Source: Saccharomycopsis phalli
Lineage: Eukaryota > Ascomycota > Saccharomycetes > Ascoideales > Saccharomycopsidaceae
Assembly: GCA_020342235.1 (NCBI GenBank)
Contig: CP073213.1
Coordinates: forward strand, 1,590,501 to 1,654,500
Length of the DNA: 64,000 nt
Reading direction: 5' to 3'
Under the pieces are notes generated by a model. That model was given only the letters and a program-made list of their open reading frames with translations. It was not told where the DNA came from and ran no database searches. Position numbers and translations under genes: made by a program. This document shows, piece by piece, positions 1 to 64,000 of this stretch; the first letter of the stretch is position 1, and each line of letters begins with the position of its first letter.

Positions 1-760
1 CCACTGAGGATGCGCCAGAAAAGATCATCAAAAAGATCACAAGGTTCTTAGTGGCTGGTGGGAAGTTTCTAGCAATGTTGGCTGGAGACCAGTCCTCAAG
101 GACAAAAGTGGCGACCAACAAGATTGGAATGGAGAGCAAGTTGTTGAAGAACATGGTGTCAAAGTCCTTGAAGTTTGTCTTCTTTATTCTGACGCGCATG
201 TACAAGACAAAGGCAGCCGAGGCAAAACAGTTGGTGAACATCCAGATGTACCCGATGTTTAAGCCGAAGATGGAGAATTCATCAGGGTTGGCTGGGGCCT
301 TTTTGTCGTCACCGACAGCGGCAACTACCGAAGACAACACCATCAATACAAACGACGAGAGGGCCATGGAAGTGACCTTGCCTCCAAACCACAATACCTC
401 ACCGTAGGCAATCAAGATAATGGTCAAGTTCTTGAAGATGGTGTAGACAGGGATGGCCAAGTACTGCAAGGACTTGGAGGAGGTGTAGATCATGGCGACC
501 AACATGAAGACGATTGGCGACCAGTACTTTGCTTCTTCCTTTGTGACCTTTCTGTAGTTTGCGATACCCAATGCCTTCAAGACCACCAACGTGACGACAC
601 ACACCAGCGACTGCACTGCCAACAACAAGAAATTCAAGTTGAAGCTGCTGTTGCCGGACACGACGTATTTGTTGGTGCATGTCATCAAAATCGAAGACAA
701 ACAATAGGCAAAAATGGACACTGGCCCATTGTTGGCGACGGATGAAGTGAGAATGGCCAT
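1..760 (-). CDS. VRG4: GDP-mannose transporter (VRG4), C-terminus cut by window edge
   Basis: Golgi nucleotide-sugar transporter that exchanges cytosolic GDP-mannose for GMP to feed mannosylation of proteins and lipids. The reading frame is open from the ATG at 758-760 to the window edge, giving 253 residues of roughly 330. Visible are the N-terminal [14 protein letters not shown] block, several hydrophobic helices, the highly conserved [20 protein letters not shown] stretch (about 91-110) and the [13 protein letters not shown] segment (about 203-215), which corresponds to the FYNN motif of the family. The GALNK substrate motif would lie in the missing part. It is transcribed divergently from LTP1 with 234 bp between starts. 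A CTG codon at residue 52 lies where S. cerevisiae Vrg4 has Leu (VQSLVC), a mild exception to the serine reading suggested elsewhere. Confidence 0.95.
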
Positions 761-994
761 GGTACAATAAGAATTTCTATGCTGCAATGGCTCGTGAAAA
801 TGTCCTGGAAGTTGTCTCTTGTGTAGTCACTGCGTGGTCAGAAATACAAAAGGGATCAGATTTTTATCGTGCCAGAAATTTGCGTGGTGGAAAAGATTTC
901 ATCGTCTGCCATTCCATGTGGATAAACGCAATCATGTACTGACAGATACGCGAGCCAACCAAGGCCACGCGCAGACTTTGCTCCTTCAACCACC

Positions 995-1508
995 ATGCCT
1001 GTGTCTGTCGCGTTCATTTGTACCGGCAATATCTGCCGATCGCCAATGGCTGAAGGTGAGTACTTGGCATGTTGCCGATTCAACTAACATTACAGCCATG
1101 TTTGCATACAAGATCAAGGAGCGTGGGCTTGACGCCAAAGTCGACAAGATCGACTCAATGGCCACCACCAGATGGGAAGTTGGTAACAGCCCAGACTCCC
1201 GAACCGTGACGGTCTGCAAACGAAACAAGATCCCAATCCTGCACCGGGCAAAGAAGGTCAAGGACGCAGACTTCAAGACCTTTGACTTTTTGATTGGCAT
1301 GGACCAGGGCCATTTGCGGGAGTTGAAGGACATGAGACCAAAGGACGCGAACCCTGTTATAAAGTTGATGGGGGACTACAAGCCGCTGGGCTCCAAATTG
1401 GACTACATTGTCGAGGACCCTTGGTACGGAACCATCAAGGACTTTGAGGTTTGCTACGAGCAACTCGACAGCTTTATCGACGAGTTCATTGAACAAGAAA
1501 TAGTCTAA
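995..1508 (+). CDS. LTP1: Low-molecular-weight protein tyrosine phosphatase, one 40-nt intron
   Basis: Cytosolic acid phosphatase that removes phosphate from phosphotyrosine. Exons are 995-1055 and 1096-1508 (157 residues). The intron at 1056-1095 begins GTGAGT, has the branch sequence ACTAAC at 1082-1087 and ends TACAG; it is only 40 nt. Splicing is needed because exon 1 is in a different frame, and it alone supplies the catalytic P-loop C9-TGNIC-R15-S. Exon 2 supplies the general-acid Asp in VEDPWYG (about residue 128). Length matches the family (about 155-160). A CTG codon at 1239-1241 falls in PI?HRAK, where the human enzyme has Ser (PMSHVAR). It is convergent with MGR2, with 82 bp between stops. 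Confidence 0.93.
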
Positions 1509-1590
1509 TCTTACATAGGTCAGCAACATATGCAGTCTGTGCATTAGGTAAAAAGCTTTAATATTTACAAGGTCGTCAACTCGTGTCAGC

Positions 1591-1917
1591 TTATTTCTCA
1601 TAAAAGCCCCCATGGAACTTTCGGTTTTGCACATATCGCAAATGTGTACCGCTCAATGGAAGCGCCTTGCGCTGCTCTTCCGATCGGATAACAGAGCCAA
1701 CCGACATAAACAACCCAAAAGTAGCAACCGACCCGCCAATGTACTGGCCCAAGGTCTTCAAGTACCCATTGGGACCTGGTCCCTGAGTCAAAATCGCATA
1801 CCCGCCAAAAACCACACCCACCATAACCCCAACGGTACCACCCATCATGGCACCCATCTTGAACTTGTCAAAGAGACTCATCTCTTGTCCATATTGAACC
1901 CTTTGTGCTGGAGGCAT
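1591..1917 (-). CDS. MGR2: MGR2, TIM23-complex lateral gatekeeper
   Basis: Small inner-membrane subunit of the TIM23 presequence translocase, which controls lateral release of proteins and coupling to TIM21. The 108-residue product carries the family signature: [14 protein letters not shown] followed by a glycine-rich first membrane segment (about 20-43), a [19 protein letters not shown] loop, and a second segment (about 57-77) ending [10 protein letters not shown]. Length and motif order match yeast Mgr2 (113 residues). The ATG at 1915-1917 has no better upstream alternative. It is divergent from SEC62 over 158 bp that contain a TTACCCGG element. In S. cerevisiae MGR2 and SEC62 are also near neighbours, which supports the assignment. 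Confidence 0.93.
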
Positions 1918-1974
1918 CTTGTATTTGCTTACTGTCTTGACGCCCCATGAAAACTAGCAAAACCATGCCATGCG

Positions 1975-1982
1975 TTACCCGG
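1975..1982 (+). promoter_or_regulatory. Reb1-type site TTACCCGG in the MGR2/SEC62 divergent promoter
   Basis: Exact match to the TTACCCGG core bound by the general regulatory factor Reb1 in S. cerevisiae. It lies 58 bp upstream of the MGR2 start and 94 bp upstream of the SEC62 start. It is one of five such sites seen in upstream regions of this window. Binding in this species is inferred. Confidence 0.55.
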
Positions 1983-2075
1983 ATCACAAAAAAGTCAGAT
2001 ACGTTGCAGGCTTTAGACAGAATTATTGATGCCAGAGGTGTTTGAAAGTCATTGCTAAGAAACAAACAGCGCAGC

Positions 2076-2930
2076 ATGTCACAACCAGTCAGCAATCCTA
2101 GAGCCACGCAGATTGCAAAGGCAATCAGAGACAATCCTTTGCTCAAACAAAGAAAAGGTTTGCTTCATCCAGCCAAGAAGGTAGATTTCTTCAGGTACAA
2201 AAGGGCAGTGCGAGCACTCTTGTCGGACGATTATAAACAAAAGCAAAAGAATTCGCCGTTATTGCCTATTATTAATACAGAAGAAGAAGCCATGAAATAC
2301 TATATTGAAGTAATTCAGGCCGCACTCGTCTATCCAGTGAATAAAATCTCAGTTGAAGAAGCAAAGGAAAAGCAACAGTCAGTCGAGAATGGATTCCCAA
2401 ATTTGATCGTTGACCCAAAGGCCACATTACAGCCAGATGAGTACTACCTCTGGAATTACGAGCTTCCTCGCCCTTTTGCAGCATTGTACGGTGTCTTGTT
2501 CCTTGTCGCAGTCTTTGGATTGATCCTCTTCCCATTGTGGCCTTACAAGTTGAGACTCGGTGTTTGGTACCTATCAATGGGCTTCTTGGGCTTGCTTGGA
2601 TTGTTTTTTGCCATGGCAATTGTGAGATTGATCTTGTTCTGCATAACATACCCAATCTTGCCTCCTGGATTCTGGATCTTTCCAAATTTATTTGCAGACT
2701 GTGGCTTCTTCGAGTCGTTTGTTCCAGCAACCGGGTGGGGCAATGAGGTTTTAGATCCAAAAAGCGCCAAATTCGCCGAGAAAAAGCGAATCAAGGCTGA
2801 AAGGGCCGCCAAGAAGGCTGCAAAATTTGCAAAGGAGTCAGAGAACGTAGAGGTCATTGGCACCGACAAGTCGGGAAAGGAGGCCGTCAGTACAGGAAGA
2901 AGAGTGACTTTAGAAGAAGTCGCAGAATAA
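2076..2930 (+). CDS. SEC62: SEC62, ER post-translational translocon subunit
   Basis: Essential membrane subunit of the Sec62/Sec63 complex that helps Sec61 import finished proteins into the endoplasmic reticulum. The 284-residue product has the cytosolic N-terminal domain (QRKGLL, VDFFRYKRAVRALLS, about 26-50), the conserved DEYYLWNYE block (121-129), two membrane helices (about 135-155 and 162-192), the luminal-to-cytosolic GFWIFPNLFADCGFFESF block (198-215) and a lysine-rich tail. All are family hallmarks, and the length is near the 274 of S. cerevisiae. The reading frame stays open a few codons upstream, but the first ATG is at 2076. It is convergent with the next small gene, with 29 bp between stops. 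Confidence 0.96.
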   Translation: MSQPVSNPRATQIAKAIRDNPLLKQRKGLLHPAKKVDFFRYKRAVRALLSDDYKQKQKNSPLLPIINTEEEAMKYYIEVIQAALVYPVNKISVEEAKEKQQSVENGFPNLIVDPKATLQPDEYYLWNYELPRPFAALYGVLFLVAVFGLILFPLWPYKLRLGVWYLSMGFLGLLGLFFAMAIVRLILFCITYPILPPGFWIFPNLFADCGFFESFVPATGWGNEVLDPKSAKFAEKKRIKAERAAKKAAKFAKESENVEVIGTDKSGKEAVSTGRRVTLEEVAE

Positions 2931-2959
2931 GCAATTCATGTATATCAAATATGTAAAAC

Positions 2960-3475
2960 TCAGCAATATTGAAATTCATATGGATAGTAGTAGGAAAAGT
3001 GGGAGTTTGGATCATACGTAATGTAGCTTTCCCAATTGTGCCCAGATTCAGCATATTCTGGTAAGCTACATCCTGGCAACATGTATGGAGGTGACCATGG
3101 GTGGCTGTAGGTGTCCTGGTCATTATCATATACAGCAATAGGCATATTGGCATCAGTGGCTAGACTATTAGTACTATTTATCCTGGCTACTTGCGAAAAC
3201 ATACTATAATTTATAATTCTCATGTCAAGTAGGCCTTGTAAGTTTTCTGTAAATTTGATTTTATCCCGCGGTAGTGCCGCATATCGCATATAAATCATTT
3301 GATTGATTCCAAACTGTGGTTTAACGATTTTTCGTTTCTCGGCTAAATTGCAATTTTTTGTTTCATATTTATCTGGTGATGACCGCAAGTCCAATTGGCA
3401 AGGCTGCTTGTTTTCCAGAAATGCGCCCTCGCTTTCATCAGACTGTATAATTGATGAACCGCACTTTTTAGGCAT
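2960..3475 (-). CDS. Small protein of unknown function (171 aa)
   Basis: I do not recognise this protein. The frame runs from an ATG at 3473-3475 to a stop 29 bp beyond the SEC62 stop. It has a charged N-terminal half (MPKKCGSS, RSSPDKYETK, EKRKIVKPQFG), a middle predicted to be helical (around residues 55-105) and a C-terminal third rich in Tyr, Pro and His (SHPWSPPYMLPG near 123-134, a YYYPYEF tail). There is no signal peptide or membrane segment. Position at the end of a convergent pair and below a 1.4 kb gene-free region is compatible with a real lineage-specific gene, perhaps a regulator. Shorter frames on the other strand overlap it, so it could also be chance. Confidence 0.45.
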   Translation of the reverse strand: MPKKCGSSIIQSDESEGAFLENKQPCQLDLRSSPDKYETKNCNLAEKRKIVKPQFGINQMIYMRYAALPRDKIKFTENLQGLLDMRIINYSMFSQVARINSTNSLATDANMPIAVYDNDQDTYSHPWSPPYMLPGCSLPEYAESGHNWESYITYDPNSHFSYYYPYEFQYC

Positions 3476-4928
3476 TGAAAAGAGTAAAATATATGGCTAC
3501 AAAAATTAGACTGTGGGAGTATATATAGGCATTTCCTAGAATGGAACGTATGTGAGTGAATCAATGTTTGTGGAACAAGCCGTGATTGCAGGTAACTACC
3601 ACAACGCAAGATCAACCTCAAACTGGCCAAAAGAGGTAATACCTATTTAATTGTCACTGTCCACTGGTTTGGTTTTGGCGTCTCTGTCAAGTATTGGGCA
3701 GATTAAATCATATTTCTTTAAAAGGACCACAGGTCATGAGATTTAACGACCTTCAAATATGATTGAGAAATAAAAAAATTCCCATTTCCACGGAAGAACT
3801 CTATGGAACTCCCTTGTATTACACCAACTGGTAAATAATTGAAGATTGCATTACCCCGACAAGTACCACAAAGTCAACTCAAAGCTAAGGCAGATTGTTG
3901 TACATTACAGTCTATGAGCATGTGTATAAGCATGAGGAGTATTATCCAACTGAAATCCCATGTCAGTAGTCCTATATTGGACTTCTCTTTACACAATGGC
4001 TTTTAGGGACGTTGCACGTTGCCAAATAAATACAAGGGCTTGGCCGAGTTACTTTTATTTTTGTCGGGCATGATGAATATTAAATTAATTACTTGGCCAA
4101 ACGGAGTTTTCCGGGTCCGCTGAATATTTCTTTAATAGAGACAAGGCATTCTAATTGACAGAAAATAATATAAATCGCACAAATTTTGTGCACACATACT
4201 ATTGGTATATTAACTGTACCCTCCACCCGGTGGATGCTGTAGTTTGAGCATAGAATAAAACCGGATAAAATTTTAGTAAGGAATTAGAGTTGCCGATGTT
4301 GTCGCATATACATACGTGGTGTTGTTTGCATATCTGAATCAAAGTATTGTACTCAGATTGAGTCAACAATGATTGCTAATTTATCCGCGCCAATACTGCC
4401 ATTACCTTTACGCACGGGTAATACAGGTATATAACGGAGAGATGAATACTTGTATAATTATTTTTAAGCATTGGCAGTAATTTAGCGATAGGAAGATTGC
4501 GATTATTAAGGAGTTGGGAGCGGCTTGCTGGAATGTTACGAAATGTGGAGTTGTTCCCCAGGTCTGCGCCGTACTTTGTAGGGTAGAGCAAAAAAAAAAG
4601 AGAGACAAAAGATCCGGGGATAAATCTGCGGCAATACAATTCTAAGCCACCATATCTCGGGAACTAATTTTATCAAAGTATTTTTTTTGTATAGCGTAGG
4701 CTATTTTCACAGTTTTCCATTTGAGGTGAACCCTGCCTGTAATTCTGGTCCCTTTTCGTCGCCTGTATATTCTTTCCGAAAAAACAGTCCAGGTTCCTAT
4801 TTGGGGTTTCCAAAAACAGTTTTGAACTTGACTTTTCCTTGGTTTGATATCTATATGAATAACCATTGTTATACTAGCGGCATTAGTACTCGGAACCTAT
4901 TTTCGCACTACTAGAAACCTAAGTGGCT
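3476..4928. other. Gene-free 1.45 kb upstream of RGT1
   Basis: No convincing gene, tRNA or snRNA was found here. It is the longest upstream region in the left half of the window, unusual for such a compact chromosome, and probably holds an extended RGT1 promoter and perhaps that of the 171-residue gene. Visible items are short A/T runs (4589-4598, 4680-4688), a near-palindromic TCCACCCGGTGGA at about 4222-4234, and two short CGGANNA matches discussed among the rejected observations. Confidence 0.5.
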
Positions 4929-7529
4929 ATGTCAGAATCCGATAACTCTTCATCCCCCAATGTCCGAAGCCAGTCGCCTTCGCGGAAACGGAGTAAAGTC
5001 TCCAGAGCATGCGATGAGTGTCGACGAAAGAAGGTGAGATGCGATGCCACCTTCAATAAAATATCAAATAGCCTCGAGAAGGCCTGTGCAAACTGTCGCA
5101 AGACCAATGAGGAGTGCACTTTCCAGCGAGTGCCCTTGAAAAGGGGCCCCTCCAAAGGCTATTCCAGGTCGTCCAACGATGGCGGGAATACACCCAACGA
5201 GGAACCTCCGCTCCAGCGACCGTTACCAACACCTGGCTCATCTGTCAGCTGGCCCTCTATCAAAACTCAGGCAAAAACCCCGCCTTCGTCGGCATTCCAC
5301 CAGCCCCAGTTCTCCGTTGGCCCTGTATATGGCAACAATGGTACCACTACAAATGGAATAAACGGCTCAAACGGCAACAACAATGGAAAGTCTGGCCTCC
5401 AGCTACCCCTGATATCCACAATTACCCACCCTATGAAGGGGTTCTCCTTCACTGGTTACGATCGACAGCAGAACAAACCAGTATACAGCCCGCCAAATAT
5501 AGCTCCACAGCATCAAACCAGCGGCGCTTCTCCTCTCCAGCCACCTTTGTTTTCCCCGCAAAGATCCAGCTCGGACAGTGTTCCTCGAGTGCCTTCCAAG
5601 AAGGATTCTCTCAGCCCTCCAGGTGAGTCGGGGCCTTTTTGGAAAGTGCCATACCGTTCCCTGATTGGCCAGAGGCGGAACTCATTGGACTCATTGAACC
5701 TGGACAGCAGTGATTACTCAAGCAAGTCTTACAATAGAAACACAATTGTCTCTGCGGTCAATGGCGACAAACAACTAGGAGCATATGTGTCAGACCTGGA
5801 TGACGGAAACGACTACAAATCGGCAGTAAGCTCCTACAGCAAACTACCGGTGAGTCCCGCAAACTCCTATTCCAGTTTGTCCAGTATCAACAACAACATG
5901 TCCAGGAACTTGAATCTCGACTCTTCACCAAGAAACCTGATATCGTTCCAGTCACCAAACAAAATGAGTCAGCAGCAGCCTCCAAAAAATATGTCCTTCA
6001 ATGAGCAGTTGGAGTACAACTTGTCATTTTACTACAGAGTGATCCATCCAAATTTCCCCATATTGCCGTTTTATCGCGAGCACTTTGACTCCTTGCTCAG
6101 CAAGATCCCTTTTTCTGGCGTCAACCGCGTGATCATCGACATCTTTTGTAAGATCCTCCAGATATTGGTAAATGTGCTCAAAAAAGAAGACATCAATGTC
6201 GTTAACCCATCAATTCCATTGGACTACTCGCCAAGTAGCGGGATATACAACTTGAACGTGTTTCAAGTTAAAGATCTCGTACATCCGCTAATGATCCAAA
6301 TTGTTCAGGTGTACCACTCATTTTTGAGGAGCCCTGACGCCAATACAGATTACTGCCTTGTGTTGCTACTCACTATCATGAATTTAACGAACTATGTCAT
6401 TGTCTGCTCTGGCGAAGATTATGCCTTGTCATTCAACTTGTCGTTCAACATATTATCCGACTTCAAGCTCTATAAAACAATGAGAAAGATTATGAAATCG
6501 TATTATACTCTGAAGCGTACCAGTATCAATAGCCTACTAGAATATCCTAATGTTGGTGACAAAGAGTATATTGATAATACCTACTTGGGGTTATTTACAA
6601 ATACCGCCATATTGGAAAATATTTTTGCACTATCGTTTGGGTACCCTAGAATCTTTAGCTCTATTGAGTTTGATTCTAACTTGGCGGATGCGATATTTAA
6701 AAAGGAAGAGCGTTCATCTTCCTCTTACAACCACTACAAGGTTGGATTGATGCTTTGCAAAATCACTTCGTTAATCAACTTTAATAACCAGGATTACTCA
6801 AGCTTGAAAAGTCTCGACTTGACCAAATACGACTGCGCAGATAATTCCAAAGACTTGGCGGTAAATTTTTTTGCCTTGGTGAAACATCGCCTCGAGTTGA
6901 CTGAATTATTGGGATCAGCAGAGTCTTTCAAGGATGGAGAGATAAGCAATGACACAATCCAAGAGTATCAAAGTGAGTTACACCAGTTATGTGCGAAATT
7001 ATTGTTTACGATCATTGGGCTATTGTCTATAATTTGCGAACAGAGTTCTGATGGCGATACCTCAATGCCTAATTCGCCTGGGTCTGGTAAGTTTTTGACA
7101 AAGTCGCCTTTCCTTCCCCTCATATTTCAGCAGTCGTCTATTTTGCTGAATCTAGTGAAGATCATTGTTAATTCAATGGGATTTAACAAGGAGTTGCTCC
7201 TGCAGACGCTGAAGATCCTCAATGACATTATCCTCATCAATAATTATTTACCGTTGATAAAGCCATTTAACGACTCAAACAATTACGGGATCACTCACAA
7301 TGACAGGATCAGCAACAATTACAACAAATTCGAGTTCAAGTCCAATTACTTGCTGGCATTCTTGGAGACCATAAAACTCGGTGGATACGTGGAATACAAG
7401 TATAATTCATTGTCGCCACAAATAATTAATAAGAGTTTGGGGCAGCAGTTTGACTTGTGGAGGTGCTTGATTTTGGATATTGAGACGTACATGAGAAATG
7501 AGGATAATGATGGGTGGTTATTGAAATGA
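4929..7529 (+). CDS. RGT1: RGT1, Zn2Cys6 glucose-responsive transcription factor
   Basis: DNA-binding repressor of hexose-transporter genes, inactivated when glucose signals through the Snf3/Rgt2 pathway. The 866-residue product has an N-terminal zinc cluster with Cys at 28, 31, 38, 53, 56 and 63 (CX2CX6CX14CX2CX6C), followed directly by PLKRGPSKGY (69-78), a hallmark of the Rgt1/Eds1 group. A long Ser/Pro/Asn-rich linker with many potential phosphorylation sites follows (about 80-345), then a helical region starting near NEQLEYNLSFYYRVIHPNFPILP, typical of the fungal factor domain. An in-frame stop lies just upstream of the ATG at 4929, fixing the start. It is convergent with ECM31, 39 bp apart. 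Orthology to RGT1 rather than another KRGPSKGY factor is likely but not certain. Confidence 0.85.
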   Translation: MSESDNSSSPNVRSQSPSRKRSKVSRACDECRRKKVRCDATFNKISNSLEKACANCRKTNEECTFQRVPLKRGPSKGYSRSSNDGGNTPNEEPPLQRPLPTPGSSVSWPSIKTQAKTPPSSAFHQPQFSVGPVYGNNGTTTNGINGSNGNNNGKSGLQLPLISTITHPMKGFSFTGYDRQQNKPVYSPPNIAPQHQTSGASPLQPPLFSPQRSSSDSVPRVPSKKDSLSPPGESGPFWKVPYRSLIGQRRNSLDSLNLDSSDYSSKSYNRNTIVSAVNGDKQLGAYVSDLDDGNDYKSAVSSYSKLPVSPANSYSSLSSINNNMSRNLNLDSSPRNLISFQSPNKMSQQQPPKNMSFNEQLEYNLSFYYRVIHPNFPILPFYREHFDSLLSKIPFSGVNRVIIDIFCKILQILVNVLKKEDINVVNPSIPLDYSPSSGIYNLNVFQVKDLVHPLMIQIVQVYHSFLRSPDANTDYCLVLLLTIMNLTNYVIVCSGEDYALSFNLSFNILSDFKLYKTMRKIMKSYYTLKRTSINSLLEYPNVGDKEYIDNTYLGLFTNTAILENIFALSFGYPRIFSSIEFDSNLADAIFKKEERSSSSYNHYKVGLMLCKITSLINFNNQDYSSLKSLDLTKYDCADNSKDLAVNFFALVKHRLELTELLGSAESFKDGEISNDTIQEYQSELHQLCAKLLFTIIGLLSIICEQSSDGDTSMPNSPGSGKFLTKSPFLPLIFQQSSILLNLVKIIVNSMGFNKELLLQTLKILNDIILINNYLPLIKPFNDSNNYGITHNDRISNNYNKFEFKSNYLLAFLETIKLGGYVEYKYNSLSPQIINKSLGQQFDLWRCLILDIETYMRNEDNDGWLLK

Positions 7530-7568
7530 AAAAAAGGGGCACAACTTGTATTGTATATTAATATATTA

Positions 7569-8504
7569 TTATTTTAAGCTCTTTATTCTCTCTTGCAATT
7601 CTTCGTATACCTGTTGACTGATTTTGTAGCTATGCTCTGCATCAGGGAAGGATGCTTCCTTCACTTCAGCCGCGTACTGGTTTATCGCCTTGACAGCCTC
7701 CTTGAAGAAATTGTGCTGCGGCTTGACAAACTTTGCAGCCTTGTAATCACCCATACCAAGTAAATCGCCCATAACTAGTACCTGACCACTGCAATATTTC
7801 CCAGCACCAATGCCAATGGTAGGAATGTCCAAGTTGTCAGTGATCAACTTCGCTAGCATAGTAGGAATACATTCTAGCACGATCATTTTCACCTTGCCTT
7901 CATTCTGCAAACTCAAGCAGTCTTGGAAGATTTTCAATCCGTCATCAACACTTTTGGAAGCCTGAAGCTTGTACCCTCCCAAGAAAGTGTGCCGTTGTGG
8001 GGTAAGTCCGACATGTCCCACTATCGACACGCCAATATCATTCAAACGTCTCAATAATGGAATGTGTTCTCTTCCGCCTTCAATCTTAAGTGCCAGAAGC
8101 TCCGGGCATTCTCGTAATAGGGTCATACACGTATCTATTGCCTTTGGAACCGAAGACTCAAAGCTTCCAAACGGCAAGTCGGCTACCAAATACTTGGACT
8201 TGACCGCTCTCGAAACAGACTTGGCGAGATATTTGAACTCATCAAACTCCACCTGGTTCGTCGACGGATGTCCCAACGACACCATTGCCAACGAATCGCC
8301 CACTAGAACTATGTCTGCGTCTGACTGGTTGGCCCATTTTCCAGAGAGGTAATCATGGGCAGTAACCACGGCCAACGGGGTTTTTTCCTGGTACCGCTTC
8401 TGAATATCCTTTATTGTGATTTTACTAATCGGACCTGGCTGGTGAGACGATCCCCTTACTGCCGAACTGCTAATGAATCTATATCCTAATCTTAGCGGCT
8501 TCAT
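7569..8504 (-). CDS. ECM31: Ketopantoate hydroxymethyltransferase (PanB)
   Basis: First committed enzyme of pantothenate synthesis: transfers a hydroxymethyl group from 5,10-methylene-tetrahydrofolate to 2-oxoisovalerate, giving ketopantoate for coenzyme A. The 311-residue product shows the family blocks in order: AHDYLSGKWANQSDADIVLVGDSLAMVSLGH (about 49-79, with the metal-binding Asp70), ADLPFGSF (109-116), the KIEGG loop (140-144), VGHVGLTPQ (162-170), VLECIPT with the likely catalytic Glu211, and PTIGIGAG (228-235). The first 25 residues are basic and Ser-rich, compatible with a mitochondrial presequence. It is divergent from the EHT1-like gene (271 bp), and ECM31 and EHT1 are also neighbours in S. 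cerevisiae. Confidence 0.96.
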   Translation of the reverse strand: MKPLRLGYRFISSSAVRGSSHQPGPISKITIKDIQKRYQEKTPLAVVTAHDYLSGKWANQSDADIVLVGDSLAMVSLGHPSTNQVEFDEFKYLAKSVSRAVKSKYLVADLPFGSFESSVPKAIDTCMTLLRECPELLALKIEGGREHIPLLRRLNDIGVSIVGHVGLTPQRHTFLGGYKLQASKSVDDGLKIFQDCLSLQNEGKVKMIVLECIPTMLAKLITDNLDIPTIGIGAGKYCSGQVLVMGDLLGMGDYKAAKFVKPQHNFFKEAVKAINQYAAEVKEASFPDAEHSYKISQQVYEELQERIKSLK

Positions 8505-8775
8505 AAAGTCAATGCATTGAAAGAAAAATTATCTGTACGGCAGCATGTCACAGTATATCCAGCCAAACGTAGCAGGGTCCTTTGGAGTAAAACTAGCCGG
8601 ACTCGTGACTAAACACTAAACTTCCATCTTTAGTAACTATAATTAGATATTCACGACCTTGGCGACGGAGTTTACAGGGGTGTTCGCTCCGAGTGGAAAT
8701 CACCCTGCTTTCGGAATAGTGTCCGAGACCTACAGTATACACATTTCACGCAGTAATTTTTCATTACTCGAGAAA

Positions 8776-10113
8776 ATGTTGTTTGGACTTGAAAAATGGG
8801 GTGTTAGAGGGACAGTCAAGCTGTTTCACGCGTCGGAGACGGTTGGATTCCACCAAAAAGACAAGGATTCGACGTTATCATTGTCAGACTTGGTACAATC
8901 TGTACCAGGCTTGAAGGATAATGCCCACTACTACCTTAACCCTACGTTGTTCAACGGGGTTTTACAAACCATGTACTATCAACAAAGATTGGACAAACTG
9001 GAGATTAAAGTGAACTACGGAAGAAGAGTCGTGTTTTTCAAGGACGGAGGGTCTGCGTCGTTGGACTATCTCTTGCCTACATGCAAGACTGCCGAGGAAA
9101 AGGCCGAATTTGAAAAGTTGGCCGAGGCAAACTTCAAGAAAAACTGGCCCAAGCAAAATGCTGGAACCAGATTTTTGTCGCAAGCTGAGGTTGACCAACG
9201 GTTGGTTCCAAGCGACGAGGAGAGTAACCAGTTGATTATCTTGCATGGCTTGAACGGTGGATCACATGAAGCTTTGATAAGAGATATGGTCACCACTGCT
9301 AGAAAGTCGGGAAATTTCCTGGAGATCTCCGTCTTGAATAGCCGTGGATGTTCTAGATCTAAGATCACTACACCAGAGTTGTTCTGCGCCAAGTCTACCA
9401 ATGATTTGAGAGAGGTGATTGAAGAAATCAACGAGCGCTTTCCAAAGCGAAAAATATTTCTTCTTGCGTATTCTTTTGGCTGCAGTACTTTGATTAATTA
9501 TATTGCTGAGGAATCAAAGGCCGGACGCAAGAATAACATCCAATTAGCAGTTACAGTGGGTGCTCCTTGGGACATGGTGGAATCCAGTTACCATGTAATG
9601 GATTCCATTTCCGGTCAGAAAGTCTTTGGTCCAGCTTTGTTGTTTTTCTTGGGTAGATTGATCAAGAACAACCGAGCAGAGTTGGAGGAAGTTGCCCAGA
9701 AGAAAAATATTGACGTCAGCCCCGAACCAATGAAGGCCATGAAAGTTGTACCAGACTTTGACGAGACATACACTGCACCACTCTTTGGATTCAATAACGC
9801 CTTTGAGTATTATAGAAAACTGTCTCCAGTAAATGACATCAACGAAGTGACCATTCCTTTGATTGCGTTCAATTCTACAGATGATCCGTGCGTATCAAGC
9901 CGCTTACCAATAAGACAGATTAAAAGTAATCCATATATAGTGCAAGTCACCACTGACTTGGGTGGCCACTTGGCATTTATTCAGTCTGACAATCTGTCGT
10001 GGATCAACCAACAGGTTTCCGGATTATTCACAGCTTTCGAGGAGAAGGTGGACAAGAGTGCCAGGTTGCACGACCTTAATTACAAGCCCCTCAGAAACGT
10101 CTTTGGCCTTTAA
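8776..10113 (+). CDS. EHT1: EHT1/EEB1-type alcohol acyltransferase/esterase (alpha/beta hydrolase)
   Basis: Alpha/beta-hydrolase of the Eht1/Eeb1/YMR210W family, which makes medium-chain fatty-acid ethyl esters from acyl-CoA and ethanol and can hydrolyse them. The 445-residue product has the WG(Y/V)xGTV N-terminus, the oxyanion HGLNGGSHE block (about 157-165), LNSRGCSRSK, the nucleophile in AYSFGCS (Ser233), the acid in FNSTDDP (about 369-370) and the His in GGHLAF (His398). The frame remains open for 39 codons upstream, but the first ATG is at 8776 and gives an N-terminus aligned with the family. CTG codons at 8998, 9820 and 9994 lie where homologues tend to have Ser, Ala or Asn. One gene stands here for the EHT1/EEB1 pair of S. 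cerevisiae. Confidence 0.92.
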   Translation: MLFGLEKWGVRGTVKLFHASETVGFHQKDKDSTLSLSDLVQSVPGLKDNAHYYLNPTLFNGVLQTMYYQQRLDKLEIKVNYGRRVVFFKDGGSASLDYLLPTCKTAEEKAEFEKLAEANFKKNWPKQNAGTRFLSQAEVDQRLVPSDEESNQLIILHGLNGGSHEALIRDMVTTARKSGNFLEISVLNSRGCSRSKITTPELFCAKSTNDLREVIEEINERFPKRKIFLLAYSFGCSTLINYIAEESKAGRKNNIQLAVTVGAPWDMVESSYHVMDSISGQKVFGPALLFFLGRLIKNNRAELEEVAQKKNIDVSPEPMKAMKVVPDFDETYTAPLFGFNNAFEYYRKLSPVNDINEVTIPLIAFNSTDDPCVSSRLPIRQIKSNPYIVQVTTDLGGHLAFIQSDNLSWINQQVSGLFTAFEEKVDKSARLHDLNYKPLRNVFGL

Positions 10114-10357
10114 ATATACTTGTTTCTGGGCATTTATTCTGTTTGTAGAGGCATGTCCCAGGCTGCTGGCATATGCACACATACGTTTTCTACTCGAAAA
10201 AACCTTTCCCAACACTCAGATCACTACACTCCCTAAGTACTACTTACCTTGAAACATATCATAATCCTAAAGCGGTTTTCGCTACTGTGTTATAGACAGG
10301 TTTCAAAGAGTCGTTCCTAATTTCATAGCTTCTGCTTATTGATCGTGGGTAGGAATC

Positions 10358-12115
10358 ATGCCATCAAAAAGTACCGTGGACAAAAAAGCGTTGCCTCCTA
10401 AGAGTCAAAGACATGATTCACCAGCAGATGAATCAGGGGTATCTAGAAAGCCAACACTCAAGGTGAATAACCCCTCGGAGAAAAAGCCAACGCCAATACT
10501 CAAGAACGAATCAAAGTTAAGTTTAAATGACCATTATCCTCAAGAGCGCGGATGGCCTGAAGGTAAAGACCGTGATACCCTATCCAAGCATGATAGTTCC
10601 AATAAGCTTTTCCACGCGTCCTCATCAAATGTTGGTTTAACTAGTCCTACCTTAGACTCAGATTCAATGTCTTTTCATAGAGATCATGATGAAAACTTTG
10701 AGCTGAGTGACTCAAGCACAAATTTGAGAAGAACCAGTTCTTTATCCTTCAACGTGTCTGTCGATATTTCCAAATCTCGCAGAGGTTCGATTTCAACGAA
10801 ACCCTCTAACGTGGCTTTGTCGAGTGCCGCAAATTCCGCTCGGAACCACCCTCAAACCCAGCTTAGTCAGCAAAGGAATCCACGAGGAATAGATACCAAA
10901 AGTGACGCGTTGAACTTCACTGCTAAACAGGGTCCATACCCGAAATCACCAACAGATTATATCGCTCGCAGTCACTCTGGATCAAGAAGTAACAGTAATG
11001 AAAAGAAGAAAGTAAATGACATGGTAGACAGCAACATTAGCGAATCAGATGCAAATCAAATAAGGAGAAGTTTGTCTCTTAAGAGACCTAAGACACCAAA
11101 ATCTGTTATCCAGGCAGAGGAGACGCCACAATTTCCTTTTACCAAATATTTCCAGAAAACAGATGACAACAAGGTACATGTTTTGATTGGCGCATCAGGA
11201 TCAGTGGCTACGATTAAGATTCCAGAGTTGATTGACAAGTTCTACAAGCTTTTTACTAGAGACAAGGTTTCGATTCAATTGGTTATTACAAAATATGCGG
11301 AGCATTTCCTCAAGGGATTGAAAGTGCCTTCGGACATTAAGATTTGGAGAGACCAGGAGGAATGGTTTGGTTACAATAATAGTGACCCCGTTCTACATGT
11401 TGAATTGAGAAAATGGGCCGATATATTTGTGGTGGCACCCGTTTCTGCTAATACTTTGGCCAAGGTGTCCAATGGAATTGCAGATAACTTATTAACATCT
11501 ATTTTCAGAGCTTGGAATCCTTCCAATCCAATAATCATGGCCCCTGCTATGAATACGTTTATGTATACTCATCCGATTACAAAGATCCAATTGGACACCA
11601 TCAAGCAGTATTTCCCCTGGATTCATGTTTTGAAGCCGGTTGAAAAGATTTTGATTTGTGGAGATATAGGCATGGGTGGAATGACAACAGTACAGGAGAT
11701 TGCTATGTCGGCTAAAAAGGAACTCTTGTTGAAGAAGAAACGCGAAATGGAGATTTTGGCCCAGCTGACTGGTGATATTACCTTGGATGAAGAGAATGAG
11801 CAAAAAGGAGATGATGGTGATGACGATGATGAAGATGAAGATGAAGATGAAGAAGAAGATGGAGACGATGAGGATGGAGATGATGAAGATGACGATGACG
11901 ATGACGACGACGATGATGACGACGACGACGATGAAGAAGGAGATGATGATGACGATGAGGAGAGCGACTTGAAAGTTGATCACTTGCAGGCTAAGGGAAG
12001 ATTATTACCTTACAGAATCACGCAAATTCCCGAAGGAGACGACGAGGATGAGTCTAGTTACCATGATGCTGGCGAATTTTTGGCTGATTCAGTTAATAGC
12101 AAGCTAAAAATATAA
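10358..12115 (+). CDS. CAB3: Phosphopantothenoylcysteine decarboxylase, CAB3/SIS2/VHS3 family
   Basis: HFCD-family flavoprotein that decarboxylates phosphopantothenoylcysteine in coenzyme A synthesis; relatives also inhibit the phosphatase Ppz1. The 585-residue product has a disordered Ser/Lys-rich N-terminal half (1-260), the flavin domain from VLIGASGSVATIKIPEL (275-291) to about 460, and an extremely acidic Asp/Glu tail (about 484-545). Unlike S. cerevisiae, where catalytic residues are split between proteins, this one keeps the catalytic His347 (LHVELRKWAD), the substrate-binding Asn399 (PAMN) and the catalytic Cys434 (LICGDIGMGG). The acidic tail is a feature of the Ppz1-inhibiting Sis2/Vhs3 proteins, so both roles may be combined. 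It lies two genes from ECM31, another CoA-pathway gene. Confidence 0.92.
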   Translation: MPSKSTVDKKALPPKSQRHDSPADESGVSRKPTLKVNNPSEKKPTPILKNESKLSLNDHYPQERGWPEGKDRDTLSKHDSSNKLFHASSSNVGLTSPTLDSDSMSFHRDHDENFELSDSSTNLRRTSSLSFNVSVDISKSRRGSISTKPSNVALSSAANSARNHPQTQLSQQRNPRGIDTKSDALNFTAKQGPYPKSPTDYIARSHSGSRSNSNEKKKVNDMVDSNISESDANQIRRSLSLKRPKTPKSVIQAEETPQFPFTKYFQKTDDNKVHVLIGASGSVATIKIPELIDKFYKLFTRDKVSIQLVITKYAEHFLKGLKVPSDIKIWRDQEEWFGYNNSDPVLHVELRKWADIFVVAPVSANTLAKVSNGIADNLLTSIFRAWNPSNPIIMAPAMNTFMYTHPITKIQLDTIKQYFPWIHVLKPVEKILICGDIGMGGMTTVQEIAMSAKKELLLKKKREMEILAQLTGDITLDEENEQKGDDGDDDDEDEDEDEEEDGDDEDGDDEDDDDDDDDDDDDDDDEEGDDDDDEESDLKVDHLQAKGRLLPYRITQIPEGDDEDESSYHDAGEFLADSVNSKLKI

Positions 12116-12286
12116 CGAAATCGGAAGATTAGTTTAATTTGTTGCTCCGTAGTTACCTTACATACATGTGTGATGTACCCCGGGGTTTAATGATCTCCGC
12201 ATCCAAGTGCGGAAAAGCAAATTTAAAGTCTGAAACCGCTGTGCGCAATTTACAAGTTGTGGAATATAAAAAAGAAGATATATATT

Positions 12287-13327
<1,041 letters not shown>

Positions 13328-13333
13328 TTATAT

Positions 13334-13353
13334 TATATATATATATATATATA
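13334..13353. repeat. (TA)10 microsatellite in the GAPDH promoter
   Basis: An uninterrupted 20-bp alternating T/A tract lies 18 bp upstream of the GAPDH start codon. It could act as, or overlap, the TATA region, and its length is likely to vary between strains. A perfect 10-bp palindrome GTGGGCCCAC follows at 13362-13371. Confidence 0.8.
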
Positions 13354-13521
13354 AATTCCCAGTGGGCCCACGGTATATTTATACTAGTTGGCTACCAGTA
13401 GAGCTGTAGAGTATATGCGCAATCATGTACTCTGGCAATTTGCCGGTCTTGCCCCGGGGAAAATGATACCCCAACCACATCTAGTGCAAAGGAGTGGGGG
13501 TCGGTATCCGGTAAACTTTAA

Positions 13522-14208
13522 TTAGTCTGTTGGAGACTCCTCATCCTCTAATTGTTTAGCCAAGGTTTGAATTTTGTCACTCACCCGAATCCACGTGGCT
13601 TTGTTGATTTCGATCGACGATTTAATTGTATCAATTTGCGACTCAAGAATGGCATTCATACTGGTAAGGAACGTAAGAGTGTAGTCCATCTTAAAATTGA
13701 ACGTATATCCATCACCAATTTTACGGAAACTCCGGTCTGGCAATGCATCCTCCATCCGCTTAATGAATTCCACATCTGAATCAAACAATTCTTCAAGCTC
13801 TTGCCGGCTCAACGCCAAGTCGCGGGTATTCGACAAGCCGCGCATAGCACTTTCAATACTGCTTATATTTCTGCCACTAGCATCGAGTTTTGAAATGGCC
13901 TGCTTAATTTGCTCTTTCTGCTCCTTCACCGACTGGTCATGCTGCTCTTTTAGTCTCGGGATACGATCATAAATATCATTGTACTCAGTAACCAGACTCT
14001 TCAATATTATAGTGTTTGCCTTGAGGAATTCCGTCAATAGCAAATACGCCTTGAGAAGCCTTGTCCTCAATTCCTGAATATTCTCAAGTTTAAATTTCTC
14101 CTTTATATTTTCTGGTAGACTAGCCAATTCAAAGTCCCGCCTTAGGTAGCCAACCAATTGCTGCAATTCTGATATAATGGTGAAATAGTTTTCAACCGCC
14201 TTGGGCAT
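13522..14208 (-). CDS. Coiled-coil protein of unknown function (228 aa)
   Basis: I do not recognise this protein. It is almost entirely helical and charged with heptad-like stretches (for example LKEQHDQSVKEQKEQIKQAI near the middle), has no membrane segment or signal peptide, and ends in an acidic DEESPTD tail. Such a build is common in subunits of kinetochore, mediator or trafficking complexes, but nothing visible decides between them. The chosen start is the ATG at 14206-14208 (MPKAVENYF); an upstream in-frame ATG at 14260-14262 would add 18 residues of hydrophobic, less plausible sequence. It is divergent from PNG1, with about 185 bp between starts. Confidence 0.7.
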   Translation of the reverse strand: MPKAVENYFTIISELQQLVGYLRRDFELASLPENIKEKFKLENIQELRTRLLKAYLLLTEFLKANTIILKSLVTEYNDIYDRIPRLKEQHDQSVKEQKEQIKQAISKLDASGRNISSIESAMRGLSNTRDLALSRQELEELFDSDVEFIKRMEDALPDRSFRKIGDGYTFNFKMDYTLTFLTSMNAILESQIDTIKSSIEINKATWIRVSDKIQTLAKQLEDEESPTD

Positions 14209-14392
14209 TATATATGTTCTCTCCAACAATACTGTCATTATTAGCATCACTCTCAAGGCCATCCCAGATACTCACTCTCATTGTCGCGGTCATTGTTTCC
14301 ACGCCGATAATTTGTCATTGGGTAAAGCTGTGGATGAAAAACGTGTAAACTGCCCCAGGCCCTTGGCGCAATAACAGACTTGGACTCATATC

Positions 14393-15472
14393 ATGAACAA
14401 ACTGAACGACAAAGACCTTCAACAAGGCATAAAAAAAGTATCCAGTATCTTGGTGGAATCATATTCTAAACGATTGTCCGAGCATATTTCAAAGCTTAAC
14501 CAAGGATTATCTCCCGAGATATTAAAGTCTTCGTTCGCCTCAACTTTGACCAGCCTAACAGCGTCTGTGTTGAAATATGAGAACCAATTATTACAAAATG
14601 AGGCACTAGCCGTGATCCCAGTAGAAGAGTTTCAGGCTATTGCAGAGTCTTTGGTGGAAGAGCAAGATAGAAATCCCACCGAGGTAACATACAGTTACCA
14701 GGACTTTCTAGTGAAGGAAGCACTTCGGTGGTTCAAGGAAGACTTTTTCCGCTGGGTCAATAAGGATGATTGTCCATTTTGCGGGAATAGCGACCAGGAC
14801 AAATTACAGCTAGTAGCAAATGATAGAGGCAATGCTCAGGAACAGTTTGAAGGCCAAGCATCCAATGTTGAGATATACAAATGCCTTAAATGTAACAAGA
14901 CCCACCGATTTCCCCGTTATGATAACCCAGGAACTTTGCTTTATACGCGAAAAGGTCGCTGTGGCGAATTTGCCAATTGCTTTTATCTTGTCTTAAGAGC
15001 ATTGAAGGTTAAGGTACGATACATATGGAACAAGGAGGACCATGTGTGGACAGAATACTACTCAGACAATTTTAAAAAATGGATTCACTTGGACAGCTGC
15101 GAAAACTGTTACAATGAACCGTTGTTATACTGCAATAACTGGTGCAAGTCCATGAGCTATGTGTTTGGAATTAATCCTTCTGGCGTAGTGGATCTATCCA
15201 AGAAGTACATTGATCCAAACAGCAATAGGCAGCTCCCTAGAACTTTGGCAAGCGAAGAGTCTCTAGCTAAAGTGATTCGCTACCTTGACATTCAAAGTAA
15301 AGCTAAGATTAGTGACTCTAAGGAATTGTACAAACAATTAATTATAGACAGAGACGAAAGACAGTACTTGAATGACCCAGAAAAATTATATGACAACAAG
15401 TTGACTAGCACAAAAGGAAGAATCAGTGGGTCCAATGAATGGAAGAAGTTTAGAGGTGAAGGTGGTGCTTAG
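14393..15472 (+). CDS. PNG1: Peptide:N-glycanase
   Basis: Cytosolic deglycosylating amidase that strips N-glycans from misfolded glycoproteins during ER-associated degradation, working with the proteasome-linked Rad23. The 359-residue product has the transglutaminase-fold triad Cys190 (GRCGEFANCF), His217 (EDHVWTEYY) and Asp234 (HLDSCENCYNEPL), and the structural zinc site formed by CPFC (127-130) and CLKC (164-167). Length and order match S. cerevisiae Png1 (363). The first 60 residues are a variable helical N-terminus. In S. cerevisiae PNG1 sits next to EEB1, SEC62 and MGR2, all present in this window. The U5 snRNA promoter begins about 30 bp after the stop. Confidence 0.97.
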   Translation: MNKLNDKDLQQGIKKVSSILVESYSKRLSEHISKLNQGLSPEILKSSFASTLTSLTASVLKYENQLLQNEALAVIPVEEFQAIAESLVEEQDRNPTEVTYSYQDFLVKEALRWFKEDFFRWVNKDDCPFCGNSDQDKLQLVANDRGNAQEQFEGQASNVEIYKCLKCNKTHRFPRYDNPGTLLYTRKGRCGEFANCFYLVLRALKVKVRYIWNKEDHVWTEYYSDNFKKWIHLDSCENCYNEPLLYCNNWCKSMSYVFGINPSGVVDLSKKYIDPNSNRQLPRTLASEESLAKVIRYLDIQSKAKISDSKELYKQLIIDRDERQYLNDPEKLYDNKLTSTKGRISGSNEWKKFRGEGGA

Positions 15473-15503
15473 AATAGTTAGTTCAGGGTAACTCCACGAT
15501 TAG

Positions 15504-15510
15504 TATAAAA
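15504..15510 (+). promoter_or_regulatory. TATA box of the U5 snRNA gene
   Basis: TATAAAA lies about 35 bp upstream of the expected 5' end of the U5 RNA and 32 bp after the PNG1 stop codon, a standard distance for a yeast Pol II snRNA promoter. Confidence 0.7.
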
Positions 15511-15539
15511 GAGCCATTGGCATTGTAAATTTTTTCTTC

Positions 15540-15655
15540 ACCAAGTCAGAAGATCAATCTCATAATCGAACATGACCCTTGCCTTTTACCAGTGTCATCC
15601 GGGGATTGTCTTTATTTCAAATGGCTATTGATTATTTTTTGGAACCCATTTTTCT
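15540..15655 (+). ncRNA. SNR7: U5 spliceosomal snRNA
   Basis: Core snRNA of the spliceosome that aligns exon ends through its invariant loop I. The loop GCCTTTTAC is present at 15581-15589, closed by ATGACCCT (15572-15579) pairing with AGTGTCAT (15591-15598) with one mismatch. Below an internal loop, AGA/CAATC (15551-15559) pairs with GATTG/TCT (15604-15611). The flanks of the loop stem (CGAAC before, CCGGG after) match S. cerevisiae U5 as I remember it, as does AGATCAAT near the 5' end. The Sm site ATTTTTTGG is at 15634-15642. Both ends are estimates: the 5' end from TATA spacing, the 3' end from the Sm site; a longer 3' form could reach about 15690. The RNA is shorter than the 180-214 nt of S. 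cerevisiae. Confidence 0.93.
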
Positions 15656-16064
15656 TTCAGTTGAAGGAACTCTTTTTTTTTTTTTTGTGAACTTGATGAG
15701 GCCATTGTGTTTATGAAATGAAAGACAGAGTATTTATTCAGCCTTGAAACCTAAGCAAATTAAATAAATGTGTTTTATAAACTTTGTAAGTACTCTGGTG
15801 AGACAATTTTAAAGTACAAGTGAATAGGCAACGCGACTACAGATTGAAATATATCCTCGGTCAACGTCTTTCAGCGAAATAGAAATTCTAATATATATGA
15901 CAGAATAAATCGAACCAAAGCCATAGTTTTAGACTCGTAAGAAACGTGGTATTTTATGGATACTTTCGCGTCTATGACGGTGTCACTAACCAGCTTTGGA
16001 AAACAATTTAGTAGTCTTTATATCTGTATCCGCTAACTTTATAAGCCAAAGGACAATACAAGAA
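15656..16064. other. Gene-free spacer after U5
   Basis: This holds the U5 3' flank, a 14-15 nt T-run at about 15672-15685 and the promoter of the next gene. No further reading frame or RNA gene is seen. Confidence 0.5.
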
Positions 16065-16646
16065 ATGTCGGGAACACCACCAATCAACCGGGTTATAAAT
16101 GTGGATTCCAACTCAAAAAGAATAATCAATGACCCCATGGGAAATTCCAGCAATGGAAACTATAACAGTTCAATAGATCGGCCTGGCCCCGTGCTACCCA
16201 TTGATTCTTACAAGCAAATAAAGCAGAAATCCAACAAGTCATTTAAAAACATTGAAAATAACCTCAAACAGATCCAGCTGAACTACGATCAATATGCAAA
16301 TGTGGAGACAGGCAAGGTTGAACTGACTGATTATTATGAGAATGAAGCACTAATAAAGATACGCCAAGTCCACAAGAATGAAAAGACAATCAAGCTACAG
16401 TTTAATAGATTGATCACTAATGATTTTCGGAATTTCCAAAAGAAATTTTTAGCGTTTAGCAAGTTTATTAGTCAAAATTTCGGAATAGTGGACAAGAAAG
16501 AGGGCGATGCTCACTCTAAAAACAATACAAATAAGGTTACTAAAAAAATTAATGATATACAAAAGTTTGCCGAAAAAATAGATTGCCAGATAAGAATGTT
16601 GGAGAAAACAAAGAAAATTATAGAAAGTAACAAATCCATTAAATAG
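16065..16646 (+). CDS. Coiled-coil protein of unknown function (193 aa)
   Basis: I do not recognise this protein. The first ATG of the frame is at 16065 (MSGTPPINRV); the frame is open upstream but lacks an ATG. The N-terminal 55 residues are polar and Asn/Ser-rich, followed by a mainly helical, Lys/Asn-rich region with a likely coiled coil (about 65-190) ending in lysines. No membrane segment. It is convergent with the next gene, only 26 bp between stop codons. Size and composition fit a small subunit of a trafficking or kinetochore complex, but that is a guess. Confidence 0.6.
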   Translation: MSGTPPINRVINVDSNSKRIINDPMGNSSNGNYNSSIDRPGPVLPIDSYKQIKQKSNKSFKNIENNLKQIQLNYDQYANVETGKVELTDYYENEALIKIRQVHKNEKTIKLQFNRLITNDFRNFQKKFLAFSKFISQNFGIVDKKEGDAHSKNNTNKVTKKINDIQKFAEKIDCQIRMLEKTKKIIESNKSIK

Positions 16647-16672
16647 TACAACGAAAGCAGCCCCCCGCAAAC

Positions 16673-17605
16673 TCAATTACGCCCATAAATCACATTACTA
16701 ATATGCCGAGTGCCAATGAGCTGTAACTCCCCAGCATTGTCCCAGCCAGCATTTGCTATAGTTAATAAATCACCGAGATTAATACGTCTACCTCTGCGTA
16801 GTTTCGCGCCCTTCACCACCAACTTGTTATATATCAGGCCATAGCTATCCTTGGTTATTCCCATTTTGAATAACGATGTCTCATTTACTCTCCTTCGGAC
16901 AACCTGCTTGATTTCGTGCTTTGTGAGCTTTCGCTCCGGGGATATGATTTTTTGTAACTGCTTCTCAAAGATTCCAGTATTTATTGTATTTGTATTGAGC
17001 ATTGGCGGTGGGTCTGTGGGTGAGGCTGCTAGTGACTCGGACGAGGACAGCATTGATAGGCCAGGAATTGTCAACTTTGCCTCCACATTGTGTTTATTTT
17101 TGGAATCATCAGTTTTCGTCATTGCTCCCTGGAGCCATAGATTTCGTCTCACTGCCCAGTAAGACGATCCGTTGGTAAAGGGCTTGTTTGGGTTTCTGCT
17201 AATCTCCTCCTGGACAAGCTTCTCGGGATTATACTCCAGAAACTTTTCAGTGATAGTTCGAGGCATAAAATATAAATAATCGTCGGCTTGGCAAAAAGAC
17301 ATGCCATCGTCGTCGCCACTGTTGTAGTCGTCATAAATAACTGAGTCATCGTCCGATTCCCCGAACAAAATCTCTAGTGCCTCATCTGAATAAACAGGGT
17401 CGGCAACTGCCTCCTTCAAACGACCATGGGCGGTGGTCAAGGACGAACCAATATTTCGTAGCCACGTTTTTAATTGTTTAAAGCGTCCAGTCAGGTAGGC
17501 GTTGTCATCCTGTTTCTTATCCTGGACTAACATCTTCATGCTTGCGATGGAAAAGCGGCGTTTCTTGAAAGTCACATTATGTTGTGACGCCATATCCTCA
17601 GTCAT
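16673..17605 (-). CDS. Conserved-looking protein of unknown function (310 aa)
   Basis: I do not recognise the family. The start ATG is at 17603-17605 (MTEDMASQHNV), with a second Met at residue 5. Features: a basic N-terminus with a potential phosphorylation motif KKRRFSIAS (14-22), an acidic low-complexity run (EILFGESDDDSVIYDDYNSGDDDG, about 78-101), a central globular-looking block (YLYFMPRTITEKFLEYNPEK, then SSYWAVRRNLWLQGAM), a Ser/Pro-rich linker, and a basic C-terminal region (KLTKHEIKQVVRRRVNET, GAKLRRGRRINLGDLL). The tryptophan-rich and basic blocks look constrained, so a real gene is likely. No signal peptide or membrane segment. Confidence 0.7.
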   Translation of the reverse strand: MTEDMASQHNVTFKKRRFSIASMKMLVQDKKQDDNAYLTGRFKQLKTWLRNIGSSLTTAHGRLKEAVADPVYSDEALEILFGESDDDSVIYDDYNSGDDDGMSFCQADDYLYFMPRTITEKFLEYNPEKLVQEEISRNPNKPFTNGSSYWAVRRNLWLQGAMTKTDDSKNKHNVEAKLTIPGLSMLSSSESLAASPTDPPPMLNTNTINTGIFEKQLQKIISPERKLTKHEIKQVVRRRVNETSLFKMGITKDSYGLIYNKLVVKGAKLRRGRRINLGDLLTIANAGWDNAGELQLIGTRHISNVIYGRN

Positions 17606-17941
17606 GATATATTTTCAAAAATACCATGTACCCAGGCAGCTTTATTGTCGATATATGGTGCTGTGGATTTTGATACCGCTTCTAGTTACCAGTGATAAAA
17701 TTCGACGAAAAAGGGCTATAGTAGTGATGCACTGCCGACCTTTATTCTCAAAACAGACACTCCGAAACTAAAAAATGTTGGCCATACAACATAAGGCAGC
17801 AGAAATTTTTTCATGGAAAATCCTTTTCTCACCAACTCACCTACGAACGAATGCTCTACCATGACAGTCAATCATTGTTATATGCTCTTAGGTGTAATGC
17901 GTTGACATACATACATGTAGTTAATTGTAGACAATTCAAGA
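17606..17941. other. Spacer between the 310-aa gene and MTC5
   Basis: It holds the promoter of the 310-residue gene and the 3' flank of MTC5. No gene or RNA is seen. Confidence 0.5.
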
Positions 17942-20900
17942 TCAAAGGTGCTTCAAGCACTTACAGCCACAACCCGTAGGACAATCCTCCTCAGTATCTT
18001 GACTCTCATCCTGATCTTGGCCAATACTCTTCCACCAGCTCTCAGCACATTTATTATGAAGCACATGCTGGCATTTATTGCATATGCGAATCTGCAGCTT
18101 CTTGACCGGAATGGAGCATAAATTACACATCAATAGCCTCTCTGGATATTGTTCAAAACCAACCTCAAACATAGTATACTTTCCAGTAGATTGTCCATCG
18201 TGACTGTAATTATACTTTAATATTTCCACACGCTTCAATGGCAAGCCCCACGAAAGTAGCATATCACTGTAAATGTCCCTATACTTCTTCAATCGTCTTA
18301 GTAATGCCTCGTCAAATATCATATTGATTCCACTGTGCTTGGCCTGATCAACTAAAATTTCAACATCGACAGTGGGCGCATTAATCACCGTGATTCCATT
18401 AACAAACGGCGAACTTAAATGGTCCTGTGGCTTGATGAAATTTGAAACTTCCCTCTTCCGATTAGACTCCTCAAACTTCAAGAACACACAAGAGATCATC
18501 GCCAACATCTGAATATCATGCTTTGCTTCGTACAACTTCACAATATTTCTAATTAACCACTGAATCCCGAATACGCTCTGATCAAGTATCCAATCCGAGC
18601 CACCAAACGGATCAAGGGCCCAGTCCAACACTTGTTCCGTTTTACTAAAGTCCCCCTGTTGCTGTTGATTTAGAACAATCACTTTTATAATATCCCAGAC
18701 ATTTGATACTTCTAATAGGTCCTCACCGTACATGTCATCCTGTAGCAATAAGTCACTAGCTCCTTTTGCATCCGTTTCTGCTATGTCATATGCATTAGCA
18801 CCACTGATCTTATATCGCTTCGCTAATTCAGGCTTAGACGGTAACAATCGCCCAAAGTCAAGTAGCGTGACCACATTATTTATTCTCTTCAATTCAGTAG
18901 AAATATAGTCTTTCTTCTTGCCATTTTGTTTATCAGACTGAAGTCGCACTCCATCTAGATATGCCTGCTCAATGGATGCATCAGAATCAGACTCCTGCGA
19001 ATCAGACTCCTGATAAAAGCTAGTGTTTAGTATATTCTGCACTTGCATAGACCTGTTTAAATTCAACCTGTAGCCTTGCTGTAACCCGCCATAATATACT
19101 TTAGGCTTAAATGAAACTTCATCACACTTACGTCCTTTATTCTCAAAGTTTGTGAAATAAATCAACCGACCATTAGGAGCCCATCGTGCCCCGCATAGAA
19201 TGTGTGGTGGGGTGTTAAAATAGTCCGATGGCCCTGCTGATCTAAGGCTTGGTATGTACGAACCGACTACTTCGTCTATCGGTGAATTTTCAATACCATC
19301 GCCTTGGGCATACAACTCAAAGTCATAATCCGAGTCTTCAATGTCATCATCATCGTCATCATCATCATCACTTTTATTGCCCAAGGTTATGTCTTTTGGC
19401 GTGCTGTCTAAGTACTCATCAGGCTGCTCACCTTCTTGGCTACCTTGTTCAAGGATTTCATCAACATTCACTTGACCACCAACCAAAAATTGGAAAATGT
19501 ACCCCAAACAAAACACATCAACACTAGCACATTTTCTGGCAATAAACTCCAAAAAGGCTTTGATGTTCTCCCGTTGGATCTTAGTGGTATCATGATTGTC
19601 CTCTACCGTGAACGTAGGTCCAAATTTCAGAGGATAACCTCTGGAAAAAATTGCGTTAATCCGTAAAAACACCGGTATTGGCTTTTTACTTGATTCATCA
19701 TCTAGGACTGGTGTGTCATCTCTCTCGGTGGACGAAGGTTTACTGCTACTATCTTCTTTGTCAGATACATCCATACTAGTCTCAGCAAGTTCCTCTTCGA
19801 TACGCGGCTTGTCCTTATCAGAACTAACAAGCAAATCATTCAACTCCCCTACCACCGGTGAGTAAAGAGAGAACACAAGTCTTCCTTCGGTAACGTATAT
19901 CTCCTCCAACATGATATCAGCAAATTCCTCACTCAACTTCCCATGCGTCAATCTTAGTTCCTTTCCAATGTTATATGGATCTTGGTTATTAGGCATAGCC
20001 TCAGGAAGTTCTTCAGTTCTGACATTACTGATCCAGAGCAAATGATCATTCACTTCAATGTTACTTGTCAACCAATTAACATCAGAAGTTAGGATATTCG
20101 TGATCTTGCCCCTATTAATGTTAGTCGTAGCCGGTGGCTCACTTCTATATGTTACATATTTGAAGCTCTTTAAGTGATTAGACAATGCTTTGTCACTACC
20201 CGTCTGCGGTCCTCGGAAATTATATTGGACCTTGTTGTAAAACATGTTGTCTGTTTTCCAAAGCCTCAAGTCTTTATCCCTTCCCCACGTCACCAACTGA
20301 AACTCATTATTGTTCGTGTCGTTGTAAGGATATCTTCGGCACCACAAAAACTCATTGACTGGCTGCAGATGTCCTAGGAACTGATGTATAGGGGTTAACG
20401 TCGTCTCTGTATTGCTCTCAGGGACTTCAATAACACTGAGAGCGTTGTTACCCTCACGCAAAGGTAAGATGCCCATAGCACTACCAAAAGGCAAGTATCT
20501 AGCCTTTAGCACAGGGAAATCTGTATTAATGGTATAATTGAGTTTCAATGCCCCCGAAGAGTAGTCCCACGACTTTACAGTACAGTCATTGGAGCAACTA
20601 ATGATTTCTGTCTCTTTGGTCTTGCTGTAGTTGAGTCCATTAATCTTGCCGTCGTGCGCCTGTATTCTATGCAAAGGAGTATTACCTTTCCGAATATCCC
20701 AAATGTAGAGTTTCTCTCCATGTGCGGAAGAAAAGACATATTCATTCTTGTGGTTCCATTTCACCTGAGAAGCACCAGATTCCCAGTCCTTACAGCCAAA
20801 TACTGGCTTCAAAGCACTGGAACGAATATCCCACACAAAGCACTGGGAATCAACAGAACAAGTAGCCAACACGTCAGGAGACGCATTGTGGAAATTTATA

Positions 20901-21265
20901 TCGGTAATTGCTCTTTCGTGACCGTGTAAAATATACTCATGCGCATTGGAAGACAGCCTCGAAAGGTTCCATATAATACCCACTTGATTAGATGAAGAGA
21001 TCACCCAGTAGGGTCGATGATTATGTGGCGACCATTGAACATCGGCAACCTCCCATGATGTCAAATGCCTCACCCATCGAGGAGGACTGAAGGGATTGTA
21101 CAAATCTATAATGTAAAGTCCCTTTCTTCCAGCCAAGGCGACATCTCTGCCCCAAGGACTCATTGACATGGCAGTAATCGATCCATCAACTGTCAAAGTA
21201 AGAGTGTTACCAAACGTCCGAGAATGCCATGGTGACTGTACTCTATCTTGATAAATGGAACCCAT
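17942..21265 (-). CDS. MTC5: MTC5/SEA3 (WDR59), SEA complex subunit
   Basis: Subunit of the vacuolar SEA complex (GATOR2 side), which controls TORC1 in response to amino acids. The 1107-residue product begins with a WD40 propeller (about 35-350) that includes SPPRWVRHLTSWEVADVQWS, near-identical to WDR59-type proteins. A middle region contains an acidic run (DDDDDDDDIEDSDYD, about 635-650) and an RWD-like segment, and the C-terminus is a zinc-binding RING-like domain (MCNLCSIPV, ICNKCQHVLHNKCAESWW, CPTGCGCKCLKHL, about 1045-1107). Length matches S. cerevisiae Sea3 (1148). The WD40-RWD-RING order distinguishes it from Sea4, and the ATG at 21263-21265 has no upstream rival. Confidence 0.93.
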   Translation of the reverse strand: MGSIYQDRVQSPWHSRTFGNTLTLTVDGSITAMSMSPWGRDVALAGRKGLYIIDLYNPFSPPRWVRHLTSWEVADVQWSPHNHRPYWVISSSNQVGIIWNLSRLSSNAHEYILHGHERAITDINFHNASPDVLATCSVDSQCFVWDIRSSALKPVFGCKDWESGASQVKWNHKNEYVFSSAHGEKLYIWDIRKGNTPLHRIQAHDGKINGLNYSKTKETEIISCSNDCTVKSWDYSSGALKLNYTINTDFPVLKARYLPFGSAMGILPLREGNNALSVIEVPESNTETTLTPIHQFLGHLQPVNEFLWCRRYPYNDTNNNEFQLVTWGRDKDLRLWKTDNMFYNKVQYNFRGPQTGSDKALSNHLKSFKYVTYRSEPPATTNINRGKITNILTSDVNWLTSNIEVNDHLLWISNVRTEELPEAMPNNQDPYNIGKELRLTHGKLSEEFADIMLEEIYVTEGRLVFSLYSPVVGELNDLLVSSDKDKPRIEEELAETSMDVSDKEDSSSKPSSTERDDTPVLDDESSKKPIPVFLRINAIFSRGYPLKFGPTFTVEDNHDTTKIQRENIKAFLEFIARKCASVDVFCLGYIFQFLVGGQVNVDEILEQGSQEGEQPDEYLDSTPKDITLGNKSDDDDDDDDDIEDSDYDFELYAQGDGIENSPIDEVVGSYIPSLRSAGPSDYFNTPPHILCGARWAPNGRLIYFTNFENKGRKCDEVSFKPKVYYGGLQQGYRLNLNRSMQVQNILNTSFYQESDSQESDSDASIEQAYLDGVRLQSDKQNGKKKDYISTELKRINNVVTLLDFGRLLPSKPELAKRYKISGANAYDIAETDAKGASDLLLQDDMYGEDLLEVSNVWDIIKVIVLNQQQQGDFSKTEQVLDWALDPFGGSDWILDQSVFGIQWLIRNIVKLYEAKHDIQMLAMISCVFLKFEESNRKREVSNFIKPQDHLSSPFVNGITVINAPTVDVEILVDQAKHSGINMIFDEALLRRLKKYRDIYSDMLLSWGLPLKRVEILKYNYSHDGQSTGKYTMFEVGFEQYPERLLMCNLCSIPVKKLQIRICNKCQHVLHNKCAESWWKSIGQDQDESQDTEEDCPTGCGCKCLKHL

Positions 21266-21509
21266 TGACCTGTGCCTCTAAAATCACGGTTGAAAAGACT
21301 CTGACCCAGGGCACACAATAAGTATAGACAATACTAACTTGCACTAAACATAACATATATTAAATAGGAATATTTTAAGGTTGATAATAGAGTCATATTA
21401 ATGTAAGCAGAGAAACAACAAAATCAGATATCATTTGAAGAATAATTTTCTAAAGATCTATAATACTAGTTATATATGCGATAGGCAGTCTTTTTCAAAC
21501 CTAAGATTC

Positions 21510-24500
21510 TTAATTCTCAGCCACACCTCCATCTTGCTTATTGTTGGTGCCCTCATCCTCTTCATCCTCCTCATGTTTTGAACCTTCCTCAGGCTCCGAC
21601 AATTCGTGGTCTTCTTCATGGTCTTCCTCACCCCCCAACACGGAGAACATGTTGACTTGGGACTTTTCATCGTTCATTGAAGACCCAGCACCGTTACCAG
21701 AACCCACGGTACTAGCGTTGCTAGGTGTTCTGCGGGAATTCTCTCTAGTGTTTGAGTTCAAGTTTGTACTCGAATTTCGAGAACGCGACTTGTTGAATCC
21801 CATTGGCCCCAAGTTCTTCTCGGAAGAGTTTCTTATCACACCAACGTTTTTAATGTCGGTTTTAGATAACTTATTCTGTTCCCAGTTTAAGTTAGAATTC
21901 TGGCGAGACTCGCTATTATAGAACTTTTTGCTTCTTCTTTCGCTCATCTTTCTCTCTTCTTCAGCCCTTTGCTTTTCGGCCTCCTCATGAATCTCAGCAA
22001 TAGTCTTTGGTCCCTTGTCCGCATCCTTACTCTTCCAGCCCTTCTTTCTCAAGTCAATTAAGTCCATCAACATGAACTTGATTCTCGAAGGAATGCTCAA
22101 TTTCACAATGAGTTTGATTCTGTCAAACACCCGGTCCAAAATATACTGAGCCTTTGGATTTTCAGATGCTTCAATGACCTTTCCAACGGTCTGAACCAAT
22201 TGTGTCAACGTCTCAAGAGTGTCTTCAGTAGGGTCGGTCACGTTTTGAGACTGTCCGCTCAAGCAAACGTAGATAACGTGGTCAGACAAGAGTCCCAAGG
22301 CATATAATTCACCGATAAATCTAACCAAACCCAAACCTCTTCTCTTAGCAGCAGCAGCAACGTAGTATTCGTCAGACATCATCTCGGCTTCTAGTGGTGT
22401 ACCATCCTCGTTGGTTGGTAACTTATCAGACCATCCCTTTTCGTATTCAAGCTGACATCTGGTCAACAAACACTTACGCACCAACTCTCCTCCAGAGACT
22501 GGTTGCCCAGTATTTTTATCTGTTAAAGTCTCGTCTGAAACTTCAGAGCTGTAGCTCTTGCACATCTTTGCACAGAATTGAGCGTACATGGAGGACCAAT
22601 GTTGCTCGTCACAGGCCTTGGCGAATGTTAATTCCAACACAACCTTCAACGACTGCGCGTCCTTCTCGAATTTGGACTGTTCAGCAAGCTTAATAATCTC
22701 ATTGGAGATGGACTCAAACTTCTCGAGAGTAAGTTTGTTTAACAATGACTTGGTTCTTCTCTTGATCTCTTCCTCATCCAAGAACTCAGACCCATCTGGG
22801 TTCTTCTTGGTCTCTGCAGTACCAGCAGAACGAAGTGACCGAGGAACCCATCTGTTGGCACTCTTTTCGAGCGGTTTAACAGGCTCTGCAGGCTGGCCAG
22901 GATTCTCTGGATTGTCCAAAGAGTTGATGATTCTTCCCTCGCTGTCCTTGACAGGGTATCTCTTAGAGTTGGATCTTCTAGAACCTGATCTATCGTCTGA
23001 TCTTCTGCTGCCACCAGCACCGCCTCTTCTTCTCGAAGACTGTCTGGAGCCCGACTTGTCGTTGCCAAAGCCCTTACGCAAGTTAGACAGAGAACGCATG
23101 CCGCTACCCAATCCTGAGCCACGAGAACCACCGATGTTAGAACCAGTACCAAATCCGGAAGGCGAGTTTCTGAAGTTGCTGGAGTTTCTTGCGTTGCGGT
23201 TCATTGACTCGGCAATATGAACAAGCGATCCGTGCTTCTCTTTCCATGCATCATCAACGGTCAACAATAAGGACTTTTCAAACTGGATCAAAAACACAGG
23301 GTCGTACTTCAACTTTCCTGTGGCCTCAAACTGCGCCTTGAACTTTGCGTCTGGACCATGGAACCCTTCAGGATACTCAAATGTGTATGGGTTTTCAATG
23401 GCGGTGGCTGTCTTTATGGTTTCAGTCAACTCAGTGAGTGTTAAGCCGCTCTCGGTTTTTTCATCTGAATCAGTGGCTGAAGGACGCTTAGGCAACGAGG
23501 AAGGCTCCTCGGACTTGTCCTCTATATCATCCTCTGTACGAACCTCATTGGTTTCCTCGACCACTTCCTTCACTTCCTCTGAAGAAGCTTGTTCATGTGT
23601 CTTGGATTCCACAATCTCACTTGACTCTTCCTTAGGGGTTTCCTCCTTTGGAGCTTCCTTAGTTGCTTCCTCCTTTGGAGCTTCCTCCTTAGGTGCTTCT
23701 TCCTTTGAAACTTCCTCCTTTGGAGATTCCTTTGGAGATTCCTTTGGAGATTCCTTTGGAGATTCCTTTGGAGCTTCCTCCGGAACTTCCTCCTTAGGAG
23801 CCTCTTCCTTAGGAGCAACCTCCGGTTCCTTCTCTGGCCCCTTATCATCAGGTGTACTAGTCTTTCCTTTTTCTTGTTCTTGTGCCAACTTGTCCGCCTT
23901 TGCCTTTGCGGCAGCAGCAATCTTCGCCTTAAACTCACTCATGGCCGAAGTCTCTGCCTTCACAGGAGCCGCAGGCAGCAGTTGAGTACTATCTTGCAAC
24001 TTCTCATGCTGTGTGTTTGGTGTGGCAAGACCCAGGCCCGGGCCGTGAGCCAAAGCACTCAAGTTCACATCTTCGCCCTTTGGGTTCTTGATCGTAATCT
24101 TGTGAGCAACAGAAGGGGAGTTCAACATAGTGCTAGGATTCTTCCGAGGACTTGCGGCAGAGCTCGAAGGTTTGCTGGCATCAGCACTGCCAGCGGCACT
24201 AGTGCTTCCGGTAACATTGTGCAAGCTCGGAACGTTGTTGCCAATTACTGGCTTTTGGGTACCCGAGTTGGACGCAGCGTGCCCCTTGGCATTATTCTTG
24301 GTACCCTGTGTTCTGCCATTATAACCGACCTGGCCGTAATACGAGTTGTAGCCATTTGGTCTGGACTGGTTTGGATTGAACGGCACGTTGTAGCCCTGTG
24401 ACTGGAAGTTTGCTGGGTAGCTACCACCAACGTAGCCATAACCATACATCCCGCCGCTGTTTTGCTGCTGCCATTGGAACTGATTGTTGTACATGGCCAT

Positions 24501-24752
24501 CGCTTGTTGTTGTGAAAACAAATAGTTATAATTCTGCTTGTAATCGTTTCTGTTATTAACACTATGCCGTCTGTTATTAAAATGACCTGGATTATTGCTG
24601 GTGCTATTGTTATTATTACTGTTACTTCCCCCACCAACTTCCGTGGCTGCTGGAGTGCTTCCGTTGCCACCGGCATTTTTGTCTTTTGAGCCGCCCGTAT
24701 TGGACCCAGCCTGAGGGTTGGCAGAGCCCTGATTCGACGAGCTAGGTTGCAT
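21510..24752 (-). CDS. TIF4631: Translation initiation factor eIF4G
   Basis: Scaffold of the cap-binding complex eIF4F, joining eIF4E, eIF4A and poly(A)-binding protein. The 1080-residue product (ATG at 24750-24752) has an Asn/Gly/Gln/Tyr-rich N-terminus typical of the RNA- and Pab1-binding region, the eIF4E-binding motif YDPVFLI (483-489), Arg/Ser/Gly-rich RNA-binding segments (about 525-600), and a MIF4G HEAT domain (about 665-915: TLEKFESISNEII, FAKACDEQHWSSMYAQFC, RRGLGLVRFIGELY). A Glu/Lys/Pro-rich stretch (about 305-380) contains tandem KESP repeats. The C-terminus is acidic. One eIF4G gene is expected where S. cerevisiae has the TIF4631/TIF4632 pair. It is divergent from UTP21 over a 604-bp spacer. 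Confidence 0.96.
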   Translation of the reverse strand: MQPSSSNQGSANPQAGSNTGGSKDKNAGGNGSTPAATEVGGGSNSNNNNSTSNNPGHFNNRRHSVNNRNDYKQNYNYLFSQQQAMAMYNNQFQWQQQNSGGMYGYGYVGGSYPANFQSQGYNVPFNPNQSRPNGYNSYYGQVGYNGRTQGTKNNAKGHAASNSGTQKPVIGNNVPSLHNVTGSTSAAGSADASKPSSSAASPRKNPSTMLNSPSVAHKITIKNPKGEDVNLSALAHGPGLGLATPNTQHEKLQDSTQLLPAAPVKAETSAMSEFKAKIAAAAKAKADKLAQEQEKGKTSTPDDKGPEKEPEVAPKEEAPKEEVPEEAPKESPKESPKESPKESPKEEVSKEEAPKEEAPKEEATKEAPKEETPKEESSEIVESKTHEQASSEEVKEVVEETNEVRTEDDIEDKSEEPSSLPKRPSATDSDEKTESGLTLTELTETIKTATAIENPYTFEYPEGFHGPDAKFKAQFEATGKLKYDPVFLIQFEKSLLLTVDDAWKEKHGSLVHIAESMNRNARNSSNFRNSPSGFGTGSNIGGSRGSGLGSGMRSLSNLRKGFGNDKSGSRQSSRRRGGAGGSRRSDDRSGSRRSNSKRYPVKDSEGRIINSLDNPENPGQPAEPVKPLEKSANRWVPRSLRSAGTAETKKNPDGSEFLDEEEIKRRTKSLLNKLTLEKFESISNEIIKLAEQSKFEKDAQSLKVVLELTFAKACDEQHWSSMYAQFCAKMCKSYSSEVSDETLTDKNTGQPVSGGELVRKCLLTRCQLEYEKGWSDKLPTNEDGTPLEAEMMSDEYYVAAAAKRRGLGLVRFIGELYALGLLSDHVIYVCLSGQSQNVTDPTEDTLETLTQLVQTVGKVIEASENPKAQYILDRVFDRIKLIVKLSIPSRIKFMLMDLIDLRKKGWKSKDADKGPKTIAEIHEEAEKQRAEEERKMSERRSKKFYNSESRQNSNLNWEQNKLSKTDIKNVGVIRNSSEKNLGPMGFNKSRSRNSSTNLNSNTRENSRRTPSNASTVGSGNGAGSSMNDEKSQVNMFSVLGGEEDHEEDHELSEPEEGSKHEEDEEDEGTNNKQDGGVAEN
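23722..23769. repeat. Four exact 12-bp tandem units (KESP repeat) in eIF4G
   Basis: The unit GGAGATTCCTTT (plus strand) is repeated four times without change, encoding Lys-Glu-Ser-Pro on the minus strand. Degenerate copies flank it on both sides (KEEAPKEE, KEETPKEE), suggesting expansion within the acidic linker. Confidence 0.9.
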
Positions 24753-25356
24753 AATCACTTGATGAATTTGTTGATATTCTGTGATTTACACTTAATCACT
24801 AAATTAGTTCCTTTGACAGAAATGCGTTATAACCTGGTATATATATAGTTAAATATATATATTCAGTGTCAAATCAAATATGTCAAAAAAAGAAAATTTA
24901 TGAAATTCACTCCAAGACTGCAAGATTATTACACAATCAAGCAGTATCCTAGGAATAATATCTTAAACTATCAACAGCAAATTAATTGAATAAATCGCTG
25001 GAATAGTTTGGTTGAAGAGTGTCACAAATCTGGATTCCTCTATAAAAATGGAAAGAATTTTCAGAGAAAAAAAATCAGTAAAAGCAAGAGCGGGTGACCC
25101 TGAAACCTCGTTAGGGGGCATCCATTTATAAGGGCTTATGGTAAAATCCAGCAAACGTGTATCGTTCTATAATAACTACTATCCTAAAATAGTAGTCAAG
25201 GAATCACGCATTCCTCCTAATTTAAATAACATCTACTTATTCGATATTTACTTTATATTGCCCTTGCCATTCCTAGTTGCTTATCCCAAGAGCAAGGATA
25301 TTACCCGGAATACAGAGCTCTGAAAATTTTGGAGAGATGCATCTACAAAAAAATAT
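24753..25356. other. eIF4G/UTP21 divergent promoter region (604 bp)
   Basis: No gene is convincing here. It contains AT-rich tracts (TATATATATAG and AAATATATATATTC near 24838-24862), a Reb1-type TTACCCGG at 25301-25308, and an ATG-initiated 61-codon frame (25138-25323) that ends 33 bp before the UTP21 ATG and is treated as chance or a possible upstream ORF. Confidence 0.5.
25301..25308 (+). promoter_or_regulatory. Reb1-type site TTACCCGG upstream of UTP21
   Basis: Exact TTACCCGG match 49 bp upstream of the UTP21 start codon. Factor identity is inferred from S. cerevisiae Reb1. Confidence 0.5.
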
Positions 25357-28236
25357 ATGGCCAAGACTAACATGGACTCTGTAACAAAAAAACGTCGCGT
25401 GGTGCATACCAAGGATGGTCAAGGTTCTAATATTTTTTCACCTTTTCGAACAATTGGAAATGTTATCAATCATGTGCCGTTTGCTGTTGGTAGTTTAGGC
25501 GCCAATTTTTATATTGCAACCTCAGTAGGTCGCTCTGTTCAGATATTCGATGCCGCTACTCTAAAGCTATTATTTGTCACTCAAAAGCAAACCGAAACAG
25601 AAATAACTTGTATAGCCGGGCATAGACATTTTATTTATGCCGGCTATGATAACTACGTGTCTGTATATAATAGAGGTGAGCTATTTGAGACGTTAACTTG
25701 CCTGGTACCGAATGTCTTGGATAGTCAAATCAAAGTGAATAAGATACTTCAGTTTGGAGAATATCTCATAGTCACCAGCAGAAACAATTACATCTTCGTG
25801 TTCAAAACTGCAAATGATTCAAAGTACCCTGCTCAGTTCCATGGGCACATCAAAGTCAATGACACTTATGGTATGGTGCAGGATATCCAACATCCGGCCA
25901 CTTATTTAAATAAAATTGTCATAGCCACCCAGTCGAATTTATTTGTTTATAATATCAGAAGCTTGGAAATGGTTTATCGTTCTGAGATCCAATTTGCTAC
26001 AGACAAGTTTCCTGGAGAAATCACCACACTAGAACTTGCACCTGTTCTCGATGTCATAGCCGTGGGAACTAGTGAGAGTGATGTCTATTTGATAAATATC
26101 AAGAAAGATAATGTGGTCAAAAAAATTCGCTTTAATAATAGCGGCAAGCTTGGAAAACTGCCTCCGATTACCAGTGTGTCTTTTCGGACAGATGGGTCTC
26201 CGCATATCGCAATTGGATATAACAATGGTGATGTGATTTTCTCTGACTTGAATCGTGGTACAAGGTTACATCATTTGCATGCAATTCACAAACAAGGCGG
26301 GGTTTCTAAAGTAGAATTTTTACCAGGTCAGGCTATATTTGTGACGAGTGGTAATGACAATCTTCTTAGAGAGTTTGTGTTTGATCCCTCATTGTCTACT
26401 CTGGACTTTGGAGATAAGACAGTGATACCCCCTCCAAGACATCTTCGATCCAGAGGAGGTCATTCTGCCCCTCCTATATGTATTTCTTTTGCTAGTAGCG
26501 ATGATCATTTCATAGTATCGTCGTCAAAAGACCGGAGTTTCTGGGCATTTTCCCTTAGAAAGGATTCTCAGGCACAGGAGTTTTCACAGAAAGAGCAAAA
26601 GGGGAACGGGAATGAAAAGAGAACCGCGGGGCTTGTTGGGTCTTTAAAAGAAAAAGTACCAGAAATGATCTGTGTAACTGTTAGTACTGTAAAAGAGAGC
26701 CACTGGGAAAACATTGTCAGTGGTCATCAGGGTGAAACATTCGCCAGAACTTGGAATCTTGGTAATAAGAGAGTGGGCCGATGGAAGCTAGATACAATGG
26801 ACGGAGGATCTGCATCGGCTGTATGCATTTCTCAGTGTGGAAACTTTGGGTTGGTGGGATCTTCCAATGGTACGCTTACAGTTCACAATCTTCAGAGTGG
26901 AATCCTTCGAAAGCAGTTGAAGTTTCATAAACAAGGTGTTACTGGTATAGCTATTGACAATATGAACCAGAAGATGTGTTCCGTTGGTTTGGACGGGCTA
27001 ATTGGGTTTTACGATTTTAATCAAGGGAAATTGTTGGGGAAGATCGACTTAGATAGCCCTGTGACTATATTGAAGTACCATAAATCATCTGATCTTGTGG
27101 CAGTTGCCCTTGATGACCTCACAATCGTGGTATTGGATATGGTTACGAGACGTATTGTCAGACAATTGGTGGGCCATCGAAACAGAATTACTGATATTGA
27201 TTTTTCGCCAAACGGAAGATGGATTGTCTCTTCGTCACTCGATGGAACCGTGCGAACCTGGAACTTGCCTACTGGAGGATGCATTGATGGGTTTAAGTTG
27301 GATAATATTGTTACAAATTTACAGTTTTCTCCAACTGGAAACTTTTTGGCCACCACACATGTCACTGGAAACGGAATCAGCTTGTGGAACAATAAATCTC
27401 AGTTCAAGCACGTATCTACAAAGCATATCAACGAAGAAGACTTCCAATCTATTATCATGCCAAATACTTCAGGAGAAGGGGGGTCCGGCTTGCTTGATGA
27501 GGCATTAGATGGTACTAATCAGATAAATGATGTTGACTTATCAGAATATAGCGGGATTGATCAAATTGATAAGGACTTGATTACGTTATCTTTGGGCCCT
27601 CGAAATAAATTCACTACCTTGATTCATTTGGACACTATAAAAAGAAGAAACAAACCGATTGCACCCCCAAAGAAACCCGAATTGGCTCCCTTTTTTTTGC
27701 AAACTTTCGGAGAAGCAAATAACGAGGCTGATGTTGAAATGAAAGAACCGGAGAATGCTGAAACACTTATTACAGAAGAAGAAGAAAACGAGGATGTCTT
27801 GAAATTGAGCAAGTTAGTTTCAGACAGTCAAGTTAGTTATGAGACTAAGTTCACCAAATTATTGAAGGCCTCGGAAGCAGACAAAGAAAGTCTTTATGAG
27901 TTCCTTGACTATTTGTTGAATTTATCGCCGTCCAATCTCGATTTGGAAATTAAATCACTAAATGTTGTGGTGGATGGCACACTGATAGAGCTAAATATTC
28001 TTGTCAAAGCATTGATTATGGCAATCCAGTCTAACAAGAACTATGACATTTATGTTGCTATTATGAATGTTATTCTTAGAAGTCATGGTGATGTTATACA
28101 ACAGAAGTTGGGTAGAGACGTGATCTTGTCTGGATTATTTGAAGAGTGGTATGAGGTTAGTAAACAAAAGACTACTAAGTTGGACGAATTGGTGAAGAAT
28201 TGCTCCAGTGTCATAGGGTTTTTATCAAGCTTATAG
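25357..28236 (+). CDS. UTP21: UTP21 (WDR36), SSU processome WD-repeat protein
   Basis: Nucleolar U3-associated protein needed for 18S rRNA processing in the small-subunit processome. The 959-residue product has two consecutive WD40 propellers (about 25-690), visible for example in VGHRNRITDIDFSPNGRWIVSSSLDGTVRTWNL, and the C-terminal Utp21 domain with the signature LSLGPRNKFTTLIHLDTIKRRNKPIAPPKKPELAPFFLQT (about 748-787) and a helical tail. N-terminal basic residues (KKRRVV) may serve nuclear import. Length is close to S. cerevisiae Utp21 (939). It is convergent with VAM6, with 43 bp between stops. Confidence 0.97.
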   Translation: MAKTNMDSVTKKRRVVHTKDGQGSNIFSPFRTIGNVINHVPFAVGSLGANFYIATSVGRSVQIFDAATLKLLFVTQKQTETEITCIAGHRHFIYAGYDNYVSVYNRGELFETLTCLVPNVLDSQIKVNKILQFGEYLIVTSRNNYIFVFKTANDSKYPAQFHGHIKVNDTYGMVQDIQHPATYLNKIVIATQSNLFVYNIRSLEMVYRSEIQFATDKFPGEITTLELAPVLDVIAVGTSESDVYLINIKKDNVVKKIRFNNSGKLGKLPPITSVSFRTDGSPHIAIGYNNGDVIFSDLNRGTRLHHLHAIHKQGGVSKVEFLPGQAIFVTSGNDNLLREFVFDPSLSTLDFGDKTVIPPPRHLRSRGGHSAPPICISFASSDDHFIVSSSKDRSFWAFSLRKDSQAQEFSQKEQKGNGNEKRTAGLVGSLKEKVPEMICVTVSTVKESHWENIVSGHQGETFARTWNLGNKRVGRWKLDTMDGGSASAVCISQCGNFGLVGSSNGTLTVHNLQSGILRKQLKFHKQGVTGIAIDNMNQKMCSVGLDGLIGFYDFNQGKLLGKIDLDSPVTILKYHKSSDLVAVALDDLTIVVLDMVTRRIVRQLVGHRNRITDIDFSPNGRWIVSSSLDGTVRTWNLPTGGCIDGFKLDNIVTNLQFSPTGNFLATTHVTGNGISLWNNKSQFKHVSTKHINEEDFQSIIMPNTSGEGGSGLLDEALDGTNQINDVDLSEYSGIDQIDKDLITLSLGPRNKFTTLIHLDTIKRRNKPIAPPKKPELAPFFLQTFGEANNEADVEMKEPENAETLITEEEENEDVLKLSKLVSDSQVSYETKFTKLLKASEADKESLYEFLDYLLNLSPSNLDLEIKSLNVVVDGTLIELNILVKALIMAIQSNKNYDIYVAIMNVILRSHGDVIQQKLGRDVILSGLFEEWYEVSKQKTTKLDELVKNCSSVIGFLSSL

Positions 28237-28279
28237 CATTTGTAATATATTGATAGACAAGCTATAGAAATGTAGGAAA

Positions 28280-31200
28280 TTAGTTTTTATGATTAGCTGT
28301 TTCCCCAAATGGGATAACTTTCTTTTCTGTCTTGTGATCTTGTTCATCTAAAATTGCTTGATACGCCCTGGCACAGCCATAATGGGTGACCTGGTTATTA
28401 GGAAACAACTTAAGTACGCCATGTCCTAACAACTTCTGACAATATGAACATAACTTATGTTCAGTAATTGTGACAGAGCGGGATTTAAGCGTAAGAAGTT
28501 CATCTTGGACCCTTAGCAACTCAATTTTCGAGAGAGCGCTTTTGATTCTACTGTCAGATATCTTGGATTCCATCAATGATAGTTGACTCTGCGTGAACTG
28601 TTTCAAATATTTGACTTTCGTGTCGGTAGGAAGCTTGTTTAGAATGTTTAAGGGATTCATTTTTTCTCCTTGAGAATTTAAAAGCTCAAGGGCAGCTTCA
28701 ATATTCTCCCTTTCAAGGTACATGGAGTACAAAATTTCCAAGTATTTAGTGCCCAATTCCTGATCCTTGTCATAAAGTTTAGCACAATATTCGGCAGCTT
28801 TCTTAAAATCTTGTAGCTCAAGGGCAAGGATTTTAATCACACTTTTATGTTCCTGCATTCTTTTGTAGACATAAGTCTTTAAGTATAAGAACTTCTTAAT
28901 TGATTGATGGTTCAGGATTAGTCTCAAGGTACTAAATGGCTCATATATCGTAGAATCAGCCAAAAATGATTCTAGCTTTTTATAAGCGGTATCTGAGTTG
29001 CTTAAGACCTCTCCAATCAACACCTCTGCATATTTTGTATGAAGTTTAGCAGTGCTGTCTTGCATGTCAAATATCACATGCTCCAAGTAAGAGACACAAT
29101 AGGAGACTTTATAATGCTTCAACAAAAAGTCAACGATTTTCTGCTTATCCAATGACTCATTCTCGGTTGAATCCACCATAAACACCTCCATTGCCTTAGA
29201 AGGAACCAAACTCATTGGCCCTTGAATATATTTGAATATCAACCCAATATCATCATTTGAAAGCTTCTTTAAATATTGAATTATGTATAACGGCCCCTCC
29301 AAGCTCATCATATTCAAATTCGACAACGTATCGGACAACACTATACTATCATCTTCATCTTCATTACCACTGTCATCATTATCATCATAGCTTATCGGCT
29401 CCGCTTTACATAACAGTGTAAGTAGTACTAACGCTTTTTCATGAAGTCCCTTACCATAGTAGAAATCGACCAATTCCTTGTACAAATGTGCTTTAATTAG
29501 CCTCTTTTCAACAAACTTCACACTGCAATAATTCTTTACTCTCACTAGTGGTCCAATTAAGCCAGGACTAGTAATCAAATAGCAGTTCAACAATGTGTTG
29601 TCTACTAGCTCAGCTGCCTGATTTAAATCTCCAAAAACATCTGTAGGCACCGGTAAGGATTGCCAATATACTTTCGATGACGCATTATCATCGGCAGTAG
29701 CCGTATTCAACAGCAATAGTTTTCCAATCTTTCTTCTGGTATCAGCCAAGTAAGGTAGCAAACTCAGTAAGGCTCTGTTAACTTTACTTTTGTTTTTCTG
29801 TACCGAGTGCCGCTTTGGAGAATGAAAGCTATAACTAAGAACGCTTTTGTTATCCAGAAAGTCTTGGCTAAGTGTAGATGACATTTCGGCAGCTGTGTGA
29901 GATGCGGCGTTGGAGTTTGTTATATCAGCAATAATTAGCTGAGAAAATGATGATGAGTTGTCCTTGTTTGGAGTCATTCCGCTTATAAATTTTGGAAATA
30001 GCGATAGAACCATATCTGGAGGAGCCAAATAATTAGAAAACAACATCAATGATTCTTTGAACTCGTTAGACTCGAAAAGGATCTTTGCCTTCTTAAGTTG
30101 TAACTGTCTTAATCTAATAATTTTATCAGGTAAAAGATTCTCTGATAATTGGAAGGCAAGATTTATAGCTTCATTGAGCATGTCCTTTTCCTCCAAGGCT
30201 CTTAATTGAGAAAAAAACGGTTTCATTTTGCATTGGATAATTCTATTATCAATGTAGATGTAAATGTAGCCTTTTATCTGGTTCACTTCCAAATTTAAAA
30301 TGTTTGGTATAGGGACTTTTTGCAACGTTAAGCCGTTTTTCAAATCGTTAACCTCCAATCCATGACTGTAAACCAAGATTAAGTAGGGAAATAAGAAACT
30401 AATTTGAACAGGCGTCGATTGCCAATTCAATGTAGACTTGTTTAAAACTTCCCCCCTAGTATTTATTTTCACGCTGGTACTGTCCTTTGATATCAAAGTA
30501 TTTCCTTTTGAAACCCTTACCAATTGGGTGCTATTCTTTTGACCTCCTAGCCCTATACTGCTGAAAGGTGAGCCAATATAATAAGAGTGCTTCGTCGTTG
30601 GAATGATCAACTGGTTAAACTGCAATGTATTTAAGTCCACAATAATAAAGTCAGAGTTCAAGCTGACAACTAACTTGTTGGCAGACACAAACTCAAACGA
30701 CTTTATTCGATCAGGAAAACTGACAGACTTCTCTATCAAAGACTCATGATCACTAAGAAACCACGAGCATATATGTAGCGTTTTTTTGATAGTGTATATT
30801 AGATGTGAATGGAAATAATCAATGCCATCATTCGAAGTTTGAAACGAAGAGTTGGAATCATGGAATGGATCATGCTCGTGGATGCTCTGGTACATGGAAT
30901 AGGAGTCAATCTTCTGGATTTTGTCGTGAATATCCTCTTCATCTAACTGGAAATCCTTGGTCTTTGGCTCTTCATATAATGCGGCGATTTCTGCCAGATG
31001 CATTTGCGAGAATACTTTCATACCTCCAGTACCCTTTGATGACGGTATATTGTACTGAAACTTTAATGTTGAAAAGCTGTATATATTAATTGTGCCATCG
31101 ACCAATATGAATAGATAATCCAACTCCTTTAAGTAGAGAATTTGCTGGACCGGCACGGTTCCCACTGTAATGGTCTTGACCAACAGCAAGCTCTTTAACG

Positions 31201-31492
31201 TATTCAAATGGCTCCATTTTTCGCGTGAGCCCTTTGAATGTGAAGTATTTGATTTTTGGCTGGTGACTGTGCTCAAAGTCGCAGGACTCTCCACTTGGTC
31301 ATTATTATCCTCGTTAGCCGGCACTTTATTGTCATATACTAGCAACTGGCCACTCTTTAAACCTAAAAGTAGTTGATCACCAATAGATAATAAACATGAA
31401 ACTTTATTCTTCTGTTGACCAAGCTCAATCTGCGAATTAGGATATACTATCGTATTCATATTAGCATTATTTGCATGAGGTGAGACGTACAT
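28280..31492 (-). CDS. VAM6: VAM6/VPS39, HOPS subunit
   Basis: Subunit of the HOPS vacuolar tethering complex, which binds Rab7/Ypt7 and is also reported as an exchange factor for the Gtr1 GTPase upstream of TORC1. The 1070-residue product has an N-terminal citron-homology beta-propeller (about 25-420, beginning KNKVSCLLSIGDQLLLGLKSGQLLVYD), a long helical clathrin-repeat-like region, the Vps39 domains (about 430-560 and 880-1000), and a C-terminal zinc site (LCSYCQKLLG... THYGCARAYQ, about 1018-1050). VPS3 is the nearest alternative; the length (S. cerevisiae Vam6 1049) and the neighbour RXT3, which is also next to VAM6 in S. cerevisiae, favour VAM6. Confidence 0.92.
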   Translation of the reverse strand: MYVSPHANNANMNTIVYPNSQIELGQQKNKVSCLLSIGDQLLLGLKSGQLLVYDNKVPANEDNNDQVESPATLSTVTSQKSNTSHSKGSREKWSHLNTLKSLLLVKTITVGTVPVQQILYLKELDYLFILVDGTINIYSFSTLKFQYNIPSSKGTGGMKVFSQMHLAEIAALYEEPKTKDFQLDEEDIHDKIQKIDSYSMYQSIHEHDPFHDSNSSFQTSNDGIDYFHSHLIYTIKKTLHICSWFLSDHESLIEKSVSFPDRIKSFEFVSANKLVVSLNSDFIIVDLNTLQFNQLIIPTTKHSYYIGSPFSSIGLGGQKNSTQLVRVSKGNTLISKDSTSVKINTRGEVLNKSTLNWQSTPVQISFLFPYLILVYSHGLEVNDLKNGLTLQKVPIPNILNLEVNQIKGYIYIYIDNRIIQCKMKPFFSQLRALEEKDMLNEAINLAFQLSENLLPDKIIRLRQLQLKKAKILFESNEFKESLMLFSNYLAPPDMVLSLFPKFISGMTPNKDNSSSFSQLIIADITNSNAASHTAAEMSSTLSQDFLDNKSVLSYSFHSPKRHSVQKNKSKVNRALLSLLPYLADTRRKIGKLLLLNTATADDNASSKVYWQSLPVPTDVFGDLNQAAELVDNTLLNCYLITSPGLIGPLVRVKNYCSVKFVEKRLIKAHLYKELVDFYYGKGLHEKALVLLTLLCKAEPISYDDNDDSGNEDEDDSIVLSDTLSNLNMMSLEGPLYIIQYLKKLSNDDIGLIFKYIQGPMSLVPSKAMEVFMVDSTENESLDKQKIVDFLLKHYKVSYCVSYLEHVIFDMQDSTAKLHTKYAEVLIGEVLSNSDTAYKKLESFLADSTIYEPFSTLRLILNHQSIKKFLYLKTYVYKRMQEHKSVIKILALELQDFKKAAEYCAKLYDKDQELGTKYLEILYSMYLERENIEAALELLNSQGEKMNPLNILNKLPTDTKVKYLKQFTQSQLSLMESKISDSRIKSALSKIELLRVQDELLTLKSRSVTITEHKLCSYCQKLLGHGVLKLFPNNQVTHYGCARAYQAILDEQDHKTEKKVIPFGETANHKN

Positions 31493-31584
31493 CTAGAGAC
31501 TATTCCATCACAGCGATATATACCAACATCATGGGTCAATAAATACTGGCTACAGCGTGAAACTATTATACAATTAATTATACA

Positions 31585-33330
31585 TTAAGCTTTAGTCCTT
31601 TTAACTTCTATATTTTCATTTTGCTCTTGCTTCCGCTTCTGCCCCTCTTGGCTATAATAATTCAAGTCTTGTTTTTCTGCATTTTGCTTGTCGTGTTTAA
31701 GTTGGTATGTTCTTTGGCCCAGACTCTTACCACAGTATTCAATATCATTAAATTTCACAGAATATAATGCTATCGACACACCATCATGTGATGTGAGCCA
31801 GGAACGCGAGTTTATATTATTTCTGAATGCTCCATAGTATTTCTGTAAGGGTGGAAGTATCAAAACCTCAACTGTGACATCAGACTGGCTAATGAGTTCA
31901 AACAAATTAGACTTTGCAATTTCATCCTCATACTTTTTTGCTATTTCTTCCTTTTCATTCAGAGTATCATTTTGTTCTCTAGTATTACTTTGTTCTTTAG
32001 TATCATTTTGTACTTTAGCATCATTTTGTTCTTTAGTATCATTTTGTTCTTTAATATCATTTTGTTCTTTAATATCATTTTGTTCTTTAATATCATTTTG
32101 TTCTTTAATATCATTTTGTTCTTTAATATCATTTTGTTCTTTAATATCATTTTGTTCTTTAATATCATTTTGTTCTTTAGTATCATTTTCAGATTCATTC
32201 TTCGTCATATGAGGCTGGCTTTCTTTAATAGATTGATCAGTTTCCGTTTTAGATTCATTTACTACTTCCTCTCCTAAATCTTCACGTTTGCTCCCTGATT
32301 CATCCGTGCCTTGCTTCTCAGCAACTACCCCATCAAACAATATATTTGGAACCAAGTCTTTACAGCCTGGAGTGACCATTTCAGGATCCTCGTCACCTAT
32401 AAGTAGCCTCATATCGTTGCTTAGAGCATCATCGGCCACTTCGTTCTTCACAAATCCACAATGCTTCAATATTGCGACAATATCACTGTCATCAGTATAG
32501 ATATCAGTTCCCCATAATTTTCTCTGTTTAACAGAAATATTCGAGTTATGTTTTACATTTAGATACTCTCTGGGTATATGCACTGTAATAATACAATTGA
32601 TGCATTCTCTCAATTCAGGAAGCTCAAAGTTATCTGGCGTGTACTGCAAAGTCTCAAGCTTCTTCCGAGGAAACTTATCAGCAAACTCCAAGACCTTCAA
32701 GCTAGTAACAGACAACTTTGGTTGTTTAAACTTGGTGTGCTTCACCGTCTGGTTCTCCTCGGAAGAGCCTTGCGGAGCGTCGACAGACGCGTTATTGGCA
32801 GTGAAAGTCTCTTCCTTGGTTGGATTGAAATTGGCCGGATGGTGCTGATGAATAATTATTCTTGTCTGTAGGTCTTTACTTTTCGCGTCATGTAACAAAT
32901 TATTGATGCTGGTGGTAGGCTTGGCATCGTTTAATATTGAACCTAGCTTATTTCTATTAGACAACTCAGGCAGGATTGATGAGATGCCTGGCAACTGATA
33001 ATTCGGCTTTTCGGATACATCTTGGGATAAATTAGGTCTTGGTGAGTGCTCACTTTCGTTTCTCTCACTGATTGAAGGAGAATTGGTGTGCTCGAACGTT
33101 CGAGGGGACTTAGTGACCTGAGAATCGGAATTCAACTCCGTCAAATTTGGAACAGTCAATGGATTAAGCTGAACTGATAATTGCGGTCTTTTGTGGCCGC
33201 TTATAAACGAAATCGGAGGGAGACGAATGTTTCCTGATTCTGTCGAACTACTATTGAAACTTGATACCCTTGGTGACCCATTGGCACTCTCAGTAGCCTG
33301 GTCAGTTTTAGAATGACTAGAAGTTTCCAT
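31585..33330 (-). CDS. RXT3: RXT3, Rpd3L histone deacetylase subunit
   Basis: Accessory subunit of the large Rpd3 histone deacetylase complex. The 581-residue product has a Ser/Pro/Asn-rich N-terminus (1-220), the first part of the Rxt3 domain (INCIITVHIPREYLNV, RKLWGTDIYTDDSDIVAILKHCGF, about 240-295), a long charged insert made mostly of tandem six-residue repeats (about 380-455), and the second part of the domain (VEVLILPPLQKYYGAFRNNINSRSW followed by HDGVSIALYSVKF, about 488-530). The tail is Lys/Gln-rich (KRKQEQNENIEVKRTKA). The split-domain arrangement with a variable insert is expected for the family. Start ATG at 33328-33330; divergent from the next gene across 172 bp. Confidence 0.92.
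   Translation of the reverse strand: METSSHSKTDQATESANGSPRVSSFNSSSTESGNIRLPPISFISGHKRPQLSVQLNPLTVPNLTELNSDSQVTKSPRTFEHTNSPSISERNESEHSPRPNLSQDVSEKPNYQLPGISSILPELSNRNKLGSILNDAKPTTSINNLLHDAKSKDLQTRIIIHQHHPANFNPTKEETFTANNASVDAPQGSSEENQTVKHTKFKQPKLSVTSLKVLEFADKFPRKKLETLQYTPDNFELPELRECINCIITVHIPREYLNVKHNSNISVKQRKLWGTDIYTDDSDIVAILKHCGFVKNEVADDALSNDMRLLIGDEDPEMVTPGCKDLVPNILFDGVVAEKQGTDESGSKREDLGEEVVNESKTETDQSIKESQPHMTKNESENDTKEQNDIKEQNDIKEQNDIKEQNDIKEQNDIKEQNDIKEQNDIKEQNDTKEQNDAKVQNDTKEQSNTREQNDTLNEKEEIAKKYEDEIAKSNLFELISQSDVTVEVLILPPLQKYYGAFRNNINSRSWLTSHDGVSIALYSVKFNDIEYCGKSLGQRTYQLKHDKQNAEKQDLNYYSQEGQKRKQEQNENIEVKRTKA
31972..32187. repeat. 18-bp minisatellite (about 12 units, 7 identical) inside RXT3
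   Basis: Tandem 18-bp units encode Asn-Asp-Ile-Lys-Glu-Gln (NDIKEQ) on the minus strand. Seven central units are identical at nucleotide level; five at the edges carry substitutions (NDTKEQ, NDAKVQ, SNTREQ). Identical cores with degenerate edges point to recent slippage or unequal exchange. The unit length keeps the frame. Confidence 0.95.
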
Positions 33331-33502
33331 TTTAGTAGTATAATGCCAATAAAGTATCGCCCTATCTTCGTGGACTGATATTTATCAATATTGCTTGGAG
33401 ATTCTGTCGAGAAGAGCACAAAGGCTAAATATCTGACAGCGACGGGGCTCGTAACAGGACTAGGTTCCAGTATTGGATGCCTGATCAAATAACGTTAGAT
33501 AC

Positions 33503-34711
33503 ATGTCTGCTTCGGTCAAAATCTCACCATACTCGTCTCTATTAGGGAGGAAGCTTTTCCTATCTACTAGTAACGTGGAGCTCCCTCCTCTTCCTGATTC
33601 GGTGTCTACAGTATTGGAGGGGCTTACCTCTACGATTGAGAAGGAAATAGTGACAGTCAAATACCTCATACTATTGGGTTATAATAGTCGCATTAATAAT
33701 AATGGTGATTACAAGGCTATCTATTCGCATGCTTCCGGCTTAGTCAAGACTATCTTACTAAACGTCCACTTGGATGTAGATGACTTTGCCATGATATACA
33801 CCCTCTGGGAACTACGACTCACATTGTTGGTTTTAACAGACGACAGCTTTTGTTTCAACGCCGCAAAGCAGGAATCCAAGAACTTGAGTAATCATTTACT
33901 CAAATTAACCCAGGTATTACATGGGGATTCGCGCCAAATTGGATTCCCGGAGAACCTCCCTGTCAGTTTAGAATTACTATTGATCAGACTAAGAACCAAT
34001 GGCAGAAGTACAGTATGTACCGGTGATTTATATAGTTTATTATGGATCATCCGACTTCGTATGCTGAATTCTGTGGATGAAGCTCACTTAAAAAAGTCAC
34101 GGATAGTCATCTCGATAATCGGATTAAACATCGGCGTTAACCTAATCGCCAAACGGGACTACTTGACGTTCTTAACTCACTCCGATACCATAATATCTGC
34201 TTTGAGCCTGGATTCTGTGTCACTTAGGTCTCATTACTTGCTATTATGCTCTCTAGTGACACTCGTCCAAGGGGACGATACCAGATCCGAGACGTACATC
34301 AATAGATTGATGGAGCTTAATAATGTTGATACCTTAGATTCTCTTGAAAGTATAAAGGATCTACAAACTGTCCTAACCATGATTAGTCCCATACTAGATA
34401 ATGAAGAGCTGATCGAACCTATTGCCGAAAAGCCAGACATTCGTACATGGGAGGACTTGCACAAGCTTAACAGAAATACAAGAATCACAGGAAGAATATT
34501 GTGTTGCTACTGCTCCTTAGTAGAACTCAATATTAGAACAAGTAATGGTCACTGGGATCTACTCAGAAGTGACAAGAGAGCAACAGTAGATTTAACGGTT
34601 CAAAATGAAGAAGACTTGGTGAAATGTCTAACAGATAATGAAATTAGTTTAATAGACCCCATAGTCAATTGCTGGAAATTGGATATTAATAAGCTATATG
34701 GGTTTGAATAA
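33503..34711 (+). CDS. Helical protein of unknown function (402 aa)
   Basis: I do not recognise this protein with confidence. It begins at an ATG (MSASVKISPYSSLLGRKL), has no membrane segment or signal peptide, and is almost entirely composed of amphipathic helices of about 15-20 residues with repeated Leu/Ile, resembling an alpha-solenoid (for example DLYSLLWIIRLRMLNSV, SHYLLLCSLVTLVQGDD, NRLMELNNVDTLDSLES). The order of helix pairs is reminiscent of TPR proteins such as TRAPPC12 of other fungi, but no diagnostic motif is visible. It is divergent from RXT3 and lies directly upstream of RPL31, 197 bp away. Length and composition argue for a real gene. Confidence 0.75.
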   Translation: MSASVKISPYSSLLGRKLFLSTSNVELPPLPDSVSTVLEGLTSTIEKEIVTVKYLILLGYNSRINNNGDYKAIYSHASGLVKTILLNVHLDVDDFAMIYTLWELRLTLLVLTDDSFCFNAAKQESKNLSNHLLKLTQVLHGDSRQIGFPENLPVSLELLLIRLRTNGRSTVCTGDLYSLLWIIRLRMLNSVDEAHLKKSRIVISIIGLNIGVNLIAKRDYLTFLTHSDTIISALSLDSVSLRSHYLLLCSLVTLVQGDDTRSETYINRLMELNNVDTLDSLESIKDLQTVLTMISPILDNEELIEPIAEKPDIRTWEDLHKLNRNTRITGRILCCYCSLVELNIRTSNGHWDLLRSDKRATVDLTVQNEEDLVKCLTDNEISLIDPIVNCWKLDINKLYGFE

Positions 34712-34746
34712 AGGTTATAGAGTAATATGTTGTAGAGTGTGTAACA

Positions 34747-34767
34747 CACGTGTATTTTTCGAGGGTT
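34747..34767 (+). promoter_or_regulatory. Candidate Cbf1 and Tbf1 sites in the RPL31 promoter
   Basis: CACGTG (34747-34752) is followed by AGGGTT (34762-34767; AACCCT on the other strand), 142-162 bp upstream of the RPL31 ATG. In Candida-type yeasts ribosomal-protein genes are known to be driven by Tbf1 (AACCCT-like) together with Cbf1 (CACGTG-like). The pairing and spacing fit, but occupancy is inferred. Confidence 0.5.
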
Positions 34768-34908
34768 GCTTGCGAACTTTGCTTGGCGTGACTGTGAATT
34801 CTCATGTAGTGATTGCCCATCGCTGCATAACCACTAATTTTTCACGGTTACGCACTGGGAAAAAAACCTACTACTGTCACAAAGTTATCACAAACAGCAG
34901 CATAAAAA

Positions 34909-35394
34909 ATGTCCAACAACAGAAGTGCTCTTAAAGACGTTGTCACCCGTGAATATACCATCAATTTGCACAAGAGAGTGAGTTTAGATTTTGTTAATGA
35001 GATTGAAGTTGGACTGGCACCTTGATTTTGGAGATTGTGACCTAGAAAATTATCGTGCCTTCAATGAATGTCTACAAATGCTTGAATATAATTACTAACA
35101 ATATAGTTGCATGGTGTTTCTTTCAAGAAGAGAGCTCCAAAGGCTGTTAAGGAAATCAAGAAGTTTGCTTACTTGCACATGAAGACCAACGATGTCAGAA
35201 TCGACCCAAAGTTGAACCAAGCCATCTGGAAGAGAGGTGTCCAAGGTGTTCAATACAGAATGAGACTCAGAATCTCTAGAAAGAGAAACGAAGAGGAGGA
35301 TGCTAAGGAGAAGTTATACTCTTTCGTTGAGGCAATTGAAGTTCCTTCTACTAAGGGTTTAGAGACTATTGTTATTGAAGAGGATGATGAGTAA
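34909..35394 (+). CDS. RPL31: Ribosomal protein eL31, one intron
   Basis: Large-subunit ribosomal protein near the peptide exit tunnel. Exons are 34909-34977 ([23 protein letters not shown]) and 35107-35394; the 129-nt intron starts GTGAGT, has a perfect TACTAAC branch site at 35093-35099 and ends ATATAG. The junction [16 protein letters not shown] is at the same place as the intron in S. cerevisiae RPL31A and RPL31B. The 118-residue product matches the family closely ([33 protein letters not shown]). Codon use is strongly biased (AAG, AGA, TTG, GGT), as expected for a highly expressed gene. Confidence 0.98.
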
Positions 35395-36239
35395 ATAAAT
35401 TGATTGGATATAAGAGAGCCGTAATGTATTTATGACATTCATCATTTAATGCAAATGTAATTTTACTTAAATGTGTAGTAGTACAGCGCACATTAGTCGT
35501 TTGATTTTATGAATTAGCTTTGAAACATGGAATACAAGCGCTCTCCTTATTAATATATGATGTAAGCTAATCCGCTAACCATTGAGTGATGGTATACGTG
35601 ATAGACGACATGAGACAATAACAGAAAGTTTATTAAAATTGCAGAGACCAAGAGCTACTACATTTTGTATACTTGAGATGTTGGTTTTATTCATGCCCTG
35701 GGTTTGGGGTTACATTAAGTTTCAAGAGGTTTCATTCATTCATTTCCGTAAACTGGGTCCGAAAAGCCACTATTCAGCACGCTAATTTATCACACAATGT
35801 TCCTTATATGTTAATACCAGGCTAAGGTAATTAAACCAATATAATCAGTGTAACTATGACAAAATTACCATCATAGTAACATATCAACCAAAACGACTGA
35901 CGTAAACTGTTACTCAATTGGTAAAGAAAAAAATAGCTATCATCATATAATCGATTGTATTATGAGCACACTTACAAGTCTAAATGAGCATTCCACAAAT
36001 ATCAAAACTACTCAATTTGAAGAAAAGCTGGACGAAAAATATGATGTTAGGATGTAATAAGCCCCAGGCTTGCCACGTAGGATGTCACGTGCAAGATCAT
36101 CACAGCGAACTTTAATATTTCGATCTGGGCATTGATAAGAGTCAAGTTGGGTAAACGCACCGTTCGAAGTACTGCAAATGGGTCAACTATAAGTCAAAAA
36201 TATAGCATACCATATCTGAGCAGGTGAAAACGACTTAAT

Positions 36240-36253
36240 AGGCGTATACGCCT
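36240..36253. promoter_or_regulatory. 14-bp perfect palindrome AGGCGTATACGCCT
   Basis: The sequence equals its own reverse complement, and a further copy of its half-site GGCGTAT follows immediately at 36254-36260. It lies about 165 bp upstream of the small membrane protein gene. A dimeric transcription factor site is the simplest reading; the factor is unknown. Confidence 0.5.
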
Positions 36254-36320
36254 GGCGTATTGTGTCAGCGATACCATTTTACCGACCAATAAACTTATAG
36301 ACTTCTCATGCACGAACATT

Positions 36321-36330
36321 CCTAATTAGG
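36321..36330. promoter_or_regulatory. Mcm1/MADS-box site CCTAATTAGG
   Basis: A perfect palindromic CC(A/T)6GG box, the classical binding site of Mcm1-type MADS proteins, lies 85 bp upstream of the ATG at 36416 and about 45 bp upstream of a TATA-like element. No obvious a2 or alpha2 partner site flanks it. Confidence 0.6.
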
Positions 36331-36415
36331 CCAGAATCTTAATTGAGGTACTTTCATACCTCCTTTTGAGTAGGATATAAAAGATTCTCGAAAATTATTA
36401 CGAAAATTCTGAAAC

Positions 36416-36736
36416 ATGGGTATTAGCGAAACACAATATATATCGATAATAGGTGGTATTGTCGGTTGCGCGGTAATATTATTCATTGTATCTATTTCTG
36501 TCGTGATAGTAAAAAAAGTCAGAGAAAGAAGAGAGGCTAGTCAGAGAAGAGCGTTGAGCAGTGATGACTATTTCTCGTACAATCCAAACTCCTTAATCAA
36601 CGGTGAGTCCAGCAAAGGAAACTATACAAGAGTCTCCCTTAATGAAAATCCTTTTGCTGAGGACTACTCTGAGGCAGCATTGGCCAGACCTGCCCCAGTC
36701 AAATATGATAACCGAACTGACTATTATCATTTATGA
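36416..36736 (+). CDS. Small single-pass membrane protein with NPFX2D endocytosis motif (106 aa)
   Basis: No family is recognised. The product has a short polar N-terminus, one strong membrane helix (about 8-33, ISIIGGIVGCAVILFIVSIS) and a highly basic stop-transfer run KKVRERREASQRR (33-45), so the 60-residue tail should be cytosolic. The tail carries NPFAED (78-83), which fits the NPFX(1,2)D signal read by the Sla1 SHD1 domain, and YTRV (70-73), a YxxPhi sorting motif. This suggests a protein cycling between plasma membrane and endosomes. An Mcm1-type box, a palindrome and a TATA element upstream support a real, regulated gene. It sits between RPL31 and DUS4. Confidence 0.75.
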   Translation: MGISETQYISIIGGIVGCAVILFIVSISVVIVKKVRERREASQRRALSSDDYFSYNPNSLINGESSKGNYTRVSLNENPFAEDYSEAALARPAPVKYDNRTDYYHL

Positions 36737-36831
36737 ATTGCATTCTTAGAAGCTCGATTTCTATTAATTTTCTGTAATGGTTTATTCACATGTTTTTGTT
36801 ATGGTATGGTTGTATTTTTAGGCAATTTATG

Positions 36832-37830
36832 TTATTCCTTGACACTGTAGATGAGCTGTTCACTCTCACCAAAGCCTGGGTCCTCTATTCTTCGCAATTG
36901 AAAGTTTTCGTCGAACCAGTCTATCATTTCAACTATGGTTTTGCATTCGTTTAACTGTCGTCTAAGCAGTCTAGGCATGCCATGCTCCATCATACAGCTG
37001 AGATGATGCTGTACAAGTCGAAACGGTAAGCCGTATTCCATGGAATAGTTCCAGAATCGTTCGACTGTTCCCCAGGTAGTGCTGTCAATTCCTTTGAATA
37101 GGCATGGGTTATTCAATATACCTCTCACTGCCATGACCCCGTCCACCTTGGTTTGTTGGACAATTCGATAAATATCCTCAAAAGCAAAACAATCTCCATT
37201 TGCTACTACTGGGACCGATTTAATATTTTCTTTAATAATCTTAATGGCCTCCATGTCAGCAGGCTCCGAAGAGCGGGTATCTTTGGTTCTTCCATGCACG
37301 GTTATCCAGTCGACACCAGCTGCCTCCACTTTTTTGGCAAACTCCACTGTCTCTTGAACATTGGGATGAAGTCGTATCTTGGTTTCAAACCTCACCTTAG
37401 ACCCATACTTTTCTTTAACTGCCAGAACCATTTCGGCGACTTTGTCGGCATCCGACATTAAGGCTGCTCCAATTCCCTCTCTTACTTGTTCTTTAACGGG
37501 ACAACCGCAATTTAGACCAATTCCATCACAGTATGGATGGACCATGTCCACGAACCGCAATAAATCAACAACGTTGTTCGATCCAACTTGGATTATAAGC
37601 ACCTTATCTCTATCATTTGTTGTGAAATCAGATGCCCTGGCCATTTCATTACGTACAAATTCTCTGGCAAGGATCATTGGCGAGTAGACAATATCGGCTT
37701 GGTTATCTCTCATTAATTCACGGAACGGCAACTTGGAATATCTAACCATAGGCCCGGCAATATACACTGGCCTATTTTCCGCCTTGCATTTTTTAAACAC
37801 CTCTAGCGGATCTTTCCTTTGAACAGACAT
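36832..37830 (-). CDS. DUS4: tRNA-dihydrouridine synthase DUS4
   Basis: FMN- and NADPH-dependent enzyme reducing uridine to dihydrouridine in the tRNA D-loop (positions 20a/20b in S. cerevisiae). The 332-residue product opens with the TIM-barrel start GPMVRYSKLPFRELM (26-40), has the active-site block GIGLNCGCPVKEQVREGIGAALM (103-125) with catalytic Cys110, the FETKIRLH strand, VHGRTKD and the phosphate-binding VVANGDC. PMVRYSKLPFR separates Dus4 from Dus1-Dus3. It is divergent from DUS3 with only 172 bp between the two start codons. Confidence 0.96.
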   Translation of the reverse strand: MSVQRKDPLEVFKKCKAENRPVYIAGPMVRYSKLPFRELMRDNQADIVYSPMILAREFVRNEMARASDFTTNDRDKVLIIQVGSNNVVDLLRFVDMVHPYCDGIGLNCGCPVKEQVREGIGAALMSDADKVAEMVLAVKEKYGSKVRFETKIRLHPNVQETVEFAKKVEAAGVDWITVHGRTKDTRSSEPADMEAIKIIKENIKSVPVVANGDCFAFEDIYRIVQQTKVDGVMAVRGILNNPCLFKGIDSTTWGTVERFWNYSMEYGLPFRLVQHHLSCMMEHGMPRLLRRQLNECKTIVEMIDWFDENFQLRRIEDPGFGESEQLIYSVKE

Positions 37831-38002
37831 TGTTGGTATGATCTAGCTGAAGCATTGTAAAAAAAAATCCAACAGGCGAGATACCTGTGTTAATGGGAGT
37901 ACATGTAACGGTCATTTATGTATGCTTCAGCAGTCCCCCGAGATTTTGGTATATGATGCGATGAGGAAAATTTTTTGAAAATCTCAAAGTGAGCAAAATA
38001 CA

Positions 38003-39865
38003 ATGACCATCGACAATAAACGACCGGTGGAAGAATCGCTGGATCTGGTCCAAGCTAAGAAGCCAAAGACCGAAGAACCGCGTACAGAAAAAGGAGTTGC
38101 TGCCATAAAAAAGGAATATATTGTTACTGATTCCCGATTGCAAGTAATCAATGATGATAATGCCGAGGATCTTGGAGACAGAGACGCATCTGGAGTGTCA
38201 GGGGAGAAAGATAAGAAGAAGAGAAAAAGGGGTCAGAACAAGAAAAGAGAATTGACTCAGCAAAGGGATACAATCCGGCTATGTTCCTCTGTTATAGACC
38301 CAGATGATGAGCGGACTTGTCCATTTGGTATTGATAAATGCCGCAATAGTCACGATATCAAAGCATATTTGGAGACCAAGCCTAAAGATATTGAAGGAGA
38401 GTGTCCTAACTTCAAGCATTATGGGTTCTGTAGCGCAGGGTTGAAATGTAGATGGCTAAGCAACCACTATGATGCGGAAACCGGAAAGTTAATTAAGACA
38501 AGTGAGGCGTGTGAGAGTGATGAGATCAATAAGATTTCAACGGAGGATAAAATCTCGCTTCAAAAGAAGAAATATTCCTACGCCAGCAGCAATCAGATAA
38601 TTGATTACTTGGACGAGATTGTCAAACATAACAGTGAGTGGAATAATTCTACCAAGGAAGACCAACAAAAGGACACATTGCAGGAAAAGAAAGATAACCA
38701 ATTTGATTATGTGGAGGCTCCATTCAAACCGTGGGAAAAGAAGAAATTGAACTATTCCAGGGCTAAAGTTATCTCACCGTTGACTACAGTGGGCAACTTG
38801 CCATATAGAAGACTCATGAAGAAATTGTACGGCGTGGACGTGACGTTCTCGGAAATGGCTCTTGCCTTACCTTTAATCCAGGGTACTAATAGTGAATGGG
38901 CATTAATGAAAGCTCACAGAAGTGAGTACCCTGGGTTTGGTGCCCAGATTGCAACCTCCAAACAATGGCAAGCCGTTAAGGCAGCAGAGGCCATAACCAA
39001 ATTTAGTCCACAAGTTAGTGAAATTAATCTCAACTGTGGGTGCCCAATCGACTTGGTGTATAGACAGGGCGCTGGTAGTGGCTTGTTGGAGCAGCCGGCA
39101 AAGATTCTCAGAATGTTAAGGGGTATGAACAGTGTCAGTGAAGATATTCCAGTGACAGTCAAGTTGAGAATGGGTACAAGGGATAACCATCCGATTGCTG
39201 ATTCGTTAGTGAGAAAAATATTGTATGAAGGTGGAGATGTCGGAGCTATAACTTTGCATGGACGGTCTAGGCAGCAAAGATACACCCGAAATGCTGATTG
39301 GGAATATATAAGTAAGATTGGATCTATTGTCAATGAGTATAATGAGTCCCAGGTTGAAGACAAGGACTCGTATGACAAGCCAAAGGTGTTTTTCATTGGC
39401 AATGGGGACTGTTATAATTTCCAAGACTGGCATGATGCTGTAAACACGCCAGGTATTGACAGTGTCATGATCGCAAGGGGTGCTCTTATCAAGCCTTGGC
39501 TCTTGGAAGAAATTGAGGCTGGGCAATATATTGATAAGTCCGCAACAGAGAGACTAGATATCATGAAGCAATACGCGGAGTTTGCCGTCAACCACTGGGG
39601 AAGTGACGAGTATGGAATCAGCGTGGCTCGACGCTTCATGTGCGAATGGTTGAGCTTTACTTACAGATACATTCCGGTGGGAATTCTTGAACGATTGCCA
39701 AACAAGCTTAATGAACGGCCACCATTTTGGAAAGGAAGAAACGAGATGGAAACATTGTTGGGATCAGGGGACTACAAGGATTGGATAAAGATTACAGAAA
39801 TGTTCTTGGGACCTTCAAATGACAAATTCAATTTCATTCCAAAGCACAAAAGCAACTCATATTAA
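38003..39865 (+). CDS. DUS3: tRNA-dihydrouridine synthase DUS3
   Basis: Enzyme making dihydrouridine 47 in the variable loop of tRNAs (and some mRNA sites). The 620-residue product has a Lys-rich N-terminus with a likely nuclear signal (KKKRKRGQNKKRE, 71-83), two CCCH zinc fingers (CPFGIDKCRNSH at 106-117 and CPNFKHYGFCSAGLKCRWLSNH at 134-155), and the Dus barrel from AKVISPLTTVGNLPYRRLM (254-272), with the active-site INLNCGCPIDLVYRQGAG and catalytic Cys347, then VKLRMGTRDNHP and ITLHGRSRQQRY. Zinc fingers fused to the barrel are specific for Dus3. It is convergent with YET3, 23 bp apart. Confidence 0.97.
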   Translation: MTIDNKRPVEESLDLVQAKKPKTEEPRTEKGVAAIKKEYIVTDSRLQVINDDNAEDLGDRDASGVSGEKDKKKRKRGQNKKRELTQQRDTIRLCSSVIDPDDERTCPFGIDKCRNSHDIKAYLETKPKDIEGECPNFKHYGFCSAGLKCRWLSNHYDAETGKLIKTSEACESDEINKISTEDKISLQKKKYSYASSNQIIDYLDEIVKHNSEWNNSTKEDQQKDTLQEKKDNQFDYVEAPFKPWEKKKLNYSRAKVISPLTTVGNLPYRRLMKKLYGVDVTFSEMALALPLIQGTNSEWALMKAHRSEYPGFGAQIATSKQWQAVKAAEAITKFSPQVSEINLNCGCPIDLVYRQGAGSGLLEQPAKILRMLRGMNSVSEDIPVTVKLRMGTRDNHPIADSLVRKILYEGGDVGAITLHGRSRQQRYTRNADWEYISKIGSIVNEYNESQVEDKDSYDKPKVFFIGNGDCYNFQDWHDAVNTPGIDSVMIARGALIKPWLLEEIEAGQYIDKSATERLDIMKQYAEFAVNHWGSDEYGISVARRFMCEWLSFTYRYIPVGILERLPNKLNERPPFWKGRNEMETLLGSGDYKDWIKITEMFLGPSNDKFNFIPKHKSNSY

Positions 39866-39888
39866 AATATAAAGTATATACAATTGAT

Positions 39889-40445
39889 TTATTCAAGTGC
39901 TTTTAATTCCTTGGTTAATTTCTCTTGTTGAGCCTTCAATTGAGCAATTCGTTCTTGCTTGGTTGATTTCAGATCAGCATCCTTAGAATCCAAAGCGCCG
40001 CCTCTTACTGTCTTCTTGATATCAATCAACTCAGCAACCAATGAATATGTTCTAGTAATAATCAAAGTCAAAAACAAAGTGAACCCTGTAAGGTACAAGT
40101 TTCTTTGCGCGTAAAATCTCTTTGCTTGGATTTCACTTCTGTCAACAAATGGGGCCCCAGCTGGAACATTCTTCAATTCGGTATCAATAGTCGAAGCCTT
40201 GTTAAATGCGTCGACAAATAAGATTAAAATAAAAATCAAAATCGATTTAATGGACACCTGAACTTGCACTGACTGAAATGGTGTAGATATAGCATTTAAT
40301 AGAGGAGCTCTCATCTTTGATGGCAAGGGTAAGGCCAAAAGAGTGAAAAATAGCATTTCGGTAATCAAAAAGCCAAATATCTAGGCATTAGTAACTTAAC
40401 TGGGTTAATTGTAATAATACATACCAAATTATAATATAATGCCAT
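39889..40445 (-). CDS. YET3: YET3-type BAP31 homologue, one 44-nt intron
   Basis: Multi-pass ER membrane protein of the BAP31 family, associated with the translocon and membrane-protein sorting. Exon 1 (40425-40445) encodes MALYYNL; the intron (40381-40424, 44 nt) starts GTATGT, has the branch site TACTAAT and ends CTAG; exon 2 (39889-40380) continues IFGFLITEMLFFTLLALPLPS. Without splicing, the conserved N-terminal helix would lack a start codon. The 170-residue product has three hydrophobic segments (about 3-25, 45-63, 105-123) and a C-terminal Lys/Glu coiled coil ending LTKELKALE. S. cerevisiae Yet3 is about 200 residues. The neighbourhood (AHK1, BRE1, RPL31) favours YET3 over YET1. Confidence 0.9.
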
Positions 40446-40534
40446 TGTTTATAGTAAATTAACGAAAATAATTAAGGTTAATATATGAGCAACCAATATC
40501 ATGGACAGGGCTTCGTTGCTTCAACCTAACATAC

Positions 40535-40542
40535 CCGGGTAA
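40535..40542 (-). promoter_or_regulatory. Reb1-type site in the YET3/SFP1 divergent promoter
   Basis: CCGGGTAA on the plus strand (TTACCCGG on the minus), embedded in the palindrome TACCCGGGTA (40532-40541). It lies 90 bp upstream of YET3 and 242 bp upstream of SFP1. The rest of the 338-bp spacer shows no gene. Confidence 0.5.
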
Positions 40543-40783
40543 CATTGAGCATTTGCCATCGGTTTCTTTTTTGTTCAGCTGGCCCAAAAAAGGATTTTGA
40601 ATTCCTCACCTAATTAACTAGTCGGAGTATATTAGAAAGAAAGTCCAATTGTTCTCAATAGAGTGAATAAATTGGGTGTTTAGGTGGAAAGGTTTATACT
40701 ATATAGCAGATAATATAGTACAAGAACAAGAATATAGAGGTTTAGTTCTTATTTGAGACACTCTGAACAGTTTTGGAAGAAAG

Positions 40784-42307
40784 ATGAATCCCGAATTCTC
40801 TGTGAATATTCAACCAGGGGCAAATGGCGATAGTGACATATTCGATTTTGATTTTGACAGTGCCATGTCTAATCTGAATTCTCCAAATTTTAACCCGTCA
40901 AACAATGATATTACTAGCTATGATTTTGATTTAAACAAAAATCAGCAGCTAAACATTAGCGCAACTCCAATTGACATTGCTTATCAGAAAGGATCCAATG
41001 CGTTTGGCTTTCGCAACCAGGCTCAGACGAATGGACAACCACAAATAAACCAGCATATGCATCAGCCGAACAACAATAACAATAACAACAACAACAATAA
41101 TAATAATAACAATAATGCAGGTAATAATGGTAGTGGTGGCTTGAGTAACAGTATTGTGAACAATATCAATAACCAAAATATTGCAAACTTCTTGAATAAT
41201 CCTAGACTTCGGAGGGAAAGTATAGCACATACTCAGGGAATGGGAGGTGTGAGTTTTGGTTCTTTGACAATTGGAAGTTGGTTGAAAGATGAAGTGTTGT
41301 TTCATCATAACGGAGTAGTGGGAAACAATCAAACTGGTAACGGCCAGCAGGTCAACAACATGAATGCGATACATAACGGGCAATATAATAATAATGGAGC
41401 AAACAGTGATGGAAACAGCAACGTTTTGAGTTTAAATAATGATTTAATGATGGCAATGTCACCTCCCCAAGTTAACTATTTACCAAACTTGGAGGCTGAT
41501 TATTGCAAAGATTACAGCTGTTGTGGAAGTCTATTGCCTACTTTACATGACTTGCTAAGGCACTATGAAGAGGCACATATATCTATATCTCCGCCAAATG
41601 AAGACATGAACAAAACCAAGGTGCGTCCACACAGCGAGTTAATGGAAGGTGTGTCGACAAATGAAGTGTTCTTGTCTAACAAGAATAGCAACCATATGAA
41701 CAACTCAAGCGCAGTGGATATTAACGATACTAACATGGCAGACGGCAATATAACCGGTATGAATAACCCTGAAATGTTTAATTTTGGTAACCTGATGAGT
41801 CTTTTAGGGAATAACGGTAACGGTGCCGGTAACTATAATGGAGGGGTGCTACTACAGAATAATCTTGACGCCAGGAATCAGGGTCTACCCACTTTTGATT
41901 TTAATAACAATTCTAATTTACACAACAATAATCAAATCAACACTCAGTCGGATAATAGAAATGATAATACTAATGATGATGATGAAATTTGCATTGATGA
42001 CCCTGCTAGGCATTTGTATGTGGAGCACGGCGAAAAAAGACCTTATAAATGTCCAGTGATTGGATGTGATAAAACTTACAAAAATCAAAACGGTTTGAAA
42101 TACCATAAAACACATGGTCATCAAAATCAGAAATTATTCCAGAACCCTGACGGCACTTTTAGTGTGATTGACCCTGAGAGCAATGCTCCATACCCAGATG
42201 GTAACTTTAACCTAGAGAAGGATAAACCATATCGTTGTGAAGTTTGCGGTAAAAGATATAAGAATTTGAACGGATTGAAATACCACAAAGGCCATACCAC
42301 TCATTAG
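40784..42307 (+). CDS. SFP1: SFP1, zinc-finger activator of ribosome biogenesis
   Basis: TORC1-regulated transcription factor that activates ribosomal-protein and ribosome-biogenesis genes and sets cell size. The 507-residue product has an Asp/Phe-rich start, an Asn-rich low-complexity region with a long poly-Asn run (41071-41118), an atypical central finger (YSCCGSLLPTLHDLLRHYEEAH, about 243-264) and two C-terminal C2H2 fingers (CPVIGCDKTYKNQNGLKYHKTH, about 424-445; CEVCGKRYKNLNGLKYHKGH, about 485-504), which are nearly identical to those of S. cerevisiae Sfp1, including the linker PDGTFSVIDP. It is divergent from YET3. SEI1 follows downstream, as in S. cerevisiae. Confidence 0.95.
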   Translation: MNPEFSVNIQPGANGDSDIFDFDFDSAMSNLNSPNFNPSNNDITSYDFDLNKNQQLNISATPIDIAYQKGSNAFGFRNQAQTNGQPQINQHMHQPNNNNNNNNNNNNNNNNAGNNGSGGLSNSIVNNINNQNIANFLNNPRLRRESIAHTQGMGGVSFGSLTIGSWLKDEVLFHHNGVVGNNQTGNGQQVNNMNAIHNGQYNNNGANSDGNSNVLSLNNDLMMAMSPPQVNYLPNLEADYCKDYSCCGSLLPTLHDLLRHYEEAHISISPPNEDMNKTKVRPHSELMEGVSTNEVFLSNKNSNHMNNSSAVDINDTNMADGNITGMNNPEMFNFGNLMSLLGNNGNGAGNYNGGVLLQNNLDARNQGLPTFDFNNNSNLHNNNQINTQSDNRNDNTNDDDEICIDDPARHLYVEHGEKRPYKCPVIGCDKTYKNQNGLKYHKTHGHQNQKLFQNPDGTFSVIDPESNAPYPDGNFNLEKDKPYRCEVCGKRYKNLNGLKYHKGHTTH

Positions 42308-43360
42308 TTGAAGTTTCTATATATAAGTATATATTTATATATAATTTTTTTTTCTTTGAGGGTATGGTACAGCATTTACTTTATGGGGTTTGTTTTAGAC
42401 TAAATGATTTTATGAATACTTAAAATTTTCTAGAGATAGCTTTTGGATGTTATGTATAAATTTGAATAAATAAATTGTATCTGTCGCATATAGCAGTTGT
42501 TAGTAGCTTCTCATTGCAACCAGTCGTTAGTACTGCGCTTCTATGTGGGGATAGATAGCAATCGGGGATTGTATCGGTTAGATCCGAAACGCTACTTGTT
42601 TGCTTGCTCCCGCGAAATTGCCGATCCATATTAACTCAGGTTGACTTGATTGCAGCATGTTGATACACAAGGCTACAGCCACTCCGATTTATCGCGTAAA
42701 TTAAGCTACATACGAAATAGGATATTCTTAATTAGTTTAGCAGTGGACCTGCTGAGTTTCTAATTTCACGTAGATATAGTGGGGACTTACTATATGCTAC
42801 GCCTAAGCATACTGTTAGACGCGGGCACTAGTGACAAATTATCAATGGAATCAAACAATTTACTGGTGTATTATTGCCTTCTGTTTATTTCTCGTATACG
42901 TACTGAGGTGTGGTTTGTATTAGAACGTGACATGATGAGAGCTATACAGCGAGTCAAAACAATATCTAACTAAGTAGGTTATACTCGGTAACAGATATAA
43001 CACAGTATTGTGGACGGCAACGTGAAACATAAATGAATAATCACAAGGTATAAATTACGTTGTAGTTGTAAATCGGGCTTTTTAGTTTGGTGTAATGTGG
43101 TATTTTTGATTATTAGACTAACCTTCTGTTAAACATGACCAATTATGACATAATCCCGGCCAGAGTCTCAATTTCTAGTGTGTATGTATTGACTAAAATT
43201 AAAAGCTGGTATATTGTATAATCATCAGCTATAGTTTTATTCTTTATTCTTTCATTGTCATTTTTCAATAATAAGTGCCGTCCTTAAAGTGCATAGTAGT
43301 AGATTGGCAGCGTCTGTTTTTTGTCTGTCTAGAAATTACACTCCTGACATTCCTTATATT
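42308..43360. other. 1.05 kb gene-free region between SFP1 and SEI1
   Basis: It holds the AT-rich SFP1 3' flank and the SEI1 promoter. A 64-codon frame at 42779-42973 lacks any supporting feature. No tRNA or snRNA signature was recognised. Confidence 0.5.
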
Positions 43361-44293
43361 ATGCCAGAATCCAGTGCAATAATTGCTTCAAGAGGCATAG
43401 TATATATAACAATAATATTGTTGTCAGTGATATTTATTATATTTCCCTGGTCAATATACACGTTTAACAAATTCTACACTACTATAATATCAGGGTTCTC
43501 AAATGTCATCATACCAATAAATTTAGATTATCAACACTTCAGTCAGCTGCCATTTGTGGTTGTCAATTTTGATCAACAAAAGTTATTAGATATTCTATCT
43601 TTAGACTCCAACTATGATCTATACCTTCAATTCAATCCTTATTGTCACACAGAATCTCGCCATCAACAATATTCGATAAAAACAACGCTACTTAGTACTA
43701 ATTTGACGGACAAGCTAAATGCCAGGCTCCAGGACACAAATTTAAATAAATATGATTTGAAGTATCAGTCAAACCATATGCCTTACTGGCCTTTTACCAG
43801 CTATATCGACACTGAGATGAGTTATCATCCGTCAGACACACTATTCACATATACCCAGTCAGTACTTCTTGACTGCAAAAATGCCGAAAATGAAAACATT
43901 CTCATTCCTCCCATTTTGAAGTCGTTGTTACCGCCATTTATATACAAAATTGGCCTAAACCATGGCCTCTCCCTGACAAGAACCAAGCTTAATCTAGTAT
44001 CTGGCCTTACTGTTACCCCACAACTAAAAGGTATGTCGCTTATAGTAGAATTTAATTCCCCGATTATCATCGACAATATTAATTCTATCCTAAGTCTATC
44101 CTTAAAGAGGGGTTATTGGAATTCTCTTTTGGAAAATCATACTATTGTGGCTTATGCTGTTGGAATTTCTATCCTCTTCGTGGTCAACAGCATCATTTAT
44201 GTTCTCAGCTGCCTTTTCATATTCTCTTGGCTTAACCAAAGTGTATATCACAAGGCCATTGGCCAATATTTACCGCCTACTGTTAAGAATTAA
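43361..44293 (+). CDS. SEI1: Seipin (SEI1/FLD1)
   Basis: ER membrane protein that organises lipid-droplet formation at ER-droplet contacts. The 310-residue product (first ATG at 43361; the frame is open upstream without ATG) has the seipin layout: a short cytosolic N-terminus, one membrane helix (about 12-34), a long luminal region (35-260) of alternating strands and helices, a second membrane helix (about 264-288) and a short cytosolic tail. The first helix is followed by PWSIYTFNKFYTTI, resembling the PLSILIYHDFY of yeast seipin. Sequence similarity is weak, as usual for this family; its place directly after SFP1, as in S. cerevisiae, is the strongest support. It is convergent with SNT1. 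Confidence 0.8.
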   Translation: MPESSAIIASRGIVYITIILLSVIFIIFPWSIYTFNKFYTTIISGFSNVIIPINLDYQHFSQLPFVVVNFDQQKLLDILSLDSNYDLYLQFNPYCHTESRHQQYSIKTTLLSTNLTDKLNARLQDTNLNKYDLKYQSNHMPYWPFTSYIDTEMSYHPSDTLFTYTQSVLLDCKNAENENILIPPILKSLLPPFIYKIGLNHGLSLTRTKLNLVSGLTVTPQLKGMSLIVEFNSPIIIDNINSILSLSLKRGYWNSLLENHTIVAYAVGISILFVVNSIIYVLSCLFIFSWLNQSVYHKAIGQYLPPTVKN

Positions 44294-44364
44294 TAGATGG
44301 ATATTCATTAATCTACTGTACAAACAATCTAAACTTCCCGACCCAAAAAAAATCAAAAATACAT

Positions 44365-47300
44365 CTAGTTTCGTTCCTGCGAATAATATCTATAATCACG
44401 ATACGGTGGAAATGCTTCAGCCTTAGGCTTGGTTTCAGTCAAGTGGTAGTTACTTAAATCCTCCTTTGGATTCTGTTGCTGCTTCTGCTGATACGATGCT
44501 GCCGCAATAAGGGCATCGAAGTTCGAGGTATGTGGCAATTTAGGAGGATTCTCATGAATACTCCAGCCTCCGTTTAGTTTCTTTGTGTCAACTAGTGAAG
44601 GCAATACCGATGGTTTAGCGTCAGCCACTGGTGAACTTTTTCCAGTTTGATAGTTTAATATTGATCTTGATCCAAGAGTTTGGAACAGTAGTAATGACCT
44701 CGAAGCATCGTATGGGGGGAAAGTTCGCTCATTTTTAACAGGGAAGTTAGTCAAAGGTGGTAAATTGACAGGTGTTGTACTTCTCGATTCTATAACTGGA
44801 GGTCTCGGTAAAGAACCATTATTTAACAAGTTGAAGATCGAGGATTTGTTGGTTCCAGCTTGCTTAGGGGTAACCGACCGACTAATGAAGCTGGGGATAT
44901 TCAGCTTAGGCGAACTAGATCGAGTAATCGACGGCGACGAATCGTGTTTACCATGATAATCTTGAGTATCTTGGTTCAAAATAGAGGAAATATTATGCTT
45001 TTGCAATGGCTTATGTATAACTTCAGGAGCTGGAGCCTGCTCAGTCTTGTTATAAAATACCCCAAGTGGTACCATCACACTCTTTTGTGGCACTGGAGAA
45101 ATCAAGCGAGAAGGAGGAGGCACCACCGTCGATTTCTCAACGAAGTATCCCAAAGGCGGCGGCGCAACCTCCTCTGTTTTCATATATGCAATCGGTGGAT
45201 TTGTAAATGACCGTTGTGAAAAATTTTCTAAGGCCTTCTCATGGCGGTCTTTATCCACTTTTTCTGCTGTTTCTCTCCAGCTTTCCTTGAATGAATTCTT
45301 AGAATAGTAATTTCTCACCATTATAGTCGTCTTTGAACCCATTTCTTTAGCAATTAACTCCCACTGAGTGCCATGCTTTTCCAACAATTTAGGAAACATC
45401 GAAATCTCAGCAACACTCCAGTAACTAGAGACTGGCTTGGGTCTATTATCACTTTGAAGTACCATTTCCTCAGCTTTGTTCTCTTCGTGAAAATGAGAGT
45501 TCCCATTAACCTGAACTTGCAAAATTGATTCTTGAGGCTGAAGCTTTTCGATCACTGGTGAGGTTACTTTTTCTAGATCCCTTCTTGGTTTTGGAGTTCT
45601 CTTCCTTCTAATTTCCAAAGCCTCAACAATATCTGGTTCCTCTACTTCAGAAAATTGCCTCTTACCAGATTTCACCTTATTTCTTTTGGATTTTTCTAAT
45701 TCACTATCAATTTCTATCTCCGTTGTCGGGGTGCTGCTCAAGGATTTCTCTTCCACCTTCTTGCTAGAATTTTTAGCCTTGTTTCCCTTCTTTCTGGTAT
45801 TGATTTTCCGGGTTCGCTTATTTAAAACCAACTGCTTATAGTTTGTGTGCCGCTTAGTGTTATAATAATGTTTAACACATTCCTGGGAAGTTCTCAAGCC
45901 ACCCATCAATTGAGAAATTTTTCCAAATTTCTTTGGGTTTGCAACATATGCCTCAACGAATAATTCATGTTCCTCTTTAGTGAAGTTATCAATCGGATCA
46001 GTTTTCAATCTTTGAGTAAAAACACTCTGGTCCACCACCAAATTATTAATATTTATAAAATGCTTGCCGTATTTAACAATAGGATCCATAATCATTTCGG
46101 GAATAGTAGCAGCATGCAGTTCGGCCTTATAGAGTGGATCATTCATCTTAATCTGCTGTAGAATCTTTTCAAATTCGGCTTCTGAAGTCACGCTATCAGC
46201 CATATGAAGTCTGTTTCTTCGGCTCGTTGGAGTCTTCTCTTCGGTCTGGCTATCATCTGGTTTTGAAAACTCATCTTCAAACTGTGCTTGGTAATCAGGG
46301 TACACATTTACTAGCTGTTTCTCATTGGCCTCACATTTACTATCCCACTTCGCTTTAAACTCTTGATAATCCCTTTTAGCACTCAATATATTGAAATAAA
46401 TTCTCTTCTTCGAAGCTTGGAATACCTTGAGCAATCTAGGTTTGACAACTTGCTCGTTAATCAATGGGTTTTCCGTGAAAAAAGAATAATCCAAGTGAAA
46501 CTCAGTAATGGGTTTCTTGAGTAAAAACTTTTGATGCTCAACGATTTCCTCTCTTGGTCGGTTCTTGAGATCAAATAGTTTTTGCTCCAATCGATTCAAG
46601 GGAAAAACACAGCCTTCTCCAATATTAACGTATAATTTATTATGATGCTTTTTCAATGACTGTTTGCTCTTTAATTTTTTACTTGGTGCCTCCAGCAACT
46701 CTGTGTCCTCATTAATCACATTTAACTCTGTGTCCTCATTAATCACATTTTCAACTTCTAATTCCTTAGCCCGCTCCACTTCATCTTCTTCATTTATCTC
46801 ATCGTAATCAATATGAATATCAGAATCAATATTATAATCGTCATCCTCTTCTATCACTGTATTTTTCTTCATATCCGGCGTAATATTATTAGCAGAATCT
46901 ATTTCTTTCTCTGTATCTTTATCTTCATCTTCATGGGCTTTAGTATTTAGTGGCTCCGGTACACGCAGCAGATCCATTATTACATTGGAGTTACGATCGG
47001 ATTCCTCTGCTGCAGCAGGGGTTTGTTCTTGACTTTTCATGATTTCGTGTGAATCATTCGCAACTACTGGACTTTTATCCAGGGTCTCCAACAGACATTC
47101 GACTTTTACTTCCTTGGTATCCTTTTCCGGTTTCGTATTGATTTTGACATCTTCAACCAGTAAGTCATTTAATTTCTCTGTCTCCTTCGCATCCTGGATT
47201 CCATCTGGCTCATCTGACCGCTGCTCATCGCTCTTAATCATTCTACCTTTGTCAACCCCCAAGTTTAGAGAACTATCAAAATGAGAATCTTTCGGCGAAG

Positions 47301-48417
47301 GTGTCTGACTATTGACAGAGCTCCCACAACTTCCACTTTTGTTATACCGACTTAACTTCTTTCCTCGATTGAACTTGGAGTACCCTTCCTCCTCGTATGG
47401 ATAGTTATAGTGCTTTTTGCTATAATGATCGCCATAAGATCCGTTGTAACCACTATTCCCACTATAAGAGTTTGTGTATCCATTACCATAATGGTACTTG
47501 CTATTATAATAACCATCCAGAGTAGAATAAAAGTCCTTGCGATCTTTGCCAAAGTACTTTGGCTTATAATTCTTTTGATATGTTGATCCAGAGTAATTTG
47601 GGTAATAAGAATCTCCTGAATTCAGCTTGTCGTCTGCCACATTAGGAGCGTCACCAGAAAAGTCATCATTGCTACTTATACTCCCCAGTTTTCCATCCAA
47701 GGGGCTTTTCGAAAACTTGTTACTGTAAAATTTGCGAGAATTGTAACTTTGGTACCTTGAATTGGAGTATGGATTTCCAGGATAGTAAGTAGAAGGCGCC
47801 GACCTCACGCTCTTGGAAGAATTCATTGACTTTTCAGTGGCTTTTAATTCATGGGATGTATTTAATGTCAAATTAGGACGTTCGTTGTGGCCATTGTCAT
47901 TAGTGGACGGGGCAACATCTTGGCTTGAGTATTCTAAATCTTTGGCGTATAGTGGTTCCTTGTAGGTTATCTCAGGGTTTGAAGCAACTCTTGATTGTTT
48001 TCCATAATAAGGTTTAGAGCCTCCGCCACTTCCTTCATAATACGTATCACTGCTAACCCGCTTATGGTAGTCTTTGCTTTTCAGGCGTCCATAGTAACCC
48101 CCGTTAGCAGAGCTACTGTTTCGTTTCCCTGAAATCGACTCATATTCGCGCTTACCTCCTCCGTTGCTACTAGGATAGTATCCTTTGTGGCTGTAAGAGT
48201 TTCGGTAATACGTACCGCCACCACTTTGAGAATGCGGTCCAGATATTCTGCGGTAAGAAGACCCTGTGTTGCTATTATTGTTGGCTGAAGTATTGCCACC
48301 TCCATAACTGCTCCTTTTCTTATAATCACCTATCTGACCTGACCCGTTAGGCTGGTTATTACTGCTATTACTTGACGTCTGCCCTGCCCCTTTTGGTTCG
48401 TTTGAAGGCGCTACCAT
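44365..48417 (-). CDS. SNT1: SNT1, SANT-domain subunit of the Set3 deacetylase complex
   Basis: NCoR/SMRT-like scaffold of the Set3C histone deacetylase complex, which represses meiotic and filamentation genes. The 1350-residue product starts with a long Gly/Ser/Tyr/Asn-rich low-complexity region (1-370), a charged acidic middle, a conserved block near residues 595-700 (FPLNRLEQKLFDLKNRPREE), SANT domain 1 (about 811-860: FTKEEHELFVEAY, VKHYYNTKRHTNYK) and SANT domain 2 (about 997-1045: YWSVAEISMFPKLLEKHG, MVRNYYSKN), then a Ser/Pro-rich tail. Two SANT domains with this spacing identify Snt1. S. cerevisiae Snt1 is 1226 residues. Confidence 0.9.
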   Translation of the reverse strand: MVAPSNEPKGAGQTSSNSSNNQPNGSGQIGDYKKRSSYGGGNTSANNNSNTGSSYRRISGPHSQSGGGTYYRNSYSHKGYYPSSNGGGKREYESISGKRNSSSANGGYYGRLKSKDYHKRVSSDTYYEGSGGGSKPYYGKQSRVASNPEITYKEPLYAKDLEYSSQDVAPSTNDNGHNERPNLTLNTSHELKATEKSMNSSKSVRSAPSTYYPGNPYSNSRYQSYNSRKFYSNKFSKSPLDGKLGSISSNDDFSGDAPNVADDKLNSGDSYYPNYSGSTYQKNYKPKYFGKDRKDFYSTLDGYYNSKYHYGNGYTNSYSGNSGYNGSYGDHYSKKHYNYPYEEEGYSKFNRGKKLSRYNKSGSCGSSVNSQTPSPKDSHFDSSLNLGVDKGRMIKSDEQRSDEPDGIQDAKETEKLNDLLVEDVKINTKPEKDTKEVKVECLLETLDKSPVVANDSHEIMKSQEQTPAAAEESDRNSNVIMDLLRVPEPLNTKAHEDEDKDTEKEIDSANNITPDMKKNTVIEEDDDYNIDSDIHIDYDEINEEDEVERAKELEVENVINEDTELNVINEDTELLEAPSKKLKSKQSLKKHHNKLYVNIGEGCVFPLNRLEQKLFDLKNRPREEIVEHQKFLLKKPITEFHLDYSFFTENPLINEQVVKPRLLKVFQASKKRIYFNILSAKRDYQEFKAKWDSKCEANEKQLVNVYPDYQAQFEDEFSKPDDSQTEEKTPTSRRNRLHMADSVTSEAEFEKILQQIKMNDPLYKAELHAATIPEMIMDPIVKYGKHFININNLVVDQSVFTQRLKTDPIDNFTKEEHELFVEAYVANPKKFGKISQLMGGLRTSQECVKHYYNTKRHTNYKQLVLNKRTRKINTRKKGNKAKNSSKKVEEKSLSSTPTTEIEIDSELEKSKRNKVKSGKRQFSEVEEPDIVEALEIRRKRTPKPRRDLEKVTSPVIEKLQPQESILQVQVNGNSHFHEENKAEEMVLQSDNRPKPVSSYWSVAEISMFPKLLEKHGTQWELIAKEMGSKTTIMVRNYYSKNSFKESWRETAEKVDKDRHEKALENFSQRSFTNPPIAYMKTEEVAPPPLGYFVEKSTVVPPPSRLISPVPQKSVMVPLGVFYNKTEQAPAPEVIHKPLQKHNISSILNQDTQDYHGKHDSSPSITRSSSPKLNIPSFISRSVTPKQAGTNKSSIFNLLNNGSLPRPPVIESRSTTPVNLPPLTNFPVKNERTFPPYDASRSLLLFQTLGSRSILNYQTGKSSPVADAKPSVLPSLVDTKKLNGGWSIHENPPKLPHTSNFDALIAAASYQQKQQQNPKEDLSNYHLTETKPKAEAFPPYRDYRYYSQERN
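46697..46750. repeat. Exact 27-bp tandem duplication in SNT1
   Basis: Two identical adjacent 27-bp copies encode Asn-Val-Ile-Asn-Glu-Asp-Thr-Glu-Leu (NVINEDTEL) twice. The lack of any difference points to a recent in-frame duplication. Confidence 0.95.
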
Positions 48418-48644
48418 ATCTTATATCAATGTTTCATCTATTTAATCAAATGGTTAGTTATTGGTTATTCACGCCTATCAACATAATTTTTGTAATATGA
48501 CGTTTGGTGTTTTTCGTTTTTCCTTGCGAGACAAAGGTCGAACACCCAAACACCGCATGAATATGTACATGATCACATGATAACGTGCAGCTACTTCTTT
48601 AAAAGTTAATTGAAACTGTATGTTACACTATTTGTACAGAATTA

Positions 48645-50720
48645 TTATAAATGGACTGGCAACAAGTCGTTGAACGAAAACTGACAGTTACATGAAGGAC
48701 ATTTTCGTAGTCTAGCGGCCAATCTTTCATCAACACAGTGCAGGCAAAATACATGACCACAAGTCTTGAGTGCTGTATCCTTAAAACGAATTGAGCAAAT
48801 TGAACACTTGGCAATCGACTTTAATCCTTCTATTCTAGCATCATCCTCATGAATTTCGCTACCATCTGATTTCTTTCGGTATTTACATACAATTGCTTCC
48901 AACGAGGAGTTTCTCGACTGCAATTCCTCGCACTGCCTCTTATATGACTTAATTTGATCTTGGAGACCATGGACTTTCTCAGTAGAAGCTCTCTTATCAT
49001 TCACTAATACGTCATATTTCTTTCTTAAGTTGTCTAATGATGTCATGATTTCAGTATATTTAGTTTTCAAAGCATCATACTCTTTAGATTTTTCAACATT
49101 GATATTTTTGAAATTTTCCAAAGCACTATCAAGAGTTTTGCATTTAGCTTGTGAAAGTTTTTCAAACTCCTTCAACTGGTTAATCAAATCATTCGACCTT
49201 GCTTGTTGGACTTTTAGCGTTTTCAACTCATTATTTACCGAGTCCTTAGCACGCATCGCTCCAAAGTATTTCTGGTCAGCCTTATTCTTTTCCTGTTTCA
49301 ACTTATTAATTAAGTTTTCATTTAGCACGGAGGTTTCAAATTTCTTGGTTAGCTGGCCCTGTGTAGTTCTTAAGGCTGATTCCATTTCTTCTAATTCAAA
49401 TTTTAAAGCACTATTTTGTTTGTTCAAGCTTTCAACATCTTGACTATCTGCACCATCAAACTGCAGACGAAGCTGTTGCTGTAATGCTTCAATTTGTTTG
49501 TCTCTTTTTTCAATAGTACTCATCAACTCATTGTATACCTCGCTGCTCTTCTTATCAGCCTTTAAAATTTCCAACTTAGATATCAATTCATCTCTATTGG
49601 CACGGACTCTACTTAAATCTGCCTCAACCTTTTCTAACTGCTGTTGCAAATGCTTCTTTTCTTCAGTAAGCTTTGATTCAAATACCTTTTCGTATTTGAC
49701 GGTGTTGTTTTCCAAAGAGCTGATCTTTTCCAATAAAGTGACATCTCTTCGGGATAACTCCATATTTTCTGAGCTTAATTGATCTATCTTGGTGAGAAGA
49801 GCTTTATAACTCGATGAACTCTTCAAGTCATCTTCTGCCAAGTTCAAAAGTCTCACTTCATATTTAGAAATCTGCTGTTTATATTCCAATGATCTATTAC
49901 TCTCTTCTTCCAACTGTTTGGTTAGAACATCTACACTAGCATTCAACTCGCTAACTTTAGTGTTCAAATCGTCAACCATTTCATCATTCGCTTCATTCTC
50001 TTTTGATTTAGTTTGTGACTCATCATTTTTGCTACCATTTTCAGAATTACCATTACTTATGGTTTCATTGTTGGTCTTCTCTTCTTTATTAGATACAGCA
50101 GCGTGCGACTCATCAGTTCTCTTTAAAGTATTCGAACTCAAACGCTCATAGGCACGGGTTATTTCCGAGATTCTCTGTGCTAAGCTGTCACACTTAGATT
50201 TTAAAATGTCATTTTCTTGCTTTAGACTACCAAGTCTACAGGTCTCTGCCTGTGCCTTAGCCAACATGTCTACTGTATTTGAGTATTTTTCTCCCTTGGA
50301 CATCATCTGAAATGCATTGACCAAAATTTTCTTTCTTAACTCTAACAAGTCACGAATCTTACTCATATCATCACAGTCAAATACGAACAACACGTCCGAA
50401 TTATTATGAAGCATTTCAGAGTCCTCCTGTTGAACCCCACTTTTTTCAGAAAACACCTGGACTAAACTTTGCCACCAGGTATCTAGTAATGCAACTTTCT
50501 GGGAATTCAATTTGCACGTTTCCTGCCAAGCTCTCAAGTCACCTTCGGCCGTAAGTAACTCTTGTTTGTAGAGTTGCATTTTCCTATAAATGGCCTCCTT
50601 CTGGAAGTATTTAACATCCTCCTGGGATAAAGGGCCGTCCTCGCTTAACGTATCAAGGACCTTCCGCCGCTTTAAATCCCCATCTACTTCTGTTGGACTA
50701 TTCAGCCTCTTACCATCCAT
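48645..50720 (-). CDS. BRE1: BRE1, E3 ubiquitin ligase for histone H2B
   Basis: RING ligase that works with Rad6 to monoubiquitinate histone H2B, a prerequisite for H3K4 and H3K79 methylation. The 691-residue product (ATG at 50718-50720) has an N-terminal basic segment (KRRK), a long coiled coil (about 35-620) and a C-terminal C3HC4 RING (CSICSIRFKDTALKTCGHVF, CLHCVDERL, RKCPSCNCQF, about 638-680) ending LLPVHL, the same organisation and length as S. cerevisiae Bre1 (700). BRE1 lies beside RPL31A and AHK1 in S. cerevisiae, consistent with its place here. Confidence 0.96.
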   Translation of the reverse strand: MDGKRLNSPTEVDGDLKRRKVLDTLSEDGPLSQEDVKYFQKEAIYRKMQLYKQELLTAEGDLRAWQETCKLNSQKVALLDTWWQSLVQVFSEKSGVQQEDSEMLHNNSDVLFVFDCDDMSKIRDLLELRKKILVNAFQMMSKGEKYSNTVDMLAKAQAETCRLGSLKQENDILKSKCDSLAQRISEITRAYERLSSNTLKRTDESHAAVSNKEEKTNNETISNGNSENGSKNDESQTKSKENEANDEMVDDLNTKVSELNASVDVLTKQLEEESNRSLEYKQQISKYEVRLLNLAEDDLKSSSSYKALLTKIDQLSSENMELSRRDVTLLEKISSLENNTVKYEKVFESKLTEEKKHLQQQLEKVEADLSRVRANRDELISKLEILKADKKSSEVYNELMSTIEKRDKQIEALQQQLRLQFDGADSQDVESLNKQNSALKFELEEMESALRTTQGQLTKKFETSVLNENLINKLKQEKNKADQKYFGAMRAKDSVNNELKTLKVQQARSNDLINQLKEFEKLSQAKCKTLDSALENFKNINVEKSKEYDALKTKYTEIMTSLDNLRKKYDVLVNDKRASTEKVHGLQDQIKSYKRQCEELQSRNSSLEAIVCKYRKKSDGSEIHEDDARIEGLKSIAKCSICSIRFKDTALKTCGHVFCLHCVDERLAARLRKCPSCNCQFSFNDLLPVHL

Positions 50721-50907
50721 TTTTCGGACACGCGTAACACAAACCAATGATTGCTACCCTTGGCTAATGAGATAGCTTTATAAAAATAAATTACCGGTTA
50801 GTTTCACGTTCCCAGCGGCAAAATAGTAATATCTTACCGGTAATTGATCTATGTATTACAGAGTATAATGTGAAGTCGATAAAAAATAGGATAAAAGTCA
50901 TTTTCCG

Positions 50908-50915
50908 TTACCCGG
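50908..50915 (+). promoter_or_regulatory. Reb1-type site TTACCCGG upstream of BRE1
   Basis: Exact match 188 bp upstream of the BRE1 ATG, followed 12 bp later by CACGTG (50928-50933). Confidence 0.5.
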
Positions 50916-51069
50916 GTACATTTTGGACACGTGCAAATAGTATAAGCAACTGACGCCAAACAATCAACCAGGCTGGGCAAGAAAATAACGATAAGATAGA
51001 ACTATTTAGAAACCGAATACTTAATGTTTCTATATGTATTTTACTTTGCTTAAAGCTATGTATTTACAT

Positions 51070-51178
51070 GCATGATGTTAATCATGCTATTGTATAGCAG
51101 AAGTTGCGTAGATTAATAACCAATGACCTTCGGAAGCATCAATATTATACCAGGGGAGTGTGCCTTAGGTTGGCACAC
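51070..51178. other. Cluster of perfect hairpins, possible structured RNA or regulatory element
   Basis: GCATGAT/ATCATGC (51070-51076 with 51081-51087, 4-nt loop), the overlapping alternative TGCTAT/ATAGCA (51085-51090 with 51094-51099, 3-nt loop) and GTGTGCC/GGCACAC (51158-51164 with 51172-51178, 7-nt loop) fall within 110 bp. No known RNA family was matched. Confidence 0.35.
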
Positions 51179-51740
51179 AACTACTTGCCTCAATAATATG
51201 TAATTTCTATAAATATTTGTAAAATCCAATCAATTTAATAAAGACTCATACTCGTTTTTTAGTCTTTCGTTTCTTGGGTTCGTTCAGGAGCTCGTATTGC
51301 TATTTTTAAAATCTTACAATGACAGAAACCTCAGATGGCTAAAATATATCTGCTTAACAAATAAAAAAAACAGACTATTTATGGTTTAAAAAATAGCTAT
51401 CATAAATCTTGGTAGATATGTTATGAGTATTGCTGGGACTGCTGTTATTATGCAAGGTACATAATATAGTCCCAAGGGGAATGAGTGGTATACGGAAAAA
51501 GAAAAAAAAAGAGTAGTTTAGGTGAGTGCCAAGACTTAATTGCAAACCGCTAGAAAATATTATTAAATATAAATAATAATCATGTATTGCAAAGATATTA
51601 TACAAGCTATAATTTCATCAATCCAAGATTCTGTAATTCACATGCCTCTTAGGAAACAACAAAATTTAAGTAATTACAAAATATTAATTAACGCTTAACA
51701 TAATCTAAATATCATAAAATATAATCTTTAATAAATACTA

Positions 51741-54700
51741 TCAGGAGGCATTAACTTTTGGAGCTGGTGCTTCTGCAATGAGAAGTGGCACAAAATTTAA
51801 CTCATTAAAAGTAACATCACAATCTTGGTTCAAGGAGAGCAACCTCTGGTTTTCTAGAGATTGTTTGCGGGTTCTAATAAAATCTTCATACTCCTTAACC
51901 ACATCATTCCATTCATTCAAAGATTTCCCGACAGTTTTCCATTTTCGTAAAAGTGTATTGGCAAGCAGACTTTCCGGTATCGATGAAGTTTCGGAATTCT
52001 TCTTGATTGGATACTTGACTTTCTTCATATCTTTGACCTTCTGTAGTGACCTAGGAGAAGTAATTTGCGGCGAGAGTGAGCCAGCATCGCAGCTGAAGAA
52101 CGTTGAATCTGATGCTTGCCGGCTCAAATCGGATTGGATTTCTGCGTCACAAAATTTGTCAATCATATATGTCAACCCAGTTTTATCATCCTGTAGAGGT
52201 TGATCATCATCTGAATCCATTTCTGTAGAATATTCTTCTTCTGCAGGCATATAACCTATACCCATAGACTCGCTAAATGGAAACATAGGATAGTGCGGGA
52301 ACTTGCTGTTAGAAGAAAAGTTGGTATAAGAGCTTGGATTGTAAAATTTATTGAATCCCGAATTGTTGATAATGAATAACTGGTAATTTAGAGACTCGTC
52401 ATTCCACACCAACGAAAACTTGTAAATTTGTCTTTGAATTTCAGGCACCTTATTTTGGAATTCTGGCGGAGAGTGAACAGACTCCAAATTGGGTTTGGAG
52501 TTATTAACTGATGACATAGACTTAAGAGACGTAGAAGACATTGTGTGACCAAAACTGGCCACACTTAGCTTTTTATTTCGATTATTAGTGAATGACTTGA
52601 AAGATTTTGAAGATGGCTTAAGTTTAACATCTTCTGATTCGGTTGATTCAGATGATGTGTTTGAAATAGTTCGAGACATCATACTAGAAATAATAGTGCT
52701 TTCAGTATTGAGAGACGTCATCGAACTACTTGCAACCCCATTTAATTTAGAACCATTAACATATGCTGTCTTTAATTCATTTGACCCAAAAGTAAAGGTG
52801 GCTCGTGAATAGCTTGATCTAGACGATCTAAGTGACAACGAGCTTTCATTTCGTTTTCTCTTGCTTTTAATACCTATTGGATGATCTTTTATACTCGTAA
52901 AGCTGCTCGATTTTCTTCCCTCAAAATTATTCTCCATTTCGCTTTGTCCTTGCAAGCTACTACTGCTGACGGGCTTCTTGAACAACTTAAAAGCAAACCC
53001 AAACAATTTAGAATTAGAATTGCAATTCGAAGAAGGTTTAACAGGTACAGATGACACAGGTGAGTCGTGACTAATGCATAAATCCTCATTCTTCACAGTA
53101 TTACTACTAGTCAATGAACTCGGCTCACAGTCGTTATCATCAGAAGGCACATTTCCAGACGAATAAGCAGAGTCATCAAATATTTCAAAAGGACTCATTT
53201 TTCTTAAATTGGAATTCTGCATAATCACTGTAGGAACTAGATCATTCAACACATCCATCTTTTCATCAGTCTCATTATCAGGGGAGTCGTCGCTGGAGAC
53301 AGGCCTACTACCCGAGTTTAATGCCACCGGAAAAGTATTATTGATGCTATTGACATTCGGATCAATAAACAAATTCTCATTGGTTGACTTAAAGTTGATA
53401 GGAGTAATAGAGAACTTTCGGTTAGCAATAGGGGAACATCCACACATATCAGGCATTAAATAGTACCCCAAGGAACTAAACTGTGAAATCTTGACTAATT
53501 TCTCGTATGAAAAATTCAACCTGTCCGTAATTATCTTTTTTATCTTCTCATTATTGATATAGCCATCATTGTTCTTACTGTCTTTACCGGCATTGAAATA
53601 AATCCCGTCCTGTGAATATAAAGATGAAGACGAATATTGGAGATCCATGGCTTTATAATTTTTCGATAAAACTCTCCAAACGAGTAATCTTAAGTAGTAA
53701 GAGCGAACCAAGGGCTGCCAGTGACAGAAAAACTTCAACCAATTCTTTGAGGATGTCAACCAAAGAGTGAAATTATACTTGATAGAATAACTAGGGTTCT
53801 TCATCCAATTGCAGTTTACACTGAATATATTTGAGCTGCTGGAATAGTCATGGATCTCCCTATTTTCATTCGGAATAAACAGCCAGATATTGAACAAAAA
53901 TGCGAAGGCCTTTAACTGACTATTAATATTTTCCGTCATTAACATATTTTGAACTGCATTCAACCAGAATTTCCAATTTAAATAGGATGCAAATGTCTGA
54001 GATCTGCTGAACCATTCATCTTGATCATTTTCGCAACAGCACACCTGGGTGATAAACTCTTGGGCCAAGTCAATAATGTAGGCCGCGTTTAAGTAATCAT
54101 AGGCACTAATATCCTTGGCAAATCCCATTAATAAATTATCAAAGTTTTTAATTATAAACTGAGCCAACATCTTCTCTCTTGTAGACTTTGGATTATACAA
54201 GAAGTCACGTAACACTTGAAATATCTTGGCTATAGCAAGAAGTGGAATATTTTTTGACCCTGCAAAAATATTAAGGAAGTTCACAGTCATATTATTTGAG
54301 GTATTAAAGTTGTTATCTGTTGCTGTAGGACTGAACTTCTGTGGCGAACTTTTTTTGCTTCTGGCAGCACAGCTTTTAATAGTCCACTTAATGATGTCCG
54401 ACACATGCGACCAAATAATATTGAATCCTGGACACACAACCAAATAGTTTAGATCAATAAGATCGTTTTCCACGTCGTCAAAATTAGAATGCGCAATAAA
54501 CTCACTGGTTAACGACAAGTAATGTCTAAGGAAGGAGATGAATACATCACTGTTATAACTGCACCATTTCTTTGCCCATGGCCCTTGAGGATCTGTAATA
54601 CCTTTCACAGGGGCCGATGGAGGTGTAATAGCATTAAAGTTGAAATTTTTCGTCTGACTCTTCGTCTGGCGAATCTGGTTAACTCTCGATTTATGAGGTG

Positions 54701-55781
54701 GGAGAGGCGATGGGGCATCTAATGAAGCCCTCGTTCTCATGATATCAAGTCCATCCTTTTGAGTATTTGCTCGGGAGAATTTTAATTTGACTTTAGTAGT
54801 ACCAAGCTGATCAAGTTTCATTCCGTATGTTAACTTATCTAAGCAGATCATATCTTGAATGTTGGTAGGAAATCTGGCCTTGATGCCCTCCTGTTCGTGA
54901 CACAACAACTTCAATCTGGAATAGTTCAAAGGAGTATTAAAATATTTTTCATAATTATGAATCACTGACGATATTCGCACGTTCAACAAAAATAGTAATG
55001 CATTTTGTACTCCTTTCAAATGAAAGAAACTAATAGCAAATACCTTGCCAATAAATGCAGACATGGATAGTGACGAGTGGGTTTTTGCATTTAGCTGATT
55101 AATGGAGTAATCGAGCGTTTTTGTTAGTAATATTATAAACATATTGGAGTCCTCGGTTTTTGGTTCATCTTCGACATCATTTATATAGCTCCACTCATGT
55201 CTGCAAATGAGCCTCGATATACACTCAAAATAAACTGACTTTTGAGATGCTGGTATTGGTCTTTTTAAATCATTCAAACCCTGCAATATAGCCTGCCACC
55301 ATTTCACAAGAACTTTTATCCCAGTCACAGCAGGTTTGTACGCATAAATTTTAGGCACAGTAGTGTAAATTCTATCGGACTGTAATCTCAAGAAAGACAA
55401 TAAAATTAATCTCAAGTGGTTTGTTTTCAATAATCCGGACTTGTTGCCAAACTTTGATATCTCGGAATTCAATCTTTTGTAGTCTGCTTGGAGTGTCTTG
55501 AAATGCTTTGAAAACGACTGGTTTCGGCTCGACACAGGAGGGTTCAAATTAGTTGACGATGACGATGTGGGATTAGTGGTTTGATGTGTCGAATAAGACG
55601 ATAAGGATGAGGCCGATAAGGATGAGGCCGATGTGATAGGTATCGTGTTTAAATTCTTTGGGTGAAAAGTGGTTGTGCCATTTGCATAGGTATCACTTGC
55701 ATTGGCACACCCATTTAGCGAACTCTCATATAAATCTTCGTTAGCCTCACTACCACCTATTGTAGAACTCATTACTTCCAT
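51741..55781 (-). CDS. AHK1: AHK1-like DUF1765-type protein
   Basis: Large protein assigned to AHK1, a scaffold reported to act with the mucin Hkr1 in the osmotic HOG pathway. The 1346-residue product has a Ser/Thr/Asn-rich start, a conserved-looking helical core (about 95-320: KTNHLRLILLSFLRLQSDRI, VLVKWWQAILQGLNDLKRP, FECISRLICRHEWS), a second core (about 440-720: GPWAKKWCSYNSDVFISFLRHYL, WLKFFCHWQPLVRSYYLRLLVWR), long Ser-rich linkers and a C-terminal segment (LLRKWKTVGKSLNEWNDVVKEYEDFIR). I associate the core with the fungal DUF1765 family, to which YDL073W/Ahk1 belongs; the position between BRE1 and YET3 homologues supports this. The molecular function remains poorly defined. Confidence 0.75.
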   Translation of the reverse strand: MEVMSSTIGGSEANEDLYESSLNGCANASDTYANGTTTFHPKNLNTIPITSASSLSASSLSSYSTHQTTNPTSSSSTNLNPPVSSRNQSFSKHFKTLQADYKRLNSEISKFGNKSGLLKTNHLRLILLSFLRLQSDRIYTTVPKIYAYKPAVTGIKVLVKWWQAILQGLNDLKRPIPASQKSVYFECISRLICRHEWSYINDVEDEPKTEDSNMFIILLTKTLDYSINQLNAKTHSSLSMSAFIGKVFAISFFHLKGVQNALLFLLNVRISSVIHNYEKYFNTPLNYSRLKLLCHEQEGIKARFPTNIQDMICLDKLTYGMKLDQLGTTKVKLKFSRANTQKDGLDIMRTRASLDAPSPLPPHKSRVNQIRQTKSQTKNFNFNAITPPSAPVKGITDPQGPWAKKWCSYNSDVFISFLRHYLSLTSEFIAHSNFDDVENDLIDLNYLVVCPGFNIIWSHVSDIIKWTIKSCAARSKKSSPQKFSPTATDNNFNTSNNMTVNFLNIFAGSKNIPLLAIAKIFQVLRDFLYNPKSTREKMLAQFIIKNFDNLLMGFAKDISAYDYLNAAYIIDLAQEFITQVCCCENDQDEWFSRSQTFASYLNWKFWLNAVQNMLMTENINSQLKAFAFLFNIWLFIPNENREIHDYSSSSNIFSVNCNWMKNPSYSIKYNFTLWLTSSKNWLKFFCHWQPLVRSYYLRLLVWRVLSKNYKAMDLQYSSSSLYSQDGIYFNAGKDSKNNDGYINNEKIKKIITDRLNFSYEKLVKISQFSSLGYYLMPDMCGCSPIANRKFSITPINFKSTNENLFIDPNVNSINNTFPVALNSGSRPVSSDDSPDNETDEKMDVLNDLVPTVIMQNSNLRKMSPFEIFDDSAYSSGNVPSDDNDCEPSSLTSSNTVKNEDLCISHDSPVSSVPVKPSSNCNSNSKLFGFAFKLFKKPVSSSSLQGQSEMENNFEGRKSSSFTSIKDHPIGIKSKRKRNESSLSLRSSRSSYSRATFTFGSNELKTAYVNGSKLNGVASSSMTSLNTESTIISSMMSRTISNTSSESTESEDVKLKPSSKSFKSFTNNRNKKLSVASFGHTMSSTSLKSMSSVNNSKPNLESVHSPPEFQNKVPEIQRQIYKFSLVWNDESLNYQLFIINNSGFNKFYNPSSYTNFSSNSKFPHYPMFPFSESMGIGYMPAEEEYSTEMDSDDDQPLQDDKTGLTYMIDKFCDAEIQSDLSRQASDSTFFSCDAGSLSPQITSPRSLQKVKDMKKVKYPIKKNSETSSIPESLLANTLLRKWKTVGKSLNEWNDVVKEYEDFIRTRKQSLENQRLLSLNQDCDVTFNELNFVPLLIAEAPAPKVNAS

Positions 55782-56516
55782 AGGGTTGCAAATGCCATAA
55801 ACAAGTTAGAGTAGGTCTAAAAATAGCAATAAAGGACAAGTTGCGGAGAAATCGAGTAACTTATAGGAGCCAAAACTTCTATGAGAAACTTGAACTATGG
55901 AAAATGCCTTTATTATAATTCGCAACTTTTTTTATCCTGTAAACGACAAAATTGTATCAATGTGAAATATCCTTTAAATTTTCCTGTTGGCAAGCCCAGA
56001 AGGTTGAAAGTTCCACCTAAATTGGGTTATTAATTACCCGGATGCATATCATATATGCCTATTGATAAGGAGCTTTGACATCTCCTGTTGTGTTCTAGCA
56101 GATCTTTGATTGTCGCTTTTAGCATTAATGTGCACAATAGGATATTATTCATTGTATGTATTGATAGTTGGTGTTATGTAAGCCCGAAATAATTATACCA
56201 TCTTCTTATTCTACAATTTTCTTTGTCTGACCAGTGCATTGACTTTGTTTCACGTGTGTCTGTCTTACAAAATATCCGAGTACAATTTGGTCACGTGTAT
56301 ACATTGTCTACTGGTTACTATAAAGAACATCATGCTACTATGTTTCTGCAAAACATATACCAAACCCATGGAACTATTCCACTATGTGCCGGAAATTTGT
56401 ACCGACGCTATAGTTGTGGGGATTATAAGTTCATGTCTTATACTGTGTGTTATTGTCTGACTTACATAGTTGCTATGTATACGTATACAGTAAACAATGT
56501 CTATATCTATCTATTT
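55782..56516. other. 735-bp AHK1 promoter / UBP1 3' flank
   Basis: No gene. It contains a TTACCCGG element at 56034-56041 and two CACGTG boxes 41 bp apart (56251-56256 and 56292-56297). A 113-codon frame without ATG on the plus strand overlaps the UBP1 end and is not supported. Confidence 0.5.
56034..56041 (+). promoter_or_regulatory. Reb1-type site TTACCCGG upstream of AHK1
   Basis: Exact match 253 bp upstream of the AHK1 ATG. Confidence 0.45.
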
Positions 56517-58496
56517 TTAGTTTTTCTCGTAAAGCGTCATGTAAATGGCAGCCAGATCATTTAAAACGGTAAGTTCGGTAACTTCTGATATATCAGTATC
56601 GCTAATTCTCCAATACGGCTTCTTCACGATACTGGGTAATTTTCTCTCATTTTCAGTACGCCTTAAACTTGAGTTTCTACTTAAGCTGCCCTCACTATCG
56701 CTTATTCCTAGAGAACTTAAAGAGCTGAAAGAGCTATTTCTCACGTCACTAGGAGACGAAGTAGATCCTGAAAGAGTATTAGGACTAAAGATTTGTCTGA
56801 GAGAGTTTGCCCGCCTTGTTGATGAGCTCCGTGAGACTATGGGCTCTTGATCAGACAATTGCTCATTATTATTGGCAGATGCCTCTGATATTTGCTCACC
56901 GCTAAGTTCGTTTCCGTGAATGTCAACAGCAAGGACATCCGTAAGAGAATCATCGATAGTTTCAAACTTAACCTTCTGAGAGTCTTCTTCGAATTGGGAC
57001 TTTAGCTCAAAGTAATCGGCCTCATGCCCCTTCTCGTATTCAATATTCGAAAGATCAATAATAGGATTTTTGTTGATTATTCCAGTAGCAGACTTGTAGT
57101 ACATTGGCTTTTTCTTATACGATTCATAATGGCCATAGTAATGGCTTCCAGTGTGACGTACTGCGGCTTTTAAATTATACTCGAGCACTTCAATTGACTG
57201 TTTATCTTCGAGGTCCATATGTTTGACTGTATGAAGTAACTCGCTAGTTAAATCAATTGGATCACGCAGCTCGGAATATGTAGAATCAATGCTCAGCTCG
57301 TCGTCCTCAAGCTTCTCTTGAACTTTATATTCATGATATATCCTCCGATTTACACGAAGGTTGACCTTACTGTCGATCTTTACCCTGCATGTATTCTTAG
57401 TGGATGAATTATTCTCAAATATAGATCTTGATAAATGTATTATCAATATTTGAGGCAATTTAATCATGTAATTGTTCTTGATTATAGTTGATTTCAAATG
57501 TGATGTCTTAAGTCCCCTATAATCATAAGTATCAATATAATGGCTCAAATCCTTGTCACTTAACTCGTCGTTAATTTTACACGTATTTTCCAAACGTTTC
57601 AACTTTTCATAGTATTTAGAAGTTGGGTTTTCTTGTTTTAAAATAGCCTTTATTTTGCAATTCAAACACGAGTAATCACTAATATTCTCTGACGAATTCT
57701 TCATAATCAAGTTATCCAACGTGATTTCTCGTTGAGTAGGAACTGGAAACGACAAGATTGCAGTTGGATATTTTGATAAATTAGACTTCTGGAGACAGGA
57801 CAAGCAGGTAAACTGAGAGATGGCAAACCCGTGAAACGGGAAATTAGGAATGACCAAATTATTAAGGAAGTGGGTAGTTTCTTTGTCATTAATATTGTTT
57901 TTCGACAAGGCTTCTTTATAGTCACTGACTAATTTTACCAAATTCAAATATTCCGTCTCCAATGTTTGTAAAATTATTTGAAATAACTCATGGGCGTCAT
58001 GTTGGTTAGACGAAATTCTAGAGCTGTAAATGGTTTCAATGACTTTCAAAAAAGGTCTCACCCCAATAATGGTTCTTCCGGTTACCGGTGCATTTAACTT
58101 GTAAATATACTTTGATAATTCGTGGTGTAACGGTATCAAATTCTCTACCGTTTTGTTCACGTCATGTTTGCTAGTAGTGTAAAATTGAATGAAATCCTGA
58201 TGGAACTGATTAATCAAGTTTAAGTATACAATAAGATAATTTGACGAAGATAACATTTGTAGCACCGAATTAGCAAAACAGTCATTTTTGGGATTCCGCA
58301 TCCCGGTGGTGAATTTATCAATCCTCTTACTGAACATTTTTCTTTGGTCTTGTTTAATAGTAGGTAATAGAATATAAGTGCCTAAAGAAAGTACCCCAGT
58401 AAGGAAAAGCCAAAATTTGATATTAAATAGCTTGACGTGAAAATTAAATTCTACCTTCTGCCCTATCCGGAGATTCTGGCTTGAGAACCATTGCAT
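56517..58496 (-). CDS. UBP1: Membrane-anchored ubiquitin-specific protease UBP1
   Basis: Deubiquitinating cysteine protease of the USP family. The 659-residue product (ATG at 58494-58496) has a single N-terminal membrane helix (about 26-46, FWLFLTGVLSLGTYILLP), which marks Ubp1 among yeast USPs, then the Cys box GMRNPKNDCFANSVLQML with catalytic Cys73, the QHDAHELFQIIL segment (about 168-179), a zinc site (CLSC and CLNC) and the His box HTGSHYYGHYESYKKKPMYY (His near residue 456). The segment before the Cys reads PKND rather than the common GNT. A Ser-rich tail follows. It is divergent from the PDCD5 gene over 211 bp. Confidence 0.9.
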   Translation of the reverse strand: MQWFSSQNLRIGQKVEFNFHVKLFNIKFWLFLTGVLSLGTYILLPTIKQDQRKMFSKRIDKFTTGMRNPKNDCFANSVLQMLSSSNYLIVYLNLINQFHQDFIQFYTTSKHDVNKTVENLIPLHHELSKYIYKLNAPVTGRTIIGVRPFLKVIETIYSSRISSNQHDAHELFQIILQTLETEYLNLVKLVSDYKEALSKNNINDKETTHFLNNLVIPNFPFHGFAISQFTCLSCLQKSNLSKYPTAILSFPVPTQREITLDNLIMKNSSENISDYSCLNCKIKAILKQENPTSKYYEKLKRLENTCKINDELSDKDLSHYIDTYDYRGLKTSHLKSTIIKNNYMIKLPQILIIHLSRSIFENNSSTKNTCRVKIDSKVNLRVNRRIYHEYKVQEKLEDDELSIDSTYSELRDPIDLTSELLHTVKHMDLEDKQSIEVLEYNLKAAVRHTGSHYYGHYESYKKKPMYYKSATGIINKNPIIDLSNIEYEKGHEADYFELKSQFEEDSQKVKFETIDDSLTDVLAVDIHGNELSGEQISEASANNNEQLSDQEPIVSRSSSTRRANSLRQIFSPNTLSGSTSSPSDVRNSSFSSLSSLGISDSEGSLSRNSSLRRTENERKLPSIVKKPYWRISDTDISEVTELTVLNDLAAIYMTLYEKN

Positions 58497-58707
58497 TGGC
58501 AATGACGTAATCAGTTATGTACTTCTCGGTGATTAGATAAATTGAAACTTGACAAATAAATTCTCTAAACGTGTCCACTTCTGTTTATTCCAGTGATTAT
58601 TTTGCTTTAATATAATACCTTGCTTTCTACGGTTCCCTCGTCGGCGGGCACATAACCTGAACAGACTAGAATTTTTTCGGGCCCTATTCATTACAACAAC
58701 CTCAAAC

Positions 58708-59103
58708 ATGGATGACACAGAACTACAAGCTATAAGACAAGCTAGACTTGCAGAACTTCGAAAAACTTCGGGGAGTGGAGAAAGGTAAGTACATATGGTT
58801 TTTTATAGAATATATAAACTAAAAATTAGTCAAGCGTCTACCACAATACTATCACAGTTATTAGAACCACAAGCCAGAGAACGATTATCAAGAGTGAACA
58901 TGGTTCGTCCGGAACGGGCCAAGGCTGTAGAAACATACATCACAAAATTAGCACAAACAGGCCAATTGAAACGAAAGATGACAGAACAAGAGATTGTCGA
59001 AATTTTAAACGGGATAGCTAGAGATGAGGGAAAGCAAAATGAAACAAAGATTGTATTTAATAGAAAATCAGATTTAAGCGACGACGATGACTTTTTTGAT
59101 TAA
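58708..59103 (+). CDS. SDD2: PDCD5 homologue, one 45-nt intron
   Basis: Small DNA-binding-fold protein of the PDCD5/TFAR19 family (YMR074C in S. cerevisiae). Exons are 58708-58784 and 58830-59103, giving 116 residues. The intron (58785-58829, 45 nt) starts GTAAGT and ends ATTAG; the branch site is weak (AAACTAAAA), so the acceptor should be confirmed, although the joined frame is exactly right. The product begins MDDTELQAIRQARLAELRK, has the family block LLEPQARERLSRVNMVRPERAKAVE, the EIVEILNGIA helix and the acidic DDDDFFD terminus, all diagnostic. Its stop codon overlaps that of CSE1 on the opposite strand. Confidence 0.93.
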
Positions 59104-61958
59104 ACGCTTGTTAAATCCTTTTGTAGTTCAATGTTTAGTTGAGATATAATTGAAGAATCTAAGCATTTTACTTTCTGAAGAAATTCTCTCTTCAAGTCTT
59201 TGACCTCTAGCACAAAATTCTTGTTGCCAATAACCGCCAATTTCAGATAAGTAGAACCAAATGTGAACTCTTCCAACTCCAATTCATTAATTATGTTATC
59301 GTCTTGGTTGGTGGATGTTGGGTGCACATATATCTGGTTACTTTGCAAAAGCATGTACAACTGGTTTAAAGTTTCAATCAAGTAACCCGAGTAACGTTGT
59401 TGAAAGATATTGCTGGTTGTCACTATATCTGACAACCCCATAACCACAATCTTTTTATCATTTAGGTTGGTTATTTCTATAATATTTGGCAAGATGATAC
59501 TCTTGAATATGTTGCCAAATAATTCAGGCTGTAACTGGTCAATAAATTCTATAGGGTAGTTTGAGCCCAATTTCAAGGCAAGGGTGTTAACAAACACCAT
59601 GAATCGTTTAATAAATTTTGAATTAGTTCTTGAGTTCTGCAATTTTATGAGAATCAAGTTGGCCAACTGGTTCATGTGAGCGGTGAGTTGGTTGATATCG
59701 ATATTGCATAATATTGCTAATAATAAGTCAAATCCATACTGATAATTCAATTTTGATGATATTAATTTTTGGAATACGCCGAGAAGTGCGGTGAGATTAT
59801 CATTAAAACTTGACGTGTCAAATTCAATAATGTCAATCAAAAGTCTGGTGGTTGGGGGAATATTGCCCTTAAATTCCCACAACGTTGGCGATAACAAAGG
59901 TCTGATAAGTTGAGAATAATAAGATGGCAAAGGACCCTTCGGTAACACCTCAAGTAAAAACCCGAATATCTGCATAATGTAGCTGATAAATTCATCATTG
60001 GCTAGGATCACCATAAATCGAGGTATAATCAATTGAACAAAATCGTTAATATATTCCCGATTATAACTGATAATACATCCAACACACTCAAAACAATAGT
60101 GACTGAATCGTGGATTTGATGGATTCTTAGAGATGATTTCTATCATCTCAACCAACTGTGTCATAATTTCACCAATGAAAGGTTTGTCATGAGATAAACT
60201 GTCATTAGTAAGTATCAAAATTTTCATTAAACATCTCAACAAGTAATCATTCTCTGACATTTTCTCGGGAATATTCTTATTAATTAAAATCTGCTTAAAT
60301 AATTTCCCAATCAATTCCTTGGAAGAGTCTTTAATATCTGACTTATTGAATAAAAATTTGTGATCATTATCTCTCAAACTGAAAACCTTTTCAATGGTTA
60401 TTGCTGAATAGGTGCTAATGATATAGTTGTTTGAATTTAAATGATTCAATAATAGTGGCAAGATCTCAATTAACTGGGATTTTGTAAACTGGTTTCTAAA
60501 TGTATAGATATACTTAACCGAATCCACAATTAAGATAGGATTAATGTCCGACTGAGGATTAATTAAATCATTTGCTAAATTGGTTTGGAAAAAATTAATA
60601 ATATCGACTAGGAGATTGGTGGATGTTATTCCGGTATTTGTGATATTTCCCTTGGCAGCAATAGCTATGTACAAATAAATAGCCACATCCTTTTGTCTCC
60701 AATTCTTGTTATTGGATTTAAACTCGTCAAGGAAGCTAACGATGTATCGCATAATTACCTCTGTTACCAAGGATTCATTCTTGTCTTTCAACTCCCTCAA
60801 TAGCTCAGTAGAACTACTTCTTCTACTATTGGAATCCTGATTCTCAATGTCTCTTTTAATATACTCGATTGGATCATCTTCGAACAATTCTTCATCACTT
60901 TCTCGAAGTGTAATGTTTGGCAAAATTATTCTTAAAAACACGTCATCGATCGAAGAGTCACTGTCAAATAATTTGAAGTAGGCTGGTAATTTTACCACAG
61001 ACGTCAAAAACCCAAGACATTTGGAAACTAAGATATCGTACTTCACCTGCAATGTTAAGCCATTTAGCTGCTCGTAAATCGTCTGAATAAACTTTTCAAT
61101 TAAAGGTTCAAAGACGTCTTCATATCTAGTAATGTAAAGTTGAAGTAAATCCACAATACTAGATTTAACTTTCGTGGCAACATCAGTAAGTTCATCCTCA
61201 CTATTATCAACCAAAAGCTCGTTGGTAAATGTCATATACTTGTAAACATATTCCATTAATTGGTTCAAATTATCTTCAAAAAATTCTGGAATATCCTGGC
61301 AGTTGAAGTCGTAGTATATTTTGAATATCAATAGTAAATTCTCAAATAACTCAGACAAAAGCTGTTGGTTCTGTAAATTCTTGGCAATTGAAAGATCTGT
61401 TTCTATTAACAATTTCATCCAAGGCTGTGCAAACTTATCAAGGGCAAATTTAATCTCCAAGAACAACTCATCTGATCTGAACAATGGAGCCCATCGTTTA
61501 AATATAGAATGGGCGACAGTTAATATACCGTTAATATTTCCAACGGTAGATTGATCCGAAATGCTACCCACCAAATCATCCAATAAGTTCTGCCAATTAT
61601 GAGGGAAATCACTCTCGGCTATTAACGATATAGACTCACCGATTTGCTTTTTTAGGTTCTGATTATTTAAGTTGATCATAAGCTTAACAATTTTGCTCTT
61701 TATATTGTTAACATCCTCTGAATTCAACTTATGGTTTCCATCAGAGTCAACCCACTGTCTTTTAATTAAATTTTTAAAGTACAATGCTGAGGCAAGTTTG
61801 ACTGCATCTGAGGAGTTGGAAGTATCAACAATGCTCAACAAATAAATTGGAAACCCGGGAGTGGTTTCTAGCGATTTTAATTGTGCTTCCGCCTCCTTGG
61901 CCGTGCTGGCATTTAACGATTGCTGTAGGCAATTAATTATGTTTGTTATTTCCGCCAT
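59100..61958 (-). CDS. CSE1: CSE1 (CAS), importin-alpha export receptor
   Basis: Karyopherin that, with Ran-GTP, returns importin-alpha from nucleus to cytoplasm. The 952-residue product has the importin-beta N-terminus (LQQSLNASTAKEAEAQLKSLETTPGFPIYLL), the conserved ASALYFKNLIKRQWVDSDGNHKLNSEDV stretch (about 56-83), SDFPHNWQNLLDDLV (115-129), and a solenoid of HEAT repeats with FNCQDIPEFFEDN and GPLPSYYSQLIRPLLSPTLWEFKGNIPPTTRLL in the C-terminal half. Length is close to S. cerevisiae Cse1 (960). The start ATG is at 61956-61958; a CACGTG lies 49 bp upstream. It ends tail-to-tail with the PDCD5 gene, sharing 4 bp. Confidence 0.97.
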   Translation of the reverse strand: MAEITNIINCLQQSLNASTAKEAEAQLKSLETTPGFPIYLLSIVDTSNSSDAVKLASALYFKNLIKRQWVDSDGNHKLNSEDVNNIKSKIVKLMINLNNQNLKKQIGESISLIAESDFPHNWQNLLDDLVGSISDQSTVGNINGILTVAHSIFKRWAPLFRSDELFLEIKFALDKFAQPWMKLLIETDLSIAKNLQNQQLLSELFENLLLIFKIYYDFNCQDIPEFFEDNLNQLMEYVYKYMTFTNELLVDNSEDELTDVATKVKSSIVDLLQLYITRYEDVFEPLIEKFIQTIYEQLNGLTLQVKYDILVSKCLGFLTSVVKLPAYFKLFDSDSSIDDVFLRIILPNITLRESDEELFEDDPIEYIKRDIENQDSNSRRSSSTELLRELKDKNESLVTEVIMRYIVSFLDEFKSNNKNWRQKDVAIYLYIAIAAKGNITNTGITSTNLLVDIINFFQTNLANDLINPQSDINPILIVDSVKYIYTFRNQFTKSQLIEILPLLLNHLNSNNYIISTYSAITIEKVFSLRDNDHKFLFNKSDIKDSSKELIGKLFKQILINKNIPEKMSENDYLLRCLMKILILTNDSLSHDKPFIGEIMTQLVEMIEIISKNPSNPRFSHYCFECVGCIISYNREYINDFVQLIIPRFMVILANDEFISYIMQIFGFLLEVLPKGPLPSYYSQLIRPLLSPTLWEFKGNIPPTTRLLIDIIEFDTSSFNDNLTALLGVFQKLISSKLNYQYGFDLLLAILCNIDINQLTAHMNQLANLILIKLQNSRTNSKFIKRFMVFVNTLALKLGSNYPIEFIDQLQPELFGNIFKSIILPNIIEITNLNDKKIVVMGLSDIVTTSNIFQQRYSGYLIETLNQLYMLLQSNQIYVHPTSTNQDDNIINELELEEFTFGSTYLKLAVIGNKNFVLEVKDLKREFLQKVKCLDSSIISQLNIELQKDLTSV

Positions 61959-62935
61959 GACTACTAGGAGTTTAAAAAAATTTCATCATAGTATACAATA
62001 ACTGATCACGTGCACATACCTATCTCAGTGTTTACATAAACAACCGGTTAAGCAGCATCATGTACTGTTGATGTGGTGGAATAACATCGGTGATACGCCA
62101 CCAGATGGCGATCATGAGTCGCTCACTGGCGATTAACATACTCGCGAGAGTACAGTGTATACTAATCAGTGACTTACACTCTTGTAACGGGCAATTCCCG
62201 GTACCTCCCTTTTGGTATATGACTGGCACGTGAATCACTCTACGTGTTACCCTAGGGTAAGCGGCCAACCTGCAGATTGTATCTAAAAGCCAACATGCAA
62301 AGCCTCGAGAAAGAGGAGAAGGATGCCACTAGAAAGAACTATAAATACATGACGCCAGGCCTTATGGCCAACAAACCTTTTACCTACATCTTGTAAGCTT
62401 GTCTTCCTTGAAAACCGGATTATAACAATAATAATATAAGGAGGTAATTATTAGGCCCATTATCCTAACGGACCTAAAATATTACAACTCTCAATATCGC
62501 GTAATGTAGACCAAGTATTTCAATACCGTCAATGAGAACGAAAATATGGTATATAAAAAGCCAACAGGTCCTTTGGACGTGTACCTCATCGGTCTTCTAG
62601 GCGATCATACTCAAATTAGATTTGCCATTAAAGTAGTTAATGTAAAATTTTATAAATAAAGTATCAGACTGAGATCCAAGCAGAATGACAACATTATTGT
62701 ACACTAAAACTTCTGAGTTGCGACCAGTGTTACCAATTTAGCATTATGTGCTTATTGCTAGATTTCTAACTAAACTAACAAATACCAGGAAATGGCCAGG
62801 AAAAAAATGTAGCTAATCAATCGCATGCTTCGGCAACGTGGTACTACTTTGTGATTACTTGAGTTCAATACCTTTTCTGTGAGACTGGACTATATAGTGA
62901 GAGCTGAACTATTCAAGTACTAAGACACATCATTA
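61959..62935. other. Gene-free region upstream of CSE1
   Basis: It contains CACGTG boxes (62007-62012 and 62227-62232) and a perfect 14-bp palindrome TTACCCTAGGGTAA (62247-62260). No gene or known RNA was recognised; a 78-codon frame at 62032-62268 has no support. Confidence 0.5.
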
Positions 62936-63388
62936 TGTTGATAGGCTAAACCTAAGTTTCGATGACTCGTCGGTGGCATACGATGTGTAAAAGCCTCTTA
63001 AAGTAATGACTTATGTTATAGTTTAAATCGCAGTAGATTTGCTTTACGAAAGCATCAATTTAATTCCAAAAAAAATAACAAAATATTCAGTTCTTCATTC
63101 GGTAAAGATATTATATCTATATTTACCTCATCTTTACTTTTCTGCTGCCAGACGAATTTCCCGGTTTATTATATAATCTTCACTGAATAGCTTTGTTAGC
63201 CATTATTAATATTTTAGTAGTTTATTTTACCATTAAAACTTACATTTAATATCCTATCATTTATTTTCACAAGTTTAGCAACCGTATTATAAAGGCCATT
63301 AATAAACTGCGAGATCTGTGGTTCATTTGAGTTCAAAATTTTACAAGTTAAAAGCCAAGTAGAATATGAGGTACGTCACCTATCAACA
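62936..63388. mobile_element. Candidate solo LTR (copia-like termini), about 453 bp
   Basis: The segment begins TGTTGATAGG and ends CCTATCAACA, a perfect 10-bp terminal inverted repeat of the TGTTG...CAACA type common to yeast copia-family LTRs. It lies about 510 bp upstream of a tRNA gene, a usual landing zone of such elements. The flanking five bases differ (catta against caaca), no internal coding region or second LTR is present, and no second copy is in the window. If real, it is an old solitary remnant. Confidence 0.35.
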
Positions 63389-63410
63389 CAACAAGCATTC
63401 TGTTGTGTTG
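63384..63410. repeat. Perfect 10-bp inverted repeat with 7-nt loop
   Basis: CAACACAACA (63384-63393) and TGTTGTGTTG (63401-63410) are exact complements separated by seven bases, at the right edge of the candidate LTR. It may be a hairpin, or the meeting point of two element ends. Confidence 0.6.
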
Positions 63411-63900
63411 TAATATATAGGGTCTCTTTCTTGGAATCTTCAATTGGATCCATGAATGATGTCTATATACTTCCAATGATAATGGCCGACCAACTAAAGT
63501 CGGTGTACTAATTGTCATACCAGCAATTTACTTTTATCTGTGATATAATGCAGATGATTATATCAAAAATCAATGGGTTGAGTCCGGGAGTGTCAATAAG
63601 CAATTGTTGCGATGTTGGAGAATTGAATGGGTTAACAGAAGACATTGCTTTTGACAAGGGGGAATAGATAAGCATGTATTTCATTCTTCTTTTAAATTGT
63701 ATAGTTGATGTTATTCATATTTGGTCAAGCAGAGGACCTCCTAGATTTTTTATATTGTAATGGTGTAACTGCACATCAGATTTATCTGTCATGATCAAGT
63801 TATAAAAATATACGACGCATTTGTCAACCAATCTAAGAAAAATTTGAATCGAAAAATGATCAGAATATTATTTCAAAAAATAAAAAACAAAACAAGAAGT
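63411..63900. other. tRNA upstream flank
   Basis: AT-rich, with no gene seen. It includes TATA-like sequence (TTATAAAAATATA, about 63801-63813) roughly 90 bp upstream of the tRNA and an A-rich stretch just before it. Confidence 0.45.
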
Positions 63901-63998
63901 GTTACAGTGGCCGAGTGGTTAAGGCGATGCCCTGCTATAGTATGGCCTAAGTTAGGCATTGGGTTTTACCTGCGCAGGTTCGAATCCTGTCTGTGACG
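63901..63998 (+). tRNA. tS(GCU): tRNA-Ser (anticodon GCU) with 16-nt intron
   Basis: Decodes AGC and AGU. The acceptor stem pairs 63901-63907 (GTTACAG) with 63991-63997 (CTGTGAC), followed by discriminator G at 63998, the serine identity base. The D-stem is GCC/GGC, the anticodon stem ATGCC (63927-63931) with GGCAT (63955-63959), and the anticodon GCT is at 63934-63936. A 16-nt intron (63938-63953) lies one base 3' of the anticodon, the canonical position. The long variable arm (GGT/ACC stem) is typical of tRNA-Ser, and the T-arm is GCAGG TTCGAAT CCTGT. It is not the CAG-anticodon serine tRNA that defines CTG-clade yeasts. The window ends two bases later. Confidence 0.97.
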
Positions 63999-64000
63999 CC

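Follow-up and report, generated by a model that had tools for sequence, protein, structure and literature searches.

U5 snRNAs of metazoa and fission yeast are approximately 116-120 nt in length. That of Saccharomyces cerevisiae, at 214 and approximately 179 nt, is distinguished by an extra stem-loop beside stem-loop 1 and by an enlarged lower region. The two U5 forms of this yeast, U5L and U5S, are described in the available extract of PMC4579134, and the extract of PMC4830896 describes U5 as part of the tri-snRNP, with Prp8 associated with its stem-loop 1 and with loop I as the element that aligns the exons. No length figure for any yeast U5 was found in the available parts of the literature on yeast U5.

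The DNA analysed here is a 64,000-nucleotide stretch (the window) of the genome of Saccharomycopsis phalluae, a yeast described as the cause of yellow rot of an edible mushroom (PMC8468998, available text). The gap that follows PNG1 in this window, from the stop codon ending at 15472 to the next open reading frame at 16065, almost certainly holds the U5 snRNA gene of this species, the sole one found. This conclusion is carried by a family match, its occurrence as a single copy, the core structure, the Sm site and a promoter layout that is common to U1, U2 and U4. The features of the region are as follows.

14393-15472, + strand: PNG1 (peptide:N-glycanase), the upstream neighbour on the same strand (Pfam Transglut_core; PDB 1x3w, 209 bits)
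15504-15511, + strand: TATAAAAG, TATA box of U5, whose predicted 5' end lies 39 nt further on
15543-15669, + strand: predicted U5 snRNA including the 3' stem-loop (RF00020 match; a shorter form would end at about 15651)
15549-15613, + strand: stem I plus the part that it encloses
15549-15553 and 15555-15561 with 15602-15613, + strand: stem I, 12 bp with U15554 bulged (pair probabilities 0.85-1.00)
15562-15601, + strand: U5-specific core (internal loop 1 and stem-loop 1)
15572-15576 with 15594-15598, + strand: stem of stem-loop 1, SL1 (pair probability 0.90-0.98)
15581-15589, + strand: loop I, GCCTTTTAC (DNA), GCCUUUUAC, identical to the Rfam consensus; predicted exon-aligning loop
15634-15642, + strand: Sm site, ATTTTTTGG / AUUUUUUGG, downstream of stem I
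15652-15669, + strand: 3' stem-loop, 7 bp, with an AGUU tetraloop at 15659-15662 (pair probabilities 0.66-0.98)
15673-15686, + strand: run of 14 T, three bases after the 3' stem-loop

When the whole window was searched with cmscan, the U5 family RF00020 matched the + strand at 15543-15665 with 58.7 bits (gathering score, 40), and the alignment extended over all 117 model positions (1-117) with six inserted bases. The E-value of this match, with both strands of the window compared to all 4227 Rfam families, was 3.4e-7. A search of the genome (14,148,124 bases), which scored the best 46 of 1025 first-look candidates, returned a single U5 match with an E-value of 1.8e-8. These two values, the second belonging to a lone match, argue that the similarity is not due to chance. 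No second copy of 15500-15700 was found by a DNA search of the genome, although a strongly diverged one is still conceivable because the covariance-model search scored only those best 46 candidates. An exact pattern for the U5 core gave 0 matches in prokaryote genome contigs. The initial annotation had proposed a U5 snRNA gene here and named a covariance-model search as the check; the full-length match above the gathering score bears the proposal out, and the loop I, closing stem, lower stem (stem I, 12 bp), Sm site and TATA box that it listed are all present. The only other Rfam match in 15450-16070 up to E = 1, to MIR158 at 15670-15730, fell far under its own gathering score (18.5 bits vs 67) and was taken as a chance match. 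The fold free energy of 15543-15676 is ordinary (z = 0.46, with 132 of 200 shuffles equal or better), so the case for U5 rests on the family model and not on stability.

In the predicted RNA loop I is closed by SL1 and internal loop 1, whose AUCGAA and UCCG agree with the Rfam consensus, is closed by stem I, with an Sm site beyond; the Sm sites of U1 and U4 in the same genome read AAUUUUUGA and AAUUUUUGG. A candidate outermost stem of 5 bp (15544-15548/15622-15626) is weak, with a pair probability of 0.11-0.12; on the 3' side only 8 nt separate it from stem I, a difference from S. cerevisiae U5. The 3' stem-loop at 15652-15669 is probably part of the gene. Loop I, internal loop 1, stem I, the Sm site and a 3' stem-loop are all shared with RF00020. 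The locus differs from that model in the bulged U of stem I, in a 3' stem-loop lying a few bases further on (that of the model ends at 15665) and in six consensus pairs that the alignment marks as non-standard, two of them in stem I, one in stem-loop 1 and three in the 3' stem-loop of the model. With S. cerevisiae U5 (SNR7) it has in common loop I, SL1, internal loop 1 and the Sm site AUUUUUUGG, whereas internal loop 1 here follows directly after stem I without the additional stem-loop of that yeast. Size and overall architecture are like those of metazoan and fission yeast U5, the base-level comparison being with the Rfam consensus.

The promoter was compared with those of U1, U2, U4 and U6 in this genome, with the 5' ends of all five genes taken from the Rfam alignments. 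Within the 120 nt upstream of U5 there is exactly one TATAWA, at -39, and the same is true of U1 (-40), U2 (-43) and U4 (-41), while the 120 nt upstream of U6 contain none. At the rate seen in the window between open reading frames (101 hits on both strands of 14,683 bases outside the 29 listed frames) the chance of TATAWA in a given 7-nt band is approximately 0.024 per gene, a figure that serves as a guide and not a test since the band was picked after the data had been seen. A TATA box at correct spacing had been claimed, and the positions in U1, U2 and U4 are in agreement with this. The layout is that of an RNA polymerase II snRNA-type promoter, and its spacing supports a predicted U5 start near 15543 and putative transcription by polymerase II. 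It was also observed that U1 (locus L005) has CCCCCAATCACCCGGATGT twice, as identical copies, upstream of its TATA box, and that U4 carries TTTACCCG and U5 the reverse form GGGTAA slightly before their respective TATA boxes. These sequences, spotted by eye, are possibly a shared activator site.

The same layout bears on whether the locus, if a real U5 gene, might be transcribed by RNA polymerase III and terminated by the run of 14 T, a reading favoured by the start of this run three bases past the 3' stem-loop. T runs of 6 and 5 are expected to halt polymerase III early. Such runs, of 6 T at 15635-15640 and of 5 T at 15649-15653, both precede the longer one and for this reason transcription by polymerase III is very unlikely; in addition the promoter resembles those of U1, U2 and U4 and is unlike that of U6.

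Two further explanations would deny that a working U5 gene is present. The score of 58.7 bits is modest beside those of U2 (124.4), U4 (98.6) and U6 (88.6) in the same genome, and this, together with the six non-standard consensus pairs and the weak outermost stem, could be taken as the mark of a decayed pseudogene whose working counterpart lies elsewhere or is absent from the assembly. This is, however, the only U5 match found among the best 46 of 1025 candidates of the genome search, and loop I, the Sm site and a promoter like those of U1, U2 and U4 are intact, which makes decay extremely improbable. The predicted RNA also begins 71 nt past the end of the PNG1 stop codon and on the same strand, as would a structure in the PNG1 3' UTR that resembled U5 by chance. 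Set against this are the E-value obtained over all Rfam families and a TATA box of its own at the spacing of snRNA genes, with 31 bases between it and the stop codon, and the likelihood of such a coincidence is vanishingly small.

The 5' end of this U5 was set from the start of the model together with the TATA spacing, and the 3' end is a prediction. The RNA would be approximately 109 nt long if it ended before the 3' stem-loop and 127-130 nt with the stem-loop included. The initial annotation had given about 115 nt, which is a fair figure but just one possible length, and had ended its interval at 15655, a position that falls within the 3' stem-loop. Its description of the RNA as closer to the metazoan size is fair for a range of 109-130 nt. 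The RNA is also, as that annotation had it, markedly shorter than either form of S. cerevisiae U5 (214 and approximately 179 nt), because the copy fits the 117-position consensus with only six inserted bases. Its small size reflects two features of S. cerevisiae U5 that are lacking here, the extra stem-loop and the enlarged lower region.

As a model for its action, RNA polymerase II would begin near 15543, approximately 39 nt downstream of the TATA box, and the expressed and presumably capped transcript would be bound at 15634-15642 by the Sm ring. With stem-loop 1 held by Prp8, loop I would align the two exons in splicing, the function to be expected of a U5. For the 3' end, the described properties of S. 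cerevisiae Rnt1 offer a comparison: this enzyme recognises an AGNN tetraloop and cuts 14 nt before and 16 nt after it (PMC13183374, available text). The AGUU at 15659-15662 agrees with AGNN, but a stem of 7 bp is too short for the 14/16-nt cleavage geometry, and an ungapped scan of 15643-16000 found no AGNN- or UGNN-capped stem longer than 7 bp. One RNase III domain was detected in the genome.

U2, U4, U6 and U1 were each matched once in the genome, the first three above threshold and U1 below, and a full spliceosome is therefore to be expected. U2 spans 197 nt on a 192-position model and U4 143 nt on a 138-position model. U1 (154 nt) aligns end to end with the general U1 model and has an Sm-like site at position 117, but it is on a weaker footing because it lies below the gathering scores of both U1 models (57.0 vs 69.5 and 59 vs 80). 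The 3' ends of U1, U2 and U4 are model-derived predictions. Since small size is also seen in U2 and U4, and less securely in U1, the compact U5 is probably the ancestral state. The evolution of yeast snRNAs is said to have been treated by Mitrovich and Guthrie in the RNA journal in 2007. Together with U2, U4, U6 and the below-threshold U1, the U5 described here makes up a predicted snRNA set from the CUG-Ser2 clade, and because the clade of S. cerevisiae is its sister, these compact RNAs help to show when the large S. cerevisiae snRNAs grew. A two-part proposal would go further: that compact ancestral snRNAs have been kept in the CUG-Ser2 clade, so that enlargement of U1, U2 and U5 postdates the split of the clades, and that the U5 3' stem-loop with its AGUU may itself dock the single RNase III domain detected, the mature 3' end and the processing signal being one element and not separated into a downstream hairpin. 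Taken jointly these two parts make an unlikely proposal.

The U5 gene is a member of a known RNA family and does not change the understanding of U5 function; its use lies mainly in locating an essential RNA gene in a yeast that has received little study and in adding one data point on the growth of yeast splicing RNAs. To call it hidden, as had been done, was overstated, since the genome paper gives 12 predicted snRNAs (1015 bp), unnamed in its available text (PMC8468998), and the U5 gene may therefore already be annotated. The available text of PMC5106798 describes a search for the snRNAs of S. fibuligera with Infernal and Rfam. No mention of U5 was found in the available portions of either paper, and the word 'snRNA' is absent from the main text of the S. 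schoenii genome paper.

Assignment to the CUG-Ser2 clade was considered from the tRNA genes. According to the available text of PMC5951914, descent from a tRNA-Ser(GCU) gene marks this clade, sister to that of S. cerevisiae. An exact tRNA motif occurs at 14 places in the genome, which by our reading are one tRNA-Leu(UAG), six tRNA-Ser(GCU), four tRNA-Ser(CGA) and three tRNA-Ser(CAG). The three tRNA-Ser(CAG)-like genes (in L008, L013 and L017, loci of about 3 kb) each have a short intron; ARAGORN instead reads all three as Thr and, among the CGA genes, takes L015 for a stop tRNA. Over the acceptor, D and T arms L008 is identical at 48 of 51 positions to each of the six GCU genes and at 43 of 51 to each of the four CGA genes. 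The tRNA-Ser(CAG)-like genes, judged by their sequences, fit with membership of the CUG-Ser2 clade, and if they are read in this way CTG should encode serine; 24 open reading frames of the window contain 1491 Leu-box codons, of which 82 are CTG. GAPDH has a single CTG codon, and the residue aligned with it is Ser in 3pym but Pro in 7u4s. A narrow, exact pattern for tRNA-Leu with a CAG or TAG anticodon matched one gene only in the genome, with TAG, while tRNA-Leu(CAG) has been kept in four of five Ser2 species (PMC5951914, available text). If the absence of tRNA-Leu(CAG) is true, the species has completed the code change; this is offered as a lead only.

Among the neighbours of PNG1 and U5, the open reading frames at 16065-16646 and 13522-14262 had no Pfam match at E 0.001. 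The GAPDH-like gene at 12287-13315, which reaches 511 and 483 bits with its best relatives of solved structure and has a few extra residues near its N-terminus, is possibly a diverged second GAPDH. At the right edge of the window lies a tRNA-Ser(GCU) gene with an intron (63901-63998), which was missed by ARAGORN in bacterial mode and was found, in L007, when introns were allowed.
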